Part shown: positions 1-64,000 of the stretch, one piece after another
Layout of the letters: the number at the start of each line of letters is the position of its first letter
How positions within the stretch are numbered: the stretch's first letter is position 1
NCBI RefSeq assembly: GCF_027912455.1
Contig: NZ_CP115446.1
Coordinates: 2,875,501-2,939,500 of the forward strand
Source of the DNA: Aurantiacibacter sp. MUD61
Lineage (GTDB): Bacteria; Pseudomonadota; Alphaproteobacteria; Sphingomonadales; Sphingomonadaceae
Direction: 5' to 3'
DNA length: 64,000 nt
Made by a program: the position numbers and the translations under genes
The notes under the pieces: model-generated
Databases searched by the model: none
The model's input: the letters and a program-made list of their open reading frames with translations, nothing else
Told to the model about the DNA's origin: nothing

Positions 1-590
<590 letters not shown>

Positions 591-594
591 CTAC

Positions 595-1413
595 TTACGC
601 CTTTCGCGCGGTGACGATCCAGGCGGCGGCGGGTAGCGAGACGATGCCATCGTGCAGATTGCGCTCCGCAAGCTCCCGCACCCGGTCGAAAAAGCGTTCG
701 CGGGCGCCGATCTCCATTTCGCGGGCCGCTCGTGCTGCGGGGCCAATGCGGGCGAAGTAGCTGACCGCATCTTCTACGGGGCTTTCGCCAACGCCGGCAA
801 TCATCGGGAAATCGAAGCGTTCGACAGAGATGTCTTCCCAATTCGACCGAGCCAGAATGGATTCGACATAGGAGCGATCGGCGAAAGCAAAGGGACCTGG
901 AGCGCGTGGATCCGGTTTCTGATCCGACGGGGGTAGCAATCGCTGGATTTCGTGGAAGAAGGGGTTTTCGGAGACGTCGCGGAAGCAGGAGAACAGCAGC
1001 CTCCCGCCACTTTCCGCCTGATCGCCAATATTGGCGAATGCGGCCACGGGGTCATCGAAGAACATGACGCCGTGGCGCGACACGATGAGATTGGCCCGCT
1101 TGTCTCCGATCCAATCGCTGGCATCGGCACAGGAGAATGAGCAATTGGGCAAGTCCTTGCCGCGCTCTTGGGCGATTTCGATGAGATCAGGTGAGATGTC
1201 CACCCCCATGACCGTCGCGTCACTACGGCCGCGTGCGATGGCTAGCGAAAGCTCGCCTGCACCGCAGCCTATGTCGAGCATATGGCGCGCATCGATTCCG
1301 CGAGTTTGCGCAAGCAAGTGCTCGGTGAGCATCGTAAAGCTGCGATCGGTACGGCGGTATTCGGCGGCCCAGCTTTCGCCCACGCGCCCCTGCCATTCGC
1401 TCTTGTCTGTCAT
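595..1413 (-). CDS. Class I SAM-dependent methyltransferase
   Basis: A 272-residue soluble protein with a class I methyltransferase fold. Motif I, MLDIGCGAGELSL, lies near residues 45-57 and binds S-adenosylmethionine. An acidic motif II region (GVDISPDLI) and a motif III/IV region (CADASDW, RHGVMFFDDP) follow. The FDDPVAAFANI segment resembles UbiE/arsenite-type methyltransferases, but the substrate cannot be read from the sequence. The gene sits between recA and alaS on the same strand with about 100-160 bp gaps, so it may have its own promoter. There is no signal peptide or membrane segment, so it should act in the cytosol. It is a confident family call with unknown function. Confidence 0.85.
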   Translation of the reverse strand: MTDKSEWQGRVGESWAAEYRRTDRSFTMLTEHLLAQTRGIDARHMLDIGCGAGELSLAIARGRSDATVMGVDISPDLIEIAQERGKDLPNCSFSCADASDWIGDKRANLIVSRHGVMFFDDPVAAFANIGDQAESGGRLLFSCFRDVSENPFFHEIQRLLPPSDQKPDPRAPGPFAFADRSYVESILARSNWEDISVERFDFPMIAGVGESPVEDAVSYFARIGPAARAAREMEIGARERFFDRVRELAERNLHDGIVSLPAAAWIVTARKA

Positions 1414-1511
1414 GGGCCTCCGCTAGCAGGCTTTGCTATCGTAGAACAGCAGACGCGAAGAAGCCGGCTCTGGCGGATGGGGGTCCGCCTTTGCCGGCTC
1501 CGGTTTCGCAA

Positions 1512-1535
1512 GGTGTGACAGGTGTTACACTGTCC
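1512..1535. repeat. 24-bp repeat, copy 1 (intergenic)
   Basis: The 24-bp stretch beginning GGTGTGACAGGTGT lies between the recA stop and the methyltransferase start. It differs at only two positions from the stretch at 40857-40880, which lies inside an unrelated coding sequence on the same strand of the window. The unit is itself built of TGTGACA-like half-repeats. Its role is unknown; it may be a small dispersed repeat. Confidence 0.5.
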
Positions 1536-1571
1536 AGGCGACTAAACTCGCGCTGCCCACCTTCTTGAGGA

Positions 1572-2639
1572 TCAGTCGTCGGATTCCGCGTCCGGACCCG
1601 TCATCATCTCCTCGGCGACCTCGTCGGTTTTACCGCGAATGGCGGCTTCCAACTTGGCGCACATCTCTGTGTTTTCCTTCAGGAAGGTCTTGGCATTCTC
1701 ACGGCCCTGCCCGATGCGGACGCTGTCGTAGCTAAACCAGGAGCCGGACTTCTCCACGATGCCGGCTTTCACGCCGAGATCGAGGATTTCGCCAATCTTC
1801 GAAATACCTTCGCCGTACATGATGTCGAATTCGACCTGCTTGAATGGCGGAGCAACCTTGTTCTTCACCACCTTCACGCGGGTCGAGTTGCCGATCACTT
1901 CATCGCGATCCTTGATCTGGCCGGTGCGGCGAATGTCGAGGCGAACCGAAGCGTAGAACTTGAGCGCATTACCGCCGGTGGTCGTTTCCGGGTTACCGTA
2001 CATCACGCCGATCTTCATGCGCAGCTGGTTGATGAAAATCACCATGCACTTCGACTTGTTGATCGAGCCGGTCAGCTTGCGCAGCGATTGCGACATGAGG
2101 CGAGCCTGAAGACCCACGTGGCTGTCACCCATCTCACCTTCGATTTCAGCGCGCGGCACGAGAGCGGCAACCGAGTCCACCACCAGAATGTCCACCGCAT
2201 TGGAGCGGACCAGCGTGTCGGTGATTTCGAGCGCCTGTTCTCCGGTGTCGGGCTGCGAGACAATCAGCTCGTCAATGTCGACGCCCAGCTTCTTGGCATA
2301 GACCGGATCGAGAGCGTGCTCTGCATCGACAAAAGCGGCGGTACCGCCTGCTTTCTGGGCCTCTGCAATCGCATGCAGCGCAAGAGTGGTCTTGCCCGAG
2401 CTTTCCGGACCGTAAACTTCGATGACGCGGCCTTTGGGCAGGCCGCCGATGCCAAGCGCAATATCAAGTCCCAGCGAGCCGGTGGAGATCGCCTCCACCT
2501 CCATCGCTTCCTTGCTGCCCAGCTTCATTGCCGAGCCTTTGCCAAATGCGCGATCGATCTGCGCGAGTGCGGCGTCTAGCGCCTTCTGACGGTCCACGTT
2601 GGATTCCTTTTCAACCAGCTTCAGGTTTGCATTCGCCAT
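1572..2639 (-). CDS. recA: Recombinase RecA
   Basis: RecA, 355 residues, forms ATP-dependent filaments on single-stranded DNA, carries out homologous strand exchange and triggers LexA self-cleavage in the SOS response. The Walker A motif GPESSGKTT is at residues 77-85. Also visible are the Walker B region ([12 protein letters not shown]), the L2-side [22 protein letters not shown] segment that contacts DNA, and an acidic C-terminal tail ending in ESDD. Length and domain order are normal. The start at [12 protein letters not shown] gives the standard N-terminal helix. An SOS box about 100 bp upstream (2736-2750) indicates LexA repression. Confidence 0.99.
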
Positions 2640-2735
2640 GACACGGCCTCCGTCAGTTCGCTAGGGCCGGTTACAGTCTTTTCAACCGCCCTTTGTGCTG
2701 TGATGGAAACAGCTTGTACCCATTTTGTTCCATGA

Positions 2736-2750
2736 GAACAAGAGTGGAAC
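2736..2750 (-). promoter_or_regulatory. LexA binding site (SOS box) upstream of recA
   Basis: Read on the minus strand this is GTTC-N7-GTTC, the direct-repeat SOS operator typical of Alphaproteobacteria. It lies about 97 bp upstream of the recA start codon, between recA and the DUF4139 gene. The match is exact in both half-sites and spacing. LexA repression of recA through this box is established for the class; binding here is inferred. Confidence 0.85.
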
Positions 2751-2796
2751 GCAATTTTTCTGAAAAAGCAGCCACGATGGCGGAAAACCGCGCGAT

Positions 2797-4431
2797 TCAG
2801 CTCTCTTCTTCGTCGGGTTGGGGAACGCGCGTTTCCCACTCAACAGTACGCGCACCATTAGCCGGAACACGTATTTCGACGAATCGCTGACCATCGCGCA
2901 CTCCGGCCCGCTGCCCGCGGATTTCCCATTGGAGCGGCGAACCCATTTGCACCCGCACCGTCACTGCCTCCGGATTGGCATTCGTAAGTTCGAGTGTCAT
3001 GTCAGCCCAGCGCGTATTCCAGCCCTGCTGCGATCGATCACCCAGATAGGTGCAGGTGCCAAACACCTGATTGCTATTGCCCATCGGTAGCTCGACATCC
3101 TGGCCCGACGCGAAATCGCGCAGGTTCACATCGCGGATCCAAAGCTCGCCCTGCGAGGATTCCTCAAACACGGATGCTTCGCCCGATGGCAGCGCCACGC
3201 CAAGGCCGTGATCTTCATCATTCACCGTTTCCAGCAGCAGCTCGGCAGGGCGCGGCGCATCCTGCGATGCCCAGGGGTAACAGGTCACTTCATAAGCGAG
3301 CTCGCCTTCGACACCCTCCTCCTGCAGGAACAGCACCTGTTTCAGCCCCTGCGCATTCACGTCCATCCGGACCGGTATGCGATAGAGCTTCAGATCGCCG
3401 AGATTTTCCTCGCCAGCCATAACCGGTGGCGGTGGTGGGGGTGGTGGCGGAGGAGGAGGCGGCGGCGCCAGAGCCATCATGCTGTCTTCCGACACGCGCG
3501 CGCCAGTTACGACGATGCGCTGATCATAGTCGGATTCGTCAAACTCGTAATTCGGCACCGGAATGCCTGTCGCGGTGCTGCCGCGCGGCCAGCAGGTCAA
3601 CTGCAGAGGCCTTGCGCGCGGCGGCCTCGCAAGCTGGGAGAAATTACTGACGATATTGAGCGAGCCAGCAACCGCCATCAGCTCTGCGTTCTCGAAGCTC
3701 TGGCCGTTATCGTTGAGAATGGTCAGCCAGCTGGAAATATCGAAGCGTACGTCGTCCGTATCGCCGCCATCCTCAAGAGTGGTGACGTAATTCGCCTGCC
3801 AGTCGAAGCCCCATGAAAGATAGGACAGCGTAACCGTATAGGTGCCGCCCGCATCGCTCGCCGTATCGATAGTGAACACCGGATTGGCCGAAAGCCCGCC
3901 CGGTATGTCGTCAAAGCTCAGGCCTTCGTTGAGGCCGGAACAGCGCACCGCCTCATATCCCTGCTCCGTTTGCAGCACGAGGCCGCCATCGGCGCGGGTG
4001 CGCACGATAGCATCCTCGCTCTCCGCTTCTCCCGTCGCGGGATTGGTGCGCGTAATCGTCACACGGTTGCCCAGCGTCCCATCGACAAGCGCGGCCGGGC
4101 TGAGCAGGTCGGCGTTGCGGTTCTTCTCGATCGTGCCACCGGGCAGGCCCGTGACAATCGCACTGACCGCCACCATGCCTTCGGAGACGCCATCGAAACG
4201 GATGGTCGTTTCACCCGGCGGGAGCGTAACCGTTCGGGTTTCGCTGATCATGGCGAAACCGCGCGGATTGTTGCGGTTCATCTGCCGCCACGGGCTGCGA
4301 TTGGGATCGCGATAGACGGTGACGGCGAGATCCTGCGGGGCAGACGCCTCCACGACCCGCCGCTCCTGCGCGTGAGCAGGCAGGGCAAGGCCAAGCGCGC
4401 TAACGCACAGCAGAAGGGGAAAGTGCCGCAC
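2797..4431 (-). CDS. DUF4139 secreted protein with polyproline tract
   Basis: A 544-residue exported protein with a signal peptide (RHFPLLLCVSALGLALPAHA) and a DUF4139-type architecture: an N-terminal domain with the TRTVTLPPGETTIRFDGVSEGM signature and a beta-rich C-terminal domain with ELTNANPEAVTVRV near the end. Around residues 318-338 it has 14 consecutive prolines, which would need elongation factor P for smooth translation. Just before this is IVVTGARV, a phrase typical of TonB-receptor plugs but seen here outside such a receptor. It starts 11 bp after the stop of a second DUF4139 gene (4443-5918), so the two are probably cotranscribed paralogues. The molecular function of the family is not known. 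Confidence 0.8.
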   Translation of the reverse strand: MRHFPLLLCVSALGLALPAHAQERRVVEASAPQDLAVTVYRDPNRSPWRQMNRNNPRGFAMISETRTVTLPPGETTIRFDGVSEGMVAVSAIVTGLPGGTIEKNRNADLLSPAALVDGTLGNRVTITRTNPATGEAESEDAIVRTRADGGLVLQTEQGYEAVRCSGLNEGLSFDDIPGGLSANPVFTIDTASDAGGTYTVTLSYLSWGFDWQANYVTTLEDGGDTDDVRFDISSWLTILNDNGQSFENAELMAVAGSLNIVSNFSQLARPPRARPLQLTCWPRGSTATGIPVPNYEFDESDYDQRIVVTGARVSEDSMMALAPPPPPPPPPPPPPPVMAGEENLGDLKLYRIPVRMDVNAQGLKQVLFLQEEGVEGELAYEVTCYPWASQDAPRPAELLLETVNDEDHGLGVALPSGEASVFEESSQGELWIRDVNLRDFASGQDVELPMGNSNQVFGTCTYLGDRSQQGWNTRWADMTLELTNANPEAVTVRVQMGSPLQWEIRGQRAGVRDGQRFVEIRVPANGARTVEWETRVPQPDEEES

Positions 4432-4442
4432 GGCCCTGCCCC

Positions 4443-5918
4443 TCAGAAGCGCGATTCGTAAGTTACGCGAACCACCCGCTCGCCATTGGCGGGCACTCTC
4501 ACCTGATAGCGGCGTGTGCCGTAATTGAGCTGCTCGCCTTCGACATCTTCGGAAACGATGCGGAAATCACGCGCCCACCAGCCGCGATCGAGACCGCCTT
4601 GTGTGAGCTGCACCGTGACTGCTTCGGGCTTCGCGTTGGTGAACGTATAACGCATGGTGGTGCGGTAATAATCGACCGTGCGATCGACCTCGACTTCGCG
4701 CACCAATTCGCCGTCTTCATAGACACGGTATCGCGCACTGCGTTCATATTCAGCGGGCGTGATGACTTCGCGGTCTTCGACTTCGGCCTGCATGAACACG
4801 TCAAAGGCATCGCCTGTCACCAGCGAGAGCATGCTGCCCATCGGCGTATGGCCGATTTGGTTTTCACCAATGAACTGGGGGTTCCCCTGCGCATCGCGCT
4901 GGTAAAAGCGCACCGTACCTGCGGGCAACGCATCGCCCAGCCCGCCATCGCTGCTGGAACTGAAGCTGATCGCGCTGCTGACCGGGCGGAAATCATTGTC
5001 GCTCTGCAACCAGCCCGAGCCGATCGCATAAGTGCGGCGAGCAGGCACGCCTTGCACATCGAGGAAGCTCACTTGCTTTGTCTGCGCATTGGCAATCGTG
5101 GTGCGGCCTTCGATCGGATAGAGATAGAAATCACCCAGCCGCTCGCGGTCAGCAGTTTCAGTGCCAGGACGCACCATGTCGCGTCGCGGGCCGTTGCCAC
5201 TGCCATTGGGATTGCCGGCCACCAGCAGCGTGTCGGCATTGTAGAACGTGGTGCCGGTGTTGTTGGTGAGCGTCACCCAGCCCTGCATATCGACGATATC
5301 GGCCTGCTCGTCATAGAGCGCGACATAGTCCGAACTCCAATCAAGGCCGGGAGATAGGTAGCGGATCGATGCCGGACGATTGCCTCCGCGATTGCTGTTC
5401 AGCGTGACCGAAAGCGTCGGCCGCGCGCGCAGATTTGAAGGGACTTCATCGAACACCACGCGCACCGGCAGCCCGTCATCGCGAAGGACTTCGATCCGGT
5501 CTCCGATCCGCACGACAACGCCGCCGACCACGGAGAGCACTTCGGCGCGCTCACGCACTTCAGCGCCAGTCGCCGGATTCGTTCGCACCAGCGTGACCGT
5601 GCTGCCGACCGCTTTCTCCATCAGCTTCGCAGGAGTGAGCAGATCGAAGTCGAAATTCTGTTCGACGATCGCCGTACCTTCCGCATTAAAGCTGAGCGTT
5701 TCCGGGCGGATCATCGCCGAGACATCGGGAAATTCGATACGCGTCGTGCCGCGTGGAATGTTGAGGGTGCGGATATCCTGCACCAGTGCCTGGCCATTCT
5801 GGTAGATCGTGACGGAGACATCGCCCTGCGCGGTCTCCTCTGCCGTTGGATCCTGAGCCTGAGCCGGCAAGATAGCGGCAGTTGCAAGCAGGCTCGTCGC
5901 CAGAAAACGTTTCAGCAT
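4443..5918 (-). CDS. DUF4139 secreted protein (first of a tandem pair)
   Basis: About 491 residues, beginning MLKRFLATSLLATAAILPAQA, a clear Sec signal peptide. The mature part carries the DUF4139-family pattern: IYQNGQALVQDIRTLNIPRG near the N-terminus, SVTLNSNRGGNRPASIRYLSPGLDW in the middle and a beta-rich end with TFTNAKPEAVTVQL. The start at 5918 is preferred over an in-frame ATG at 5936 because a GGGAGGG ribosome-binding site lies between them. It is a divergent paralogue of the gene immediately downstream and the two form a likely operon. It probably acts in the periplasm or on the outer face; the role is unknown. Confidence 0.8.
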   Translation of the reverse strand: MLKRFLATSLLATAAILPAQAQDPTAEETAQGDVSVTIYQNGQALVQDIRTLNIPRGTTRIEFPDVSAMIRPETLSFNAEGTAIVEQNFDFDLLTPAKLMEKAVGSTVTLVRTNPATGAEVRERAEVLSVVGGVVVRIGDRIEVLRDDGLPVRVVFDEVPSNLRARPTLSVTLNSNRGGNRPASIRYLSPGLDWSSDYVALYDEQADIVDMQGWVTLTNNTGTTFYNADTLLVAGNPNGSGNGPRRDMVRPGTETADRERLGDFYLYPIEGRTTIANAQTKQVSFLDVQGVPARRTYAIGSGWLQSDNDFRPVSSAISFSSSSDGGLGDALPAGTVRFYQRDAQGNPQFIGENQIGHTPMGSMLSLVTGDAFDVFMQAEVEDREVITPAEYERSARYRVYEDGELVREVEVDRTVDYYRTTMRYTFTNAKPEAVTVQLTQGGLDRGWWARDFRIVSEDVEGEQLNYGTRRYQVRVPANGERVVRVTYESRF

Positions 5919-5947
5919 GATGGATATCCCTCCCATTCGATCAGGCC

Positions 5948-5966
5948 CAGGATATAAAGTATCCTG
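5948..5966. promoter_or_regulatory. Perfect inverted repeat upstream of the DUF4139 pair
   Basis: CAGGATA and TATCCTG are separated by five bases, giving a perfect 7-bp dyad 30-48 bp upstream of the first DUF4139 start codon. Its position suits an operator or promoter-overlapping site. No regulator can be named. Confidence 0.4.
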
Positions 5967-6069
5967 ACCTGTATATCGTGTGAATGGAGCATGGCGCGAA
6001 GCCGCGCGGGGTGCAACAGCCGCGCCTCCGGTGACCGCAATTTTTTGAAATTACAGTAGGCTGAGCCCG

Positions 6070-8535
6070 CTATTTCCGTGCGGTGCGACGCAGGACATTG
6101 CCCACCATCTCGCCGATCTGCTTCACGCTGAATGGCTTGGGGATGAAGAACATATTCTCGATATCGATCTCGCTGCGCAGCTGTTCTTCGGCATAGCCGG
6201 ACATGAAGAGGATCGGCAGACGCGGGCGGCGCTTGCGGATTTCCTTGGCCATGGCCGGGCCATCCATGCTCGGCATCACGACGTCGGTGAGGACTAGATC
6301 GAATTTGCCTTCGTCCTGCATGAACTTTTCAAGGCCTTCGTCGCCATCGCTGGCGGTGACGATGGTGTAGCCCTGCCGCGCCAATGCCCGCTCGGCGACG
6401 GCGCGTACCATATCCTCGTCTTCGACCAGCAGGATGGTGCCGCCGCCCGACCATTCGCGCGCTTGCTCCGCTTCCTCGGTCTTGCGCAGCTCCTCCTCGG
6501 TGGCCTGATGGACAGGGAGGTAGACGGTAAAGCGCGCGCCTTTGACGCTGCCATCGGGGGCCTTGGCATTGCTGGCGAAGATAAAGCCGCCCGATTGCTT
6601 CACGATGCCGTAGACGGTGGAGAGGCCGAGGCCGGTCCCTTTGCCCTGCTCCTTCGTCGTGAAGAAAGGCTCGAACAGCTTGCCGATAATCTCCTGCGGG
6701 ATGCCACCGCCGGTGTCCTCGGCAATGAGCACGGTGTAATCGCCCGCAGGAATGATCTCGCTGCCCATGCGGCGAATGTCCTTCGCCTGCACGCGGCGAG
6801 TTGCGAAGGCGAGCGTTCCGGCTGCGCCCTCGCCCCCGCCGTGTGTCTGGATCGCATCGCGCGCATTCACCGCGAGATTGATGATGACCTGTTCGAGCTG
6901 ACGCGGGTCGGCACGCACGGGGCCGAGGTCGCGGTCGTGCCGGACTTTCAGAGTAATCTTCGCGCCCAGCAGGCGTTTCAACAGCTGGCTGACCTCGGAC
7001 AGAATATCGGGCAGCTGGATAATTTCCGGCTGCAAGGTCTGCTGGCGGCTGAAGGCGAGCAATTGCCGCGTCAGGCTGGCTGCGCGATTGGAATTGGCCT
7101 TGATCTGCTGAATATCGTCATAATCGCTGTCCCCCGGCGTGTGGCGCAGCAGCATGAGATCGCAATAGCCGATGATCGCGGTCAGCACATTGTTGAAGTC
7201 ATGCGCGACGCCGCCTGCGAGCTGGCCGACCGCCTGCATTTTGGTCGCCTGAGCAACCTGCCGCTTGAGGCGCGCCTCCTCGGTCGTATCGGCAAGGCTC
7301 AGCAGAACTGCCGCTTCCCCGAGGCCGCGCACACCGGCGAGGCCAAGGCTGACGGGCTCGTCGGGCTCATGCCGCAGACGCACCGCAATATCGCCGCTCG
7401 AGGCGGGACCCTGCCCGTGGCGACGGACGGCGTCGGACATTGCTGTCTTGTCGCGCGGAACGACGATGTCGCTCGGATAGGGCGGCAAGTCTCCCTGACC
7501 GATACCCGCAGCGCGGCGGAACGCGGGGTTCGCGAAGAGGAAATGCCCGTCGCGATCCGTGGTGGCGAGGCCAAGCGGAAGCTGCTCGAGCAGGCCCTGC
7601 AATTGCGCGGCCTGTCCGCCCTTGGCTTCCCCGCCCCAGCCGCCGAGGCCGATTCCGGCGTCGATCAGTAGCATCAGCGATGGCGCCTCAGCTGCGGCTT
7701 GACCCGGCACTTTCTCGCTCGCCACAAGATCGGGATCGGCGAGCGGCACCTGAACCAGCGTCTGCGGAGAGCCTTTCTTGCCTTCGCGCGCGAAATAGAT
7801 CCGCTCCCGCTCATCAGAACGAAGCAATTGCACGAACTCCTGCCCGGCCATGCGCGCCTTTTCGTCTCCGAACGCGCGCCGCGCCAGCGCCGGGTTGCCT
7901 GCGCGCACCGTCCCATCGGGCGAAACAAGCGCGACCGAGATACCTGCTGCTCCCAGAACCTTGCCGAACAGGCCGGTGATGTGCTTGCCGATCGCCGCGA
8001 TCGGCTCGGTTCGCACCACCGGAGCGAAACGCCAGATCAGATAGTCATCGCTGCGCCCGGCCCGATTGGCGGTCGCCGTCCAGCTTTTCTGTTCATCGGC
8101 GACGGTGACGGAATCGCCCTTGCCATCGCGCCATGCCGCGCGCGCAAGGCGCATCAATTGATCGGCGCTCGCCCCATCAACGGGAAGATTGGGCGGGCCG
8201 TTGCTCGAACCGAACCATAGCTCAAAGGCCGAATTGGCGCAGACCAGCCGGTTTGCGCGGTCGGTAATCGCAATTGCCAGATCGGGCTGTTCGATTGCAG
8301 CGACCGTGACCGACCAGTCGAGCGCTTCGCCTTCGTGCGCCGTTGGCCGATAGGACTGAATGCGCCCGGAAATGAAGGCAATAAGTCCGAGTACTACCAG
8401 CCCGCCGGCATAGGCGAGCGTCGCCGTCAGGCTGTCGGTGGCGAATTGCACGAGGGTGACGCTGGCCAACACGGCCGCCGCTACCGCCAGCCCGTCCACC
8501 AAGCGACGTGATTCCTGCATATTCGCCAATTTCAT
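6070..8535 (-). CDS. cckA: Cell-cycle hybrid sensor histidine kinase CckA
   Basis: A membrane-bound hybrid histidine kinase of about 821 residues. Two transmembrane segments lie near residues 14-56 and PAS-like segments follow to about 410. The HisKA domain has the CckA signature KMQAVGQLAGGVAHDFNNVL, with the phosphorylated histidine near 445. Next come an HATPase domain (GGGIP, GTGLGLSTVYGIVKQ) and a C-terminal receiver with phosphorylatable Asp near 751 (LTDVVMPSMDG). In the class, CckA feeds phosphate through ChpT to CtrA. The start at 8535 (MKLANMQESRR) is chosen because an upstream in-frame start would overlap the preceding gene and adds an unconserved tail. It follows smpB and a DUF2062 gene on the same strand. 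Confidence 0.95.
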   Translation of the reverse strand: MKLANMQESRRLVDGLAVAAAVLASVTLVQFATDSLTATLAYAGGLVVLGLIAFISGRIQSYRPTAHEGEALDWSVTVAAIEQPDLAIAITDRANRLVCANSAFELWFGSSNGPPNLPVDGASADQLMRLARAAWRDGKGDSVTVADEQKSWTATANRAGRSDDYLIWRFAPVVRTEPIAAIGKHITGLFGKVLGAAGISVALVSPDGTVRAGNPALARRAFGDEKARMAGQEFVQLLRSDERERIYFAREGKKGSPQTLVQVPLADPDLVASEKVPGQAAAEAPSLMLLIDAGIGLGGWGGEAKGGQAAQLQGLLEQLPLGLATTDRDGHFLFANPAFRRAAGIGQGDLPPYPSDIVVPRDKTAMSDAVRRHGQGPASSGDIAVRLRHEPDEPVSLGLAGVRGLGEAAVLLSLADTTEEARLKRQVAQATKMQAVGQLAGGVAHDFNNVLTAIIGYCDLMLLRHTPGDSDYDDIQQIKANSNRAASLTRQLLAFSRQQTLQPEIIQLPDILSEVSQLLKRLLGAKITLKVRHDRDLGPVRADPRQLEQVIINLAVNARDAIQTHGGGEGAAGTLAFATRRVQAKDIRRMGSEIIPAGDYTVLIAEDTGGGIPQEIIGKLFEPFFTTKEQGKGTGLGLSTVYGIVKQSGGFIFASNAKAPDGSVKGARFTVYLPVHQATEEELRKTEEAEQAREWSGGGTILLVEDEDMVRAVAERALARQGYTIVTASDGDEGLEKFMQDEGKFDLVLTDVVMPSMDGPAMAKEIRKRRPRLPILFMSGYAEEQLRSEIDIENMFFIPKPFSVKQIGEMVGNVLRRTARK

Positions 8536-8596
8536 GACAGCGGGTTTAGGGGCGCTGTCGCCCACCCGCAACGCTGCAACACGCCGTTTCAGACCT

Positions 8597-9175
8597 TTAG
8601 TGAGATTCAGGCGACTGGTTGCGCAGGAAACTGCGGCGGCCGGGGCGCTTTTCCCACTTGCGCGCCACGACAAGTCGCCACAGGAAGCTGGTCAGAAGGT
8701 AACCGACAGCTGCCGTAACCACGGAGAGGACAACAAATCCAAACGCCGTGACACCGGCGGTTTGCAACCACCAGCCGAATTGCACCCACCAGCCATCTTC
8801 AAGCGCCGCCTTGGCGCTTTGCATGGTCGCCGGATCGACTTTCAAAGTGAATTTCCCGACCTTGTTGGCAATCACCAACCAGAAAGGCACGGTGAAGGGA
8901 TTGGTCACGAAAGTGATGACAGCCGCAACCGGCACATTCGCCCTTGCGGGCAGCGCCAGAAAAGCTGCGAGAAAGATCTGCCCAACGGGAATGATAAAGG
9001 CTGCAAAGAGCCCCAGCGCAGCACCGCGCGGCACGGACCGGCGAGTGAAGCGCCACAGTTCAGAGCGAAGGAAACGGTGCGCAATCGGGCGCAGCCAGCG
9101 GTTGCGGGCCATCTCGTCCCGCTCGGGCATTTTCGGCATGCGAGCCGAAAGCCAGCTGATTGCTTTTTTCACCAT
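8597..9175 (-). CDS. DUF2062 membrane protein
   Basis: About 192 residues with the DUF2062 pattern: a basic N-terminus, SVPRGAALGLFAAFIIPVGQ, then NPFTVPFWLVIANKVG, and a final hydrophobic segment (GVTAFGFVVLSVVTAAVGYLLTSFLWRLVV). Two to three membrane helices are visible, so it is an inner-membrane protein. The start at MVKKAISWL (9175) is favoured over an upstream Met nine residues earlier. It lies 61 bp before cckA and downstream of smpB on the same strand, and may be cotranscribed with cckA. No biochemical function is established for the family. Confidence 0.8.
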   Translation of the reverse strand: MVKKAISWLSARMPKMPERDEMARNRWLRPIAHRFLRSELWRFTRRSVPRGAALGLFAAFIIPVGQIFLAAFLALPARANVPVAAVITFVTNPFTVPFWLVIANKVGKFTLKVDPATMQSAKAALEDGWWVQFGWWLQTAGVTAFGFVVLSVVTAAVGYLLTSFLWRLVVARKWEKRPGRRSFLRNQSPESH

Positions 9176-9283
9176 AGCACCTGTGCGCGCGCCTAGCTTC
9201 ACGACGCTTTACCATAAATGGGGTTACACGCGTAGTTCACAACCGCCGCTTAACGGCTGCGCGAAAATTTTCAGGATTGGGTT

Positions 9284-9310
9284 GTCATTGCGAGGAGTGC
9301 GTAGCCAGCG
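9284..9310. repeat. Partial copy of the GTCATTGCGAGGAG repeat
   Basis: The 14-base core GTCATTGCGAGGAG, followed by a GC-rich stretch, matches the left arm of the full palindromic repeat at 11598-11697. It lies just past the smpB stop codon. The right arm is absent, so this is a decayed or half copy. Confidence 0.6.
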
Positions 9311-9319
9311 TCTCACGCC

Positions 9320-9802
9320 TCAAGAATTCTCTTTGATGATCCGCGCCTTGTCGCGCTTCCAGTCGCGATCCTTGATCGTCTGGCGCTTGTCGTGCGCCTG
9401 CTTGCCTTTGGCCAGCGCCAATTCGACCTTGGCCCGCCCGCGCCCGTTGAAATAGACCGACAGCGGGACCAGCGTCATTCCCTTGCGCTCGGTCGCACCG
9501 AACATCTTGTCCACTTCGCGCCGGTGCAGCAGCAGCTTTCGCGGCCGTTTGGGTTCATGATTGTTGCGATTGCCGTGGCTGAATTCGGGAATATTGGCGT
9601 TAACGAGGTAGACCTCGCCATCCTTCACCTCGGCATAGCTTTCGGCGATCGAGCCCTCGCCCGCGCGCAGAGCTTTCACTTCGGTGCCCTGCAGCGCGAT
9701 GCCCGCCTCGAACGTCTCTTCAATATGGTAATTGAACCGCGCCTTGCGGTTTTCAGCGACGATCTTCTGCTTGTCGAAAGTAGCGGGTTTGGGGCGTGCC
9801 AT
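9320..9802 (-). CDS. smpB: SsrA-binding protein SmpB
   Basis: SmpB, 160 residues, binds tmRNA and brings it to stalled ribosomes for trans-translation. Family hallmarks are visible: the opening [49 protein letters not shown], and the basic C-terminal tail rich in Lys and Arg ([25 protein letters not shown]) that occupies the empty mRNA channel. Length is normal. It belongs to a same-strand run with dapA upstream and DUF2062/cckA downstream; two extra genes separate it from dapA. Confidence 0.98.
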
Positions 9803-9852
9803 GGCAGGGGCATGTAGTGGCTAAGCGCCGTGCTGCAAACCCTGCGCTGCGA

Positions 9853-10281
9853 TTATCGCACCACGATCGAGCCCGTCATCCCTGCCAGCGAGTGGCCGAA
9901 GTGGGTGCAGTCGACATCATAGCCGCCCATTGCCGGGATCAGCCGCAGTTCCACGCTGTCTCCGGGTGCGACTTCCACTTCGCCATCGGTGATGACCGAC
10001 GCATCATATTGCGCGATGCGTGACGCAGCGAAGAAGCCCGGCGCGGAGAAATTGTGCCTTCCGTCTGACACATTGGTGAGCACCAGCACCACAGGCTCTC
10101 CCGCCGCCAAGCGCAGCGTGCGCGGTTCGAAACTGAAGGAGTCGATCTCTACATCGACGCGCGGTGCATTGGCAAAATCGGTAGACGGCGCGGCGATTTG
10201 CGGCGTGATGTTCTGCGGAATACCGCAGGCTGTCAGGCCGCAGCAAGCTGCAGCGAGTGCGAGTACATTCAGCCGCTTCAT
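9853..10281 (-). CDS. Cupredoxin-like lipoprotein
   Basis: A predicted 142-residue lipoprotein: the signal sequence MKRLNVLALAAACCGLTAC has a lipobox ending at Cys19. The mature part is a beta-sandwich of cupredoxin type. Candidate copper ligands are the His in GRHNFSAPGF and the Cys, His and Met in DCTHFGHSLAGMTG, which matches the usual His...Cys-Xn-His-Xn-Met order. It probably sits on the periplasmic face of a membrane as an electron-transfer or copper-binding protein. The ATG overlaps the stop of the DUF885 gene by one base (TGATG), so the two are translationally coupled. An in-frame GTG lies one codon upstream. Confidence 0.75.
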   Translation of the reverse strand: MKRLNVLALAAACCGLTACGIPQNITPQIAAPSTDFANAPRVDVEIDSFSFEPRTLRLAAGEPVVLVLTNVSDGRHNFSAPGFFAASRIAQYDASVITDGEVEVAPGDSVELRLIPAMGGYDVDCTHFGHSLAGMTGSIVVR

Positions 10282-11582
10282 CACATCAAATCCTCCGGCA
10301 GGGTCGGCGTGTTGAGAATGCCGATAAAGCGTTCCCAGCGGCTTTCCATGTCATCGCCAGCAGCCTCCACCGCATTGCCGACGATTTCCTCGCCAAGCCC
10401 GTAATTGATCACATAGCTGCGATAGGTGTCCATGAAGCGCAGGCTCTGTTCGGCGCGCTCGCGGCTTTGCAACCGGTATCGCATGGAAAGCTCGATCACC
10501 TGCTCACGGTCCATAGTACCATCGAGATAGGCTGCGGCGAGCGTGTAATAGGCGCCCGAAAGCTCGCTCGTGGCTTCGCGCAGGGCGTAGTAATCTTCCA
10601 ACTCGCTCGCATCGATGCCTGCCAGCGGGGCGAGCACATCGCGCTCATATTCCAGCTGTGAATTGCCGGGGAATGCCAGTTCCACCCCGTAGGTGGCGCT
10701 GCCTTCGGAAATGATCGCGCGGGGTGAGTAAAGCGGCAGGAGGGTGTATTCGATTTGCCCCAGCGCGTTCACCCGGTCGCGCTCGATCAGCGTCGAATAG
10801 ACATGGTGGCCGGGATAGGCCTCATGGCACCCGACATCGACTGCACGGCTGAGGCGTGTGGGCAGATCGGTATTGATCTCGATCACCGACTGATAATCGC
10901 CCTGATAGTAATTGAAGCCGCCCCATGGCTTGTCCGTCACCAGGCTGAGCGTGAAGCCCTCGCTTTCGGGCATTGGGATATGCGGCAGCGTGCGCGCGCG
11001 GCATTCGGCAACGGCTGCATCGATCACTGCATCCAGACGCTCTGTCGGGATGATAAACTGGTCTTGGAATTCGTTGACGCGCTGCCACAACGGGCCATCG
11101 CTTTCATCGCCGGGCACCAGTTCCTCGATCCGCTCAAGCACGGGATCTAGCGTCGAGAGGTCGATCAGCTCAGGGCGGACACCGAACAGTCCCTCTGCCT
11201 CATCCCGAAACGCGATCTGCTCACCGCTCAGCATGCGCAGGCGCACATCGGCGGAATCGAGCATGGCGCGCAAATAGCACACACGTTCCGCTTCCAGCGA
11301 ACCGGGCTCAACATCCAAAAGCGCCAGCGTGTAATTCAGTGCCGCGACCCGCGCGCGAAGCATCGGCAGCGTGGTCGTATCGTCACTCGCCTCGGCCCGC
11401 TCCGCCAGCTCCTCCGGCCCGTAATAGGCATCGACATAGCCCGGGTCCTTCTCCCCAATCGCCAGCTGCACCGCGAGATACTGCCGCGCGAGCTCATCGA
11501 TCGTAGGCTGCCCGACGTTGGGCATAGTCGAGCAGGATGTGAGCGCTAAAGCGGCGGCGGTGAGGAGGATTTGGCGTTTCAT
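10281..11582 (-). CDS. DUF885 lipoprotein, putative metallopeptidase-like
   Basis: A 433-residue lipoprotein beginning MKRQILLTAAALALTSC, with the lipidated Cys at 17. It belongs to the DUF885 family, whose signature HEAYPGHH is at residues 253-260; the family is thought to contain zinc-peptidase-like proteins. The start at 11582 is chosen because the open frame continues far upstream into the antisense of dapA, where the residues are not protein-like. It is coupled to the cupredoxin-like gene downstream and separated from dapA by a palindromic repeat. The substrate is unknown. Confidence 0.8.
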   Translation of the reverse strand: MKRQILLTAAALALTSCSTMPNVGQPTIDELARQYLAVQLAIGEKDPGYVDAYYGPEELAERAEASDDTTTLPMLRARVAALNYTLALLDVEPGSLEAERVCYLRAMLDSADVRLRMLSGEQIAFRDEAEGLFGVRPELIDLSTLDPVLERIEELVPGDESDGPLWQRVNEFQDQFIIPTERLDAVIDAAVAECRARTLPHIPMPESEGFTLSLVTDKPWGGFNYYQGDYQSVIEINTDLPTRLSRAVDVGCHEAYPGHHVYSTLIERDRVNALGQIEYTLLPLYSPRAIISEGSATYGVELAFPGNSQLEYERDVLAPLAGIDASELEDYYALREATSELSGAYYTLAAAYLDGTMDREQVIELSMRYRLQSRERAEQSLRFMDTYRSYVINYGLGEEIVGNAVEAAGDDMESRWERFIGILNTPTLPEDLM

Positions 11583-11597
11583 GGCATTCCCAGTTTT

Positions 11598-11697
11598 GTC
11601 ATTGCGAGGAGCCCGGAGGCGACGCGGCAATCCATCTTCAAATTGCAAGTTTATTGCGAGTCCTGGAGCTGGATTGCTTCGCTCCGCTCGCAATGAC
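11598..11697. repeat. Interspersed palindromic repeat (GTCATTGCGAG family)
   Basis: A 100-bp element whose left arm begins GTCATTGCGAGGAGCC and ends GCAATCCA, and whose right arm, TGGATTGC...CTCGCAATGAC, is its inverse. It fills almost the whole gap between dapA and the DUF885 gene. It would form a long hairpin in RNA and may act as an attenuator or mRNA-end stabiliser. A half copy lies at 9284. Confidence 0.8.
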
Positions 11698-11701
11698 GCA
11701 G

Positions 11702-12583
11702 CTAGGTAATCCCAGCCAACTCCATCGCTTCGTCTATCTGGGCTTTCGCCGCATCGCTGCATGGCACGATCGGCATCCGCACCTCCGGGTCGAACCAGTC
11801 GAACAGTTTGCTCAGCGCGTATTTCGCCGGTGCGGGGGATGGTTCTGCGAACATGGCGGCGTGAAGCGGGTAGAGCTTTTCGTTGATCGCGCGGGCGGTC
11901 TCGAAATCGCCGCTCGCTGCTGCTGCGTGGAAATCGGCGCAGAGTTTGGGCGCGACATTGGCAGTTACCGAGATGCAGCCGACCTGTCCGAGCGCATATC
12001 CGGCGAGGACCAGCGGATCGTCTCCAGAAAGCTGGCAGAAGTCCGGCCCTGCACCCATGCGGTGGGTGACAACGCGCGAGAGGTCTCCGCTCGCATCCTT
12101 GATCGCCACGATTTTCTCCGGAAAGCGGCGGTGCAGTTCGATCACCGTTTCGGGCTTGATGTCGGTCACCGTACGGCCGGGCACATTGTAGAGCACGATC
12201 GGCAGATCGGTGCGTTCGGCCAGATAGCTGAAGTGCGCGAGCAGCCCATCCTGCGACGGGCGATTGTAATAGGGTGCGACCAGCAGCAGCGCGTCTGCCC
12301 CGGCAATCTGCGCCTCCTTGCAATGCCATAGCGCTGTCTGCGTATCGTTGGAGCCCGCGCCCGCAATCACCGGCACCCTGCCCGCCGATTGCTCTGCGCA
12401 GACGGCGATCACCTTGTGATGCTCGTCATTATCCAATGTCGCGCTTTCGCCGGTCGTTCCGCAGGGAACCAACCCGCTGGTTCCATTGTCTATTTGATAG
12501 TCGATAAATCGGCGATACGCATCTTCATCAAAGCTACCGTCCTTAAACGGGGTTGCCAGCGCAGGTATCGATCCGGAAAACAT
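11702..12583 (-). CDS. dapA: 4-hydroxy-tetrahydrodipicolinate synthase
   Basis: DapA condenses pyruvate with aspartate semialdehyde, the first committed step of lysine and meso-diaminopimelate synthesis. The TIM-barrel protein of about 293 residues shows the family motifs: PCGTTGESATL near residues 40-50, the catalytic Tyr in YNVPGRT and the Schiff-base Lys in VAIKDASGD. The start at MFSGSIPALATPF is the standard N-terminus; a few in-frame codons upstream are possible. It is divergent from the lytic transglycosylase gene, with about 64 bp between the starts. The pathway also feeds peptidoglycan, which fits the wall-active genes nearby. Confidence 0.97.
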   Translation of the reverse strand: MFSGSIPALATPFKDGSFDEDAYRRFIDYQIDNGTSGLVPCGTTGESATLDNDEHHKVIAVCAEQSAGRVPVIAGAGSNDTQTALWHCKEAQIAGADALLLVAPYYNRPSQDGLLAHFSYLAERTDLPIVLYNVPGRTVTDIKPETVIELHRRFPEKIVAIKDASGDLSRVVTHRMGAGPDFCQLSGDDPLVLAGYALGQVGCISVTANVAPKLCADFHAAAASGDFETARAINEKLYPLHAAMFAEPSPAPAKYALSKLFDWFDPEVRMPIVPCSDAAKAQIDEAMELAGIT

Positions 12584-12647
12584 AAATGCCGCTCCCAAGC
12601 GGTTAGATTGAATTCATTCAGGGCCTGATAAGGAGAGGCCACACATA

Positions 12648-14612
12648 ATGTCCAGCATGGTTCGCAATTCACTTGTTTCGCTCATCGCCATGGCCGCCAT
12701 GGCAACCCCCGCAACGCTGCTCGCGCAGGACTCTGCCGAATGGGATCGCAATCGCGCCAATCTGGTCGCCGAAGGACCGGGGCCGATGGCTCCGCAAATC
12801 GCGCGGTGGGAACGCTTGTGGGAAGACAATGCGCGCGAGGATGGTGAACCGGCACCGCGTATTTCCTTTGTCGAATATGCCAATTTCCTGATCCAGAACC
12901 CGGGCTTCCCCGATGAAACGACCCTGCGCGCCCGCGCCGAGCATCGGCTGCGGCAAGAATTCACCGATCCCCATCTGCTGCGCGCCTTTTTCGCCGAGCA
13001 GGAGCCTGTCACCAATTTCGCCAAGGCGCATCTTTCGCTCGCCCTGATGGGCACCGACCGCGAAGGCTCGCAGCGCTGGGCGCTGGAAGCATGGCGCGGC
13101 GGCGAGATGAGCCCCACTGCCGAGGCGACGATTTTCGCGACCTATGGCAACAACTTCAGCCAGGATGACCACGACCAACGCATGAATGCACTGCTGTGGC
13201 AGCGTGAGCCTGAGGCCGCCGCTCGCCAATTGCCGCGCACTTCTGCTGCGGAGCGACCGGTTTTCACCGCACGCCTCGCCATTCTCGAGGGCGGCGATGG
13301 AGCGACTTCTGCCGCTGGCGCGATGAGCGATCCGGGATATCTCTATAACCGCAGCCGCGAATTGCGTCTGGAAGGCTCGCCAGCGAGCGCCGTTCGGCTG
13401 ATCGCGGATAGCCCCGAGCTTTCCTCCCTGCCCTTCGATCGCACCCGCTGGATTACAGAGCTGCTCGCCGTCGCCCGCAATGCAGGGCGCAGCGATTCCG
13501 TCCGCATCGCCCAGCGCGCAACCGAAGCCTTTGCCGACGGCGAAGACATCTCGTCGATGGAATATCGCCTGCGCGACGATTATACCTCGCTCATGTGGCT
13601 GGGGGGCACGAATGCACTCTGGCAGCAGGGCGATGGCGCGACGGCCGCACCCCTGTTCTACCAATATGGCGCTGCCGCTCGCACCAGCCAGACCCGCTCC
13701 AAGGGCTTTTTCTGGGCCGGCGAGGCCTATGCCCGCGCCGGTATGACCGAGCAGGCGAACCGTTATTACGATATGGCGGCGCAATATCATGACCGCTTCT
13801 ACGGCCTACTGGCACTCCAGCGCCTCGGCCGCGACATTCCGGCCTATGCCGCCGCGCCCGATGGCTCGCCCACCGATGAAGAGCGCCGCGAATTCCTTTC
13901 CGCCCCCATCACCCGCGCCACGGCTGAAGTCGCGCGCGACGCGCCATGGTCCACCGGCATCCGCTTCTATCGCGGCATCGCCGATCAGGCGGAGACCATG
14001 GGTGAGCATTTGCTTGTGGCAGAGCTGGCGCGCGAAATAGGTCGCCGCGACCTGGCGGTGAACCTCGCCGATGCTGCGGCAGCGGATGGCCATGAAGGCT
14101 TCACCCGCATCGGCTTCCCGACATTGCAAACTCCTCCCGGGACCAACTGGACATTGATCCACTCGATCGCGCGGCAGGAAAGCCAGTTTGCCGAAAATGC
14201 CATCAGCCACGCTGGTGCACGCGGCATCATGCAGTTCATGCCCGCCACCGCGCGTGAGGAATCGCGCCGTGCGAACATGAGCTATTCGCCCAGCCGCCTG
14301 CTCGATGATCCGCAATATTCGATGCAGCTCGGTTCCAACCATATCGAACGGCTGGTCGACTATTACGACGGCAGCTACCCGCTCGCCATCGCCGCTTACA
14401 ACGCAGGCCCCGGCAATGTGAACCGCTGGCTGCGCGAAAACGGCGATCCGCGCCAGACCGGCGACTGGCTACGCTGGATCGAGGAAATCGGCTTCTTCGA
14501 GACGAAGAACTACGTCCAGCGCGTGATCGAGAACGCGGTGGTTTACGAACAGCTCTACCCAGAGCGCGCCACGACCGGTCGTAGCCGCAATGTGACTGAA
14601 TTCCTGCGGTGA
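12648..14612 (+). CDS. Soluble lytic murein transglycosylase (Slt70-like)
   Basis: A 654-residue periplasmic enzyme that cleaves the MurNAc-GlcNAc bond of peptidoglycan with anhydro-bond formation. It has a signal peptide ending near ATLLA, a long helical superhelix region to about residue 490 and a C-terminal SLT domain. Diagnostic motifs are ARQESQF, with the catalytic Glu near 511, GARGIMQFMPATA, and IAAYNAGPGNVNRW. The final part (EEIGFFETKNYVQRVIEN) is typical of Slt70. An AGGAGAGG ribosome-binding site precedes the ATG. The next gene begins at a GTG overlapping its stop codon, so the two are coupled. Confidence 0.93.
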   Translation: MSSMVRNSLVSLIAMAAMATPATLLAQDSAEWDRNRANLVAEGPGPMAPQIARWERLWEDNAREDGEPAPRISFVEYANFLIQNPGFPDETTLRARAEHRLRQEFTDPHLLRAFFAEQEPVTNFAKAHLSLALMGTDREGSQRWALEAWRGGEMSPTAEATIFATYGNNFSQDDHDQRMNALLWQREPEAAARQLPRTSAAERPVFTARLAILEGGDGATSAAGAMSDPGYLYNRSRELRLEGSPASAVRLIADSPELSSLPFDRTRWITELLAVARNAGRSDSVRIAQRATEAFADGEDISSMEYRLRDDYTSLMWLGGTNALWQQGDGATAAPLFYQYGAAARTSQTRSKGFFWAGEAYARAGMTEQANRYYDMAAQYHDRFYGLLALQRLGRDIPAYAAAPDGSPTDEERREFLSAPITRATAEVARDAPWSTGIRFYRGIADQAETMGEHLLVAELAREIGRRDLAVNLADAAAADGHEGFTRIGFPTLQTPPGTNWTLIHSIARQESQFAENAISHAGARGIMQFMPATAREESRRANMSYSPSRLLDDPQYSMQLGSNHIERLVDYYDGSYPLAIAAYNAGPGNVNRWLRENGDPRQTGDWLRWIEEIGFFETKNYVQRVIENAVVYEQLYPERATTGRSRNVTEFLR

Positions 14613-15274
14613 TCCGCAGGTTTTTCGGGGCGACGCTTTCGCTTGCGGCAGCTTCCGCGCTGGCAGCATGCGAGGGCGGCGCGCCCGAAGGACGGAATTC
14701 GCAATCCCAGCACCTCATCTATCTCCACGGTCGGATCGTGGAAGATGGTCTGCCCGCCGTTAGCGAGCGATATGGCGAATATCGGTTTGACGATATTGTC
14801 TCGACCTTTCGCGATGAGGGGTTCGAGGTCACCGCGCCTTTGCGCGAGGCTGATGCTGATCCTTACGCGCATGCCGACGAGATCAGCGAGCTAGTCCTCG
14901 AATTTCTCGATCGCGGCGTGCCGCCTGAAAACATTACGATAATCGGCGCATCGAAGGGCGCATTTATCGCCAGCCTCGTGTCCGACACGATGGTCGGCCC
15001 GCAATTGCGCTACGTCTTGCTCGCAGGATGCTCATCCGGGGTGAATGAGACTTTCTTGAGTGACGGCCGTGAGTTCAATGGCCATGTGCTCTCCATTCGC
15101 GACAGCAGCGATACAAGGCTGGCCGGGACTTGCGCCCCAGTGGCCGAGCAGTCCGAGCGGCTCGCATCCTTTGAAGAGATTGTGACCGAAACAGGCCTCG
15201 AGCACGGATTGATCTTCACCCCGCATGAGGCCTGGGTCCAGCCCAGCCTCGATTGGGCCAACCGCCCCATTTGA
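14609..15274 (+). CDS. Alpha/beta-hydrolase-like lipoprotein
   Basis: A 221-residue predicted lipoprotein starting with GTG inside the stop of the transglycosylase gene. The signal MIRRFFGATLSLAAASALAAC gives a lipidated Cys21. The mature part looks like a small alpha/beta hydrolase: a HLIYLHGRIV strand and oxyanion region, a nucleophile elbow GASKG with Ser115, and a C-terminal His in FTPHEAWVQP that could complete a triad. The substrate is unknown. Its coupling to a murein transglycosylase suggests an envelope role, which is inference only. Confidence 0.65.
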   Translation: MIRRFFGATLSLAAASALAACEGGAPEGRNSQSQHLIYLHGRIVEDGLPAVSERYGEYRFDDIVSTFRDEGFEVTAPLREADADPYAHADEISELVLEFLDRGVPPENITIIGASKGAFIASLVSDTMVGPQLRYVLLAGCSSGVNETFLSDGREFNGHVLSIRDSSDTRLAGTCAPVAEQSERLASFEEIVTETGLEHGLIFTPHEAWVQPSLDWANRPI

Positions 15275-15332
15275 TCTGCATCAATGTAGCCCGGCATCCT
15301 TTCGCGCATTACGCTGGTGGGAGGATTGCACA

Positions 15333-16097
15333 ATGCACGAGACCGGCGCGGGGCCAGCTGTCCGAATAGCTAAGGACCTCAGCTTTTCTGACTTGCACGC
15401 AGCACTCGTTGCGGGATGGCGCGATTTTGCTGCAGCGCCTCTTTTCGGGCTGTTCTTTGCTGCGATCTATGTCGCAACTGGCGTGTTCCTGTACCTCGCG
15501 GTGTATAGCGAAGGTGAAGTCGTTTGGTGGATCGCGGCGATTGCGGGCTTTCCTCTCGTGGCGCCGTTTACCGCCGTGGGCCTTTACGAAGTCAGCCGCC
15601 GCCGAGAACAATCCCTGCCCATGCGCTGGAGCGCCGTGCTTGGCGCGCTCAACGGAAGAGGCGATCAGCAATTGTTGCTGATGGGCGGGATATTGTTCGT
15701 CGCCTTCAGTTTCTGGGTCATCATCGCGCATGGGATTTTCGCAATCTTCATGGCCGAGAGCGGAATGGGCGGGGAAAGCCTGACCGCACTAGCGACACCG
15801 GTGGGACTGGCGATGCTGGCGGTCGGAAGCGTGGTCGGCGCACTCATCTGCCTGTTCTTCTACGTCATCACCGTCATCAGCCTACCCATGCTGGTAGACC
15901 GGGATGTCGATTTCATCAGTGCGATCATCGCGAGCATGACTGCGTTCAGGGACAATCGCACCGTACTGATCGGCTGGGCGATCACTATTGCGGGCCTGTT
16001 GTTTCTGGCGATGGTGCCCGCTTTCCTCGGCCTGTTTATCGCCCTGCCTGTGCTGGGGTATGCAACATGGCACCTCTATCGCCGGACGGTAAGCTGA
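15333..16097 (+). CDS. DUF2189 integral membrane protein
   Basis: About 254 residues with six hydrophobic segments, including FGLFFAAIYVATGVFLYLAV, the paired segments around ILFVAFSFWVIIAHGIFAIF, and the final LLFLAMVPAFLGLFIALP. This matches the DUF2189 family of inner-membrane proteins. A GGGAGG ribosome-binding site lies 7 bp before the ATG at 15333; longer in-frame starts would run back into the previous gene and are not used here. Function is unknown. It lies between the hydrolase-like lipoprotein and greB on the same strand. Confidence 0.75.
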   Translation: MHETGAGPAVRIAKDLSFSDLHAALVAGWRDFAAAPLFGLFFAAIYVATGVFLYLAVYSEGEVVWWIAAIAGFPLVAPFTAVGLYEVSRRREQSLPMRWSAVLGALNGRGDQQLLLMGGILFVAFSFWVIIAHGIFAIFMAESGMGGESLTALATPVGLAMLAVGSVVGALICLFFYVITVISLPMLVDRDVDFISAIIASMTAFRDNRTVLIGWAITIAGLLFLAMVPAFLGLFIALPVLGYATWHLYRRTVS

Positions 16098-16114
16098 GCT
16101 AATCGCTGCGGGAT

Positions 16115-16600
16115 ATGTCCCAAGGCACTAATCCCATAACTCCCGCCGGTCTCGCAGCACTGAAGGCGCGCTACGATCACCTCCTCGGCACCGAACGGCC
16201 AGAAATCACCGAGATTGTCAGCTGGGCGGCGGGCAATGGCGATCGCAGCGAAAACGGCGATTACCTCTATGGCCGCAAGCGCATGCGCGAAATCGACCGG
16301 GAGCTGTCCTTCCTCGCCAAGGTCATGAAGCACGCCAAGGTCGTCGATCCTCGCCAGCAGCCGGACAAGAGCCGCGTCTTCTTCGGCGCGACGGTGACAA
16401 TCGCCGACGAGGACGATGAAGAGCGTAACGTCACACTGGTGGGCGATCACGAACAGGATGCAGGCGAAGGCAAGCTTGGCTGGTCCAGCCCCATGGCGAA
16501 GGCCCTGCGCGGTGCGGAAGTGGGGGATTTGCGCACGGTAAGGCTTCCCGGCGGATCAAAAGAATGGGAAGTTATCGCAATCACTTATCCGGAGGAATGA
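16115..16600 (+). CDS. greB: Transcription elongation factor GreB
   Basis: A 161-residue Gre-family factor that reaches into the RNA polymerase secondary channel and stimulates cleavage of backtracked RNA. The N-terminal coiled coil carries ITPAGLAALKARYDHLL and NGDRSENGDYLYGRKRMREIDREL, the GreB form with YLYGRK at the tip region where the acidic residues lie. The C-terminal FKBP-like domain has GATVTIADEDDEE and SPMAKALRGAEVGDLRTV. Its stop overlaps the start region of the following peptidase-like gene. Confidence 0.93.
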   Translation: MSQGTNPITPAGLAALKARYDHLLGTERPEITEIVSWAAGNGDRSENGDYLYGRKRMREIDRELSFLAKVMKHAKVVDPRQQPDKSRVFFGATVTIADEDDEERNVTLVGDHEQDAGEGKLGWSSPMAKALRGAEVGDLRTVRLPGGSKEWEVIAITYPEE

Positions 16601-18279
16601 TGCGCTTCTACCTGCTTTTTTTGCTGGCCGCCCTTTGTGCCGCCCCTGCCTCTGCACAGATGCAAGTGATGGAACGACTGGGCGGCGAACCCCGTCCCCA
16701 TGCCACGATTTCCGTAGAGCCCGATGGCGAAGATCTGCTGGTGACCATGCAGCTTTCGCGCGAAGTTGACACTCTGCGTCTCCTCGATCCTACTGTCGTC
16801 GAGACGGGAGCGTTGCAGGTGCTTACACAAGGCGTGCGCTTCACACGTGGCGCTTTGGCAAGTGACCAGCCGTTCAGCGAAGTACGCTTCCGATTAGTGC
16901 AGATCCCCCCTGTGGCGGCGTTTCAACACCAGTTCTATTTCCGTCTGGGCGAAGGCCGCATGCTGTTTGCTCCTGCAATTTATCCAGACATGCGGGCCTG
17001 GGACGCGTCACTCGAGTTCGCGGGAGAGTCTTCCGACTGGGCACGCTTGCCCACGCGAGAGTTGCCTCGCGGCTATCTCTTTATCGGCCCTCCAGAGATG
17101 ATCATCGAGCAAAACGGCGTGCGGTTTGCGCGTGATCCGGAGATCAACCCCGAACTCGATGCGTTTATTCTCGATGCGGCTGCGCGATCATTCGAGTGGC
17201 TCGACCAGACTCTTGGTCCGGCAGATGATCTGGTGCGGAGCGAACCTTTCTATGTTGCGAGCAGGCATGGCGAACAGGACCAACAGCTACTTGCAAATGT
17301 GACCGCTGACGGGATGGTGTCGCTTCGTTTTTCCAATGCTCAATTCGATCCTGCCGCGCCCGGCGCGGCCTCCTACACGCGTTCCCTGGTCCTGCATGAA
17401 GGGGTGCATTTCTGGCAAAGCGGCATTGTTCAACCCGGACCCAATACGCCGATCTGGTTTTATGAGGGTGGCGCCGAATATCTGGGCGCTATTGGGGCGC
17501 TTGAGCTCGGCTGGACGGATCAGGAAGAATTCGGACTGCGACTGACCGACTGGCTCAACCGATGCCGCGCGTCCTTGGCTGAGGTGGGCGGAGTTGCTCT
17601 GGCCGAGCTGGCAACGCTCGACTGGTCGCAGAGGTATGATTGCGGCGCCCTGCTTCAAACCCTGACCGAGCTCTATCTTGCCGACGCGGAACGTGCCTCT
17701 TCTGTGGCCGCGGGATGGCGTGAGACGATCCGCCTGGCCGACGAAGAATATGAAGGCACTTACGACCACCAGACATTTGCGGAAGCAATTGGCATGGCCG
17801 ATCTGTGGGAGCGCCCTGCCATTGCAGCGATCGTCGCCGAGAGTGGATCGCGGCGATGGACCGTCGTGATGTCGGAATTGGAGCGGATGGGTGTCGGTAT
17901 CGCAGAACGCTCGACGCCCCATCTTCGCGCGCGCAGCTTGCTGATGCCGCTTCTCGATTCGGCGTGTGCGGACAGGACAAATGGCGAGCCGTTCGGCTTC
18001 TACTGGTACGGACCGATCTTCCAGTTGGATACGCCTGCAGGCTGCGGCGCGCTGGCGGGTAGTCCGCAAATCGCGGCAGTGGCGGGCCACCCGATCGCGA
18101 CGCTGGATGATGCGGCATACGCGGATTTACAGGCAATCTGCACCGCTGGCGGGAATATCACCATCGGTCTGCTGGACGGGACGGAGCGGCAAATGCCCTG
18201 CGACTTCACACTGGGCGAGCCGCTGACTGAACGCGGTGTGGTATCCCTTCCACAGGTCCCCGCGTTTAATCCGCAGTAG
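16600..18279 (+). CDS. Secreted protein with M1-like gluzincin zinc site
   Basis: About 559 residues with a signal peptide (MRFYLLFLLAALCAAPASA). I do not recognise a named family over the full length. Around residue 265 it has HEGVHFW followed 18 residues later by WFYEGGAEY, which is HExxH-X18-E, the zinc-ligand spacing of M1-type gluzincin peptidases. The usual GAMEN exopeptidase motif is not evident. Two adjacent ATGs exist at 16597 and 16600; the second has better spacing from GGAGG. It is translationally coupled to greB. The likely role is a periplasmic metallopeptidase or a relative. Confidence 0.6.
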   Translation: MRFYLLFLLAALCAAPASAQMQVMERLGGEPRPHATISVEPDGEDLLVTMQLSREVDTLRLLDPTVVETGALQVLTQGVRFTRGALASDQPFSEVRFRLVQIPPVAAFQHQFYFRLGEGRMLFAPAIYPDMRAWDASLEFAGESSDWARLPTRELPRGYLFIGPPEMIIEQNGVRFARDPEINPELDAFILDAAARSFEWLDQTLGPADDLVRSEPFYVASRHGEQDQQLLANVTADGMVSLRFSNAQFDPAAPGAASYTRSLVLHEGVHFWQSGIVQPGPNTPIWFYEGGAEYLGAIGALELGWTDQEEFGLRLTDWLNRCRASLAEVGGVALAELATLDWSQRYDCGALLQTLTELYLADAERASSVAAGWRETIRLADEEYEGTYDHQTFAEAIGMADLWERPAIAAIVAESGSRRWTVVMSELERMGVGIAERSTPHLRARSLLMPLLDSACADRTNGEPFGFYWYGPIFQLDTPAGCGALAGSPQIAAVAGHPIATLDDAAYADLQAICTAGGNITIGLLDGTERQMPCDFTLGEPLTERGVVSLPQVPAFNPQ

Positions 18280-18297
18280 AGAGCCCTTGGCACCATC

Positions 18298-18323
18298 GCT
18301 CTGCCCAGCAGAGGGAGCGTTTA
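18298..18323. terminator. Weak hairpin between convergent genes
   Basis: CTCTGC-CCA-GCAGAG forms a 6-bp stem between the gluzincin-like gene and the convergent patatin gene, followed on the plus strand by a T-rich stretch. It could act as a weak two-way terminator. The T-run is short, so confidence is low. Confidence 0.35.
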
Positions 18324-19493
18324 TTTGGCCGCTTCGCTCTCCGCGAAAATCTGCACCCCGTCCGGTCCGCGCATGCGCGCGCCGTCGGGATTGGTGCAGT
18401 CATAGGCGATAATCCCGCGATGCTCCATGTCGCGTCCCGTCCACATCGGGTGATCGAGCGAAAGCGCCATATCGGACGCGCCGCCGCTCCAGTGATCGTT
18501 CACCGTCGCGCGCGAGAATTCGTAATCCTTGGAAAAGCTTTGATGCGGCTCGCGCCGGTTGATCAAATGCATGACCCGCATGACGCCTGGCGGCTCGATC
18601 CTCGTAAGCGCGCGCAAATCCGGGTCATCGCGCAGGTCATCGGGCAGCTTCTCGCAAAGCCGCGCTGCGGCCAGTCGCAGCTCTTCCAGCTGCTGTGCAG
18701 CATCGGTGTTGTAGCGCGTGCGACTGGAATAGCGGATGTCTTTCTCCCGCTGGAGCACTTGCGATAGATCTCGCGGCAGTTCTCCGCGAGAGTGAAACAG
18801 ATCGACCTGGTAGATGGTCATGTCGCAGCGTTCGGCAGTGTCGATGACGTGCTGCAGCGGCGTGTTCGAGACGAGGCCGCCGTCCCAATAGGGCTGTCCC
18901 TCGATGATCACCGGCGGAAATCCCGGAGGCAGCGCGCCGCTCGCCATGACGTGTTCCGGCTCCAGCCGCTGTTCGCGGTTGTCGAACCAGCAGAAATTGC
19001 CCGTCAGCACATTCACTGCGCCAAGGCTGACTTTCATCGGCCCGTCGTTCAGCAGGTCGAAGTCGACCAGCTCGAGTAGTGTCTCACGCAGGGGCGAGGT
19101 GTCATACATGCTGATCGTCTGCAGCAGTGCATCGGCACTCGGCGCGAAGAAATTGTGCGGCCGGAAGAACCCCGGCGCACCGATCGTTGCGACGGTACCG
19201 GCCGCAATTTCGTTGAACCAGCGGCGCGCGGGGCCATGATCGGCGGGGGCAATCCCCAGAAGTTCGGAGCTGACCTTCTCCCAGAAGGCGCGCAGCCGCT
19301 CCACGCGCTGCTCGGGAGGGTTTCCGGCGATCAGCGCGGCATTGATCGCACCGATGGATATGCCCGCAACCCAGTCAGGCTCCAGCGCCGCGCCATGCAT
19401 CGCTTCATAGACGCCCGCCTGATAGGCGCCGAGCGCACCGCCGCCTTGCAGAACGAGCACTTGCCTGGATTTCGGTTCGGAGCGCCTGGTCAT
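18321..19493 (-). CDS. Patatin-like phospholipase
   Basis: A 390-residue patatin-family serine hydrolase acting on acyl lipids through a Ser-Asp dyad. The oxyanion loop LQGGGALGAYQAG is at residues 16-28, the nucleophile motif GISIG at 44-48 with Ser46, and the catalytic Asp is in the YWDGGLVSNTPL motif. The C-terminal half resembles the DUF3734 extension common in proteobacterial patatins. An alternative ATG at 19511 would add six residues. Longer starts would include the flotillin terminator at 19532-19561 and are rejected. No signal peptide is seen, so it is probably cytosolic or membrane-associated. Confidence 0.88.
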   Translation of the reverse strand: MTRRSEPKSRQVLVLQGGGALGAYQAGVYEAMHGAALEPDWVAGISIGAINAALIAGNPPEQRVERLRAFWEKVSSELLGIAPADHGPARRWFNEIAAGTVATIGAPGFFRPHNFFAPSADALLQTISMYDTSPLRETLLELVDFDLLNDGPMKVSLGAVNVLTGNFCWFDNREQRLEPEHVMASGALPPGFPPVIIEGQPYWDGGLVSNTPLQHVIDTAERCDMTIYQVDLFHSRGELPRDLSQVLQREKDIRYSSRTRYNTDAAQQLEELRLAAARLCEKLPDDLRDDPDLRALTRIEPPGVMRVMHLINRREPHQSFSKDYEFSRATVNDHWSGGASDMALSLDHPMWTGRDMEHRGIIAYDCTNPDGARMRGPDGVQIFAESEAAK

Positions 19494-19525
19494 GGGGTCG
19501 ATGTGGCCCATGCTTTGCCGCAGTG

Positions 19526-19561
19526 CAACAAAAAGGCCCCCGGCGCGAACCGGGGGCCTTT
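19526..19561 (-). terminator. Rho-independent terminator of the flotillin operon
   Basis: A perfect 12-bp stem (AAAGGCCCCCGG and its inverse) with a 6-base loop is followed on the minus strand by TTTTTGTT. It lies 24 bp past the flotillin stop codon and before the patatin start. Confidence 0.9.
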
Positions 19562-19584
19562 GCTGGATTGAGCCGAGAATAAGC

Positions 19585-21342
19585 TTACTCAGTCGCTTTG
19601 GCGTCCGTATCCTCAGCGTCGCCATCACCGCTTTCGGGATCGAAAAGCGAAGGCAGGTTCTCTGCATCGGTCACTTGTGCGCTCAGCTGCGTCATCGCAT
19701 CCTGATCGCCCTTGGCAGCGCCTTCGACGATCTTGCCGAGCGAGGAGCCGTCGAGGCCCAGCTCTTTCATGAGCCCATCGAGAACCGGTGCCTGTGCGCG
19801 GTAGGCGAGCGCTGCTGCCACCGCATCATTGGCGAGGTTTCCCGAGCCAGCGCCCACGCCTGCGCCGCCGGTCGAGCCGGGTGCGCCAGAGCGCTGGGTG
19901 AGGCCATCGACCTGCACGATCTTGATCGAGTCGATCGCTTCCATCGGCTTGGCGCTTTCGCGGATGACTTCCGGCAGAACCTTCAGCAGGGCAAGCTTAG
20001 TCTGCAGGCTGATCTGGTCCATCGAAAGGATGTTCGCAGCTTCGTTGACGGCGCGCTGGCCCTCGGCTTCCACTTCGAACTTCACACGGTCGGCTTCGGC
20101 GCGCAGTTTCACCGCATCGGCTTCACCCTCTGCCTCGCGGCGAGCGGCTTCAGCGCGGTTGATGGCTGCATCCTTGTCGGCCTCGGCATCGACGCGGATC
20201 TTGATCGCATCACGCTCGGCCTGCTTGGCCGCTTCGATCAGCTCGATCTTCTTCTGACGCTCTGCAATCTCGCTTTCACGCGCTGTTGCGACCTGTTCTT
20301 CGGCTTGCACCGCCTTGGCACGTGCCTCGTCTGCCTCTGCCTTTGCCTGGCTTTCCTCGCGCGACTTGTTCTGGACAGCAATCTGCTGTTCCTGCCGGGC
20401 GATTTCAAGTGCGCGAACCTGGTCGATCCGTGCCTCTTCCACCAGCCGGTCAGCTTCGATCTGCTGAGCATCGACAAGTTTCTTCGCCTCGATCCGTGCC
20501 GCGTCGGCCTCACGCTGGCGCTCGGCCTGCTGGCTGGCGATTTCGGACATTTGCGATGCACGCCGGACTTCGACTTCGCGTTCCTGCTCAAGGCGCGCAT
20601 ATTCGGTATCACGGCTGATCTGGAAGCTGCGCTGGTCGGCTTCGAGGTTCTTGGCCTCCATCTGCACGCGCGTGTCCTGCTCGATGTCGTTACGCAGTTT
20701 CTTGCGCGCCTCGATCTGCTCGGTCAGCTTGGTGAGACCTTCGGCGTCGAAGGCGTTGTTGGCATTGAAATGCTCGATCGAGGTCTGGTCGAGACCGGTC
20801 AGCGAGACCGATTCCAGCTCAAGCCCGTTCATCGCGAGGTCGTTTGACGAGACCTGCTGCACCTTTTGCACGAAGTCGGCACGCTGCTCATGCAGCTCGT
20901 TCATCGTCATACCGGCAGCGACGGAGCGCAGCGCGTCCACGAACTTGCCTTCGACAAGGTCCTTCAGCATTTCCGGCTGCATCGTGCGCTGGCCCAGCGT
21001 CTGCGCGGCCATGGCGATGGCTTCACCATCGGGCTTCACGCGGACATAAAATTCCGCCTTCACGTCGATCCGCAAGCGGTCGAGCGTGATCAGCGCCTCG
21101 GCATCGCGGCGGATCACCGACAGCACGAGCGTGTTCATATTGACCGGCATGGTTTCGTGGAAAATCGGGAAGACAAGCGCGCCGCCATTCATGACGACTT
21201 TTTCCCCGCCGACACCGGTCCGGACAAAGGCGGTCTCCTTCGACGCCCTGCGATAAAGCTTGATGAGGAAGAGGAAGATCGCGATTACCGCAACCACCAC
21301 TCCGATTATGCCGACCATTCCGGCGTCGAACAAACTATCCAT
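19585..21342 (-). CDS. Flotillin/YqiK-family SPFH protein
   Basis: A 585-residue membrane scaffold protein. One N-terminal transmembrane helix (GIIGVVVAVIAIFLFLIKLY) is followed by an SPFH domain (FVRTGVGGEKVVMNGGALVFP, ITLDRLRIDVKAEFYVRV). A long coiled coil from about 200 to 460, rich in Glu, Ala, Arg and Gln, comes next, and then a flotillin C-terminal region (ILSMDQISLQTKLALLKVLP). Flotillins organise membrane microdomains. An AAGGAGAA ribosome-binding site precedes the ATG. The YqiJ-like gene directly upstream mirrors the yqiJ-yqiK pair known from enterobacteria. Confidence 0.9.
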   Translation of the reverse strand: MDSLFDAGMVGIIGVVVAVIAIFLFLIKLYRRASKETAFVRTGVGGEKVVMNGGALVFPIFHETMPVNMNTLVLSVIRRDAEALITLDRLRIDVKAEFYVRVKPDGEAIAMAAQTLGQRTMQPEMLKDLVEGKFVDALRSVAAGMTMNELHEQRADFVQKVQQVSSNDLAMNGLELESVSLTGLDQTSIEHFNANNAFDAEGLTKLTEQIEARKKLRNDIEQDTRVQMEAKNLEADQRSFQISRDTEYARLEQEREVEVRRASQMSEIASQQAERQREADAARIEAKKLVDAQQIEADRLVEEARIDQVRALEIARQEQQIAVQNKSREESQAKAEADEARAKAVQAEEQVATARESEIAERQKKIELIEAAKQAERDAIKIRVDAEADKDAAINRAEAARREAEGEADAVKLRAEADRVKFEVEAEGQRAVNEAANILSMDQISLQTKLALLKVLPEVIRESAKPMEAIDSIKIVQVDGLTQRSGAPGSTGGAGVGAGSGNLANDAVAAALAYRAQAPVLDGLMKELGLDGSSLGKIVEGAAKGDQDAMTQLSAQVTDAENLPSLFDPESGDGDAEDTDAKATE

Positions 21343-21384
21343 TTCTTCTCCTTATTGTGAACTGGTGGACTGGCCTGAGCGTGC

Positions 21385-22035
21385 TCAATTCCCCATCGGG
21401 GCGAGCTTGCGCTCGGCCAGCGGCACACCGAAGAACACATTCCCCTCCCGGCGTACCAATAGAACTTCATCTCCAGCGGGGATCACGCTGGCATCCTCAT
21501 GCGGCTCAACCATGACATAATGCGTCTGGCCGTGATGATCGCGCACCCGTGCGCGGGCGGCAGAGCCTTTCTCCGACGTGCCATCGGTGATGACGGCGCG
21601 CTTTCCGACCAGCGTGTTGAGGCTGACCGCGCTTGTTTCATCCTGCGGCAGCAGGCGACCGAGCGGCCGAACCAGCGTGGCGGTGACAGGGATGCTGGCA
21701 CCCCCGGCAATCAGCGCGGCGAGCCAGGCAAACAGCGGCGTTCCGGTCAGGTCCGTAGCAAAGGCCTGAATGCTCATCCCGATGACGGCGAAAAGCAACA
21801 GGTAGACAATCAGCCACACGAAGAACGGCACTTTACCAAGCCCGAGCAGGGTCGTGATTGCTCCGCCAATCCCGGCAGAGGTCGGATCGGCAATTTCCCC
21901 GTCGGCGCCGGCATCGAGATCGACATCGCCGCCAAAATCGAAATCGCCCAGCCCGATCACCTGCAAAAGCGTAAGCAAAGCCATTACCCCCAGCGCGATG
22001 GCGAAGGGCAGGTTATAATCGGCAAACAGGCTCAT
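21385..22035 (-). CDS. YqiJ-like membrane protein with OB-fold
   Basis: A 216-residue protein with hydrophobic segments at the N-terminus and middle (LPFAIALGVMALLTLLQVIG, VPFFVWLIVYLLLFAVIGM, WLAALIAGGASIP). A soluble C-terminal domain follows, starting at SLNTLVGKRAVITDGTS, that looks like the OB-fold of the NfeD/YqiJ class. It precedes the flotillin gene by about 40 bp on the same strand. NfeD-like partners are known to work with SPFH proteins, so the two very likely form one membrane complex. Confidence 0.8.
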   Translation of the reverse strand: MSLFADYNLPFAIALGVMALLTLLQVIGLGDFDFGGDVDLDAGADGEIADPTSAGIGGAITTLLGLGKVPFFVWLIVYLLLFAVIGMSIQAFATDLTGTPLFAWLAALIAGGASIPVTATLVRPLGRLLPQDETSAVSLNTLVGKRAVITDGTSEKGSAARARVRDHHGQTHYVMVEPHEDASVIPAGDEVLLVRREGNVFFGVPLAERKLAPMGN

Positions 22036-22215
22036 CTCTCTCCTCGCCGCGCGGCGTTATCCCGCGGGCGTCCTTATGTTTATCGGGTTTTTAGGAGAAC
22101 CCCCTCCGTCCTCATTCATATAGGGGAAATGCCGGTAAAAAGCCAGAAAAACCGGACGAATTGAGTCCGATTTTCGGGATTCACAGCCGTCGTAATATGC
22201 GCCTATATAACAGGT

Positions 22216-22695
22216 ATGCTCCGCTGGCTTATCCCGCTCACGATTTTGGCGATTTCGCTGCCCGCAACCGCGCGCGACAGCCTTGGCGTGTTTGGCGATT
22301 GGGGCGCTTTCCGCGATCCCGAAACGCCGCGCTGTTATGCAATCGCGGCGGCAGAAGGCGGCGCGGGGCTCGACTTCGTGCCTTTCGCCAGTGTGGGCAC
22401 GTGGCCTGATCGAAATGTGCGCGGGCAGGTGCATTTTCGCCTGAGCCGCGAATTGTCCGACAATCCCCGCGTGGCCCTCGCCGTGGGCGGACGGCGCTTC
22501 GTCCTCACTGCAGGCGAAGGCGATGCCTGGGCGACCGACGTGCGCGCGGATGGGGAAATCGTTTCCGCCATGCGTTCTGCCAGCCGCATGACCATCAGCG
22601 CGACAGATGCCCGCGGCAATCGGTTTACCGATCGCTACAGCCTTGATGGCGCGGCAACCGCCATGGACGCAGCACGGGTTGGCTGCGCGCAGTAG
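22216..22695 (+). CDS. IalB-like secreted protein
   Basis: A 159-residue protein with a signal peptide (LRWLIPLTILAISLPATA). The mature start, LGVFGDWGAFRDPETPRCYAIA, resembles the invasion-associated locus B family, followed by a beta-rich body and a C-terminal Cys (ARVGCAQ) that could pair with the earlier one. A TATATAA sequence ends only six bases before the ATG, suggesting a leaderless mRNA. It is probably periplasmic. The family link is moderate and the function unknown. Confidence 0.6.
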   Translation: MLRWLIPLTILAISLPATARDSLGVFGDWGAFRDPETPRCYAIAAAEGGAGLDFVPFASVGTWPDRNVRGQVHFRLSRELSDNPRVALAVGGRRFVLTAGEGDAWATDVRADGEIVSAMRSASRMTISATDARGNRFTDRYSLDGAATAMDAARVGCAQ

Positions 22696-22743
22696 CGGCA
22701 AAGCTAGCCAAGGCGGACAAGTCGCACTATATGCGCGCCACCC

Positions 22744-23985
22744 ATGGCAGATACGACACTCATGAGCATTCCGGGGCAGGTTGACCCCGTTCCCGTCGCG
22801 CGTGACATCACGCCGCGCGAAGATGGCCGCGTGGACCTGATCGGTCTGCCGAAGAAAGACATCGCAGCCCTGTTTGAAGGCGCCGGCCTCGATGCGCGGC
22901 AGGCGAAGCTGCGCTCCAAGCAGGTCTTCCACTGGCTCTACCATCGCGGCGTCACCGATTTCGAGGCGATGACCGATATCGCCAAGACCATGCGCCCATG
23001 GCTCACCGAACGGTTTGTGATCGGCCGGCCCGAAGTGGTCGAGGCGCAGCATTCGACCGACGGCACGCGCAAGTGGCTCCTTAAAACCGCTGATGGCCAC
23101 GAATTCGAGATGGTCTTCATCCCCGATGCCGATCGCGGAACCTTGTGCGTTTCCAGCCAGGTCGGATGCACGCTCAATTGCCGCTTCTGCCACACCGGCA
23201 CCATGCGCCTGGTGCGCAACCTCACGCCGGGCGAAATCGTCGGCCAGGTCATGCTCGCGCGCGATGCGCTGGGCGAATGGCCCAAGGGCAAGATGGATTT
23301 CGCCGAAGAGGAAAGCGAAGCCGAATACACCGCCGATGGCCGCCTGCTCACCAACATCGTGATGATGGGCATGGGTGAGCCGCTGTACAATTTCGACAAT
23401 GTGAAAAGCGCGCTGCAGCTGGTGATGGATGGCGACGGCCTGGCCCTCTCCAAGCGCCGCATCACGCTGTCCACCAGCGGCGTTGTCCCGGCGATGGAGC
23501 GCTGCGGACAGGAGATCGGCGTGAACCTTGCCGTCTCGCTCCATGCGGTGACCAAGGACATTCGTGACGAGATCGTGCCGATCAACAAGAAATACGGCAT
23601 CGAGGAATTGCTGCAGGCCTGCGCCGATTATCCGGGCGCCAGCAACGCACGCCGCATTACCTTCGAATACGTCATGCTGAAGGACAAGAACGACAGCGAC
23701 GAAGATGCGCGCGAGCTTGTCCGCCTGCTGAAGGAATACAAGCTTCCCGCGAAGGTGAACCTCATTCCTTTCAACCCTTGGCCGGGTGCCGTCTACGAGT
23801 GCTCAACGCCGGAGCGGATCAAGGCCTTCTCTAACATCGTGTTCGAAGGCGGCATTAGCGCACCCGTGCGCACCCCGCGCGGACGCGATATCGATGCGGC
23901 GTGCGGCCAGCTGAAAACCGCCGCAGAGAAGAAAAGCCGTGCCCAGCGCGATCGCGAAGCGGCTGAGGATGCTCAGGCTGGCTGA
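22744..23985 (+). CDS. rlmN: 23S rRNA (adenine-2503-C2) methyltransferase RlmN
   Basis: A 413-residue radical SAM enzyme that methylates C2 of A2503 in 23S rRNA and A37 in some tRNAs. The iron-sulfur cluster cysteines are in GCTLNCRFC at residues 142, 146 and 149. The C-terminal Cys in DIDAACGQL is positioned as the methyl-carrying Cys. Other family parts are [31 protein letters not shown] and STSGVVPAM. Its last 13 bp overlap the 3' end of the convergent DUF418 gene. Confidence 0.97.
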
Positions 23986-25202
23986 GGGCGCCCTTCCGGC
24001 GGGTTCCGGATATCCGTGAACTTGCCATAGGTCAGCCCCCGCCAAAGCCATTCCAATGGCCCGAACCTGTATCGCGCCAGCCAGAGGTGGCTGAACGCTA
24101 CCTGCGCAATAAAGAACAGCACGGCCGCCATAAGGGCCGTCTGCGGCTCGATGGTTCCTGCCAGCGCCATGCCGCCGTGAAAGCCGTAAAGGACAAATCC
24201 GATAAAGACGCCTTGGACCATGTAGTTGGTCAGCGCCATACGCCCAACAGGGGCGAAAGGCACCACCATGCTGCGCAGCGTTGGCGAATTGAAGAACAGG
24301 ATTAGGCCGATGCCATAACCCATCGCGAGCGCATAGGAACTGCCTGCGTGCAGCAGGCCACCCAGCAGCTCGTTCTCGAAAATGTGAGCGGCATAAAGCC
24401 CTTCGAATATAAGTCCGACAAGTAGGAATACGAAGAAAGCCCTGCGCAGCTTTGGAAGCTTCTCAGGGATGTTGTCGAGCCAGCCAGACCGCACGATGCT
24501 CGCGCCGATGAGAAAGCGGCCAAGGGCGTAAAAAACCCAATTGCTGATCGCGAGGCTCTTGATGCCCCCGACCCAGAAGAGCTGCCAAGCCTCAGCAACC
24601 CATTCCGGATAGGTTCCACCCACGAACACCGCGTTACGGGCGGCAGCAGCCTCTTTCGTGAAAGCCTGTTCGCCGATAGCCTCGAACCCTCCGACCTGAG
24701 CCAGATATTCGAGCACGGGGCGCGCAAAAACCAGAAGGAGGCCAAGCCCCAACATGACCCGGAAGGGCAGATTGCGCAGCAGGAACAGCAATATCCCCGC
24801 CAAGGAATATATGAACAGGATGTCCCACGGCCAGATCAGCAGGATATTCACCAGGCCGAACGCCATCAGGATGAATAGCCGCCGCAGGTAAGTTGCCGAG
24901 AAAGCGCCACCGCGATCTTTTATCCGTTGCATCTGCACCCAGAAGCCCATGCCGAACAGAGTCGCAAAAGTGGTGTTTGCCTTGTCCGACACGAGCCAAT
25001 CGACCGCAAACAGGATCGGTGCATGCACAGGATCTTCAAAAATTGCATCCATGCGCGGGACCGGCGTCGACAGTAAGACTATCGAAAACCAGAACAAGTT
25101 GGCGATCAGCACGCCGAGCAGCGCAAAGCCGCGCAGAACGTCCAATTCACCGATCCGTTCACCCGATGTGACGGGCGCGAGCCCAGCAGAATGTGATGTC
25201 AT
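23973..25202 (-). CDS. DUF418 integral membrane protein
   Basis: A 409-residue polytopic membrane protein. The N-terminal [22 protein letters not shown] and [20 protein letters not shown], and the C-terminal part with [18 protein letters not shown] and [24 protein letters not shown], are the DUF418 pattern. About ten hydrophobic segments are visible. The start at [10 protein letters not shown] is chosen because the open frame upstream runs antisense to the adjacent methyltransferase. The family's substrate or role is unknown; it is related to acyltransferase-like membrane proteins. It converges with and overlaps rlmN. Confidence 0.85.
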
Positions 25203-25274
25203 GTAAATTCCCCCCGCAGCAATCCTAAGTGCCATCTCTTGCTTTGCCCAGCCTGAAACCGCATTCACCGATTG

Positions 25275-25868
25275 ATGACCGATCCCGCGACCATCGATTT
25301 CTACGAGAAAGCCGCTCCACGTTTCACTCTGGATCCCGGACAAGCACCAAGCCGTGATCTCGACGCCTTCCTCAGCCTGTTGGAGCCAGGCGCACGCATT
25401 CTGGAACTGGGTTGCGGAGGCGGGCGGGATGCTGCCCGGATGCTGGAGCTGGGCTTCGAGGTCGATGCGACCGATGGTGTCGCTGCCATGGTTCGCAAAG
25501 CCAACGAGCGATTTGACGTGGGTGCGCGTCTTATGCGCTTCGATGAACTCAAAGCCGAGGCCGAGTACGATGCCATCTGGGCGCATGCCTGCCTGCTGCA
25601 TGTCGCACGCGCCGAGCTCCCCGATATTCTCGGCCGTATCCATCGCGCATTGCGGCCCGGCGGATGGCATTATGCGAGCTATAAACTCGGCGATGGCGAA
25701 GGACGCTGCCTGCTCGGTCGGTTGCACAATTTTCCCGATCGCGAATGGATCGTGGAACGCTATCGCGAGGCGGACTTTACGATCGCGGAGGAGCGCATCT
25801 GGGAGGGCGAAGGGGCCGATGGAACGGTGCGCGACTGGATTGCGATTACGGCACATAAGCACCACTGA
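25275..25868 (+). CDS. Class I SAM-dependent methyltransferase
   Basis: A 197-residue soluble methyltransferase. Motif I is ARILELGCGGGRDAARMLELG, the acidic motif is VDATDGVAAMV, and motif IV is YDAIWAHACLLHV, in the style of TehB and similar small-molecule methyltransferases. The ATG at 25275 directly follows an in-frame TTG; the ATG is preferred. It is divergent from the DUF418 gene with about 70 bp between starts. The substrate is unknown. Confidence 0.82.
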   Translation: MTDPATIDFYEKAAPRFTLDPGQAPSRDLDAFLSLLEPGARILELGCGGGRDAARMLELGFEVDATDGVAAMVRKANERFDVGARLMRFDELKAEAEYDAIWAHACLLHVARAELPDILGRIHRALRPGGWHYASYKLGDGEGRCLLGRLHNFPDREWIVERYREADFTIAEERIWEGEGADGTVRDWIAITAHKHH

Positions 25869-25998
25869 TCGCAGCAGAAAAACACTTCGTCTCTGAATGG
25901 AAATCCCAACGATCTGTTCATCTGCGGTTGGGTTTTACTGAACGATACATCCTTTTCACCGACACCGCACGTGTCGAATCGGAAAGGTAAATGAGGCC

Positions 25999-26472
25999 AT
26001 GAAGAAACCATTGCTCGCTCTCGCTGCAGCCACTGCGCTGGCTCTCCCCGCAACACCCGCCATGGCGCAGGGTGGCCCGCCTGCTTGGGCCCCGGCACAT
26101 GGCTATCACAACAACCACTCCGGTTATGATCGGTACGACCGCTACGACCGGTGCGACCGTTACGAGCGCCGCCGCGATCGCCGCGCCTGCCGCCGCGACC
26201 AGCGCCGGGACCGGGTGTATGACGACCGTGGACGCTATTACGAACCGCGCCGTGTGCGCCGTGGTGACCGTGTCTGGCAGGGCCGCGACGGCCGTTACTA
26301 TTGCGAACGCGATAACGGCACGACCGGCCTCATCATCGGTGCCGCAGGTGGCGCCCTCATCGGCCGCGAAATCGACGGTGGGCGCGACCGCACCGTTGGC
26401 ACGATCCTTGGCGCGGCTCTCGGTGGCCTGCTGGGTCGCGAGATCGACCGCGGTGAAGCACGCTGCCGTTAA
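25999..26472 (+). CDS. Glycine-zipper 2TM outer-membrane-type protein
   Basis: A 157-residue exported protein with a signal peptide ending TPAMAQ. The middle carries a tandem YDR-type repeat (YDRYDRYDRCDRYERRRDRR) that makes the region extremely basic and Arg- and Tyr-rich. The C-terminal glycine zipper (GTTGLIIGAAGGALIGREI, then GTILGAALGGLLGREID) is typical of the 17-kDa surface antigen/2TM family that inserts in membranes. It is monocistronic, followed by a strong terminator at 26543. The role is probably envelope integrity or stress, inferred from the family. Confidence 0.75.
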   Translation: MKKPLLALAAATALALPATPAMAQGGPPAWAPAHGYHNNHSGYDRYDRYDRCDRYERRRDRRACRRDQRRDRVYDDRGRYYEPRRVRRGDRVWQGRDGRYYCERDNGTTGLIIGAAGGALIGREIDGGRDRTVGTILGAALGGLLGREIDRGEARCR

Positions 26473-26542
26473 TTCCTAACCTCTAACGGGCCTCATGTAA
26501 CAGCGCGCCCTTCCTGCGCGAAGATATGAGTGCCCCCAAAGC

Positions 26543-26580
26543 AACGCCGTCGCTCTCCCCCCTCCGAGCGGCGGCGTTTT
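26543..26580 (+). terminator. Rho-independent terminator before the NAD synthetase gene
   Basis: AACGCCGTCGCTC and GAGCGGCGGCGTT form a 13-bp stem with one G-T pair, ending in TTTT. It closes the glycine-zipper transcription unit and isolates the downstream gene, whose promoter must therefore lie in 26581-26637. Confidence 0.85.
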
Positions 26581-26608
26581 GCGTTTCTAATTCCATCGAC
26601 CTTGCAGA

Positions 26609-26629
26609 GAGTATCCTTTTCGGATACTC
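26609..26629. promoter_or_regulatory. Perfect palindrome, candidate operator of the HTH-NAD synthetase gene
   Basis: GAGTATCC and GGATACTC are perfect 8-bp inverted arms around a 5-base spacer, ending 8 bp before the ATG at 26638. A TTGCAG at 26602 and TACTCG at 26625, 17 bp apart, could be the promoter, which would make the mRNA nearly leaderless. The position suits autorepression by the encoded HTH domain. This is an inference. Confidence 0.55.
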
Positions 26630-26637
26630 GCCGTCTC

Positions 26638-28941
26638 ATGCATCTGGCAGGCCAGAAAATCCGGGCGTGGCGCGAAGCGCATGATCCGCCGCTCAGCGCG
26701 GAAGAATTCGGGCAGCGCTACGGCGAGCCGGAACCCTGGCCCAGCCGCACCGTCTATGGCTGGGAAGCCAAAGGCAAAGTGCCACGCAAACCCACACAAA
26801 AACGCCTTGCCGAGCTGGGCATATGCGAGCCTGCCGATTTTCTTGAACCTGCCGAAGACAACGCAGAAAGCGACACCGACATGAGCGAAGCCTCTTTCGA
26901 CTTTCACGACATGCACGCTCATGGCTTTGTCCGTGTGGCTACCGCAACACCGCGCTGCCGGACCGCTGACGTTGCCTACAATTGTGAAGGGATCATCGAA
27001 CAGGCCCGCGCCGCGCATGATCGGAATGTCGACCTGCTGCTCTATCCGGAGCTCTGCCTGTCTTCCTACGCGATAGACGATCTTCATTTGCAGGCTGCGA
27101 TGCTGGAAGCGGTCGAGAAGCATATCGAGATCATTCGCGCGGCCAGCGAAACGATGACACCGGTACTGGTCATCGGTGCGCCGCTGCGCCGCAATGGCCG
27201 CATCTACAATTGCGCGGTCGTCATCGCGCATGGCGAAGTGCTCGGCGCAGTGCCCAAGAGCTACCTCCCGAACTACCGCGAATTCTACGAGAAGCGCTAT
27301 TTCGCCCGGGGCAACAATTGCCGCGATCTGTGGATTCTCGTCAACGGCGCGGAAATTCCCTTCGGAACCGATGTCATTTTCTCCGCGACCAACCTGCCCG
27401 GCTTCATCTTCGGGATAGAAATCTGCGAAGATTACTGGAGCCCCAATCCGCCCGGCACCATGGCAGCGCTTGCGGGCGCGACGATCCTGCTCAACCTCTC
27501 TGCCAGCAATATCACAATCGGCAAATCGGATGAGCGCCACATGCTCTGCCGCGCCTCTTCCAGCCGCTCGGTCTGCGCCTATGCCTATTCCGCCAGCGGC
27601 TTTGGCGAGAGCACGACGGACCTCAGCTGGGATGGCCAAGGCATGGTCTATGAACTCGGCGATCTGATGGTCGAAAGCGTGCGTTTCGAGCTGGAGCCTG
27701 AGCGGTGCGTTACCGATATCGACACGCGCCGCATCCTGAATGAGCGCATGCGCATGGGCACATTCAACGATGCGGCAGAAGATGCAGGGCGGCCTGAAGA
27801 CAGTTTCCGCGTGGTCGGCTTCGATCACCAATATGGGCAAGGCGATATCGGTCTGGAGCGCGCGATCCGCCGCTTCCCTTTCGTGCCCAACAGGCAGGAG
27901 AAGCTAGACGAGGATTGCTACGAAGCCTTCAATATCCAAGTCGATGCCCTCGCGCGGCGGATGAAGGCGACCAATCCCAAATCTTTGGTGATCGGCATAT
28001 CGGGCGGTCTCGATTCCACCCATGCACTGATTGTGGCGGCCAAGGCATGCGACATGCTCGGCCTGCCGCGTTCCACCATCCGCGCTTACACGATGCCCGG
28101 CTTCGCCACCTCGGACGGCACCAAGTCGAACGCCTGGAAGCTGATGGAAGTCTTCGGCACCACGGCGGAGGAAATCGATATCAAGCCCGCCGCGCGGCAA
28201 ATGCTCGAAGACATGAACCACCCCTTCGCCGATGGCGAGCCGGTGCATGATGTGACTTTCGAGAATGTGCAGGCGGGCCTGCGCACCGACTACCTTTTCC
28301 GCCTTGCCAATCATCACGGCGGCTTTGTGATCGGGACTGGCGATCTGTCGGAGCTGGCGCTGGGCTGGTGCACCTATGGCGTGGGCGACCAGATGAGTCA
28401 TTATGCCGTGAATGCGGGCGTACCCAAGACGCTCATCCAGTATCTCATCCGCTGGTGCACGCGCACCGACCAGTTCGACAAGCAATGCGACGCGGTGCTT
28501 GAAGAGGTGCTCGGTACGGAAATCTCTCCCGAGCTTGTACCTGCTGCCGAAGACGGATCGATTCAGTCGACCGAAAGCATCATCGGGCCTTACGAACTTA
28601 ACGACTTCTTCCTGCATCACACCATCCGCTGGGGCCAGAGTCCGAGCCATGTCGCATTCCTGTGCTGGCATGCGTGGAAAGATGCCAAAGCTGGCCTGTG
28701 GCCGCATGACTTCCCTGAAGCCGGAAAGAACGAATACGATTTGGGCACCATCCGCCACTGGATGGAAAACTTCGTGAAGCGCTTCTTCCAGTTCAGCCAG
28801 TTCAAGCGCAGCGCCCTACCCAACGGCCCCAAAGTAAGTGCCGGTGGTGCATTGTCCCCGCGCGGCGACTGGCGCGCCCCCAGCGACGCGGTGGCCGATG
28901 TCTGGCTGGAAGATTTGCGCAGCAAGGTGCCGGAAAGCTGA
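26638..28941 (+). CDS. nadE: Glutamine-dependent NAD(+) synthetase with N-terminal HTH domain
   Basis: The frame is continuous for 767 residues. Residues 1-70 (LAGQKIRAWREAHDPPLSAEEFGQ..., RTVYGWEAKGKVPRKP) look like an XRE-type helix-turn-helix. The rest is a standard two-domain NAD synthetase. Its amidase domain has a nitrilase-type Glu (LYPELCLSS), Lys (PKSYLPNYREFYEKRYF) and Cys (GIEICEDYW). Its synthetase domain has the PP-loop ISGGLDSTHAL. It makes NAD from deamido-NAD, ATP and glutamine. If the HTH part is not translated, an ATG at 26881 would give a normal-length 686-residue enzyme. No good ribosome-binding site marks either start. A downstream SDR gene follows by 49 bp. Confidence 0.88.
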   Translation: MHLAGQKIRAWREAHDPPLSAEEFGQRYGEPEPWPSRTVYGWEAKGKVPRKPTQKRLAELGICEPADFLEPAEDNAESDTDMSEASFDFHDMHAHGFVRVATATPRCRTADVAYNCEGIIEQARAAHDRNVDLLLYPELCLSSYAIDDLHLQAAMLEAVEKHIEIIRAASETMTPVLVIGAPLRRNGRIYNCAVVIAHGEVLGAVPKSYLPNYREFYEKRYFARGNNCRDLWILVNGAEIPFGTDVIFSATNLPGFIFGIEICEDYWSPNPPGTMAALAGATILLNLSASNITIGKSDERHMLCRASSSRSVCAYAYSASGFGESTTDLSWDGQGMVYELGDLMVESVRFELEPERCVTDIDTRRILNERMRMGTFNDAAEDAGRPEDSFRVVGFDHQYGQGDIGLERAIRRFPFVPNRQEKLDEDCYEAFNIQVDALARRMKATNPKSLVIGISGGLDSTHALIVAAKACDMLGLPRSTIRAYTMPGFATSDGTKSNAWKLMEVFGTTAEEIDIKPAARQMLEDMNHPFADGEPVHDVTFENVQAGLRTDYLFRLANHHGGFVIGTGDLSELALGWCTYGVGDQMSHYAVNAGVPKTLIQYLIRWCTRTDQFDKQCDAVLEEVLGTEISPELVPAAEDGSIQSTESIIGPYELNDFFLHHTIRWGQSPSHVAFLCWHAWKDAKAGLWPHDFPEAGKNEYDLGTIRHWMENFVKRFFQFSQFKRSALPNGPKVSAGGALSPRGDWRAPSDAVADVWLEDLRSKVPES

Positions 28942-28990
28942 TCCAAAGGTGCAGGCTTGCGCGGGCCACGCACGGCTCTAGTGTGAAGCG

Positions 28991-29752
28991 ATGACAGCCA
29001 GATCAGTCCTCATCACCGGCGGCGCAAAACGGCTTGGAAAAGCCATGACGGAACGGTTTGCCGAGGCAGGCTGGCATGTGATCATCCACTGCAACACTTC
29101 GCGCGATGCTGCGGATGAACTCGCGGCGGATTTGCCGAGCGCCGAAGTGGTTCAATGCGATCTGTCCGACACCGATGCCGCGGTTGCGATGATCCGCGAT
29201 CTGGCCGCATCGCAGGCGGATTGGCGTTGCCTGATAAACAACGCGTCAACTTTCAAAGCCGATGAAGTAACCGGATTGGATCCGGTAACGAACCATCGCA
29301 ATATGATCGTCAACGCCGTCAGCCCCGCCCTTATGGCGCAAGCCTATCTCGCCAATGCGCGCAGTGCTGGTGGGCGACGCGTGATCCAATTTACCGACCA
29401 GAAGCTGGAGAATCTCAACCCCGATTTCTTCAGCTACACGATGAGCAAGGCTGCGAGTGATGTGGCGGCCAAGATGCTCGCCATGGCGAATTCGGGCGAC
29501 GATCGCGTCTACACTCTTGCGCCCGGCGCAATCCTGCCGAGCCACGATCAAAGCGAAGAGGAAGCGGAACGCTCCCACACGCTCAATCTGCTGAAGCGGC
29601 GCACGCATGCGAGCGAAATCGCCGATGCCGCGCTGTTCCTTGCCGAGGGACCGCTGGCGAGCGGGCAATCCATCTTTGTAGATTCCGGGCAGCACCTGCT
29701 CGATCAGGATCGCGACGTCATTTATCTGGAGCGGGAGGGAGCTTCACAATGA
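28991..29752 (+). CDS. SDR oxidoreductase, FolM/pteridine-reductase-like
   Basis: A 253-residue short-chain dehydrogenase. The cofactor loop is TGGAKRLGKAM, the structural motif LINNAS, and the active site YTMSK lies about 100 residues after it. TGGAKRLG with a basic residue after the loop resembles NADPH-using FolM or pteridine reductases, which reduce dihydropterins. The stop overlaps the start of the cytochrome b gene by four bases (ATGA), so translation is coupled. The link to a molybdopterin enzyme two genes on is suggestive but unproven. Confidence 0.8.
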   Translation: MTARSVLITGGAKRLGKAMTERFAEAGWHVIIHCNTSRDAADELAADLPSAEVVQCDLSDTDAAVAMIRDLAASQADWRCLINNASTFKADEVTGLDPVTNHRNMIVNAVSPALMAQAYLANARSAGGRRVIQFTDQKLENLNPDFFSYTMSKAASDVAAKMLAMANSGDDRVYTLAPGAILPSHDQSEEEAERSHTLNLLKRRTHASEIADAALFLAEGPLASGQSIFVDSGQHLLDQDRDVIYLEREGASQ

Positions 29753-30441
29753 GCAAGGTCAGGAAACGCCACGCGCTTAGCACGCGCATCTGGCACTGGG
29801 TGAATGCGGTCAGCGTCATCATCCTGTTCATGAGCGGGCTCAACATCTCCAACGGACATAGGCGACTATATTGGGGCGACTGGGGCTTCGCGCCTGAGCA
29901 TGCCTGGCTGGAAGTGCCGCGTTTCCCCGGCTGGATGACCATCCCCGACTATTACAGCCTTGCCGCCGCGCGGGACTGGCATGTGCTTTTCTCGCTGGTT
30001 TTTGCCTTTGGTCTGCTCGCCTTCATGATTGCGGCGCTGGTGAATGGCCATCTCAAGCGGGACATTTTCGCTCGCGCGAAGGAATGGAAGCCGGCCAATA
30101 TCTGGGCCGATATCACGCAGCACGCTCGCTTCAATTTCGAGCATGGCGAAGGCAAGTACAACATCCTGCAAAAGATCGCTTACGCTTCAGTCATCCTGAT
30201 ACTGATCCCGCTGATGATTTTTACCGGCATGGTGATGAGCCCCGGCATGGAGGCTGCATGGCCATGGATGACGGAACTGTTCGGCGGCCGTCAGAGCGCC
30301 CGCTCGCTGCATTTTATCGCCGCCTGGCTGCTCGCCGGATTTCTCGTGATGCACATCCTGCTGGTGCTCGCCGCAGGGCCGGTGAAGCACATCAGGATGA
30401 TGATCACCGGTGGCCGTGAAGAGACAGGAGAGCCAGCATGA
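29749..30441 (+). CDS. Cytochrome b/b6-domain (b561-type) membrane protein
   Basis: A 230-residue membrane cytochrome with four helices: WHWVNAVSVIILFMSGLNI, WHVLFSLVFAFGLLAFMIAAL, YASVILILIPLMIFTGMVM and HFIAAWLLAGFLVMHILLVLAAG. Conserved His residues in the first, second and last helices can bind two b-hemes. It overlaps the SDR gene and the molybdopterin gene by four bases on each side. It is probably the membrane electron partner of the downstream periplasmic oxidoreductase. Confidence 0.88.
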   Translation: MSKVRKRHALSTRIWHWVNAVSVIILFMSGLNISNGHRRLYWGDWGFAPEHAWLEVPRFPGWMTIPDYYSLAAARDWHVLFSLVFAFGLLAFMIAALVNGHLKRDIFARAKEWKPANIWADITQHARFNFEHGEGKYNILQKIAYASVILILIPLMIFTGMVMSPGMEAAWPWMTELFGGRQSARSLHFIAAWLLAGFLVMHILLVLAAGPVKHIRMMITGGREETGEPA

Positions 30442-31178
30442 GACGCCGTAATTTCCTTGTCGCAGCAGGTTCGGCTTTTCTCGCCGGTTGCTCGAAGATC
30501 GGCGACACCGCCCTGTTTGAAAAACTCGTCGACGGTGCCGAGAACTGGCATCGCGGCCTCCACCGCGCGCTGGGCGGCGGGCGCATCACGATGGCTCCCG
30601 AGTACAGCCGCGCCGATGTGTCACCCTTCTTCCGGGGCAATGGTTCACAAACGGTCGATACGGATGAATATCGCGCGGCAGAGGCGGAAGGCTTTGCCAA
30701 TTGGCAACTCGCGGTTGGTGGTCTCGTCGCCAATCCCATGAGCCTGTCGATGGAGGACATCCGTGCCCTCCCGCAGCGAACGCAAATAACCCGGCACGAT
30801 TGCGTGGAAGGCTGGAGCGCAATCGGCGAATGGACCGGGCCGCAGCTCTCCGCGATCCTCGAGGCAGCGCAGCCGACCGAGGAAGCGCGTTTCATCGTGT
30901 TTCGCTGCGCGGATAGTATATCGGGCAGGGACTATTACGAAAGCTGCGACATGGATGATGCCTATCATCCGCAAACGATCATCGCTCACCAGCTCAATGG
31001 CGAAGCACTGCCCGTTCGCAATGGCGCGCCTCTACGTCTGCGACTTGAACGACAGCTCGGCTACAAACACGCCAAATACCTGACCGGGATCGAAGCGGTC
31101 GCATCGCTCGACGATATCGGCGGAGGATACGGCGGCTATTGGGAAGATCGCGGCTATCAATGGTATGCCGGAATTTGA
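30438..31178 (+). CDS. Tat-exported molybdopterin-dependent oxidoreductase (sulfite-oxidase fold)
   Basis: A 246-residue enzyme with a twin-arginine signal (RRRNFLVAAGSAFLAGC). The same signal has a lipobox at Cys18, so it may be a Tat-exported lipoprotein. The molybdenum-ligating Cys is in RHDCVEGWSAIGEWTG (Cys122), as in the sulfite oxidase/MsrP family. The rest shows family motifs YYESCDMDDAYHPQT and LNGEALPVRNGAPLRL. With the cytochrome b encoded just upstream, it should form a two-part periplasmic reductase or oxidase. The substrate is unknown. Confidence 0.88.
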   Translation: MRRRNFLVAAGSAFLAGCSKIGDTALFEKLVDGAENWHRGLHRALGGGRITMAPEYSRADVSPFFRGNGSQTVDTDEYRAAEAEGFANWQLAVGGLVANPMSLSMEDIRALPQRTQITRHDCVEGWSAIGEWTGPQLSAILEAAQPTEEARFIVFRCADSISGRDYYESCDMDDAYHPQTIIAHQLNGEALPVRNGAPLRLRLERQLGYKHAKYLTGIEAVASLDDIGGGYGGYWEDRGYQWYAGI

Positions 31179-31619
31179 TCAGGCGGGCGGATAGACCCGG
31201 TTCATCGCATCCCAATTCACCCGGACCAGTTCTTCGAGCACGTCCAGATCAACATCGGCCAGCTTGTTGATGTATAGGCAGCTTTTGCCGCGTGAATGCT
31301 TGCCCAGCTTCGCCAGCAATTCCTCATTGCGCTTGGCCGTCACATCCTCGCAATAGCCGCCCATCAGATAGATCGAATGCTTGGCCTTGCGAGGACTGAA
31401 GCCTGTGCGCAGGAAATCGCCCTCGCGCCCGCTGTCATATTTGTAGTGATAGGTGCCATAGCCGATCATGCTCGGCCCCCACATCTGCGGCGCTTCCCCG
31501 GTTACCCGGCGAAATAGCGCATCGAGCACCTTCGCATCCTCGCGCTTGCCCGCATGGTCCACACTGTCGATGAAATCCGTAACCTCGACCTCGGTCGGTT
31601 TCGTTTTGTTATCCGCCAT
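31179..31619 (-). CDS. DUF1801 domain protein
   Basis: A 146-residue soluble protein beginning MADNKTKPTEVEV. It carries the DUF1801 pattern: DFIDSVDHAGKREDAKVLDALF, MWGPSMIGYGTYHYKYDSGREGDF, FSPRKAKHSIYLMGG and a closing LVRVNWDAMNRVYPP. The function of the family is not known; structures show a small alpha/beta fold. It is convergent with the molybdopterin gene, with the stop codons adjacent. A longer in-frame start upstream is possible but less convincing. Confidence 0.82.
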   Translation of the reverse strand: MADNKTKPTEVEVTDFIDSVDHAGKREDAKVLDALFRRVTGEAPQMWGPSMIGYGTYHYKYDSGREGDFLRTGFSPRKAKHSIYLMGGYCEDVTAKRNEELLAKLGKHSRGKSCLYINKLADVDLDVLEELVRVNWDAMNRVYPPA

Positions 31620-31733
31620 GCCCTCGCTCCTTCCGCAGCCCACAACTAAGGATAGCTGACAATTGACTCTGCGCAAAACGCCTCGCAAACCCGCGTTTGA
31701 TCAAAACAAATTCTTTCGGGGGACTTTGAGCCT

Positions 31734-33047
31734 ATGTGGCTGCTCGACAAATTTCTGCAAAAAGCGATCAAACGCGGCAAGATGGTCATCACGGACCATG
31801 ACGGTAAGGTTTATGAATATGGCCCTGGCGTTGAAGAAGGCGTCCACGGCATGGACCGCGGCCCGGTCAAGGTTCGCCTGACGAACAAGAAGGCTGCCAA
31901 TCACATCGCGCGCTATCCGCAGTGCGGCGCTGGTGAAGCATTTATGTGGGGCTGGCTCGTCGTCGAAGAGCCGCACGATATCCGCGACATGATCCTGTAT
32001 GTGACGGAGAATGCGAAGAAGCTGGGCGATGCTCCGCTGAAGCCTAAGGGGCCGATCCGCACCGCGATCCAGAAAAGCATCGCCAAGATCGACAGCGTCA
32101 ATCTCAAGGGTAAGGCGCGCAAGAATGCAGAGCACACCTATAACCTGACACGGCGCCTTTACGAGCTGTTCCTCGATGAGGATCGCCAATACACCATGGG
32201 CTATCACCGCGATCTGGATAACAGCCTGGAAAAGGCACAGCTCGACAAAAAGGCGCACATTGCCGCCAAGCTCAACATCACCAAGGAAAACGGCCCCAGC
32301 ATGAAAGTGCTGGACATCGGCTGCGGCTGGGGCGGCCTCGCGCTGTACCTGCACCGCACCTATGGCTGCGAAGTGCTGGGCGTTGCCCTCGCACCGGACC
32401 AGATCGCCTTCTGCAAGGAGCGCGCGAAGGAAGCCGGTGTCGAGGACAAGGTAAAGTTCGCGCTGATGGATTACCGCGATGTCGAGGGCAAATTCGATCG
32501 CATCACCAGCGTCGGCCTGCTGGAACATGTCGGCACGCCGCACTACCCGCAATTTTATGAACACACGCACCGGCTGCTGAAGAAGGACGGCGTAATGTTC
32601 AGCCATTGCTGCGGCCGCGCAGGCGGCCCGGGTTTCACCGATGCCTGGACCCGCCGTTACATCTTCCCCGGCGGCTATATTCCTGCCCTGTCGGAACTGG
32701 TCACCCAGTCCGAGAAATTCGGATGGCAGGTGATGGATGTGGAGGCGATGCGCTTCCACTACTGCCACACGCTGGAAGAATGGTACAACCGCACCGTCAT
32801 GCACAAGGATGAGATCATCGAGATGTATGACGAGGTCTTCTACCGCATGTGGCTGTTCTACCTCGCGGGCGCCGAGCAAAGCTTCCGCAACGGCAAGATG
32901 GTGAACTGGCAGATCCTCTACGTGAAGGAGCGCGACGCCATCCCGATGACGCGCGACTACATGTACGAAGAATCGGAGCGCCTGCGCGGACTTGAAGAAC
33001 CGCCCGCATGGCACCTCGACCCGGCGTTAAAGGAAGCGGCGGAGTAG
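31734..33047 (+). CDS. Cyclopropane-fatty-acyl-phospholipid synthase family enzyme
   Basis: A 437-residue SAM-dependent enzyme that methylenates unsaturated phospholipid acyl chains or carries out a related methylation. The N-terminal domain runs to about residue 130. The methyltransferase domain has VLDIGCGWGGLALYLHRTYG near residues 192-211, then GVALAPDQIAFCKERAKEAG and ITSVGLLEHVGTPHYPQFYE. The Gly- and Tyr-rich RYIFPGGYIPAL and the final HYCHTLEEWYNR are conserved in the family. It acts at the inner face of the membrane. A palindromic repeat begins one base after the stop. Confidence 0.92.
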   Translation: MWLLDKFLQKAIKRGKMVITDHDGKVYEYGPGVEEGVHGMDRGPVKVRLTNKKAANHIARYPQCGAGEAFMWGWLVVEEPHDIRDMILYVTENAKKLGDAPLKPKGPIRTAIQKSIAKIDSVNLKGKARKNAEHTYNLTRRLYELFLDEDRQYTMGYHRDLDNSLEKAQLDKKAHIAAKLNITKENGPSMKVLDIGCGWGGLALYLHRTYGCEVLGVALAPDQIAFCKERAKEAGVEDKVKFALMDYRDVEGKFDRITSVGLLEHVGTPHYPQFYEHTHRLLKKDGVMFSHCCGRAGGPGFTDAWTRRYIFPGGYIPALSELVTQSEKFGWQVMDVEAMRFHYCHTLEEWYNRTVMHKDEIIEMYDEVFYRMWLFYLAGAEQSFRNGKMVNWQILYVKERDAIPMTRDYMYEESERLRGLEEPPAWHLDPALKEAAE

Positions 33048-33130
33048 GCCCACCCCCAGCCCCTCCCGCATGCGGGAGGGGAGCGAGACTTGCCGAACCA
33101 GAGGTGAGGCTTAGTCGCAGCGGGGTGGGC
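33048..33130. repeat. Palindromic repeat, type B, copy 1
   Basis: An 83-bp element running from GCCCACCCCCAGCCCCTCCC to AGTCGCAGCGGGGTGGGC, with inverted outer ends and an inner CCTCCCGCATGCGGGAGG hairpin. It fills the gap between the cyclopropane synthase and MATE genes. Two further copies lie at 41425-41506 and, inverted, 41789-41866. Confidence 0.85.
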
Positions 33131-33144
33131 TTCCGCACTCTATC

Positions 33145-34500
33145 ATGAACTCCACCCGCCCCCTCACCCGCGCATCTGTCTTCGCGCAGTCGTGGCCGAT
33201 CATGCTGGGGCAGGCGTCTGTACCGCTGGTCGGCATTGTCGATACGGCTGTGATCGGGCGCACCGGCGATGCTGTGGCGCTTGCTGGCGTCGCGCTTGGG
33301 GCGACGATTATCAACCTTGTGTTCTGGACGTTCGGCTTCCTGCGCATGGGCATGACGGGCCTCACCGCGCAGGCCAATGGTTCGGATGACCGCCGCGAGG
33401 TCGAGGCGCTGCTTTTGCGGTCGCTCGGCATCGGTTTTGCGCTGGGGCTGCTGATTCTCGCGCTCAGCATTCCGATCAGCCAGCTGGCCTTTACTGTGCT
33501 GTCCGGATCGGACGCAGTTCAGGGCGATGCGGGCGATTACATGCAGGGTCGCTTTTACGGAGCGCCCGCTGCACTGGCGGTCTATGCGATGAATGGCTGG
33601 CTGCTTGGGCTTGGCCGGACACGCGATGCGCTGGCTCTGCAGATCGTCATGAATCTTGCCAATATCGCGCTCGATATATGGTTCGTCTGGGGGCTCGAGA
33701 TGGGTGCCTATGGCGTGGGCCTTGGCACCGCCTGCGCGGAGTGGATCGCGCTGGTTCTGGGTATCATCATCGTGGGCCGGGTAGCTGGGACGAACGTGCT
33801 CAGCCTCGCCCGCACCATACCGCGTCCACTGCTGCTCGACCGTGAGCGATTACTCCAACTCTTCGCGGTCAATCGCGACATCATGATCCGCACCATTGCG
33901 CTGCTCATCCTGTTCACCTGGTTCGCCAATGCGGGGGCGCGGATCGGGGCAGAGGCGCTCGCCGCCAATCATGTGCTGCTGCAATTCATCAATGTCGCCG
34001 CTTTCGTGCTCGACGCTTTCGCCTTCACCGCGGAAGAGCGCGTCGGACAAGCCTACGGCGCAAGGGACCGCTCGCGCTTCCTCAAATCCATCCGGCTGAC
34101 CGGAGAATTCGCCCTGCTGAGCGGCCTCGCCTTTACCGCCCTGTTCTACTTTGCCGGCGGCGCGGTGATCGACCTGCTCACCACCGATGCTGCCGTGCGC
34201 GAAGAGGCACGCCGTTTCCTGCCATTGGCCGCGCTGGTCCCCCTCCTAGGCATGCCGAGCTGGATGCTGGACGGCATTTTCATCGGCACAACGCGCGGCC
34301 GGGCGCTGCGCAATGCGGGTGTCGCCTCCACCATTCTGTACATCGCGCTCGATTACGCGTTGCGGCCCAACGGCAATCTGGGTGTTTGGATCGCAATTTC
34401 TGCAAGCTACCTGTTGCGCGCAGGGGGACTTGCGCTGTATTTCCCCGGACTTCTCAAAGACGTTTCGTCTGCCGACCAGAAAGCCGAAGAGCCAACATGA
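33145..34500 (+). CDS. MATE-family efflux transporter (DinF-like)
   Basis: A 451-residue multidrug and toxin extrusion protein with about 12 transmembrane helices, exporting substrates by Na+ or H+ antiport. The N-terminal SVFAQSWPIMLGQASVPLVGIVDTAVIGRTG and the repeat-related FRMGMTG-like region, then GLGRTRDALALQIVMNLANIALDIWFVWGL, fit the DinF branch. The final ATGA overlaps the start of the next gene, so the two are coupled. Confidence 0.9.
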   Translation: MNSTRPLTRASVFAQSWPIMLGQASVPLVGIVDTAVIGRTGDAVALAGVALGATIINLVFWTFGFLRMGMTGLTAQANGSDDRREVEALLLRSLGIGFALGLLILALSIPISQLAFTVLSGSDAVQGDAGDYMQGRFYGAPAALAVYAMNGWLLGLGRTRDALALQIVMNLANIALDIWFVWGLEMGAYGVGLGTACAEWIALVLGIIIVGRVAGTNVLSLARTIPRPLLLDRERLLQLFAVNRDIMIRTIALLILFTWFANAGARIGAEALAANHVLLQFINVAAFVLDAFAFTAEERVGQAYGARDRSRFLKSIRLTGEFALLSGLAFTALFYFAGGAVIDLLTTDAAVREEARRFLPLAALVPLLGMPSWMLDGIFIGTTRGRALRNAGVASTILYIALDYALRPNGNLGVWIAISASYLLRAGGLALYFPGLLKDVSSADQKAEEPT

Positions 34501-35054
34501 CCATAAATCCGCTTCGCAAATTGATGACCCGGATCCTCGCCGCGATCCTGCTGGCGCTCGCTGCACTTGGTGTTGCCACGCCAGCGCTGGCGCAGGTGAA
34601 TGTGCACTTCCACAGCTTCAACGGCAGCGTGCTGTGGGGCCGCTATCCGCACACATTCGTGGTCTTTGAAGGCACGCTGTCGAACGGCACGCGTGTGAAT
34701 GAGAATTACGGTTTCTCCGCGCGCAGCAGTGCAGAGGCGATCACTTCCGGCCCTGCCGAGCACATGATCCTCTCCGAAACGCAGAGCACGATCGAGAACA
34801 CCAACCGCCATTTCTCCGTGACGGTGACGGACGCACAATACCGCCGCCTGCGCGCCGAAGTCATCGCCTGGCGGGATTATCCGGGCGATTACTACGATCT
34901 GGACGAGAACAATTGCATCCATTTCGTCGCCCGCATGGCGCAGCTGGTTGGGCTCCGCGCCGATGTGCCCGAAGACTATTTGCGCCGTCCCAAAGCCTGG
35001 CTCAATTACATCACCCGCCGCAATCCGCAGCTGGGCGCGAGCGAAGTACCCTGA
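34497..35054 (+). CDS. Secreted protein with possible permuted papain-like fold
   Basis: A 185-residue exported protein (signal MTRILAAILLALAALGVATPALAQ). I do not recognise a named family. Two spots stand out: a His in WGRYPHTFVVFEG and a Cys in DLDENNCIHFVARMAQLVGL. His before Cys in this setting recalls the circularly permuted NlpC/P60-like (LRAT-type) folds, so a thiol hydrolase is possible. The start overlaps the MATE stop by four bases. The annotation is tentative. Confidence 0.6.
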   Translation: MTINPLRKLMTRILAAILLALAALGVATPALAQVNVHFHSFNGSVLWGRYPHTFVVFEGTLSNGTRVNENYGFSARSSAEAITSGPAEHMILSETQSTIENTNRHFSVTVTDAQYRRLRAEVIAWRDYPGDYYDLDENNCIHFVARMAQLVGLRADVPEDYLRRPKAWLNYITRRNPQLGASEVP

Positions 35055-35061
35055 TCGCAGT

Positions 35062-36459
35062 TTAGCTGCGCAGCCACTTTGCCACCGGACCAAAACCGAC
35101 CAGCGCCGCGCCCACGAGAGGCAGCGCGACGACCCAGAGCCGGACCCCGCTGACCCCTTCCGGACTGGCGATGCTGATCGCTGCCGTCATGGCCAGGCCG
35201 AGCGAGATCAGGACAAGTCCCAATACCAATTGCCAATGCGGCAGTGGCTTGCCGTCGAGCGCAGAACCACGCTCATACCGCGCGAAGATGGCGATCAGCG
35301 GCAGTAGCGTGGCGATATAAAGCGCAAACCAGACGGGGCGCGCCAACCACCACTCGCCAGTGCCGGGATAGGCATCCAGTCCTATCCCGCCCAGCAGCCA
35401 CGCGGCCACCAGAACGGCCACAAAGGCGGTGAGGTGCCACAAGTAAACGGTCATGATCATACCGTTCATCAGCACAACGCCGGTCCATATCTGGATATTA
35501 TCGAGCATCCGCCGGCCGGCTTTCTCCAGGCCCAGCGCCAGCCCCGCTTGCGCGAAACCGAGCGAGAGCAAGGCCAGCGTCGGCGGCATCGAATTCGAAA
35601 GGTCCGCGCCGGGCACACCGATCATGGCGATGGGATAAGGCAGCGCTGTCACAAGCGCGATCAGTACCGATAGCCAAGTGGCGAGAAACAGCCATGGGCG
35701 ATTGCCGCGATTGAGCTCGCCGTTACCCCAGGCAAAGCCGAGCTGGTGCACCGCAAGCCACACGAAAGCGAAATTGGCCCAACCGATGAATGCTACCGCG
35801 TAGCCGATCCGGGCAATATCGACCGCTACTGCCGCCAGCACCAGCGCTGCGATACTACCCCAGCCAAAGCGTTGCCATGCGGCATGCGCGATCGGCGTCA
35901 GCGCGGTGATGAACAGGTAGACGGCAAGAAACCAGACCGGGATAAGCGCAAGCTGCGCTGCCATGTTTACCACATCGCGGTCCAGGCCTGCCTGCGTGCC
36001 GACAAAAGTCAGCGCGGCCCAGAATAGCAGGACGGGGAAGACCGGGTTGATCAAACGCTGGATGCGGCTTGCGAACCATGCGGAATAGGGTTTTCCGTCG
36101 CGCTTTTGCGCGGCCCAGCTGACGCCGTTGGAAAAGCCGCCGACAAGGAAGAACAGCGGCATCACTTGGAAACCCCATGTGAGCCACTGGCTCCACGGCA
36201 AAATGCCGAGCAGGTGCCCGCCCACCACTTCGCCGCTGGCATCTATGTATGGTGCGGCGACCAGCCAGTGGCCGATAACAACAGCCAGGATGGAAAAGGC
36301 GCGCAGGAAATCGACGTAGCGATTGCGTTCCGGCGGAGCTTTCTCTGCAAGGCTCCTCGCCTTTGCCCATATGCTCACGACTGCATTCTCCCGACCATGT
36401 CCCAAATCCCGATATAGGTATCGCAAAAGCAAATCCATCGCCGGGGCATACGCATTCAC
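35062..36459 (-). CDS. Acyltransferase family 3 membrane protein
   Basis: A 465-residue polytopic protein with the acyltransferase 3 signature RYVDFLRAFSILAVVIGHWLV near residue 45, followed by QVMPLFFLVGGFSNGVSW. About ten hydrophobic segments follow. Such enzymes transfer acyl groups to sugars or lipids at the inner membrane. The first 45 residues are not typical and translation may begin at a GTG near VSIWAKARSL instead. It is divergent from argG. The acceptor is unknown. Confidence 0.82.
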   Translation of the reverse strand: MNAYAPAMDLLLRYLYRDLGHGRENAVVSIWAKARSLAEKAPPERNRYVDFLRAFSILAVVIGHWLVAAPYIDASGEVVGGHLLGILPWSQWLTWGFQVMPLFFLVGGFSNGVSWAAQKRDGKPYSAWFASRIQRLINPVFPVLLFWAALTFVGTQAGLDRDVVNMAAQLALIPVWFLAVYLFITALTPIAHAAWQRFGWGSIAALVLAAVAVDIARIGYAVAFIGWANFAFVWLAVHQLGFAWGNGELNRGNRPWLFLATWLSVLIALVTALPYPIAMIGVPGADLSNSMPPTLALLSLGFAQAGLALGLEKAGRRMLDNIQIWTGVVLMNGMIMTVYLWHLTAFVAVLVAAWLLGGIGLDAYPGTGEWWLARPVWFALYIATLLPLIAIFARYERGSALDGKPLPHWQLVLGLVLISLGLAMTAAISIASPEGVSGVRLWVVALPLVGAALVGFGPVAKWLRS

Positions 36460-36511
36460 ATTGCGCCCCGCTGCCGCCGCTGGTAACTGCGCCCCCGACT
36501 GACGGAGAAGA

Positions 36512-37744
36512 ATGCGAATGTCCGAGATGAAACGTGTTGTCCTCGCCTATTCGGGCGGCCTCGATACTAGCGTCATCGCCAAGTGGCTGATGAAGGAGCG
36601 CGGGCTCGAGGTGGTCACCTTCACCGCCGATCTTGGCCAGGGTGAGGAAATCGAACCTGCGCGCGCCAAGGCACAGGCGATGGGTATTCCGGACGAGCAC
36701 ATTTATATCGAGGACCTGCGCGAGGAATTCGTGCGCGATTTCGTTTTCCCGATGATGCGCGCCAATGCGCGATATGAAGGCGATTACCTGCTCGGCACCA
36801 GCATCGCTCGCCCGCTGATTTCCAAGCGCCTTGTCGAGATTGCGCATGAAACCGGTGCCGATGCCATCGCCCATGGCGCGACCGGCAAAGGCAATGATCA
36901 GGTACGTTTTGAACTCTCCGCCTATGCGCTCGATCCAGACATTACCGTCATCGCCCCGTGGCGCGAATGGGACCTCACCAGCCGGACCGCCCTGATCGAC
37001 TGGGCCGAAAAGCACCAGATTCAGGTGCCCAAGGACAAGCGCGGCGAGAGCCCGTTCTCCACCGATGCGAACCTCCTCCACACCTCTTCCGAAGGCAAAG
37101 TGCTGGAAGACCCGTGGGAAGAGACGCCCGACTATGTCTATTCGCGCACCGACCACCCGGAAGATGCGCCCGATACGCCCGAATACATCACGATCGACTT
37201 TGAAAAGGGCGATGGCGTGGCGCTGAATGGCGAAGCGATGAGCCCCGCGACCCTGCTGACCGCACTCAACGATCTGGGCCGCAGGCACGGCATAGGCCGC
37301 CTCGATCTGGTCGAAAACCGCTTCGTCGGCATGAAGAGCCGCGGCATGTATGAAACGCCGGGCGGCGAAATCTACGCCCGCGCCCATCGCGGTATAGAAC
37401 AGATCACACTCGATCGCGGCGCTGCTCACCTGAAGGATGAGCTGATGCCGAAATATGCGGAGCTCATATACAACGGCTTCTGGTTCGCGCCGGAGCGCGA
37501 GATGCTGCAGGCGGCTATCGACCTGAGCCAAGAGAAGGTGAACGGCACCGTCCGGCTGAAGCTGTACAAGGGCAATGCGATGGTGGTGGGGCGCAAGTCA
37601 CCCAACTCGCTCTATTCGGAAGCGCATGTCACGTTTGAGGACGATGCCGGCGCATACGATCAGGCCGATGCAGCGGGCTTCATCAAGCTGAACGCCCTGC
37701 GTTTGCGGCTGCTCGCCCAAAGAGACCATAGGCGCGATCGCTGA
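36512..37744 (+). CDS. argG: Argininosuccinate synthase
   Basis: ArgG joins citrulline and aspartate using ATP in arginine synthesis. The 410-residue protein has the P-loop [18 protein letters not shown] at its start, then [14 protein letters not shown], and the C-terminal [15 protein letters not shown] and [17 protein letters not shown]. The length is close to the family norm. Two starts are close, 36512 and 36518; GGAG at 36504 fits either. It is transcribed away from the acyltransferase gene and followed by a 0.9 kb gap without a clear gene. Confidence 0.97.
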
Positions 37745-38049
37745 GAATCGAGTCGCGCCTGCGCGTCAAATATGAGTCTTTTGAGTCACTTCGAACCGCA
37801 ATTCGTCGCAAAAACGGGGATAGTTTCGCCAGAAACGCCGAGCCGTTGACTTATCCACCCTTGTCCACTGGCATTCCTGCCAAAAGTGGATAAGTCGACG
37901 CTCGCGCCCTTGCCCGACTCGGCTGCCGCGCGCATTCTCCAAACATCGAAGACGGAAACAGACCGCCACGAAGAACCGCCTGCCGGTTCGGATACAGGGG
38001 AAAGCGGAAAGCTTCGACGCGATGATTAGCTTGTCGCGGAAGAGGAAAG
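37745..38049. other. Gap with DnaA-box-like dyad
   Basis: No convincing gene is seen downstream of argG here. The main feature is a perfect 11-bp inverted repeat, GACTTATCCAC at 37848-37858 and GTGGATAAGTC at 37886-37896. Each arm contains a DnaA-box-like TTATCCAC, and a third related TTGTCCAC lies at 37861. A small TGGCA-TTCC-TGCCA hairpin is in the spacer. A 115-codon minus-strand frame crosses it but looks like chance. Confidence 0.45.
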
Positions 38050-38431
38050 GAAGATGGAAGGTCTCATTCGTGAGATTGGACACCAACCGGACTGTTGACA
38101 CCGAGAGAAGCAATCATTGGATAGGCCGGAGGAGAAATCCGGTGTCGAGGTTCTGGAAGGGCACTTCGGTGCACGAAGGAACCGCCTGAGACACCAGATC
38201 ACAATGTCGGCCTCGGAACGGTGGAAAGCGCGGCTGAGACTCCTTGTGAGGCTCGCCAAGTGGAAAACCGAGCTCCGGCACCGGCGCGAGCGCCGGGCGA
38301 CATATTCGGAAGCGAAGCGGCACTTTGTGCAGTGGAGCGGAAGAAGACACGCCAGGCGCCAAGTATCCCTTCGGGGGTCCACACGCCGGTGAGAGTGGGG
38401 TCGGCAGCAATGCCGGCCCCATTTCTCTTTT
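38050..38431 (+). ncRNA. Candidate structured RNA ending in a terminator
   Basis: This purine-rich stretch has several hairpins with UUCG tetraloops. They are TCTCA-TTCG-TGAGA at 38062, GCAC-TTCG-GTGC at 38161 enclosed by GGTTC/GAACC at 38149-38183, and ATCCC-TTCG-GGGGT at 38365. There is also CCGGA-GGAGAAA-TCCGG at 38126, CCGGCG-CGAG-CGCCGG at 38281 and a final GNRA-looped terminator at 38397. GGA triplets recur in apparent loops. Several frames are open, including a small very basic plus-strand frame ending at 38392, but none resembles a known protein. The 5' end is not defined. No known RNA family could be recognised by eye. Confidence 0.55.
38397..38431 (+). terminator. Rho-independent terminator with GCAA loop
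   Basis: GGGGTCGGCA-GCAA-TGCCGGCCCC is a 10-bp stem with a GNRA tetraloop, followed by ATTTCTCTTTT. It is one of the strongest terminators in the window, and no clear protein gene precedes it, which argues for an RNA transcript ending here. Confidence 0.9.
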
Positions 38432-38644
38432 GCGCTACCCGAATTTTCGCTGTCCTACAGGATCCTTCCTCTGCAAGCGCTGCCAATTTCGCTCGCAAAC
38501 AGGCGCTCTGGCCTAGTTTTGCCGGCGCAAAAGGACTCCGTTCGTCGCAGTTGCAGGGCGTTTGGCGGTGGATTGGGGCCGATTTGCGCCCGTTAACCCG
38601 CCCGAAACTGTCAATTGCGCGCGAGTTTCGCTATCTGCGCCGCC

Positions 38645-39211
38645 ATGACTGGAGGCAAACTCTCGCGCATCTTGCCGCGTTCAGCCATCGCGCTGACGAT
38701 ATTTGCGATGCTCGGCACCTCGGCTTCGGGCCTGGCGCAAGAGCGCGCCAATATGGCTGCCGAGAGCGCGATCGAGGCGCCTTCTGCCCCATCTTTCGTC
38801 CGCAACGAAGAACCTGCACTCGAAGCGGTCTTCGCGCCTTTCGACGAGCCGGTCGAACCCGAGCTCGTTGACGGCGCCGTCGACATCACGACAATTGTGC
38901 CCGCAGCACCGGCCGCCACCTCGCTCGGCGATGGGGTCGCCAGCTATTACGGACGCCGCTTTCACGGTCGTCCTACGGCGAGTGGAGAGCGCTTCGACAT
39001 GAACGCCTACACCGCTGCGCATCGCACCTTGCCTTTCGGCAGCCGGGTGCGCGTTACCAATCCGCGCAATGGCCAGTCGGTCATCGTGCGCATCAATGAT
39101 CGCGGGCCCTTTGTGGGCGGTCGCACGATCGACCTGTCCCGCGCCGCCGCGAGCGAGATCGGCATGATCAGCCGCGGCCATGCGCGCGTCGAACTCGAGC
39201 TGCTCGACTAA
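38645..39211 (+). CDS. RlpA-like septal ring lytic transglycosylase
   Basis: A 188-residue exported protein with a signal region ([26 protein letters not shown]), a Pro-, Ala- and Glu-rich linker and a double-psi beta-barrel from about residue 100. Motifs are [57 protein letters not shown] and a final [11 protein letters not shown]. RlpA-type enzymes cleave denuded glycan strands at the septum. There is no SPOR domain, so it is a short form. The ATG at 38645 is preferred over an upstream non-ATG start. Confidence 0.88.
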
Positions 39212-39218
39212 TCGCTCG

Positions 39219-39869
39219 TTAGAGCGTCAACTCACTCACATCACGGAAGCTGCCGATCGTCCCGCGCACGAAGGTGTTGAAGGCGATCGAGTGACGGTTC
39301 CGGTTCGAGGTGTTCTGCTCGACATAGTGGTGCACCGCGCTGCTGAAGAGCACCAGGTCACCCTCTTTCGGCACGATAGCATTGCGCGGCGCGTTGTAGA
39401 TGTTGGTCTTCTCCGCCTGCACCGCGAGATCCAGCTGGCGATAGTGGTTGTGCCTTTCGAACACCATGTTGCCCGGCGGATCGGGCATCGGCGCGTAATA
39501 GAGCGAGCCTGACACGATCGAGTTCGAATGCGTGTGCCCGTGCATCCCGACACCGGGCGGGTTCATCAGCGTCCAGCTCTGCGTCACTTCCAGCTTGTGG
39601 GCGATCCCCATGACTTCGCGGGCATAGGTCGCAAGCGCCTCGTCCACCGCCTTCTTGATGCTCTTCATCTCGGGCCGGTCGAACAGGTACAGCTCTTCCG
39701 AGATGTGGTTCACCTGGTTCTCGATCATCGTGATGCCCTTGAGGTACTCGACCTGCTTCGGCGTGATCGCATCCTTGATGTTGGTCACGAAGTAGGGCTC
39801 TGCGAAGAGCGGTTTGACGGTGAAGTCGCGCGCCTTCGTGCCCGAGGCGGCTTTTGCTGTGGTGGCCAT
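39219..39869 (-). CDS. Putative 2OG-Fe(II) oxygenase (TIGR02466 family)
   Basis: A 216-residue soluble protein with the jelly-roll pattern of the TIGR02466 oxygenases. SWTLMNPPGVGMHGHTHSNSIVSGSLYYAP contains likely iron ligands and NRHSIAFNTFVRGTIGS supplies the later Arg for 2-oxoglutarate. Relatives occur in phages and marine bacteria. The substrate is unknown. It is convergent with the RlpA gene, with 7 bp between stops. The start at MATTAKAASG is chosen over a longer in-frame extension. Confidence 0.72.
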   Translation of the reverse strand: MATTAKAASGTKARDFTVKPLFAEPYFVTNIKDAITPKQVEYLKGITMIENQVNHISEELYLFDRPEMKSIKKAVDEALATYAREVMGIAHKLEVTQSWTLMNPPGVGMHGHTHSNSIVSGSLYYAPMPDPPGNMVFERHNHYRQLDLAVQAEKTNIYNAPRNAIVPKEGDLVLFSSAVHHYVEQNTSNRNRHSIAFNTFVRGTIGSFRDVSELTL

Positions 39870-39995
39870 GTCCGGTAGTCCCCTCCGCTTGGCAATGTCG
39901 CGCCTGTCATAAGCCGCACACATCGCTCATCGCAAGGGGGCCGCGGCCCCATTTCACAAGACCGCCTCCAGGCCCTCACTCAAGGCCGCCGGCAG

Positions 39996-40424
39996 TCAGT
40001 CGATCAGCTGCCCGCGTATCGCGCCATTGTCTCGCATGGGTGCGGTGACGACCATGTAGTGCCCCTCCCGGTCTGCCAGTATGGCGCGCTGCACATCGGC
40101 TTCCACCGCCACGCATTCCTCCTCCAGCGGATCGGCGGGCAAGCGCAGCCGCGCCACCATCGGGCCGTTCTCCCCGCGCTCTCCGCTGTGGATGGCGAGG
40201 CCCGTGGCACCCGTCACTCCGTCGAGATCGAGGTAGTAGCAGATCTGCCCGCCAGCCATGTCGAACTCCCCGTCGAAGTCGCCGAGCGCGTCCTCCTCAC
40301 CCTCCCCCTGCGGGACATACTCCCCGAACATGGCGATACCGACGAACTCACTGTCTTGCGCAAAGGCTGGCGCGGCGGTTCCGGCGATGGCGAGTGCAAG
40401 CGCGACTGGCGCGTAACGAAGCAT
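39996..40424 (-). CDS. Secreted CHRD-domain protein
   Basis: A 142-residue exported protein (signal ending APAFAQ). The body resembles the CHRD domain: QICYYLDLDGVTGATGLAIHSGERGENGPMVARLRLP has the typical H-x-G-x2-G-x-NGP-V pattern, and it closes with NGAIRGQLI. CHRD domains occur in extracellular bacterial proteins of unknown role and in chordin. Two cysteines could form a disulfide. It is probably periplasmic or secreted. Confidence 0.75.
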   Translation of the reverse strand: MLRYAPVALALAIAGTAAPAFAQDSEFVGIAMFGEYVPQGEGEEDALGDFDGEFDMAGGQICYYLDLDGVTGATGLAIHSGERGENGPMVARLRLPADPLEEECVAVEADVQRAILADREGHYMVVTAPMRDNGAIRGQLID

Positions 40425-40486
40425 AGTCCCTCTCCTTCAGAGGTCCGCTGCGCCGGTTTGCCCGGTCTGTGCGGACCGAATGGGCA

Positions 40487-41539
40487 TCACCCTACGCCTG
40501 CGCGCGAGTCGGGGGAAGACCCTCCGCCCTCCCCTCCCTCGGCACCCCCGCCGCTCCCATCGCTCGCTCCATCGACCGCCGCAAAGCCCGCCTCCAGCGC
40601 CTCCTCGCTGTCGATCAGCCACCACTCCGCCAGCTCCGCCTCGAAGGCGCAGAGCTGCAGCACCTCGATCATGCACTTGCCGTCGAAATCGCCGCCCGCC
40701 AGCGCGTCGACTGACGGAGCACCCTCCGGCCGCGCCCGCGCCATCCGGTCGAGCCGGTGCCCCTGCCACATGCAGTCCCGATCGGTGAGAACCACCGCAT
40801 CATCCTCCTCCGCATCCACGCAATAGCCCCCGCAATCGGGGCACGGATCAGTGGGGGGTGTGACAGGTGTGACAGTGTCCTGATCACAATTCCCGGCTCC
40901 CTCTTTCGGCCCAGCCTGAGCGCCCCCAATCCGTTCGTCCTGAGCTTGTCGAAGGGCGATTAAACCATCCGCGGCGAGTGACGCATCCAGAGACCTGATG
41001 TCCTCCCCCCGCTCCAGCGCCTCGATCTGGTCATCCAGCAGCTCCGCCGCCGCGACCAGTTCGGCATCCTGCGCCATCCGGTCGAGCCGCGCGAGATGGG
41101 CGAGCAGCAGCCTGTCCGAATAGCGCCGCCGCATCCCCACCTCCTCGCCATGGTAATAGACGCTCTCCTCCACCCCGTTGATGGCGCGATCCGCCAGCTC
41201 CGTCTCCGCCACCACCCGCGCCGCGAGCAGCGCCGCATCCCAGGCGCGCGCAAACCCCGCATACCGCCGCCGCGCGCGATAGGCCGTCTGCCGAGCAACC
41301 CCCGCCCGCTTGCACGCGATGGAGACATTGCCCATCACCTGCATGGACTTGAGAAACAACGCCATCCGCACGGGGGTGAGAGCTTCGGTATTGCCGAAGG
41401 TGGGGGTGTGTTCTCCGGCAGCTTGCCCACCCCCAACCCCTCCCGTCTGCGGGAGGGGAGCGAGACTTGCTGAGCCTTCAGCGAAGCTAGTCGCAGCGGG
41501 GTGGGCCTGTGCAGCGTCGATAGTGGTCAGAGAATTCAT
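40487..41539 (-). CDS. HTH-containing (terminase-small-subunit-like) protein interrupted by repeats
   Basis: About 350 residues. A helix-turn-helix-like segment at 57-96 (ALFLKSMQVMGNVSIACKRAGVARQTAYRARRRY) and the helical region after it resemble small terminase or regulator proteins found singly in sphingomonads. Two repeat elements are translated in frame: the type B palindrome gives residues 12-39 and a type C arm gives LRQAQDER at 195-202. A CPDCGGYC pair may bind a metal. The C-terminus is low-complexity Gly and Ser. If translation starts at MALFLKS near residue 59, the first repeat is not translated. Function is unknown. Confidence 0.6.
   Translation of the reverse strand: MNSLTTIDAAQAHPAATSFAEGSASLAPLPQTGGVGGGQAAGEHTPTFGNTEALTPVRMALFLKSMQVMGNVSIACKRAGVARQTAYRARRRYAGFARAWDAALLAARVVAETELADRAINGVEESVYYHGEEVGMRRRYSDRLLLAHLARLDRMAQDAELVAAAELLDDQIEALERGEDIRSLDASLAADGLIALRQAQDERIGGAQAGPKEGAGNCDQDTVTPVTPPTDPCPDCGGYCVDAEEDDAVVLTDRDCMWQGHRLDRMARARPEGAPSVDALAGGDFDGKCMIEVLQLCAFEAELAEWWLIDSEEALEAGFAAVDGASDGSGGGAEGGEGGGSSPDSRAGVG
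40857..40880. repeat. 24-bp repeat, copy 2 (inside a coding sequence)
   Basis: This stretch matches that at 1512-1535 at 22 of 24 positions. Here it is translated on the minus strand as part of QDTVTPVTP in the HTH-containing protein. Confidence 0.5.
40934..40957. repeat. Type C repeat arm (TTCGTCCTGAGC family)
   Basis: TTCGTCCTGAGCTTGTCGAA with a following GGGC is identical to the arm at 41629-41652. It lies inside the HTH-containing coding sequence and is read in frame there. Confidence 0.75.
41425..41506. repeat. Palindromic repeat, type B, copy 2
   Basis: An 82-bp relative of the element at 33048-33130, with the same outer GCCCACCCCC/GGGGTGGGC ends and inner GGGAGGGG hairpin. It overlaps the N-terminal coding part of the HTH-containing gene. 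Confidence 0.85.
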
Positions 41540-41628
41540 TCGGTGCGTCCTCGCATGGGTTCGTGTGAACCGCGCAGGGAGGCACAGTGCTGGGGCTGTA
41601 GGAAAGGGGAAATCAGTCCCCTCGTCCA

Positions 41629-41713
41629 TTCGTCCTGAGCTTGTCGAAGGGCGACAGCGCCAACGCCGTTGGCCTCTGGCCCTCTACGAGTCCAACAAGC
41701 TCAGGACGAACGG
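41629..41713. repeat. Type C palindromic repeat, full copy
   Basis: The left arm TTCGTCCTGAGCTTGTCGAA (41629) and the inverted right arm ACAAGCTCAGGACGAA (ending near 41711) enclose about 45 bases that include a CAACGCCGTTG hairpin. A single arm recurs at 40934. Confidence 0.8.
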
Positions 41714-41740
41714 AGGTTGTCGCGGTCAAAGCATAGTCGC

Positions 41741-41766
41741 CACCCCCGCGAAGGCGGGGGTCCAGC
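41741..41766. repeat. Type D short palindrome
   Basis: CACCCCCGCGAAGGCGGGGG followed by TCCAGC forms a short GC-rich hairpin of the CCCGCGAAGGCGGG type that is common between genes in many Proteobacteria. Confidence 0.65.
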
Positions 41767-41788
41767 TACTTTTGACAACGCGAAGCAT

Positions 41789-41866
41789 GCCCACCCCGCT
41801 GCGACTAAGCCAGCAAGCTGGCAAGTCTCACTCCCCTCCCGCAAGCGGGAGGGGTCGGGAGTGAGC
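41789..41866. repeat. Palindromic repeat, type B, copy 3 (inverted, diverged end)
   Basis: An inverted copy of the type B element, starting GCCCACCCCGCTGCGACTAA and carrying the CTCCCGCAAGCGGGAG hairpin. Its far end (TCGGGAGTGAGCC) has diverged from the canonical GGGTGGGC. It marks the edge of the AT-richer FRG-DUF262 segment. Confidence 0.75.
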
Positions 41867-42052
41867 CACTCAAAGAGCCGCCACCGCCACCCGCGCCGCT
41901 TTTCTCCGCCGACTGCTGGCGAAGTGGTACATTTTTACCCTCCTACATGAGCCCAGTGCAAATAATGGACTTATTATTTCAATCAAATTCTTCGCGGCTT
42001 TCGCTTGCAACCCATAAGCGAAGGCAACTAAGGTCTTTTATAGTATGAGAAA

Positions 42053-42865
42053 ATGCGGGGGAGTGGATTGCCAAAAATTCAAGCCGATGAACCGGAGAGC
42101 CTCAGTGAGCTTTTGACTTCTGTCGAAGCCTATCAAGCTGAGCGTGAAGTCGTGTGGTATCGCGGCGTAAACAATGTCGCTCATGACCTTACCCCATCGA
42201 TTATCCGGCTCACTAAGAAGCCCACCGAAAAAGAAGTTGTCGAACTAGAAAGTGCTATTTTCTCGGCATTTTCGCAGCGATCCCCTCCGTTTGTCGAAAA
42301 AGACTTCCCGACGTCTTGGCGAACGCTGTTCTTTATGCAGCATTATGGCATTCCTACGAGACTTTTGGATTGGTCAGAGAGTCCCTTCGTCGCGTTATAT
42401 TTTGCGCTTTCAAATGTTGAGCGCACAAATGCTGGTGTCCCAAAGAAAGATGTGGCGGTTTGGATGTGCGATCCGATCGGTTGGAATCGGGGTGCGCTGA
42501 GCCACATCAGTTATCAAGGTGGTATTCTTGATGAACAGTGCGAAGAGGTAAAGAGCTACGAACCGAGCGTGAAACACGATCACCGTTGGACGATGCCGGT
42601 AATGCTTCACGGTACCCACAATTCTGCGAGAATCGTAGCGCAGAGAGGCGTCTTTGCGCTATTTGGCAAGGGTTTGAAGTCGATGGAGGATGTCAGCAAA
42701 AGCGACGCATTTGCCGATGATGTCCTTCGCAAAGCGATCATTAGAAAGGATCGGGTCGATGCCTTTCTGAATTCACTTTTTCAGAAAGGAATCACCGAAA
42801 GCGTGATATACCCTGATCTTCAAGGCCTAGCATTAGAGATAAGGCGAAAGTTCGGATATCTATGA
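42053..42865 (+). CDS. FRG-domain protein
   Basis: A 270-residue soluble protein of the FRG family, named for its Phe/Tyr-x-Arg-Gly motif: WYRG at 35-38. Other family parts are QHYGIPTRLLDWSESPFVALYFA at 96-118, ARIVAQRGVFALFG near 192-205, and the closing IYPDLQGLALEIRR at 252-265. The biochemical role of the domain is not established; such proteins often occur in bacterial accessory and defence regions. Base composition is lower in GC than the neighbours. The stop overlaps the DUF262 start by four bases, so both proteins are made together. Confidence 0.85.
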   Translation: MRGSGLPKIQADEPESLSELLTSVEAYQAEREVVWYRGVNNVAHDLTPSIIRLTKKPTEKEVVELESAIFSAFSQRSPPFVEKDFPTSWRTLFFMQHYGIPTRLLDWSESPFVALYFALSNVERTNAGVPKKDVAVWMCDPIGWNRGALSHISYQGGILDEQCEEVKSYEPSVKHDHRWTMPVMLHGTHNSARIVAQRGVFALFGKGLKSMEDVSKSDAFADDVLRKAIIRKDRVDAFLNSLFQKGITESVIYPDLQGLALEIRRKFGYL

Positions 42866-43989
42866 GTAGCGTTCTCAAAATTGACCAACACCAAACGCGC
42901 ACGCTCAAATGGTGGAATTCAAGGCGGGAAAAAATCGACTTCGATCCGCCATATCAGCGGAAGGGGCGACTTTGGTCCGACCAAGATAAAGCGTACCTCA
43001 TCGACTCGATCTTGAATGGATTTGATATTCCAAAGCTTTATTTGGCCGATTTTCAATTTGGCGAGTCTGATTTGAACGCCAGCCGACTGCCTTACGCGAT
43101 TATTGATGGAAAACAGCGTCTCGAGGCAGTCTTTGATTTTTTCGACAATCAACTTGTATTGGCGAAAGATTTTGTTTGGAGAGAGAACCCAGAATTAAAT
43201 TTAGCCGGACTAAGCCTGAAGGATTTATACGCAAAATATCCTGACGTCGCAGAAGAGTTTGAGAACGCTAATCTCACGATTATGAGCGTCTTTACCAACG
43301 ACGAAAGGTTGGTGAATGATCTGTTTGTTCGCTTGAATAGAAGTAAGTCCTTGACCGGTGCGGAAGTTCGGAATGCTATGGTCGGACCAGTCACCGACGT
43401 GATCAGAGAGCTTACTACCCATTCGATCTTCAAGGAGACGATCCGGTTCAGTACAAAACGTGCTGGAGACCACAACGCGGCGGCCAAAGTCCTGCTATTT
43501 GAATATGAGAAGGGTTTGACAAGCACGAAAAAGAAAGACTTAGACTCCTTCGCAGCAATTAGTGATGCCGACAAAGAACGATTAGAGTTAGCTGCCCGGC
43601 GAGTTATCGATACCTTCGACGAGATGTCGGAAGTGTTCATTCCAAACGATACATTGCTCGGTTCGGCGGGTGTGTTTCCAGTTTATTACTGGTTTGTCAG
43701 AAGTGTGACGTCTCTCTATCAAGACGAGATCCGAACATTTCTCCTAAATTTCGAAGAAAAACGGAAAGAAAATAGGGAGAAGGAACGCAAGCTGGGTGAA
43801 GGCAGAGGCGTCAGTGCTACCTATTCCCGATATGATACACTTAACAGAAGCACAAACGATCTAGGAAGCCATCGTGGCCGACTGGCAATTCTGCAGCGTG
43901 AATTTGCAATGTCAATGGAAGAACAATACGACGACTTCGATCAAGATGAAGCGTTTCGTTTTCAAATCGCAGAACGCAAGATGAAATGA
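42862..43989 (+). CDS. DUF262 (ParB/Srx-like) protein
   Basis: A 375-residue protein with an N-terminal DUF262 domain: FDPPYQRKGRLWSDQDKAYLIDSILNG near residues 27-53 and the nucleotide-handling motif YAIIDGKQRLEAVFDFF at 78-94 with DGKQR in place of the common DGQQR. DUF262 is the GmrS-type domain of GmrSD restriction systems, but the DUF1524 HNH nuclease that usually follows is not visible. The C-terminus (300-375) is charged and helical (KRKENREKERKLGEGRG). It may be a sensor or NTPase half working with the FRG protein; this is inferred from coupling. Confidence 0.85.
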   Translation: MSSVLKIDQHQTRTLKWWNSRREKIDFDPPYQRKGRLWSDQDKAYLIDSILNGFDIPKLYLADFQFGESDLNASRLPYAIIDGKQRLEAVFDFFDNQLVLAKDFVWRENPELNLAGLSLKDLYAKYPDVAEEFENANLTIMSVFTNDERLVNDLFVRLNRSKSLTGAEVRNAMVGPVTDVIRELTTHSIFKETIRFSTKRAGDHNAAAKVLLFEYEKGLTSTKKKDLDSFAAISDADKERLELAARRVIDTFDEMSEVFIPNDTLLGSAGVFPVYYWFVRSVTSLYQDEIRTFLLNFEEKRKENREKERKLGEGRGVSATYSRYDTLNRSTNDLGSHRGRLAILQREFAMSMEEQYDDFDQDEAFRFQIAERKMK

Positions 43990-44031
43990 CCAGCTAAGAC
44001 TGGTTCATCTCGTCTTACCCGCACTCTCGAT

Positions 44032-46947
44032 CTAATCCACAGCCTTCCGCGCCCTCTCAAGCATCGGTTTGAGATATTGGCCGGTGTAGCTCTTTGTTAC
44101 CTTGGACACTTCTTCGGGGGTGCCCTCGGCAACAATCTCACCGCCGCGCACACCGCCATCGGGGCCGAGGTCCAGAATCCAGTCCGCTGTCTTGATCACA
44201 TCCAGATTGTGCTCGATCACCACGACCGAATTGCCCTGGTCCACCAGCCGGTGGAGTACTTCGAGGAGTTTGCGCACATCTTCGAAATGCAGGCCGGTGG
44301 TGGGCTCGTCGAGGATGTAGAGCGTCTGGCCGGTGCTGCGTTTGCTGAGTTCCTTGGCGAGTTTTACGCGCTGCGCCTCTCCGCCCGATAGCGTCGTCGC
44401 CTGCTGGCCGACTTTCACATAGCCCAGCCCCACTTCGTTCAGCATGTGCATCTTGTCGCGGATGGGGGGCACGGCCTTGAAGAAGCCCTCTGCGTCCTCG
44501 ATCGTCATGTCGAGCACGTCGGCAATCGAGTGGCCTTTGAACTTCACTTCAAGCGTTTCGCGGTTGTAGCGTTTGCCGCCGCATTCCTCGCACGTCACGT
44601 AGACATCGGGCAGGAAGTGCATTTCGATCTTGATCAGGCCATCGCCCGTGCATGCCTCGCACCGGCCGCCCTTCACGTTGAAGCTGAAGCGGCCCGGCTT
44701 GTAGCCGCGCGCCTGGCTTTCGGGCAGGCCGGCGAACCAGTCGCGGATCTGGGTGAAGGCGCCGGTATAGGTCGCGGGGTTGGAGCGCGGAGTGCGGCCG
44801 ATGGGCGACTGGTCGATCTCAATCACCTTGTCGCAATATTCGAGGCCGGTGACCTTGTCGTGCGCGCCCGCCACCACGCGGGCATTGTTGAGCGTGCGCG
44901 CGGCGGAGGCATAGAGCGTGTCGATGGTGAAGCTGGACTTGCCGCTGCCCGAAACGCCGGTGATGCAGGTGAAGGTGCCCAATGGAATGCTGGCGGTGAC
45001 ATTGTTGAGGTTGTTCGCCCGCGCGCCATGAACCGTCAGCTTGTGGCCATTGCCCTTGCGCCGCTCTGCCGGGACCGCGATTTCGCGCCGCCCGGTGAGG
45101 TAATCGGCGGTGAGGCTCTTGCGGCTTTTCAGGATCTGCTTGAGCGTGCCCTGCGCCACCACTTCGCCGCCGCGCACACCCGCGCCGGGGCCGAGATCGA
45201 CGATATGGTCCGCCTGGCGGATGGCGTCCTCGTCATGCTCGACGACGATGACGGTGTTGCCGAGGTCGCGCAGGCGCTTCAATGTTTCGAGCAGGCGATC
45301 GTTGTCGCGCTGGTGGAGGCCGATGGAGGGCTCGTCCAGCACGTAGAGCACGCCGGAAAGGCCGCTGCCGATCTGCGAGGCGAGGCGGATGCGCTGGCTC
45401 TCGCCCCCGGACAGCGTGCCGCTGGTGCGATCGAGGTTGAGGTAATCGAGCCCGACATTGTTGAGGAAGCCCAGCCGCTCGACGATTTCCTTGAGGATGG
45501 CGCGGGCGATCTGGTTCTGCGTGTCGGTGAGTTTTTCGGGCAGGTTCTCGAACCATTCCAGCGCGTCCGACACCGAATAGCGCGTGGGCTGGCTGATGTC
45601 GGTGCTGTCGATCTTCACCGCCCGTGCCTTCTCGTTGAGGCGGGCGCCGTGGCACGTCTCGCACGGCTGCGCGGTCTGAAACTTGGCCAGCTCCTCCTGC
45701 ATCCACGCGCTCTCGGTCTGCGCCATGCGGCGGTTGAGATTGCCGATCACGCCCTCGAACGGCTTCTGCACCGTGTACTGCTTGCGCCCGTCCTTGAAGG
45801 TGAGCGGCACGCGCTTGCCCTTGGTGCCGTAGAGGATGATGTCCTGATGCTCGCGCGAGAGGTCCTTCCATGCGGTTTCCAGCGTGAAGCCGAATTCCTT
45901 CGCAAGGCTGCCGAGCACCTGCATGTAATAGGGCGACGGCGGGTTGGACTTGGCCCACGGCACAACCGCGCCCTTCTTCAGCGTGAGATCCTCGTTCGGG
46001 ACCACCAGCTGCTCGTCGAACAGCTGCTTTTCGCCGATGCCGTCACACGTCGGGCAGGCCCCCTGCGGCGCGTTGAAGGAGAACAGCCGCGGCTCGATCT
46101 CCTCGATGGTGAAGCCGGAAACGGGGCAGGCGAATTTCTCGGAGAACACGATGCGGTTGGGCGGCAGGCCTGCGCCTTTCATCGCGCCGCCACCCTCGGC
46201 CTCGTCCTCGCGCCCCGGCACCACGCCATCGGCGAGGTCGACATAGGCCAGCCCCTCGGCGAGCTTGAGCGCAGTCTCGAAGCTGTCGGCAAGGCGCGTT
46301 TCCAAGCCTTCCTTCACCGCAAGGCGGTCCACGACCACTTCGATGTCGTGCTTGAACTTCTTGTCGAGCGCGGGGGCCTCTTCGATCGCGTACATCTCGC
46401 CATCGATGCGCACCCGGGTAAAGCCCGCCTTCTGCCACTCGGCCAGCTCCTTGCGGTATTCGCCCTTGCGACCGCGCACCACCGGGGCGAGCAAATACAG
46501 CCGCGTGCCCTCGGGCAAAGCCATCACCCGGTCGACCATGTTGGAGACCGTCTGCGCCTCGATCGGCAGCCCGGTGGCGGGCGAATACGGCACGCCCACT
46601 CGCGCCCACAACAGGCGCATGTAGTCGTAAATCTCGGTGACGGTCGCCACAGTCGAGCGCGGATTGCGGCTCGTCGTCTTCTGTTCGATGGAAATCGCGG
46701 GAGACAGTCCATCGATATGCTCGACATCGGGCTTCTGCATCATCTCGAGGAACTGCCGCGCATAGGCGGACAGGCTCTCGACATAACGCCGCTGCCCCTC
46801 GGCATAGATCGTATCGAAAGCGAGCGACGACTTGCCCGAGCCGGAAAGCCCGGTGATGACGATCAGCGCATCGCGCGGCAGGTCGATATCGACACCCTTG
46901 AGGTTATGCTCACGGGCGCCTTTGACGGAGATTTTGGTAAGAGCCAT
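44032..46947 (-). CDS. uvrA: Excinuclease ABC subunit A
   Basis: UvrA, 971 residues, is the damage-recognition ATPase of nucleotide excision repair. Both ABC modules are complete. The first has Walker [17 protein letters not shown] near residue 31 and signature [15 protein letters not shown]; the second has [16 protein letters not shown] and [17 protein letters not shown]. Zinc-finger cysteines are in CPTCDGIGE and in [29 protein letters not shown]. An SOS box at 47030 lies about 84 bp upstream of the start, implying LexA control shared with recA. Confidence 0.98.
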
Positions 46948-47029
46948 GGCGGTCCAAGTGGGGGCTGTCTGGCACTAAGTCCAGAGGGGCTGATGGACGT
47001 AGCGCGATAGGCGCCGACGGGGGCGCAAT

Positions 47030-47044
47030 GTTCCCTAAATGTTC
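47030..47044 (+). promoter_or_regulatory. LexA binding site (SOS box) upstream of uvrA
   Basis: GTTC-CCTAAAT-GTTC is an exact GTTC-N7-GTTC direct repeat, read on the plus strand, 83 bp before the uvrA start codon. It lies between uvrA and the CadC-like gene. The same motif, in the other orientation relative to its gene, precedes recA at 2736. Confidence 0.85.
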
Positions 47045-47071
47045 GCGCGGGTCAAGAGAGATAGCTTCCCT

Positions 47072-49342
47072 TCACAGACCGAGGGCCAGCACCTCGGCCC
47101 GCTCCCTCGCGATATGTGCCCTGATCGGGTCGAGCACGGCGCGCACCTCCGGCAGTTCGCGCACTCTGTCATACAGCGGATCGTCAACCAGCAGGCCGAG
47201 CGCCTGGTTATCCATGTGGCTCAGTTGCAGCGGCCAACCGTAATCGGGCAGCTGGCGAACGATTGCGATGGCAGATGGCTCGTCATTCTCGATGGCCGCC
47301 AGTTCCAATTGGGCAAGCAGCGAGAAAACCGTCGTCGTCCCCGTCTCGCGCCAGCGCTCGTTGTATCGGCGTGCGAGGGCAATGTGCTCGCGCGCTTCCC
47401 CATCGCGCCCCAGCCGCTGCATGGCGAGCGCCATGTAGGGAGACATTTGGGGGATGATCTGGAACGGCACACCAAGGCCTTCGGCCCATTGAATGAAATC
47501 CTCCGTGCCGGCGAACCTCGCGTCGTAGAATTGCAGCAATTCGGCCTCGCGTCCCTCGCGCAGCAGCATGGGAGTGGCTTCCGAGACGATATGCCCTTCC
47601 CCCCAGAAATCCGCGCCGTCCAAGCCTGCCTCGCGAAATTCTGCCAGCGTCGGCAGCTCATTCTGTCGCAGTTTCTCCACAAAGGCGTCCCGCGGATATA
47701 CGACGCGCGCCTGCTCTGCCGGGAGGCCGAGTAGGAAACGGGTAAAGCGCAGCTGCGCGTAGTATCCCCAGCGCTGTTCTGCCTCACTTAAATCCGGTGT
47801 GACATCGCGCACCATGCGAAGGAATTCAGACAGATCTCCGTCAAGTCGCACCAGCCGAGCCCGGGCGAGCTCGCGCTGGGGCTCGGTAGCCGAGGCAGCG
47901 ATGATGCGCTCTTCAAGATCGCGTGCAAGCGCAAAATCACCGAATTCGACTGCGCCATCCGATGCCCTCCAACTTGCGGGCCAGAGAGGGTCAACCGCGA
48001 CCATGCGTCGCGACGTTTCCATGAAATCACCACCGAAGGGAATGGCCTGCCTTTGAACGATTCCTAGCCAAAACCAGCCTTCGGCATCACCGGGGTCGAT
48101 CTCCGTTGCCCGATGCAGGCGCGCCAATCGTTCCTCTGAATCGGTCAGCAGCATTCCAGAGACTTTCAGCGCGTCGACGGATCGCGGATCGAGGGCAAGC
48201 GCCTCTTCGGCGAGCTCCAAAGCAGTTTCCCGTCGCTCGACCGAAATGGCGCTATCCGTAGTCGGGTAAAGAAAATTGGCCTTCGCCAGCCCGGCCAGGC
48301 CATCGGCGAATCTCGGGTTTCGGGCGACAACCTGCTCGAGAATATCGACAGCCGCCAGCCTTTGCTCGGTCCCGCGACCGCGGATCAGGCCCATGGCAGT
48401 CAGGTAGAGCGCGTAATCCTCGCTGCTGACAGTTGGCTGGCGGGCCTCCGGGTTGGGTGCGCGACCCAACGCCTCCAGCATTGCACGAACCGCCCGAGTG
48501 GGCAGGAATTGCGCGGAATTGGGAGCGGATTGCAGGCTTTCCTGCCAAACCTCCTCGCCATCGGCGGCAGCGACCAGCCTTACGTCGAGCACGACGCTGT
48601 TGGCCGAATTGCTGATCTCACCTTGCCAGACGAGATCCACATTGAGCGCTTCACCTATCTGCTGCGGACTGCGCCCCTGTTCCACCAGCTGGCCCGCACT
48701 ATCGCCGGTGCGCACTTCCATGTTCACGCTGCGCCCGAGTTGCGATCGGATTTCAGCCTCCATGCCGCTGGCATAGAGCGGGTCTATGCCCTCGCTCGCT
48801 TCGATAGGAAGCATGACCACGGTAAGTGGCGCGGTATTGGGCCGCGAAGCCCAGAACCAGCCGAGCGCGACCACCAGCAACACGGCCAGCACGATCCCGG
48901 CCAGCGCAAGAGGCCGCGATCGCAGCGAACGGGCCTTAATAGCTGCTGGACTGGCCTCTCCATGCCGCTCCTCTTCCACAGTGGCCTTGGTCACCAGTAC
49001 GCGGTAGCCAACCTTCGGCAATGTCTCGATGGTCACAGCCTCATCGGCCAGCTCGCGAAGGACGGAACGAAGCAGACTCATCACCCTGTTTACCGAAGCG
49101 TCACCAACGATGCGCCCCTCCCAGCAGCAATCGATGAGATCGTCGCGCGAGAGTATGGCACCCGGGTCGCGCCCCAGCGCCACCAGCACCTGCATGACCT
49201 TGGGTTCGACGGTTTCCTCATCCGAGCCCGCCGTCAGTTTGCGCAATGCAGGCTCCACCAGCACCGGGCCGAGAGTGAAGGGCTGCTCATGCGCAAGGTC
49301 GATGCGCGGCGATGACAAGCTGCCCGTGCCTTCGATGTTCAT
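47072..49342 (-). CDS. CadC-like membrane-bound winged-helix regulator with TPR-type repeats
   Basis: A 756-residue one-component regulator. An OmpR-type winged helix is at 20-117 (FTLGPVLVEPALRKLTAG..., LPKVGYRVLV), followed by one membrane helix at 144-165. A periplasmic domain starting LTVVMLPIEASEGIDPLYASGMEAEI resembles the TolB-like part found in many such proteins, and helical TPR-like repeats run to the end. It would bind DNA on the cytosolic side and sense something outside. The signal is unknown. It is upstream of uvrA on the same strand but the SOS box separates them. The start is at MNIEGTGS. Confidence 0.8.
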   Translation of the reverse strand: MNIEGTGSLSSPRIDLAHEQPFTLGPVLVEPALRKLTAGSDEETVEPKVMQVLVALGRDPGAILSRDDLIDCCWEGRIVGDASVNRVMSLLRSVLRELADEAVTIETLPKVGYRVLVTKATVEEERHGEASPAAIKARSLRSRPLALAGIVLAVLLVVALGWFWASRPNTAPLTVVMLPIEASEGIDPLYASGMEAEIRSQLGRSVNMEVRTGDSAGQLVEQGRSPQQIGEALNVDLVWQGEISNSANSVVLDVRLVAAADGEEVWQESLQSAPNSAQFLPTRAVRAMLEALGRAPNPEARQPTVSSEDYALYLTAMGLIRGRGTEQRLAAVDILEQVVARNPRFADGLAGLAKANFLYPTTDSAISVERRETALELAEEALALDPRSVDALKVSGMLLTDSEERLARLHRATEIDPGDAEGWFWLGIVQRQAIPFGGDFMETSRRMVAVDPLWPASWRASDGAVEFGDFALARDLEERIIAASATEPQRELARARLVRLDGDLSEFLRMVRDVTPDLSEAEQRWGYYAQLRFTRFLLGLPAEQARVVYPRDAFVEKLRQNELPTLAEFREAGLDGADFWGEGHIVSEATPMLLREGREAELLQFYDARFAGTEDFIQWAEGLGVPFQIIPQMSPYMALAMQRLGRDGEAREHIALARRYNERWRETGTTTVFSLLAQLELAAIENDEPSAIAIVRQLPDYGWPLQLSHMDNQALGLLVDDPLYDRVRELPEVRAVLDPIRAHIARERAEVLALGL

Positions 49343-49555
49343 CACTGCCCCCCACATTCGCGCCTGCCAAAGCGCTGCATCCGTGATGCAACATTTTCCA
49401 TGAAGAATCACGCCCTGAGGGCAACAATCGACTGATTTCGGCAAAAATCACGAAACCATAAGCTAAAAATCAGGCCGATTTGGTAGCACCATAAGCCTCA
49501 AATCCCGCATCCCTCTGATCGTCCGATCCGGACTTCACAAACGGAGGAATGAACC

Positions 49556-49921
49556 ATGACCAAGACTTTTGCTTTTGCCGCCCTCGCCGCTTTCTCGGCT
49601 CTCACGATCGCACCGGGCGCCAATGCCCAGGATTCGCACGAAACGGCTCACAGTGGCCCCAGCGCGACAGTCGTGTTCGCCGATCTTAATTTGCAGAGCG
49701 ATGCAGGCGTCGACCTGCTCGACAGCCGCATTCGTGCTGCAGCCCAGCGGGTTTGCGGCCGCGCAGAACCCAATGCCCTTTTCGGTGGACCGGTGCGCCA
49801 GTGCATGCGCGAAACCATCGCTTCGGTTCAGCAGACCCGCAACACCGTAATCGCTGCTGCTCGCAGCGAAGACGGAACGCGCCTCGCCTACACTTCTTTC
49901 AGCGTCCAGCGCGGCAGCTGA
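49556..49921 (+). CDS. UrcA-family secreted protein
   Basis: A 121-residue exported protein (signal ending PGANAQ). The body fits the UrcA family: ATVVFADLNLQSDAGVDLLDSRIRAAAQRVCGRAEP with a second Cys in RQCMRETIASV, probably forming a disulfide. Members are periplasmic, common in sphingomonads and caulobacters, and of unknown function. A GGAGG ribosome-binding site is 7 bp before the ATG. A strong terminator follows, so it is a single-gene unit, divergent from the CadC-like regulator, which may control it. Confidence 0.85.
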   Translation: MTKTFAFAALAAFSALTIAPGANAQDSHETAHSGPSATVVFADLNLQSDAGVDLLDSRIRAAAQRVCGRAEPNALFGGPVRQCMRETIASVQQTRNTVIAAARSEDGTRLAYTSFSVQRGS

Positions 49922-49967
49922 GCCGAAGTTCAGACCGGATCGCGTGGTAAGGCGATCCGGACAGGAA

Positions 49968-50000
49968 GGGCCCGGGGAACTACCTCCCCGGGCCCTTTTT
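49968..50000 (+). terminator. Rho-independent terminator after the UrcA-family gene
   Basis: GGGCCCGGGG and CCCCGGGCCC form a perfect 10-bp stem with an 8-base loop and a TTTTT tail, 47 bp past the stop codon. Confidence 0.92.
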
Positions 50001-50118
50001 GCTGTGTCGCGACGACTTGTGCCGAGCGCGCGACGGATGGCGCGTTAAGCCTGTTTCGTCGGGTTGCGGTTAATCTTCGGGACGTATTATCGCATTGGAC
50101 AGGAAGGGGTCGCACCTA

Positions 50119-50475
50119 ATGAAACTATTGCTTGTTACCGCCGCGCTTGGACTTGGCGCGGTTTCGCTTCATGCGCCGGCAGAGGCCTGCATGCAGGATC
50201 GTGATTGTATCGATCGTCGCAGCGCTAAGGAGCGTGAAGCCGATGCGGCGGAGATCCGTCGGCTGAATCTCGAGCAGGCGCGCTATGTGCGCGAACGCGA
50301 TGCGCGCAACGCGCCGCGGGTTCGCGCTTACGACGAGCAGTTCGAGCGGCAGGACCAGTATCGCGAAGACATGGCGGATTACGAACGTGACCGCGCCGAT
50401 TACGAGGCCGATCTGGCAGCGTGGCGGCGTGCTGTTCGCCTGTGCCGGGCGGGCCATTACGAATATTGCGATTGA
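50119..50475 (+). CDS. Small secreted coiled-coil protein
   Basis: A 118-residue protein with a signal peptide (MKLLLVTAALGLGAVSLHAPAEA) and a highly charged helical body rich in Arg, Asp, Glu and Tyr (AADAAEIRRLNLEQARYVRERDARN-type heptads, DMADYERDRADYEADL). Two cysteine pairs (CMQDRDC, CRAGHYEYC) bracket the helix and may form disulfides. No family is recognised. It stands alone between a terminator and thpR. Confidence 0.6.
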   Translation: MKLLLVTAALGLGAVSLHAPAEACMQDRDCIDRRSAKEREADAAEIRRLNLEQARYVRERDARNAPRVRAYDEQFERQDQYREDMADYERDRADYEADLAAWRRAVRLCRAGHYEYCD

Positions 50476-50534
50476 TCGCTCTGGCAGGCCGGAGCGCCTA
50501 GCCATAAAAGCGACCGCGTGGCATGGGGCGAGCC

Positions 50535-51068
50535 ATGTCCAGCCGCCGCCTGTTCGTTGCTTTGCGCCCTCCTGAAGAGGTCTGCGACATCCTTCTCGAC
50601 ACGATGGAAGGCGTCGCGGGAGCGCGCTGGCAGGATGCCGACAACCTCCACATTACCCTTCGCTTCATCGGCGAGGTGGATCGGCACATGTTCGACGATG
50701 TTGTGACGGCGCTGGACAGTGTGCCCATCGCGCCTTTCGACGTCAGGATTGCAGGTGTCGGGCAATTCGAGACAAAGCGCAGGCCGACTGCGATCTGGGC
50801 GCGAGTGGAGCCATCCGATGGGCTCCGCAATTTGCAGCATTCGGTTGAAATGGCCTGTCGCCGCGCGGCGCTGGAGCCGGTGACCCGCAAATTCGTGCCT
50901 CACATCACCCTTGCGCGGCTCAGCTCAGGAAGTGCACCAATCGCGGGCTGGATCGCGCAGCATAGTGATCTGGCAATTGGCCCATGGCGGGCAGAGGGCT
51001 TTGCGCTTTACGAGAGCAATTTGACGCCTCAGGGCGCAATTTACGAGCAAATTGAGACATTTGGCTGA
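50535..51068 (+). CDS. thpR: RNA 2',3'-cyclic phosphodiesterase (LigT/ThpR)
   Basis: A 177-residue 2H phosphoesterase. The two catalytic H-x-T-x motifs are HITL at 39-42 and HITL at 123-126, at the normal spacing. RRLFVALRPPEEV at the N-terminus is typical of ThpR, which opens 2',3'-cyclic phosphates on RNA. An in-frame start four codons upstream is possible. Confidence 0.93.
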   Translation: MSSRRLFVALRPPEEVCDILLDTMEGVAGARWQDADNLHITLRFIGEVDRHMFDDVVTALDSVPIAPFDVRIAGVGQFETKRRPTAIWARVEPSDGLRNLQHSVEMACRRAALEPVTRKFVPHITLARLSSGSAPIAGWIAQHSDLAIGPWRAEGFALYESNLTPQGAIYEQIETFG

Positions 51069-51248
51069 CCGCAGAATGCGCTTCGCAGCGCCGGAACAGC
51101 GCAAGCGCTAAGGCCAGACCGTGGGCTCAATCGGACGAAGCGTGGACCGAGCGCGGCTCTCAGCCGTTGATAGGTTGAAGACGCACACTAACGGGCATGT
51201 TTTAGCATTCGAAATCCGCGCATCGCCCAGAAAGAAAACAAAACCGTC

Positions 51249-52109
51249 ATGTCCGACGACAAAACAGGGCCGATCATTGCTAAGCGACTGCCTGCAGAAG
51301 GCACCGAAGGGGCGACGCATCCACCACCCTCGCCGCCCGAGAAGCCGCGCACGCCTGAGCAAAAAGAAATGAGCAAACTCGCGCGCTGGATGCGTGGCGA
51401 GATGGTTCGTGAACTCGTTCGCCGAATGCGCCGGAAGAGCAAGTCTTTGGACAATCGCCGGGGTAAGCGTAAAACCGCTCTCGCGCTGTCCGCCGGTATT
51501 ATGGCCTTGAGCCCCGGCGCAGTCGAATATGGTCGCCAGGCTCCCACACATACGGTCGCTGAAGCGGCGATTGACGCCATGAAATACCGCGTAGATGCCG
51601 ATCAGCTATCCGTCAGCGAGGCGATGAAGGAAGCTTTGGCCGAGGAAGAGGGTGTCATGCTTACGGTCTATCGTGACGTCGCGGGCTATCCCACTGTCGG
51701 GGTCGGCCACCTTGTCCGTCCTGCAGACAATCTGAAGGTCGGAGATACCATAACTTATGAGCAGGCCATCGCATTCCTCGAAAAGGATATCCGGCACGCC
51801 GAAGAGGCTGTGAAAAGGCTGGTCGGTGACCTGCCGCTTTATCAGTACGAATTCGACGCTTTGGTGGACCTCGTTTACAATGTCGGCGAAGGCAATGTTT
51901 CGGAAGACAAGAGCCCGAAGCTCAACGTCGCGATCAAGGCAGGCGATTATCAGGGTATTGCAGATGAATTGCGGTACCACACAGCAGCGGGATCGAAGGC
52001 GAATGGCCTGATCTATCGCTCGGAGCGTCGTCAGGCCATTTTCACTGATGCTGCATACGGCGACCCGCGCCCGATCGAAATCAGTGTATCGGGCGAAGTG
52101 TCCGCCTGA
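51249..52109 (+). CDS. GH24 phage-type lysozyme with N-terminal membrane anchor
   Basis: A 286-residue protein. The C-terminal lysozyme domain has the T4-type catalytic triad, Glu134-x8-Asp143-x5-Thr149 (EEGVMLTVYRDVAGYPTVGVGH), then FDALVDLVYNVGEG and LIYRSERRQAIF. It cleaves peptidoglycan. The N-terminal 100 residues are unusual: a Pro-rich start, a basic helix (RWMRGEMVRELVRRMRRKSK) and a weak hydrophobic stretch (TALALSAGIMALSPGAV) that may act as a signal-anchor. No other phage genes are nearby, so it is probably a captured endolysin used by the host. Confidence 0.85.
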   Translation: MSDDKTGPIIAKRLPAEGTEGATHPPPSPPEKPRTPEQKEMSKLARWMRGEMVRELVRRMRRKSKSLDNRRGKRKTALALSAGIMALSPGAVEYGRQAPTHTVAEAAIDAMKYRVDADQLSVSEAMKEALAEEEGVMLTVYRDVAGYPTVGVGHLVRPADNLKVGDTITYEQAIAFLEKDIRHAEEAVKRLVGDLPLYQYEFDALVDLVYNVGEGNVSEDKSPKLNVAIKAGDYQGIADELRYHTAAGSKANGLIYRSERRQAIFTDAAYGDPRPIEISVSGEVSA

Positions 52110-52153
52110 TAAAGCCGATTTCCAATCGAAACACGCATGAAGTGAAGAGCGGT

Positions 52154-52849
52154 ATGCCCGGTGCTTCCCTCACAACCAATGGTAGAACGTCAGCGCGCCT
52201 CGGCGCGTTGGCGGCGCTGCTCATGCTCGGCGCGTGCGGATTTATCACGGACGGGGCTGACGTCCCGCCAGAGAGTGAAACCTCGAGCACCGCTGCCCTG
52301 CCCGATTATGTGACTCAAGCTCAGGCGAATAACCAAGCGGATTGCCTGACTGATCTGTGGGCGGAAAAACCAAATCCCGATCGCGAATTCGATCTCGCCA
52401 ATGATCGTGTCGAGGGCGGCTCGATATCCTGCGCCACAGGGACAACACCCAGCGAATTCGAAGCCATGCTGGCAGACATAAGGCAAGCAGCATCAGCGCA
52501 GGATCGCGCCGCCCTGCTCGGCGAAATCGAGGTGCCGCTCCTATTCATCGACCATGCCGGCGAGCGACGCGATATGCCGGAGGCGGTGGAGATCGAGGCA
52601 CATTTCGATGAAATCTTCCCGCCCGAGATGCTCGAGCTGCTGCAGCGGATCGAACTGGGCGACATGACTGTCGTCCCCGATCAGGGCGGCTTTTTCGAAC
52701 TGGGTTCGGTGTGGCTGGTAGCGACCGAACGTGGGGGCAGGCCGCGTCTGCGCACGGTCAACCGGCAGGCGCTCAACGAAGCAATCATCGCCGCGGCCAA
52801 TGAAGAGGCCGAAACGCTCCCGCCTGCCGAATTGACGCCTGCCGAGTAG
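52154..52849 (+). CDS. Predicted lipoprotein of unknown function
   Basis: A 231-residue lipoprotein: the signal ends LGALAALLMLGAC, giving Cys28. The body is acidic with two further Cys (NQADCLTDLW and GSISCATG) likely paired, and a beta-rich part near the end (TVVPDQGGFFELGSVWLVATERGG). No family is recognised. A GTG four codons upstream is an alternative start. It lies between the lysozyme and the M3 peptidase on the same strand. Confidence 0.6.
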   Translation: MPGASLTTNGRTSARLGALAALLMLGACGFITDGADVPPESETSSTAALPDYVTQAQANNQADCLTDLWAEKPNPDREFDLANDRVEGGSISCATGTTPSEFEAMLADIRQAASAQDRAALLGEIEVPLLFIDHAGERRDMPEAVEIEAHFDEIFPPEMLELLQRIELGDMTVVPDQGGFFELGSVWLVATERGGRPRLRTVNRQALNEAIIAAANEEAETLPPAELTPAE

Positions 52850-52987
52850 GGTGAGCGTAACCCCCACCCCTCGTTCAGCACCTTGGCAGCTTGGCCTGCT
52901 ATGAGTAGATGTTCGTTTCAATGGAAACCGGGCGAGTCCTTCGCCCGGCCCGCCACAACCAGAAGAAAGATGAGAGGCCGCCCGAAT

Positions 52988-55186
52988 ATGAAATCGCGCC
53001 TGTTAGCCACCACAATGATTATCGCCGCAACCACTGCGTGCGCCACCCCGCAGGAGACCGAAATGGCATCCTTGCCCGGAACCGCAACTGTCGATTACGA
53101 CCCCGAAATTCCTCAAGCGACCAGCATCTTTGCCGAGCTGTCTCCGCTTTACATGCACGCCCCGCAATTCGACCAGATCGAAGACAGCGAGTGGCAGGGC
53201 ATTATCGAAGAAGCGATCGCGATCCAGCTCGCCGAAGTGGAAGCCATCGCCAACAACCCGAACCCGCCGACGATGACAAACACCCTCGTCGCCATGGAGC
53301 GTTCGGGACAGGTCTTCTCGCGCAGCTATGGCGCGTTCAGCCAGATCGTTTCGGCGAACATCAACGACACGATAGCCGAAACCGATGCCGCCCTTGCCCC
53401 GCAGATCGCGGCGATGAGCGACAGCATCTACCTGAACCCCGAACTCTTCGACCGCGTCCGCACGATTTACGACAACCGCGCAGCGATGGCGATGACGCCC
53501 GAAGATGCGATGCTGCTGGAAGTCTATTACAACCGCTTCGTGCATGGCGGCGCGCTGCTGGGCGATGCCGAGCAGGCCGAACTGCGCACGATCAATGAGC
53601 GGCTTTCCTCGCTCTCGTCCGAGATTTCCCAGCTGATCACGCGCGGCCAGAACGATGCTGCCATCGTCGTGGAATCGCGTGAAGAGCTTGCCGGTCTTTC
53701 CGATGGCCAGATCGCCGCTGCCGCCGCGCTTGCTGCGGATCGCGGGCATGACGGGCATTATATGCTCACCGTCAGCAACACGACTGGCGTTCCGATCATC
53801 TCGCAGCTCGACAATCGCGATGTGCGTGAGCGCATCTATCGCGCCAGCGTCGATCGCAACCAGTCGGGCGAGAATTCGACCCTGCCGCTGATCCAGGAAG
53901 TGATCACCCTGCGCAATCGCCGCGCCCAGCTGTTCGGCGAGCCGACGCATGCCAATTGGCAGATGTACGATCGCATGGTGTCCGATCCGGCAACGGCCAT
54001 CGGTTTCATGACCGACATGGTCCCGGCCCTGCGCGCTACGCAGGAACGCGAGGCTGCCGTACTGCAGGATCGCATCGAACAGGACGGCCACGACTTTAAT
54101 CTCGCCCCGTGGGATTGGGAATATTACGCTGAGATCGTCCGCCAGGAACGCTACGCCCTCGATAATGAAGAGATCAAACAGTACTTCGTCGTCGACCGCG
54201 TGCTGGAAGATGGCATCTTCTACATGGCGGGCGAGCTTTACGGCCTGACCTTTGAAGAGCGTAACGACATCCCGACCTACCATCCGGATGTCAGCGTCTA
54301 CACCGTCTTCCACGATGGTGAGCCGATTGCGCTGTTCTATTTCGACCCGATGCAGCGTGACAGCAAGCGTGGCGGTGCGTGGATGAGCAATTTCGTGGAA
54401 CAGAGCCATCTGCTTGGCCTGCGCCCTGTCGTCACCAATACGCAGAATGTCGCGCCGCCCGCTCCGGGTGAACCGGCACTCGCCACGTGGGACGATGTGC
54501 AAACGATGTTCCACGAATTCGGCCATGCGCTGCACGGCATCTTTGCCGATCAGCAGTATCCCTCGCTTTCGGGCACGAACACGGCGCGCGACTGGGTGGA
54601 ATTCCCCAGCCAGTTCCATGAGAATTTCGCGGCCCTGCCCGAAGTCCTCCAGCGCTATGCACGCCATCACGAAACGGGCGAAGTCATTCCGATGGAACTG
54701 GTCGAAGCGATCAATCGCGCCGGCCGGTTCAACCAGGGCCACAGCTTTGGCGAGGTGATCGCCGCATCGCTGCTGGACATGGAATGGCACTCGATGGACC
54801 CGAACACCCGTGTCGACGATGTGATGGGCTTCGAAGCCGCCGCGCTTGAGCGGATCGGCCTGCGCAGCGACCTCGTGCCGCCGCGCTACAAGACGCCGTA
54901 CTACCGTCACATCTTCGAGCACGGCTATGATGCGGGCTATTACGCCTACACCTGGACGGAAATGCTGCATCACGATGCGTACAGCTATGTCGAGGCCAAT
55001 GGCGGCATGACCCGCGAAATGGGCGACCACATCGTGGACAGCTTCCTCGGCCAGGGCCACTCGAAGACTTACGAACAGATGTTCCGTGACTTCACTGGCC
55101 GCGACCCGCGCGTCGAGCCGCTGCTCGAAGCGCGTGGACTGATCCCGGGCGACACCGAGCCTGCCGGGGCCGAGGGCGTTCAGTAA
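52988..55186 (+). CDS. M3-family peptidyl-dipeptidase, lipoprotein form
   Basis: A 732-residue zinc metallopeptidase related to Dcp and oligopeptidase A. The zinc site is FHEFGHALHGIF with the first His near residue 509, and the third ligand is in the following helix (HENFAALPEVL). The N-terminus, MKSRLLATTMIIAATTAC, has a lipobox at Cys18, so it is membrane-anchored in the periplasm, unlike the cytosolic Dcp. It trims dipeptides from the C-termini of peptides. An in-frame ATG at 52970 would add six residues. Confidence 0.9.
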   Translation: MKSRLLATTMIIAATTACATPQETEMASLPGTATVDYDPEIPQATSIFAELSPLYMHAPQFDQIEDSEWQGIIEEAIAIQLAEVEAIANNPNPPTMTNTLVAMERSGQVFSRSYGAFSQIVSANINDTIAETDAALAPQIAAMSDSIYLNPELFDRVRTIYDNRAAMAMTPEDAMLLEVYYNRFVHGGALLGDAEQAELRTINERLSSLSSEISQLITRGQNDAAIVVESREELAGLSDGQIAAAAALAADRGHDGHYMLTVSNTTGVPIISQLDNRDVRERIYRASVDRNQSGENSTLPLIQEVITLRNRRAQLFGEPTHANWQMYDRMVSDPATAIGFMTDMVPALRATQEREAAVLQDRIEQDGHDFNLAPWDWEYYAEIVRQERYALDNEEIKQYFVVDRVLEDGIFYMAGELYGLTFEERNDIPTYHPDVSVYTVFHDGEPIALFYFDPMQRDSKRGGAWMSNFVEQSHLLGLRPVVTNTQNVAPPAPGEPALATWDDVQTMFHEFGHALHGIFADQQYPSLSGTNTARDWVEFPSQFHENFAALPEVLQRYARHHETGEVIPMELVEAINRAGRFNQGHSFGEVIAASLLDMEWHSMDPNTRVDDVMGFEAAALERIGLRSDLVPPRYKTPYYRHIFEHGYDAGYYAYTWTEMLHHDAYSYVEANGGMTREMGDHIVDSFLGQGHSKTYEQMFRDFTGRDPRVEPLLEARGLIPGDTEPAGAEGVQ

Positions 55187-55210
55187 GTTTCTTAAGACGC
55201 ACAAGAAGAA

Positions 55211-55240
55211 GGGCCGTCGGAGCGATCCGGCGGCCCTTTC
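55211..55240. terminator. Bidirectional terminator between the M3 peptidase and btu operons
   Basis: GGGCCGTCGG and CCGGCGGCCC form a 10-bp stem with one wobble pair, with T-runs on both strands (TTTCTT on plus, TTCTTCTT on minus). It can end both the M3 peptidase gene and the convergent btu operon. Confidence 0.85.
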
Positions 55241-55251
55241 TTCGTCCGGAA

Positions 55252-55545
55252 CTACAGCTTCCCGCGCAGCCGCAGGGACGTGCGATTGAGCTCGGTAAGG
55301 TCCTCATCACCCGCGAGTGCTCGTTCGCCCAATGCGATTGCCTGTTCGAGCAGCTTTCGATCGGCATTGCGATAGGCGGGTGCTGCGATCACTTCACGCC
55401 ATGGCTGGCCGCAGGCGTTATCGAGCAGGATGCGCTGGAAGCAATGGTCGAAGCGAACGGGCCAGTCCTTCTCCGGCGCGGCGGCGGGCATTTGCTCGCG
55501 CGTCAGGGCAAACCAGCGCTGTTCCAGAGGCTCATGATCGCTCAC
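55252..55545 (-). CDS. Small conserved protein, last gene of the btu operon
   Basis: A 97-residue soluble protein starting at a GTG that overlaps the stop of the ABC ATPase gene, so it is translationally coupled. Notable residues are RWFALTREQMP, WPVRFDHCFQRILLDNACGQPWREVI, APAYRN and a final LRLRGKL. I do not recognise a family. The position suggests a role in cobalamin or iron-complex uptake or use, but the coupling is the only evidence. Confidence 0.65.
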   Translation of the reverse strand: MSDHEPLEQRWFALTREQMPAAAPEKDWPVRFDHCFQRILLDNACGQPWREVIAAPAYRNADRKLLEQAIALGERALAGDEDLTELNRTSLRLRGKL

Positions 55546-56285
55546 CCGTGAACGACGATTGCCTTTTCGCCCGGTTCCCCGATCCAGCGGCTTTGCACAC
55601 CCCAAACGCGGTCGACGACATCCGAGGCGAGCGCAATTTCAGGCCTGTCATCCGCTACGCATCGGCCCTCGCTCAATACCAGCACCCGGTCCGCATGGTT
55701 TATCGCGAGCGACAGATCGTGCAGCACCAGAACGACGCCGCAGCCCGCATCGGCTTCGTCGCGCAGCACCTTCAGCATGGTGTGCTGGTGGGCGATATCC
55801 AGCGCGGCGAGCGGTTCATCGGCGAGGATCCATTGCGGGGTCCCGGCGAGCACGCGAGCGAGCAAGGCGCGGGCTTTCTCTCCGCCCGACAGTGTCGAGA
55901 CGGGGCGATCCGCGAAGGCGTCGAGATCGCAGACACCCATCGCCTGACGGATCTCCGCATCGCCTGCATCGCCGTGCGGCAGGCGGCCCAGCGCGATAAG
56001 GTTGGCGACGGACACATCCCACGCCACCTGCGCCAATTGCGGCAGATAGCCGATATTGCGCGCGCGGGTGAGCGGATGCATCGCTGCGATGTCGCGTTCG
56101 CTCAGCTTCACTGATCCAGATGACGCCTCGACCAAATTCGCCATCGCCGACAGCAACGTGGATTTGCCCGCGCCATTGGGACCGCAAATCGCGGTGATAT
56201 CGCCTGGCATCAGAGCGCAACTGATATCGTCGAGCACGCGCTTGTTGCCGCGCTCAACGGATAGGTTTTCGCAGGCGAGCATCAT
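55542..56285 (-). CDS. btuD: Cobalamin ABC transporter ATP-binding protein
   Basis: A 247-residue ABC ATPase. Walker A is CGPNGAGKST near residue 34, the signature is LSGGEKARALLARVLAG and Walker B is WILADEPLAALD. It is of the FecE/BtuD class. The start MMLACENLSVERG overlaps the permease stop. With BtuC it energises vitamin B12 import across the inner membrane. Assignment to cobalamin rests on the upstream riboswitch and BtuB/BtuF neighbours. Confidence 0.88.
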   Translation of the reverse strand: MMLACENLSVERGNKRVLDDISCALMPGDITAICGPNGAGKSTLLSAMANLVEASSGSVKLSERDIAAMHPLTRARNIGYLPQLAQVAWDVSVANLIALGRLPHGDAGDAEIRQAMGVCDLDAFADRPVSTLSGGEKARALLARVLAGTPQWILADEPLAALDIAHQHTMLKVLRDEADAGCGVVLVLHDLSLAINHADRVLVLSEGRCVADDRPEIALASDVVDRVWGVQSRWIGEPGEKAIVVHG

Positions 56286-57247
56286 GCCAGTCCTCTGCGC
56301 ATTCGTAGCAACAGATAGAGGAAGAACGGCGCGCCGATCAGGCTTAGCGCTATACCGAGCCGCAGTTCTGTCACCAGCGGCAATATGCGGCACACGACAT
56401 CCGCCACCAGCACCAGCAGGGCGCCTGCGAGTGCGCTCGGCACGATCAGGCTGGACGGGCGCTTGTCGGTCAGCGGGCGCACGAGGTGCGGCACGATCAG
56501 GCCGACAAAGCCGATGATCCCGGCCACGGCCACGCCGCTGCCCACGGTGAGGCCGGTGCCGAGCACCATCGCCCACATCAGCCTGCGCGGATTGACGCCG
56601 AGCGAGCGCGCGGCCTCTTCTCCCAGTGTCAGGGCATCGAGAGATTTACCGGCGCGCCACAGTACGAGAACTCCAGCGAGGATCAGCGGTGCGGCGAGTG
56701 TCACATCATCCCAGCTGCGGTCGGTGAGCGCCCCCATCAGCCAGGTGACGATGCTGCTCATGGCAAAGGCATTGGGCGCAAGGCTGATCGCAAGGCTTGT
56801 CAGCGCGCCTGCAAGGCTGGCGATCATCATCCCGGCGAGCGTGAAAAGCGCAATACCATGGGCCGGATTGGCGGTGCGCCCGGCTATCAGTGCGAGCAGC
56901 GCCATCGCTCCGCAAGCCCCGGCAAGCGCGGAGCCGGTGAGGATGACGGTCGATGCCGTGCCCAGCCAGATTGCCATCACCGCACCGAAGGCCGCGCCCG
57001 GAGCAATCCCGAACAGGCCCGGATCGGCGAGCGGATTGCGCAGATAGCCCTGCATCGCCGCGCCCGCCGCGCCCAGTCCTCCGCCAATCACCACCGCCAA
57101 TACCGCGCGCGGCAACCGCAGCTCGGCGAGGATCAGTGCCGCATTGCCAGTGCCGCCCGCCGGATCGATCCACACCCGCCCTGCGAGAAGGGAAAGCGGT
57201 ATGGCGATGAGCAACAGCACGCCAAAGGTGAGCGATGCGCGGGTCAT
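56282..57247 (-). CDS. btuC: Cobalamin ABC transporter permease (FecCD family)
   Basis: A 321-residue permease with about nine to ten membrane helices. The conserved start region (LRLPRAVLAVVIGGGLGAAGAAMQGYLRNPLADPGLFGI) and the C-terminal GFVGLIVPHLVRPLTD, which contacts the ATPase, are classic BtuC/FecCD motifs. The start overlaps the btuF stop by four bases. It forms the channel for B12 import. Confidence 0.9.
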   Translation of the reverse strand: MTRASLTFGVLLLIAIPLSLLAGRVWIDPAGGTGNAALILAELRLPRAVLAVVIGGGLGAAGAAMQGYLRNPLADPGLFGIAPGAAFGAVMAIWLGTASTVILTGSALAGACGAMALLALIAGRTANPAHGIALFTLAGMMIASLAGALTSLAISLAPNAFAMSSIVTWLMGALTDRSWDDVTLAAPLILAGVLVLWRAGKSLDALTLGEEAARSLGVNPRRLMWAMVLGTGLTVGSGVAVAGIIGFVGLIVPHLVRPLTDKRPSSLIVPSALAGALLVLVADVVCRILPLVTELRLGIALSLIGAPFFLYLLLRMRRGLA

Positions 57248-58050
57248 CCCACTTGTCGCCTGATTTCGAGCAGGCGCTGCAGCGCGCGGGGAATTGTCGG
57301 GCCACCGCAATAGAGGAGCGAGGAATCCAGGCTGTGCCGCTCCACTCCGCCAACCTCACTCAGCACCGGGTGCTCCAGCATCCGAGTATCGCCCGCTGCA
57401 ATCACCACCTGCGGCGGATCGGCAAGCACTTGCTCCAGCGGCAGATAGGCCCCCTGCCCTAGACCGCGCGCGGCGGAGAGACTGGAAAAACCTGCGTTCT
57501 CAAGCATCGCATGGGCAAGCGATTGCTCACCGGGCACAATATCGCCCTGCTGTATCAGCAGCGCCCGAATGCGCTCTCCCTGCCAGCCGAGGCCTTCCCA
57601 TTGGTCTTGCAATCGCACAGACATGATCGCAGCGGAGTGATCATTCCCTGTGGCCGCACCCAGCGCCTCTATCTGCGCGGCGCTTTCTTCGACGCTTGAA
57701 ACAATGCCGATCGTCTCCACGCGAATGCCCGCCTGCTCGAAAGCGCGGCGCGTGGCAGGGGCCATGAAGATATCGCCCACCACCATGTCGGGCGAGAGAG
57801 CGATCACTTCCTCTGCCGTTCCGCCGGTGCTGGCATAGCGCGCCGCGTCCTCTGCCAGCATGGAGCTGGCGGAGGGATCGTGGCTGTAATGCGATATCGC
57901 CAGAAGCTGCCCCGGCGCGGTGATCTCGGCAAGGATCGCATCCGCGCAGGGATTTAGGCTGACAATGGTGGGATGTTCGGCACTCGCCCGCTCAGTCCCG
58001 AGCTGGGAACACCCCGCCAGCGTCAGCAGCAAGGCGACGGCCAGTCTCAC
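57244..58050 (-). CDS. btuF: Cobalamin-binding lipoprotein BtuF-like
   Basis: A 268-residue substrate-binding protein with a lipobox (MRLAVALLLTLAGC, Cys14), so it is anchored in the periplasm. The fold is type III binding protein: HPTIVSLNPCADAILAEI at the start, LSPDMVVGDIF, and a late LAHAMLENAGFSSL. It hands B12 to BtuCD. The stop of btuB overlaps its start, and its own stop overlaps btuC, so the whole set is tightly coupled. Confidence 0.85.
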   Translation of the reverse strand: MRLAVALLLTLAGCSQLGTERASAEHPTIVSLNPCADAILAEITAPGQLLAISHYSHDPSASSMLAEDAARYASTGGTAEEVIALSPDMVVGDIFMAPATRRAFEQAGIRVETIGIVSSVEESAAQIEALGAATGNDHSAAIMSVRLQDQWEGLGWQGERIRALLIQQGDIVPGEQSLAHAMLENAGFSSLSAARGLGQGAYLPLEQVLADPPQVVIAAGDTRMLEHPVLSEVGGVERHSLDSSLLYCGGPTIPRALQRLLEIRRQVG

Positions 58051-59942
58051 AGCGCCAGCCGCGCCCCGATGAAGACGGCCCGACCGCGCGTGCCATATCC
58101 GGCGACGGTCTGGTAATCCTCATCCCAGACATTCTCGATCCGGCCGTAAAGCTGGACCTGCTCGGTCACATCATAGGCAGCGCGCAGCGTGAGCACTTCA
58201 TACGGATCGAGGCGCGTGAAATTACCTGCATCATCGAAACTCGCGCCGACAATCCGGAGGTCCGCACCGAGCGAGAACGCTTCAAGCGGAGCCCACTCGG
58301 CAGTGAAGGTCGCAGCATGGCGCGGGCGGCGGGCGAGGCGATTGCCGGTGTCGCGGTTCTCGGTATCGGTGAATGCGTAGGCTGCAGCCAGCTGCAGGGA
58401 TTCTCCGATTTGGCCACGCAGTTCGGCCTCGACACCCTCGGCGCGCGTGCGGGCGATGTTGTCGTAAGTGCCGAAAGGCCGATTGTCGCAGATCGGGTCG
58501 GTGTTGCCGAAGCAGCCGATAAAGCCGATCTGGTCCTGCGTATCGCGGCGGAACAAGGTGACCGCAGCGTAGAACGGCGTATCGTCCAGCGCGCGACCGC
58601 CATAGGCGAGGCCGAGGTCGAAAGTCGTCGATTGCTCGGGCGTCAGCAGTTGGTTGCCGAAATCGGAATATAGCTGGAACAGGCTCGGCGCCTTGAATCC
58701 TTCCCCCACGCTGGCGCGCAGGCGCACATTATCAGCCACCGCATAGCTCGCATCCGCACCGAAGCTCACTTCGCTGCCGAATTCGCTGTGATCATCCACC
58801 CGCGCGCCGATGTGGCCGGAGATACCGCGCCATTCGATCCCGGCCTGTGTGTAGGCACCGAAGAGCCGCGCCGAATTGCCGTCATCGAACAGCGTTTCGT
58901 AGCGCGTCCACTCGTTCTCCGCTCCGAAATTGACGATGATCGGGCCGATGGGCCGCCACTCACCGCGCAGGGACAGGCGATCGGACTGGCCTTCGCTGGT
59001 GAAGGTCTCCACGCCGCTGCCATCCAGATTGTCGCGCGCGGTGTCGGCAAAGCTGTAGGCGGCCTGCACATAGAGCGGGCCGTTATCGAGGATCAGACCA
59101 GCCGAACCGAAGGTCTGCCGCGTGTCCTGCACATCGTCCGTATCGGCGAGAGTGAAATTCGGCGCGGGGAAGCCGTCGATCTCCAGCTCGCCCTCGGCAT
59201 GGCGGATGCGGGCGAACGCTTCGACTGCCCACGAAATATAATAGCGGCCATAGCCTTCCACCGCCCACTGCTCGAAACCGTCCGCCTCGGTCCCATTGGC
59301 CGCGGCGGAGAAACCATCGGTGCGTGCATAGCTGGCGGATGCGCCGAGATAGCCGGTCTCGGCGTCGGCAATGCCTCCTGCCGCCGACGCTGTCAGGCTG
59401 TCATTCGCGCCATATTCCAAGGCTCCATCGAGGCCGGTCTCGGCGCAGGTCGAAGCGACGATCACCCCGCCCAGCGCGTCCGATCCCCAGATTGTGGAGT
59501 TGGAGCCGCGCAGCACTTCCACCTTGGCGAGGTTGCTGCTGAGCAGATTGCCGAAATCGAAACCGCCCGCAGGCGATGCCGGATCGGCGACGCGCACTCC
59601 GTCAAGCACGACAAGCACCTGTTCGGCCTCGGCACCGCGCAAGCGAACGCTTGTCTGGCTGCCAAGGCTGCCGCTGCGGCTGTAAGTGAGGCCCGGGACG
59701 CGTTCGAGGACGCGGGTGAGGTCCGGTCCCTGAAGCGACGCGATCTCATCCGCACCGAGCACGGTGATCGCCTGGCCGGACGCCTCTACCGGGCTGCGCG
59801 TGCCGGTGGCGGTAACAGTGATGGTGTCTTCATTGTCGCGCTCCACCTCGCTGGCGAGCACAATCTCATCATCGGCATCCTGCGCCATGGTGGGCGCCGC
59901 CAGAGCTGAAAGAGAAACACCAACAAACAGTAATTTACGCAC
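58047..59942 (-). CDS. btuB: TonB-dependent vitamin B12 receptor BtuB
   Basis: A 631-residue outer-membrane receptor. After a signal peptide (KLLFVGVSLSALAAPTMAQ), the TonB box and plug begin at DTITVTATGTRSPVEASGQA. The plug has VLERVPGLTYSRSGS and LRGAEAEQVLVVLDGVRV, and the 22-stranded barrel ends in RAVFIGARLAL. The GTG at 59942 is the start: a TAGGAGGT ribosome-binding site lies just before it. The cobalamin riboswitch upstream identifies the ligand as B12. Confidence 0.93.
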   Translation of the reverse strand: MRKLLFVGVSLSALAAPTMAQDADDEIVLASEVERDNEDTITVTATGTRSPVEASGQAITVLGADEIASLQGPDLTRVLERVPGLTYSRSGSLGSQTSVRLRGAEAEQVLVVLDGVRVADPASPAGGFDFGNLLSSNLAKVEVLRGSNSTIWGSDALGGVIVASTCAETGLDGALEYGANDSLTASAAGGIADAETGYLGASASYARTDGFSAAANGTEADGFEQWAVEGYGRYYISWAVEAFARIRHAEGELEIDGFPAPNFTLADTDDVQDTRQTFGSAGLILDNGPLYVQAAYSFADTARDNLDGSGVETFTSEGQSDRLSLRGEWRPIGPIIVNFGAENEWTRYETLFDDGNSARLFGAYTQAGIEWRGISGHIGARVDDHSEFGSEVSFGADASYAVADNVRLRASVGEGFKAPSLFQLYSDFGNQLLTPEQSTTFDLGLAYGGRALDDTPFYAAVTLFRRDTQDQIGFIGCFGNTDPICDNRPFGTYDNIARTRAEGVEAELRGQIGESLQLAAAYAFTDTENRDTGNRLARRPRHAATFTAEWAPLEAFSLGADLRIVGASFDDAGNFTRLDPYEVLTLRAAYDVTEQVQLYGRIENVWDEDYQTVAGYGTRGRAVFIGARLAL

Positions 59943-60047
59943 AATACCTCCTATCAAAAGCGAACTTGCCGCTTGTGACGGAGGGAGCGCAGAACACGCT
60001 CTCCCGTTTGCTTTCGGTACACCCCGCCCGACCGCAAAAGCGACCAT

Positions 60048-60225
60048 CGCAGGCAGGTCTCCTGGCTCCCGGATCAGCGGTCCATCTTCGCCTTCCCACG
60101 CCCGGCAAGCCCGCGCGCAGTGGCATACAGAAGATGTCCCTCCCCGGTCACAGTTGCGGGGGCAGCGCGGGATCCTCACCCGCTTCCCTCTTAGGCCAGC
60201 CTTCGCTGGCAACCCGTGACGTCGA
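60048..60225 (-). promoter_or_regulatory. Cobalamin riboswitch
   Basis: Read on the minus strand the leader has the conserved adenosylcobalamin parts in order: GAGGGAAGCGGGTGAGGATC, CCCCGCAACTGTGACCGGGG, TGCCACTG, GGGAAGGC, and the B12 box AGCCAGGAGACCTGCC at 60052-60067. It lies about 105 bp upstream of the btuB start. It should shut off the btu operon when adenosylcobalamin is plentiful. Confidence 0.95.
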
Positions 60226-60348
60226 ATGCCCCTTTAAACGCCGCAATTTCGGTCCGCAAGGCCAAGCTTTGCGCGGCCCGTCGTCCCGCGCTGGAACGCG
60301 GGGGAAATCGCAAGTGTTTGGCAAGGCTTTTGCGCCTATGGGATAATC

Positions 60349-61407
60349 GTGGACATGTCCCCCGCCTTCCCTGCCCAGCCGCGGCGCGATTTCCGCACCA
60401 AGCGTGTGCCGGCAAAAGTGCGTGCGCAGAGCTTTGCCAAGAAGCTCGGCGTGCTGGCATTTGCCGTGGCCATTCCTACGCTTGCCGCGCCTGCCACACT
60501 GGAAGCATTGCAGAGCGAGCCGGAGCAGCCGCAAGTGGACCTGATGCCGTTCGAAACACCGGGGCAGAGCTTTCCGGGGTCGGCATTTTATTATCTCGAA
60601 CAATCGCCAGAGCTTGTCGAAATGGCGGGTTTTGCAGGTCCGGTCGAAGTCATCGGTGACCCGGCCTTCGTCCGCGCGGACGATGGCGATACCATGCCGC
60701 TCGCCGCGCCAGTGCTACGGATCACCGGCAGCGACCGTGACCATGTTCGCGCGCAACAATGCATGACGCAGGCGATCTATTACGAGGCGGCGAGCGAAAG
60801 CGAATCCGGCCAGCGTGCTGTGGCGCAGGTGGTGCTCAACCGTGTGGCGCACCCCGCCTATCCGCGCAGCGTGTGCGGCGTTGTCTATCAGGGCAGCGAG
60901 CGGCGGACGGGTTGCCAGTTCACCTTTACCTGCGACGGATCGCTCGCGCGCCAGCCATCGCAAAGCGGTTGGAACCGCGCCAGCCGCATTGCAAGGGAAG
61001 CGCTTTCGGGCGTGGTATATGCCCGCGTCGGCACGGCCACACACTACCACACACTCGCGGTCAGCCCCTATTGGGCCCCGAGCCTTGAAACCGTCGGCAT
61101 TATCGGCGCGCATATCTTCTATCGCTGGCCCGGGCGCGCGGGCCAGCCCGATGCTTTCTCCGCCCGCTATGCAGGGGCAGAACCTGCACCCGGCCGCGCG
61201 AGAGCAGTAACGCAGGATGCCCCCGACCCGGTCAATCCCGGCAGCATCGAACAGTTTGCAGCCACGCCCGCGCCCAACACAACTCCCGCAGCACCGACCG
61301 AGGCCCCGCAGCCCGCGGCAAGCGCTCCGGCAGGAGAAGCCCAGGAAGGCAGCGGCAGCGTGCGGCCCGAATTCCGCAACAGTGGACGATGGATTGAACG
61401 GTCCTGA
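60349..61407 (+). CDS. SleB-like cell wall hydrolase
   Basis: A 352-residue protein with a basic N-terminus and a hydrophobic signal-anchor (KLGVLAFAVAIPTLAAPATL). The Hydrolase_2 (SleB) domain lies near 138-250: QQCMTQAIYYEAASESESGQRAVAQVVLNRVAHPAYP, CQFTFTCDG and ATHYHTLAVSPYWAPSL. The Glu in YYEAASE is the likely catalytic residue. It cuts peptidoglycan glycan strands. The C-terminal 80 residues are Pro- and Ala-rich and probably disordered. Divergent from the B12 riboswitch leader. Confidence 0.85.
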   Translation: MDMSPAFPAQPRRDFRTKRVPAKVRAQSFAKKLGVLAFAVAIPTLAAPATLEALQSEPEQPQVDLMPFETPGQSFPGSAFYYLEQSPELVEMAGFAGPVEVIGDPAFVRADDGDTMPLAAPVLRITGSDRDHVRAQQCMTQAIYYEAASESESGQRAVAQVVLNRVAHPAYPRSVCGVVYQGSERRTGCQFTFTCDGSLARQPSQSGWNRASRIAREALSGVVYARVGTATHYHTLAVSPYWAPSLETVGIIGAHIFYRWPGRAGQPDAFSARYAGAEPAPGRARAVTQDAPDPVNPGSIEQFAATPAPNTTPAAPTEAPQPAASAPAGEAQEGSGSVRPEFRNSGRWIERS

Positions 61408-61537
61408 GGATAGCTCCCTGAATTACCGCTAAGATTCCGGAAACCATCCTGCCACACCCTTGATTAGACAGTCCGTTTTACAAAGCTGACACGCGCCGCG
61501 CCGCGCCTGTTATGAACTGAACGGATTGACTCCACCC

Positions 61538-61855
61538 ATGCCCATTCGATTTGCCGCCCCTGCCACGTCCATGCCTGCCCGCATGACGCGAGACCGGGTG
61601 CGCGCTGCACATCGCATGCCTGCCAATGACAATGGCGATATGGTCGATCCGGCGCATATGCATGCAGCGCTGCGCCACTTTGCCAAGCATGGGCTGGCCG
61701 CAGCCCAGCACGCTCGCGAGCAAGCGATAATTGCGGCGCGCGCAGGCGACCGGCCAACATTCGAATGGTGGCTCGAGATCTGCCGCGCGCTCGATCGGCG
61801 GATGGCGCGCAAGCTCGATCGCAGCCACGCCTGTGCCGGCGAGACCGCCATCTAA
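61538..61855 (+). CDS. Small conserved protein of unknown function
   Basis: A 105-residue soluble protein beginning MPIRFAAPATSMPARM. A central MHAALRHFAKHGLAAAQHAREQAIIAARAGDRPTFEWWLEICRALDRRMA segment is strongly helical and looks conserved. No domain is recognised. It stands alone upstream of the EAL-domain gene with gaps of 110-130 bp each side. Confidence 0.6.
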   Translation: MPIRFAAPATSMPARMTRDRVRAAHRMPANDNGDMVDPAHMHAALRHFAKHGLAAAQHAREQAIIAARAGDRPTFEWWLEICRALDRRMARKLDRSHACAGETAI

Positions 61856-61926
61856 TCTCTTTGCGAGAAATCAAATTCTTACCGAAATCTGACACGCGAC
61901 TACGCATCCATAGCGTAAGGCGCTGC

Positions 61927-61934
61927 TTAACCAT
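61927..61934 (+). promoter_or_regulatory. Possible CtrA half-site upstream of the EAL gene
   Basis: TTAACCAT matches one half of the CtrA consensus (TTAA-N7-TTAA). The second half is not evident, so this is weak. It is of interest because CckA, the kinase that controls CtrA, is encoded in the same window. Confidence 0.25.
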
Positions 61935-61967
61935 TGAGTGACCCGAGCGACATAAAGTGCTTTCTCA

Positions 61968-63593
61968 ATGGCTTGGCTCAAATCCCCCACGGCTTTTTCG
62001 CATATGATGCGCCGGATCGGTATCGATGCGGATAATCGGCGCGGAACCTCGTGGGGACCCACCTTCCTTTTGGCAACACCGCCGCTGGTCGCAGGTGTTT
62101 TTCTCCTTCCGGTGCATTGGCTGTTCAAACTGGCGGGCGTCGCGCTGGTGACGCTTTGCAGCGTATACGCGGCAGTGCACACAGCGCGTCAGCTTCGCCA
62201 CCGGATCGCAGAAGCCGAGATGCATCGGGAATATGCGCGCGAGATGGAAGCGCGCTCTCGCGTGGATCCTGTCACCGGCCTATCCAATCGCGTCGGCTTT
62301 GAACACGATCTTGCGTGCATGATGGAGGACCTTCCGCTCGGCACGAAGCTCACCGTGATGTGGATCGACCTGCATCGTTTTATCGAAACGAACAATTCAC
62401 TCGGCCATGCTGTCGGTGACAGGGTTCTGCAGGAAGCGGCAGAGCGCCTGCGCGCGAATGTGCCCGATGGCGCCGCCATCAGCCGCTTTTCTAGCGACGA
62501 ATTTGTGGTCGCCGCCAAGCTGGCCTCCGCGGTCAAGGCGCAGGAAATCGCCAGTGCCCTGCGCGATGCGCTGGCCCAGCCCTATCGCGTGAAAGGGCAT
62601 CGCATAGAAAGCGGATCGATGATTGGCGTCGCTGCCATGCCCGATGATGCAATCACGCAATCGGGCCTGCTGCAGGCCGCCGATCTCGCGCTTTATCACG
62701 CCAAGGCGAGCGGGCCGAATGAAGTGCGCTTCTTCCACGATTCCATGACGCGGGCACTGGCGCGAAAGAAAGAAATCGAAGCCGAGCTGCGCGCCGCCAT
62801 CCAGCGCGACGAGCTGTCGATTTTCTTCCAGCCGATTTTCGACCTGCGCACCGGGCGGATTCGCTGTTTCGAGGCGCTGGTGCGCTGGTTTCACCCCGAA
62901 AAGGGTGAGCTCTACCCTGACGAGTTCATTCCCGTAGCAGAGGATACCGGCCTCATCATCACGCTGGGCAATTGGATCACGCGCCAGGCGGCCAAGGCGG
63001 CAACCAGCTGGCCGGAGCACGTGACGCTAGCGGTCAATCTGTCGCCTGTGCAGATCAAGGCGCCGGGTGCCGCGCTGGGCATTCTGGCGGCGGTGCGCGA
63101 TGCTGGGCTTGCCCCGTCACGGCTCGAACTGGAGCTGACCGAGAATCTTTTCCTCGAAGATGATGAGAACACCGCGGCTTTCATCGACATGCTGTCGGCT
63201 GAAGGCATTCACTTCTCGCTCGACGATTTCGGTACGGGCTATTCCTCGCTTTCCTACATAAACCGGCATCCGTTCCGCACGATCAAGGTGGATCGCAGCT
63301 TCGTATCGGGCGTGAACGCGGCCACCTGCAGCGAAGCCATCATTCGCGCTGTTGCCGAGATGGGCCGCACGCTCGACATGGAAATCGTTGCCGAGGGGCT
63401 GGAGACGATCGACCAGGTCCACAGCGTACGCGCGGCAGGCTGCACGCTGGGCCAGGGCTATTATTTCAGCCGCGCTGTACCCGATTTCACAGCGGCAATG
63501 CTGCTCGCGCAGGAACAAAGCCGCCTGGACCGTGTTCAATCCAGCGTAGTGCATCCTATCGGGCCTGAGCCCATGCACAAAAAGGCTGGCTGA
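61968..63593 (+). CDS. Membrane GGDEF-EAL protein, probable c-di-GMP phosphodiesterase
   Basis: A 541-residue protein. Two membrane helices lie near 31-67. The GGDEF domain (DPVTGLSNRVGFEHDL) has its active-site motif changed to SSDEF near residue 174, so diguanylate cyclase activity is unlikely. The EAL domain looks active: FEALVRW near 300, VNLSP, LELTEN, DDFGTGYSSLSYI, IKVDRSFV and EIVAEGLET. It probably degrades c-di-GMP, with the GGDEF part as a GTP-binding regulator. A TTAACCAT half-site 34 bp upstream could be bound by CtrA. Confidence 0.88.
   Translation: MAWLKSPTAFSHMMRRIGIDADNRRGTSWGPTFLLATPPLVAGVFLLPVHWLFKLAGVALVTLCSVYAAVHTARQLRHRIAEAEMHREYAREMEARSRVDPVTGLSNRVGFEHDLACMMEDLPLGTKLTVMWIDLHRFIETNNSLGHAVGDRVLQEAAERLRANVPDGAAISRFSSDEFVVAAKLASAVKAQEIASALRDALAQPYRVKGHRIESGSMIGVAAMPDDAITQSGLLQAADLALYHAKASGPNEVRFFHDSMTRALARKKEIEAELRAAIQRDELSIFFQPIFDLRTGRIRCFEALVRWFHPEKGELYPDEFIPVAEDTGLIITLGNWITRQAAKAATSWPEHVTLAVNLSPVQIKAPGAALGILAAVRDAGLAPSRLELELTENLFLEDDENTAAFIDMLSAEGIHFSLDDFGTGYSSLSYINRHPFRTIKVDRSFVSGVNAATCSEAIIRAVAEMGRTLDMEIVAEGLETIDQVHSVRAAGCTLGQGYYFSRAVPDFTAAMLLAQEQSRLDRVQSSVVHPIGPEPMHKKAG

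Positions 63594-64000
<407 letters not shown>

What the first reader, a model, noticed from the sequence alone, without database searches (positions are those of the whole stretch)
42053..43989. Two-gene FRG-DUF262 operon, candidate undescribed defence system
Seen: two genes overlapping by ATGA, of lower GC than their neighbours, set between a repeat cluster and uvrA. The first has the FRG motifs WYRG and QHYGIPTRLLDW. The second has a DUF262 domain with DGKQR but no visible DUF1524 HNH nuclease, unlike GmrSD type IV restriction systems. Known: DUF262 occurs as a nucleotide-dependent sensor in restriction systems, and FRG proteins recur in accessory regions without an assigned activity. Inference: DUF262 may sense and the FRG protein act, forming a minimal anti-phage or abortive-infection pair.
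Basis: partly seen in the sequence, partly recalled or inferred. Interest (0 to 1): 0.82.

Follow-up and report, generated by a model that had tools for sequence, protein, structure and literature searches.

The report
FRG–DUF262 two-gene candidate phage defence
Two overlapping bacterial genes form a mobile pair, found in distant bacteria and in virus-derived contigs, that most likely stops viruses by letting a sensor protein switch on a partner enzyme in place of the usual DNA-cutting domain.

Summary
In detail: FRG (PF08867, 87 bits) and DUF262/GmrSD_N (PF03235, 51 bits) genes overlap by ATGA at 42862-42865, in a low-GC island next to uvrA. The pair recurs, FRG first, at 23 other distinct loci: bacteria of three phyla and viral contigs. 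Distances of the two proteins correlate (r = 0.87). Paired DUF262s group on one branch; 0 of 24 scanned (23 distinct) carry an HNH, whereas all 4 proteins of the sister clade do, shortly after the shared region. The simplest reading is an effector swap, nuclease for FRG. In 8 congeners the same uvrA slot holds other content, in 6 defence-linked, once DUF262+HEPN. A C5-methylase or Vsr is nearby in 8 of 21 pair loci against 1 of 53 FRG-only loci. No held paper contains both FRG and DUF262, but Frg is a proposed antiviral ART-superfamily effector (PMC9503650, passages) and a PADLOC candidate. Verdict: a new variant of DUF262-based defence. Neither function nor fold was tested: structure prediction never ran.

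The parts
42053..42865 (+). FRG-domain gene, proposed effector (start may be TTG at 42068)
   Evidence: PF08867 87.1 bits; PADLOC PDC-S15 174.5 bits; paired homologues 30-53% identical in five fetched loci
42155..42166 (+). WYRG motif; W35, R37, G38 unchanged in 23 of 23 aligned paired FRGs
42338..42373 (+). QHYGIPTRLLDW motif; Q96, H97, P101, R103, L104, D106, W107 unchanged in 23 of 23
42862..43989 (+). DUF262 (GmrSD_N) gene without a detected HNH or DUF1524, proposed sensor and switch
   Evidence: PF03235 51.4 bits only; PADLOC NsnA 99 bits and PD-T4-2_A 41 bits, both over the DUF262 part
42862..42865 (+). ATGA overlap of the two genes
43105..43119 (+). DGKQR, the nucleotide-pocket motif of DUF262; D82, G83, Q85, R86 unchanged in 23 of 23
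   Evidence: motif role from PMC10952713
41425..41866 (.). repeat cluster at the left edge of the variable slot
44032..46947 (-). uvrA, right edge of the variable slot, conserved in the genus

Best explanation
It is a horizontally moving two-gene anti-phage system, probably of the abortive kind. Shown here: the two genes are inherited together, and the DUF262 protein corresponds to a DUF262-HNH protein without its C-terminal HNH, with an FRG gene directly beside it. Inferred: the DUF262 protein keeps the sensor and NTP-dependent switch role described for its family (GmrSD, BrxU, SspE), recognises invading DNA or an abnormal modification state, and then activates the FRG protein. FRG, which the literature places in the ADP-ribosyltransferase superfamily, would then consume NAD+ or ADP-ribosylate a target, so that the infected cell stops before phage is released.
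For: Fixed pair: 24 distinct loci including the window, FRG first; in the 22 distinct loci measured the genes run from a 4-base overlap to 16 bases apart. 0 of 40 weaker DUF262 rows (38 distinct places) have an FRG in the held flanks, mostly 1.5 kb. Paired DUF262s on one branch, support 90/93; distance correlation r = 0.875, 0 of 10000 permutations. HNH in 0 of 24 scanned paired DUF262s (23 distinct) and in 4 of 4 of the sister clade. Alternative defence-linked cassettes in the same slot of congeners, including DUF262+HEPN. C5-methylase or Vsr within 6 kb in 8 of 21 pair loci against 1 of 53 FRG-only loci. Pairs next to phage repressor genes (Pfam) or an integrase read by eye. ART and NADase proposal for FRG: PMC9503650.
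Against: No experiment. The ART fold was not confirmed: no significant sequence match in the PDB, no profile match to the RES ART family, and structure prediction was never accepted. FRG genes often stand alone (62 FRG-only viral rows; a solitary FRG in this genome), so FRG does not need DUF262; and paired FRGs are not shown to have one origin (two label changes). The pair is rare: 5 of 398 genomes of the phylum including the window's, 2 of 369 in another class. 13 of 21 pair loci have no C5-methylase or Vsr within 6 kb of held DNA. The background rate of defence genes in other slots was not measured.
Confidence: 0.65

Rival explanations
1. Toxin-antitoxin or addiction module: FRG is a toxin held in check by DUF262, which stabilises prophages and islands; any phage effect is secondary.
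For: Two adjoining, mostly overlapping genes, mobile, of lower GC than the locus in 21 of 23 rows, often on viral contigs; FRG is a proposed ART effector.
Against: DUF262 keeps an unchanged NTP-pocket motif and is sister to nuclease-bearing restriction-type proteins; solitary FRGs are common.
Confidence: 0.15
2. Guard of a restriction-modification system: the pair watches the methylation or restriction state of the cell (as PrrC or RloC do; recalled) and fires when restriction is inhibited.
For: C5-methylase or Vsr near 8 of 21 pairs against 1 of 53 FRG-only loci; methylase directly upstream of FRG in L030, L031, L033 with no Pfam restriction enzyme among ten further neighbours tested; related DUF262-HNH proteins inside type III-like operons (L011, L277).
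Against: 13 of 21 loci lack such genes within 6 kb of held DNA; in the window's genome the only C5-methylase found is 1.4 Mb away; the 8 loci fall in three lineages, so they are not independent.
Confidence: 0.12
3. A non-defence accessory function (for example NAD or nucleotide metabolism, or stress response) that happens to travel on islands.
For: No assay shows defence; around some pairs (L034, L035, L164, L167) I recognised no defence gene by eye (these neighbours were not scanned).
Against: The genus slot filled by alternative defence-linked cassettes, the methylase enrichment, and the use of DUF262 in known defence systems.
Confidence: 0.08

Closest known systems
GmrSD / BrxU type IV restriction (DUF262 + DUF1524)
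   Same: DUF262 domain with the DG-x-QR nucleotide motif
   Different: No DUF1524 or HNH found; the proposed effector is a separate FRG protein
PD-T4-2 (DUF262 + HEPN, as listed in PMC10952713)
   Same: DUF262 protein with a non-HNH effector; a DUF262+HEPN pair sits in the same uvrA slot of congener G007
   Different: FRG instead of HEPN; P0002 matches PADLOC PD-T4-2_A with 41 bits over the DUF262 part only
Menshen (DUF262 protein + predicted OLD nuclease)
   Same: DUF262 protein; P0002 hits PADLOC NsnA with 99 bits over model positions 61-259 of 385. That NsnA belongs to Menshen is recalled
   Different: No OLD-like gene next to the window pair
PADLOC candidate PDC-S15 (FRG)
   Same: The FRG protein matches model PDLC04938 with 174.5 bits
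   Different: That it is a single-gene candidate is recalled from its name; here FRG travels with DUF262
DUF262-HNH proteins (L011, L170, L171, L172)
   Same: Sister clade of the paired DUF262s; the joint branch has support 97/95; homologous along most of the length
   Different: They have a C-terminal HNH and no FRG in the held flanks
DUF262 + SIR2 pair (Sinorhizobium americanum plasmid, L278)
   Same: DUF262 abutting a SIR2_2 gene, another NAD-using type of domain
   Different: SIR2 fold, opposite gene order, more distant DUF262

Membership tests
GmrSD/BrxU type IV restriction | DUF262 (GmrSD_N) domain with DG-x-QR | tested here: met
   PF03235 51.4 bits; D82, G83, Q85, R86 in 23 of 23
GmrSD/BrxU type IV restriction | DUF1524 or other HNH nuclease | tested here: not met
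   0 of 24 scanned paired DUF262 proteins (23 distinct) at E<=0.1
PD-T4-2 | HEPN partner | tested here: not met
   Partner is FRG, its only Pfam hit at E<=1
Menshen | adjacent OLD-like nuclease gene | tested here: not met
   Neighbours are a 380-aa ORF and uvrA (ORF list read by eye)
FRG family (PF08867) / PADLOC PDC-S15 | FRG domain above the Pfam cut-off | tested here: met
   87.1 bits against cut-off 25; PDC-S15 174.5 bits (PADLOC's own threshold not shown)
ART superfamily | ADP-ribosyltransferase fold and NAD+ use | tested here: inconclusive
   Literature statement only; no significant PDB sequence match, best E 0.47; no profile match to RES; fold prediction never accepted
anti-phage defence system | protection from phage | not testable with these tools
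   only genomic context

The most novel reading that the evidence does not exclude
FRG-DUF262 is a restriction system whose cutting arm has been replaced by an NAD+-using enzyme. DUF262 reads the modification state of DNA and, instead of cutting non-self DNA, triggers FRG to end the cell. In some lineages a C5-methylase directly upstream marks self (methylase-FRG-DUF262, once followed by Vsr), a restriction-modification-like operon in which abortive ADP-ribosyl chemistry stands in place of the restriction enzyme.
Probability: 0.22. Interest if true: 0.87.

Novelty: new variant of a known kind. Interest (0 to 1): 0.66.

Why it matters
DUF262 looks like an exchangeable sensor module (HNH, OLD-like nuclease, HEPN and SIR2 partners), and FRG is a common proposed effector whose chemistry is unsettled. 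A minimal pair with a nuclease-bearing sister clade at hand makes two questions directly testable: what FRG does, and how DUF262 tells its effector to fire.

Tried and rejected
Structure prediction: every request (33 attempts; A5 once, otherwise A4) was answered 'machine is busy', so no fold search was made. PDB sequence search: no significant match for either protein (best E 0.47 and 0.38). hhalign of FRG against RES (20 sequences) and three unrelated families: probability at most 0.2% for each, so it says nothing for or against ART membership. I first read the 338-aa partner in L111 as SIR2 by eye; Pfam gives only 17.3 bits, below the cut-off of 24.5, so it is not counted. A dedicated methylase partner: the scan with the L030/L031/L033 methylases kept the best 80 of 246 loci, and FRG-DUF262 stood only beside the three query loci; six relatives (L201, L202, L204, L205, L206, L209) instead precede a long ORF that looks GHKL-like by eye (not tested). 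E. coli genomes: no match with the L046 pair. Phage records: weak DUF262 matches only, none over 80% of the query. Promoter scan: none on the coding strand, 2 found against 2.2 expected over both strands. Not done: the neighbourhoods of the 321 plasmid records with FRG hits and of most DUF262 plasmid hits (only three opened); the slots of 4 of the 12 same-genus genomes; the rate of defence genes in random slots; a PADLOC scan of the G001 and G002 slot proteins.

Full report
What is there. Two open genes lie at 42053-42865 and 42862-43989 and overlap by ATGA. The first is an FRG protein (PF08867, 87.1 bits), the second a DUF262/GmrSD_N protein (PF03235, 51.4 bits); neither has another Pfam match at E<=1. 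Their two 1-kb bins have the lowest GC of the 64 bins in the window (48.5% and 45.0%). The own genome holds one DUF262 match and two FRGs; the second FRG is solitary, behind what reads as guaA by eye.

The pair recurs. The closest plasmid match, in Hymenobacter volaticus, has the same two genes in the same order (44% and 49% identical). I counted L029 with L107/L164, and L009 with L008, because their scores agree. FRG comes first in each. In 23 measured rows (22 distinct loci), taking the DUF262 start nearest the FRG stop, the genes run from a 4-base overlap to 16 bases apart; in L032 and L029/L107 an earlier in-frame start would give a longer overlap. The pair has lower GC than its locus in 21 of 23 rows. 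The viral FRG scan kept only the best 80 of 128 loci.

Frequency. In 398 genomes of the phylum 50 have any match to the paired-DUF262 profile (E<=0.001), but only 5, the window's included, exceed 330 bits; the next has 104. Those 5 have FRG upstream, and none of 40 weaker DUF262 rows (38 distinct places) has one in the held flanks, which are 1.5 kb for most; one further row (L047) has an FRG 2.3 kb away. With E<=1e-40, 2 of 369 genomes in another class (G368, G612) and 2 of 396 in the order (the window's and G1035) hold the pair; G577, G713, G748 and G109 match without FRG. Two paired-type FRGs, L028 and L036, lack DUF262 because the contig ends there.

Linked descent. With 23 pairs, the DUF262s lie on one side of a branch (support 90/93, 92% of 200 bootstrap trees). 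The FRG tree shows the same two groups of 10 and 13 pairs and mostly the same subgroups. It does not show a single origin of paired FRGs: the two groups sit in an unresolved fork with eight solitary FRGs, one solitary FRG (L041) joins the group of 13, and two label changes are needed. Pairwise distances correlate at r = 0.875, with 0 of 10000 permutations as high. Adjacency alone can produce this; it does not prove physical interaction.

Effector swap. In the DUF262 tree the sister clade of the paired proteins (L011, L170, L171, L172) has a C-terminal HNH in 4 of 4 cases, as has a related protein on a Rhizobium plasmid (L277). Of 24 paired DUF262s scanned (23 distinct; L169 was not scanned) none has one. 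The paired-family model (359 positions) aligns to the sister proteins up to position 347 or 348, sister residues 323-338; their HNH matches begin at residues 368-377. So the paired protein corresponds to DUF262 plus linker without the nuclease, with a separate FRG gene beside it. That the HNH was lost rather than gained is inferred; the tree was rooted at the midpoint only. Elsewhere DUF262 abuts SIR2 (L278, SIR2_2 88 bits) or HEPN (L162).

Defence context. I fetched the slot next to uvrA in eight of the twelve same-genus genomes. None of the eight has the pair. They hold a CAP12/Pycsar TIR protein (G001), a partial match to D12 methylase (G002), a type II methylase with a weak DpdB-like protein (G004), DUF262+HEPN (G007), a PD-T4-10_B-like protein (G010), HEC-03A+HEC-03B (G012, 49 and 581 bits), a Tle1-like hydrolase with a SocA/Panacea protein (G011), and what reads as an IS transposase by eye (G006). 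I count the first six as defence-linked: four by PADLOC matches, G001 and G002 by Pfam only. No background rate was measured.

Methylase link. A C5-methylase or Vsr lies within 6 kb of FRG in 8 of 21 pair loci, against 1 of 62 FRG-only viral rows, or 1 of 53 after removing near-copies (Fisher p = 1e-4; viral pairs alone 6 of 14), using the own genome's methylase and Vsr as queries. The 21 leave out the window (its genome's only C5-methylase match is 1.4 Mb away), L169 and L174. A first version with profiles built from the pair loci, and including Eco29kI, gave 8 of 21 and 3 of 62. Some loci have short flanks, and the 8 fall into three lineages (L030-L033; L008, L040, L165; L005), so the p-value overstates independence. 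In L030, L031 and L033 a C5-methylase directly precedes FRG, and ten further neighbouring ORFs had no Pfam restriction enzyme at E<=0.01; in L165 the order is Vsr, methylase, Eco29kI, FRG, DUF262. Close to L006's pair (about 4-7 kb upstream) stand methylase-like genes read by eye and a MutH-like protein. Pairs also stand near phage repressor genes (L043, L031) or an integrase read by eye (L008).

Mechanism. PMC10952713 (passages read) describes DUF262 as an NTP-binding domain that senses or switches in GmrSD, BrxU and SspE, and names DUF262 systems without DUF1524 (PD-T4-2, Menshen, Dazbog). PMC9503650 (passages read) places Frg in the ART superfamily as a potential antiviral effector; one sentence lists it among biochemically characterised NAD+-processing enzymes, another says it might be a NADase. 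Joining these with the swap gives the model: DUF262 senses, FRG acts on NAD+ or ADP-ribosylates a target. The cue and the FRG reaction are inferred. My own checks of the ART claim were empty, and the fold could not be predicted.

Known or new. No paper of the held open-access library contains both strings FRG and DUF262 (also with other term sets). Subscription papers and supplements were not searched, and a paper that I recalled as a likely earlier source on Frg is not held. PADLOC has the FRG side as candidate PDC-S15 and gives partial DUF262 matches for the other gene. I therefore call it a new variant of a known kind: DUF262-based defence with a different effector.

Noticed in passing
window 41425-44032 and G-handle loci L156-L163: The slot downstream of uvrA is variable in this genus, with different content in each of 8 congeners examined, in 6 of them defence-linked.
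   Followed up: yes
L002:1390-2178 (own genome C1:1211445): A second, solitary FRG gene just after what reads as guaA.
   Followed up: partly
L176 (own genome C1:1484205): C5-methylase + Vsr + MvaI/BcnI-type restriction enzyme, the only C5-methylase match of the genome.
   Followed up: partly
L201, L202, L204, L205, L206, L209: C5-methylases related to those beside FRG-DUF262 directly precede a long GHKL-like ORF (780-800 aa in five of six, cut by the contig end in L202; by eye), possibly another restriction-like operon.
   Followed up: no
L162:5932-7726 (G007): DUF262 (NsnA 220 bits over nearly the full model) + HEPN pair in the same uvrA slot.
   Followed up: partly
L172:1264-3315: DUF262-HNH next to a PAPS-reductase-like gene (PF01507, 37.5 bits), possibly a DNA-modification-linked system.
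   Followed up: no
L278:4983-6885: DUF262 gene abutting a SIR2_2 gene on a conjugative Sinorhizobium americanum plasmid.
   Followed up: partly
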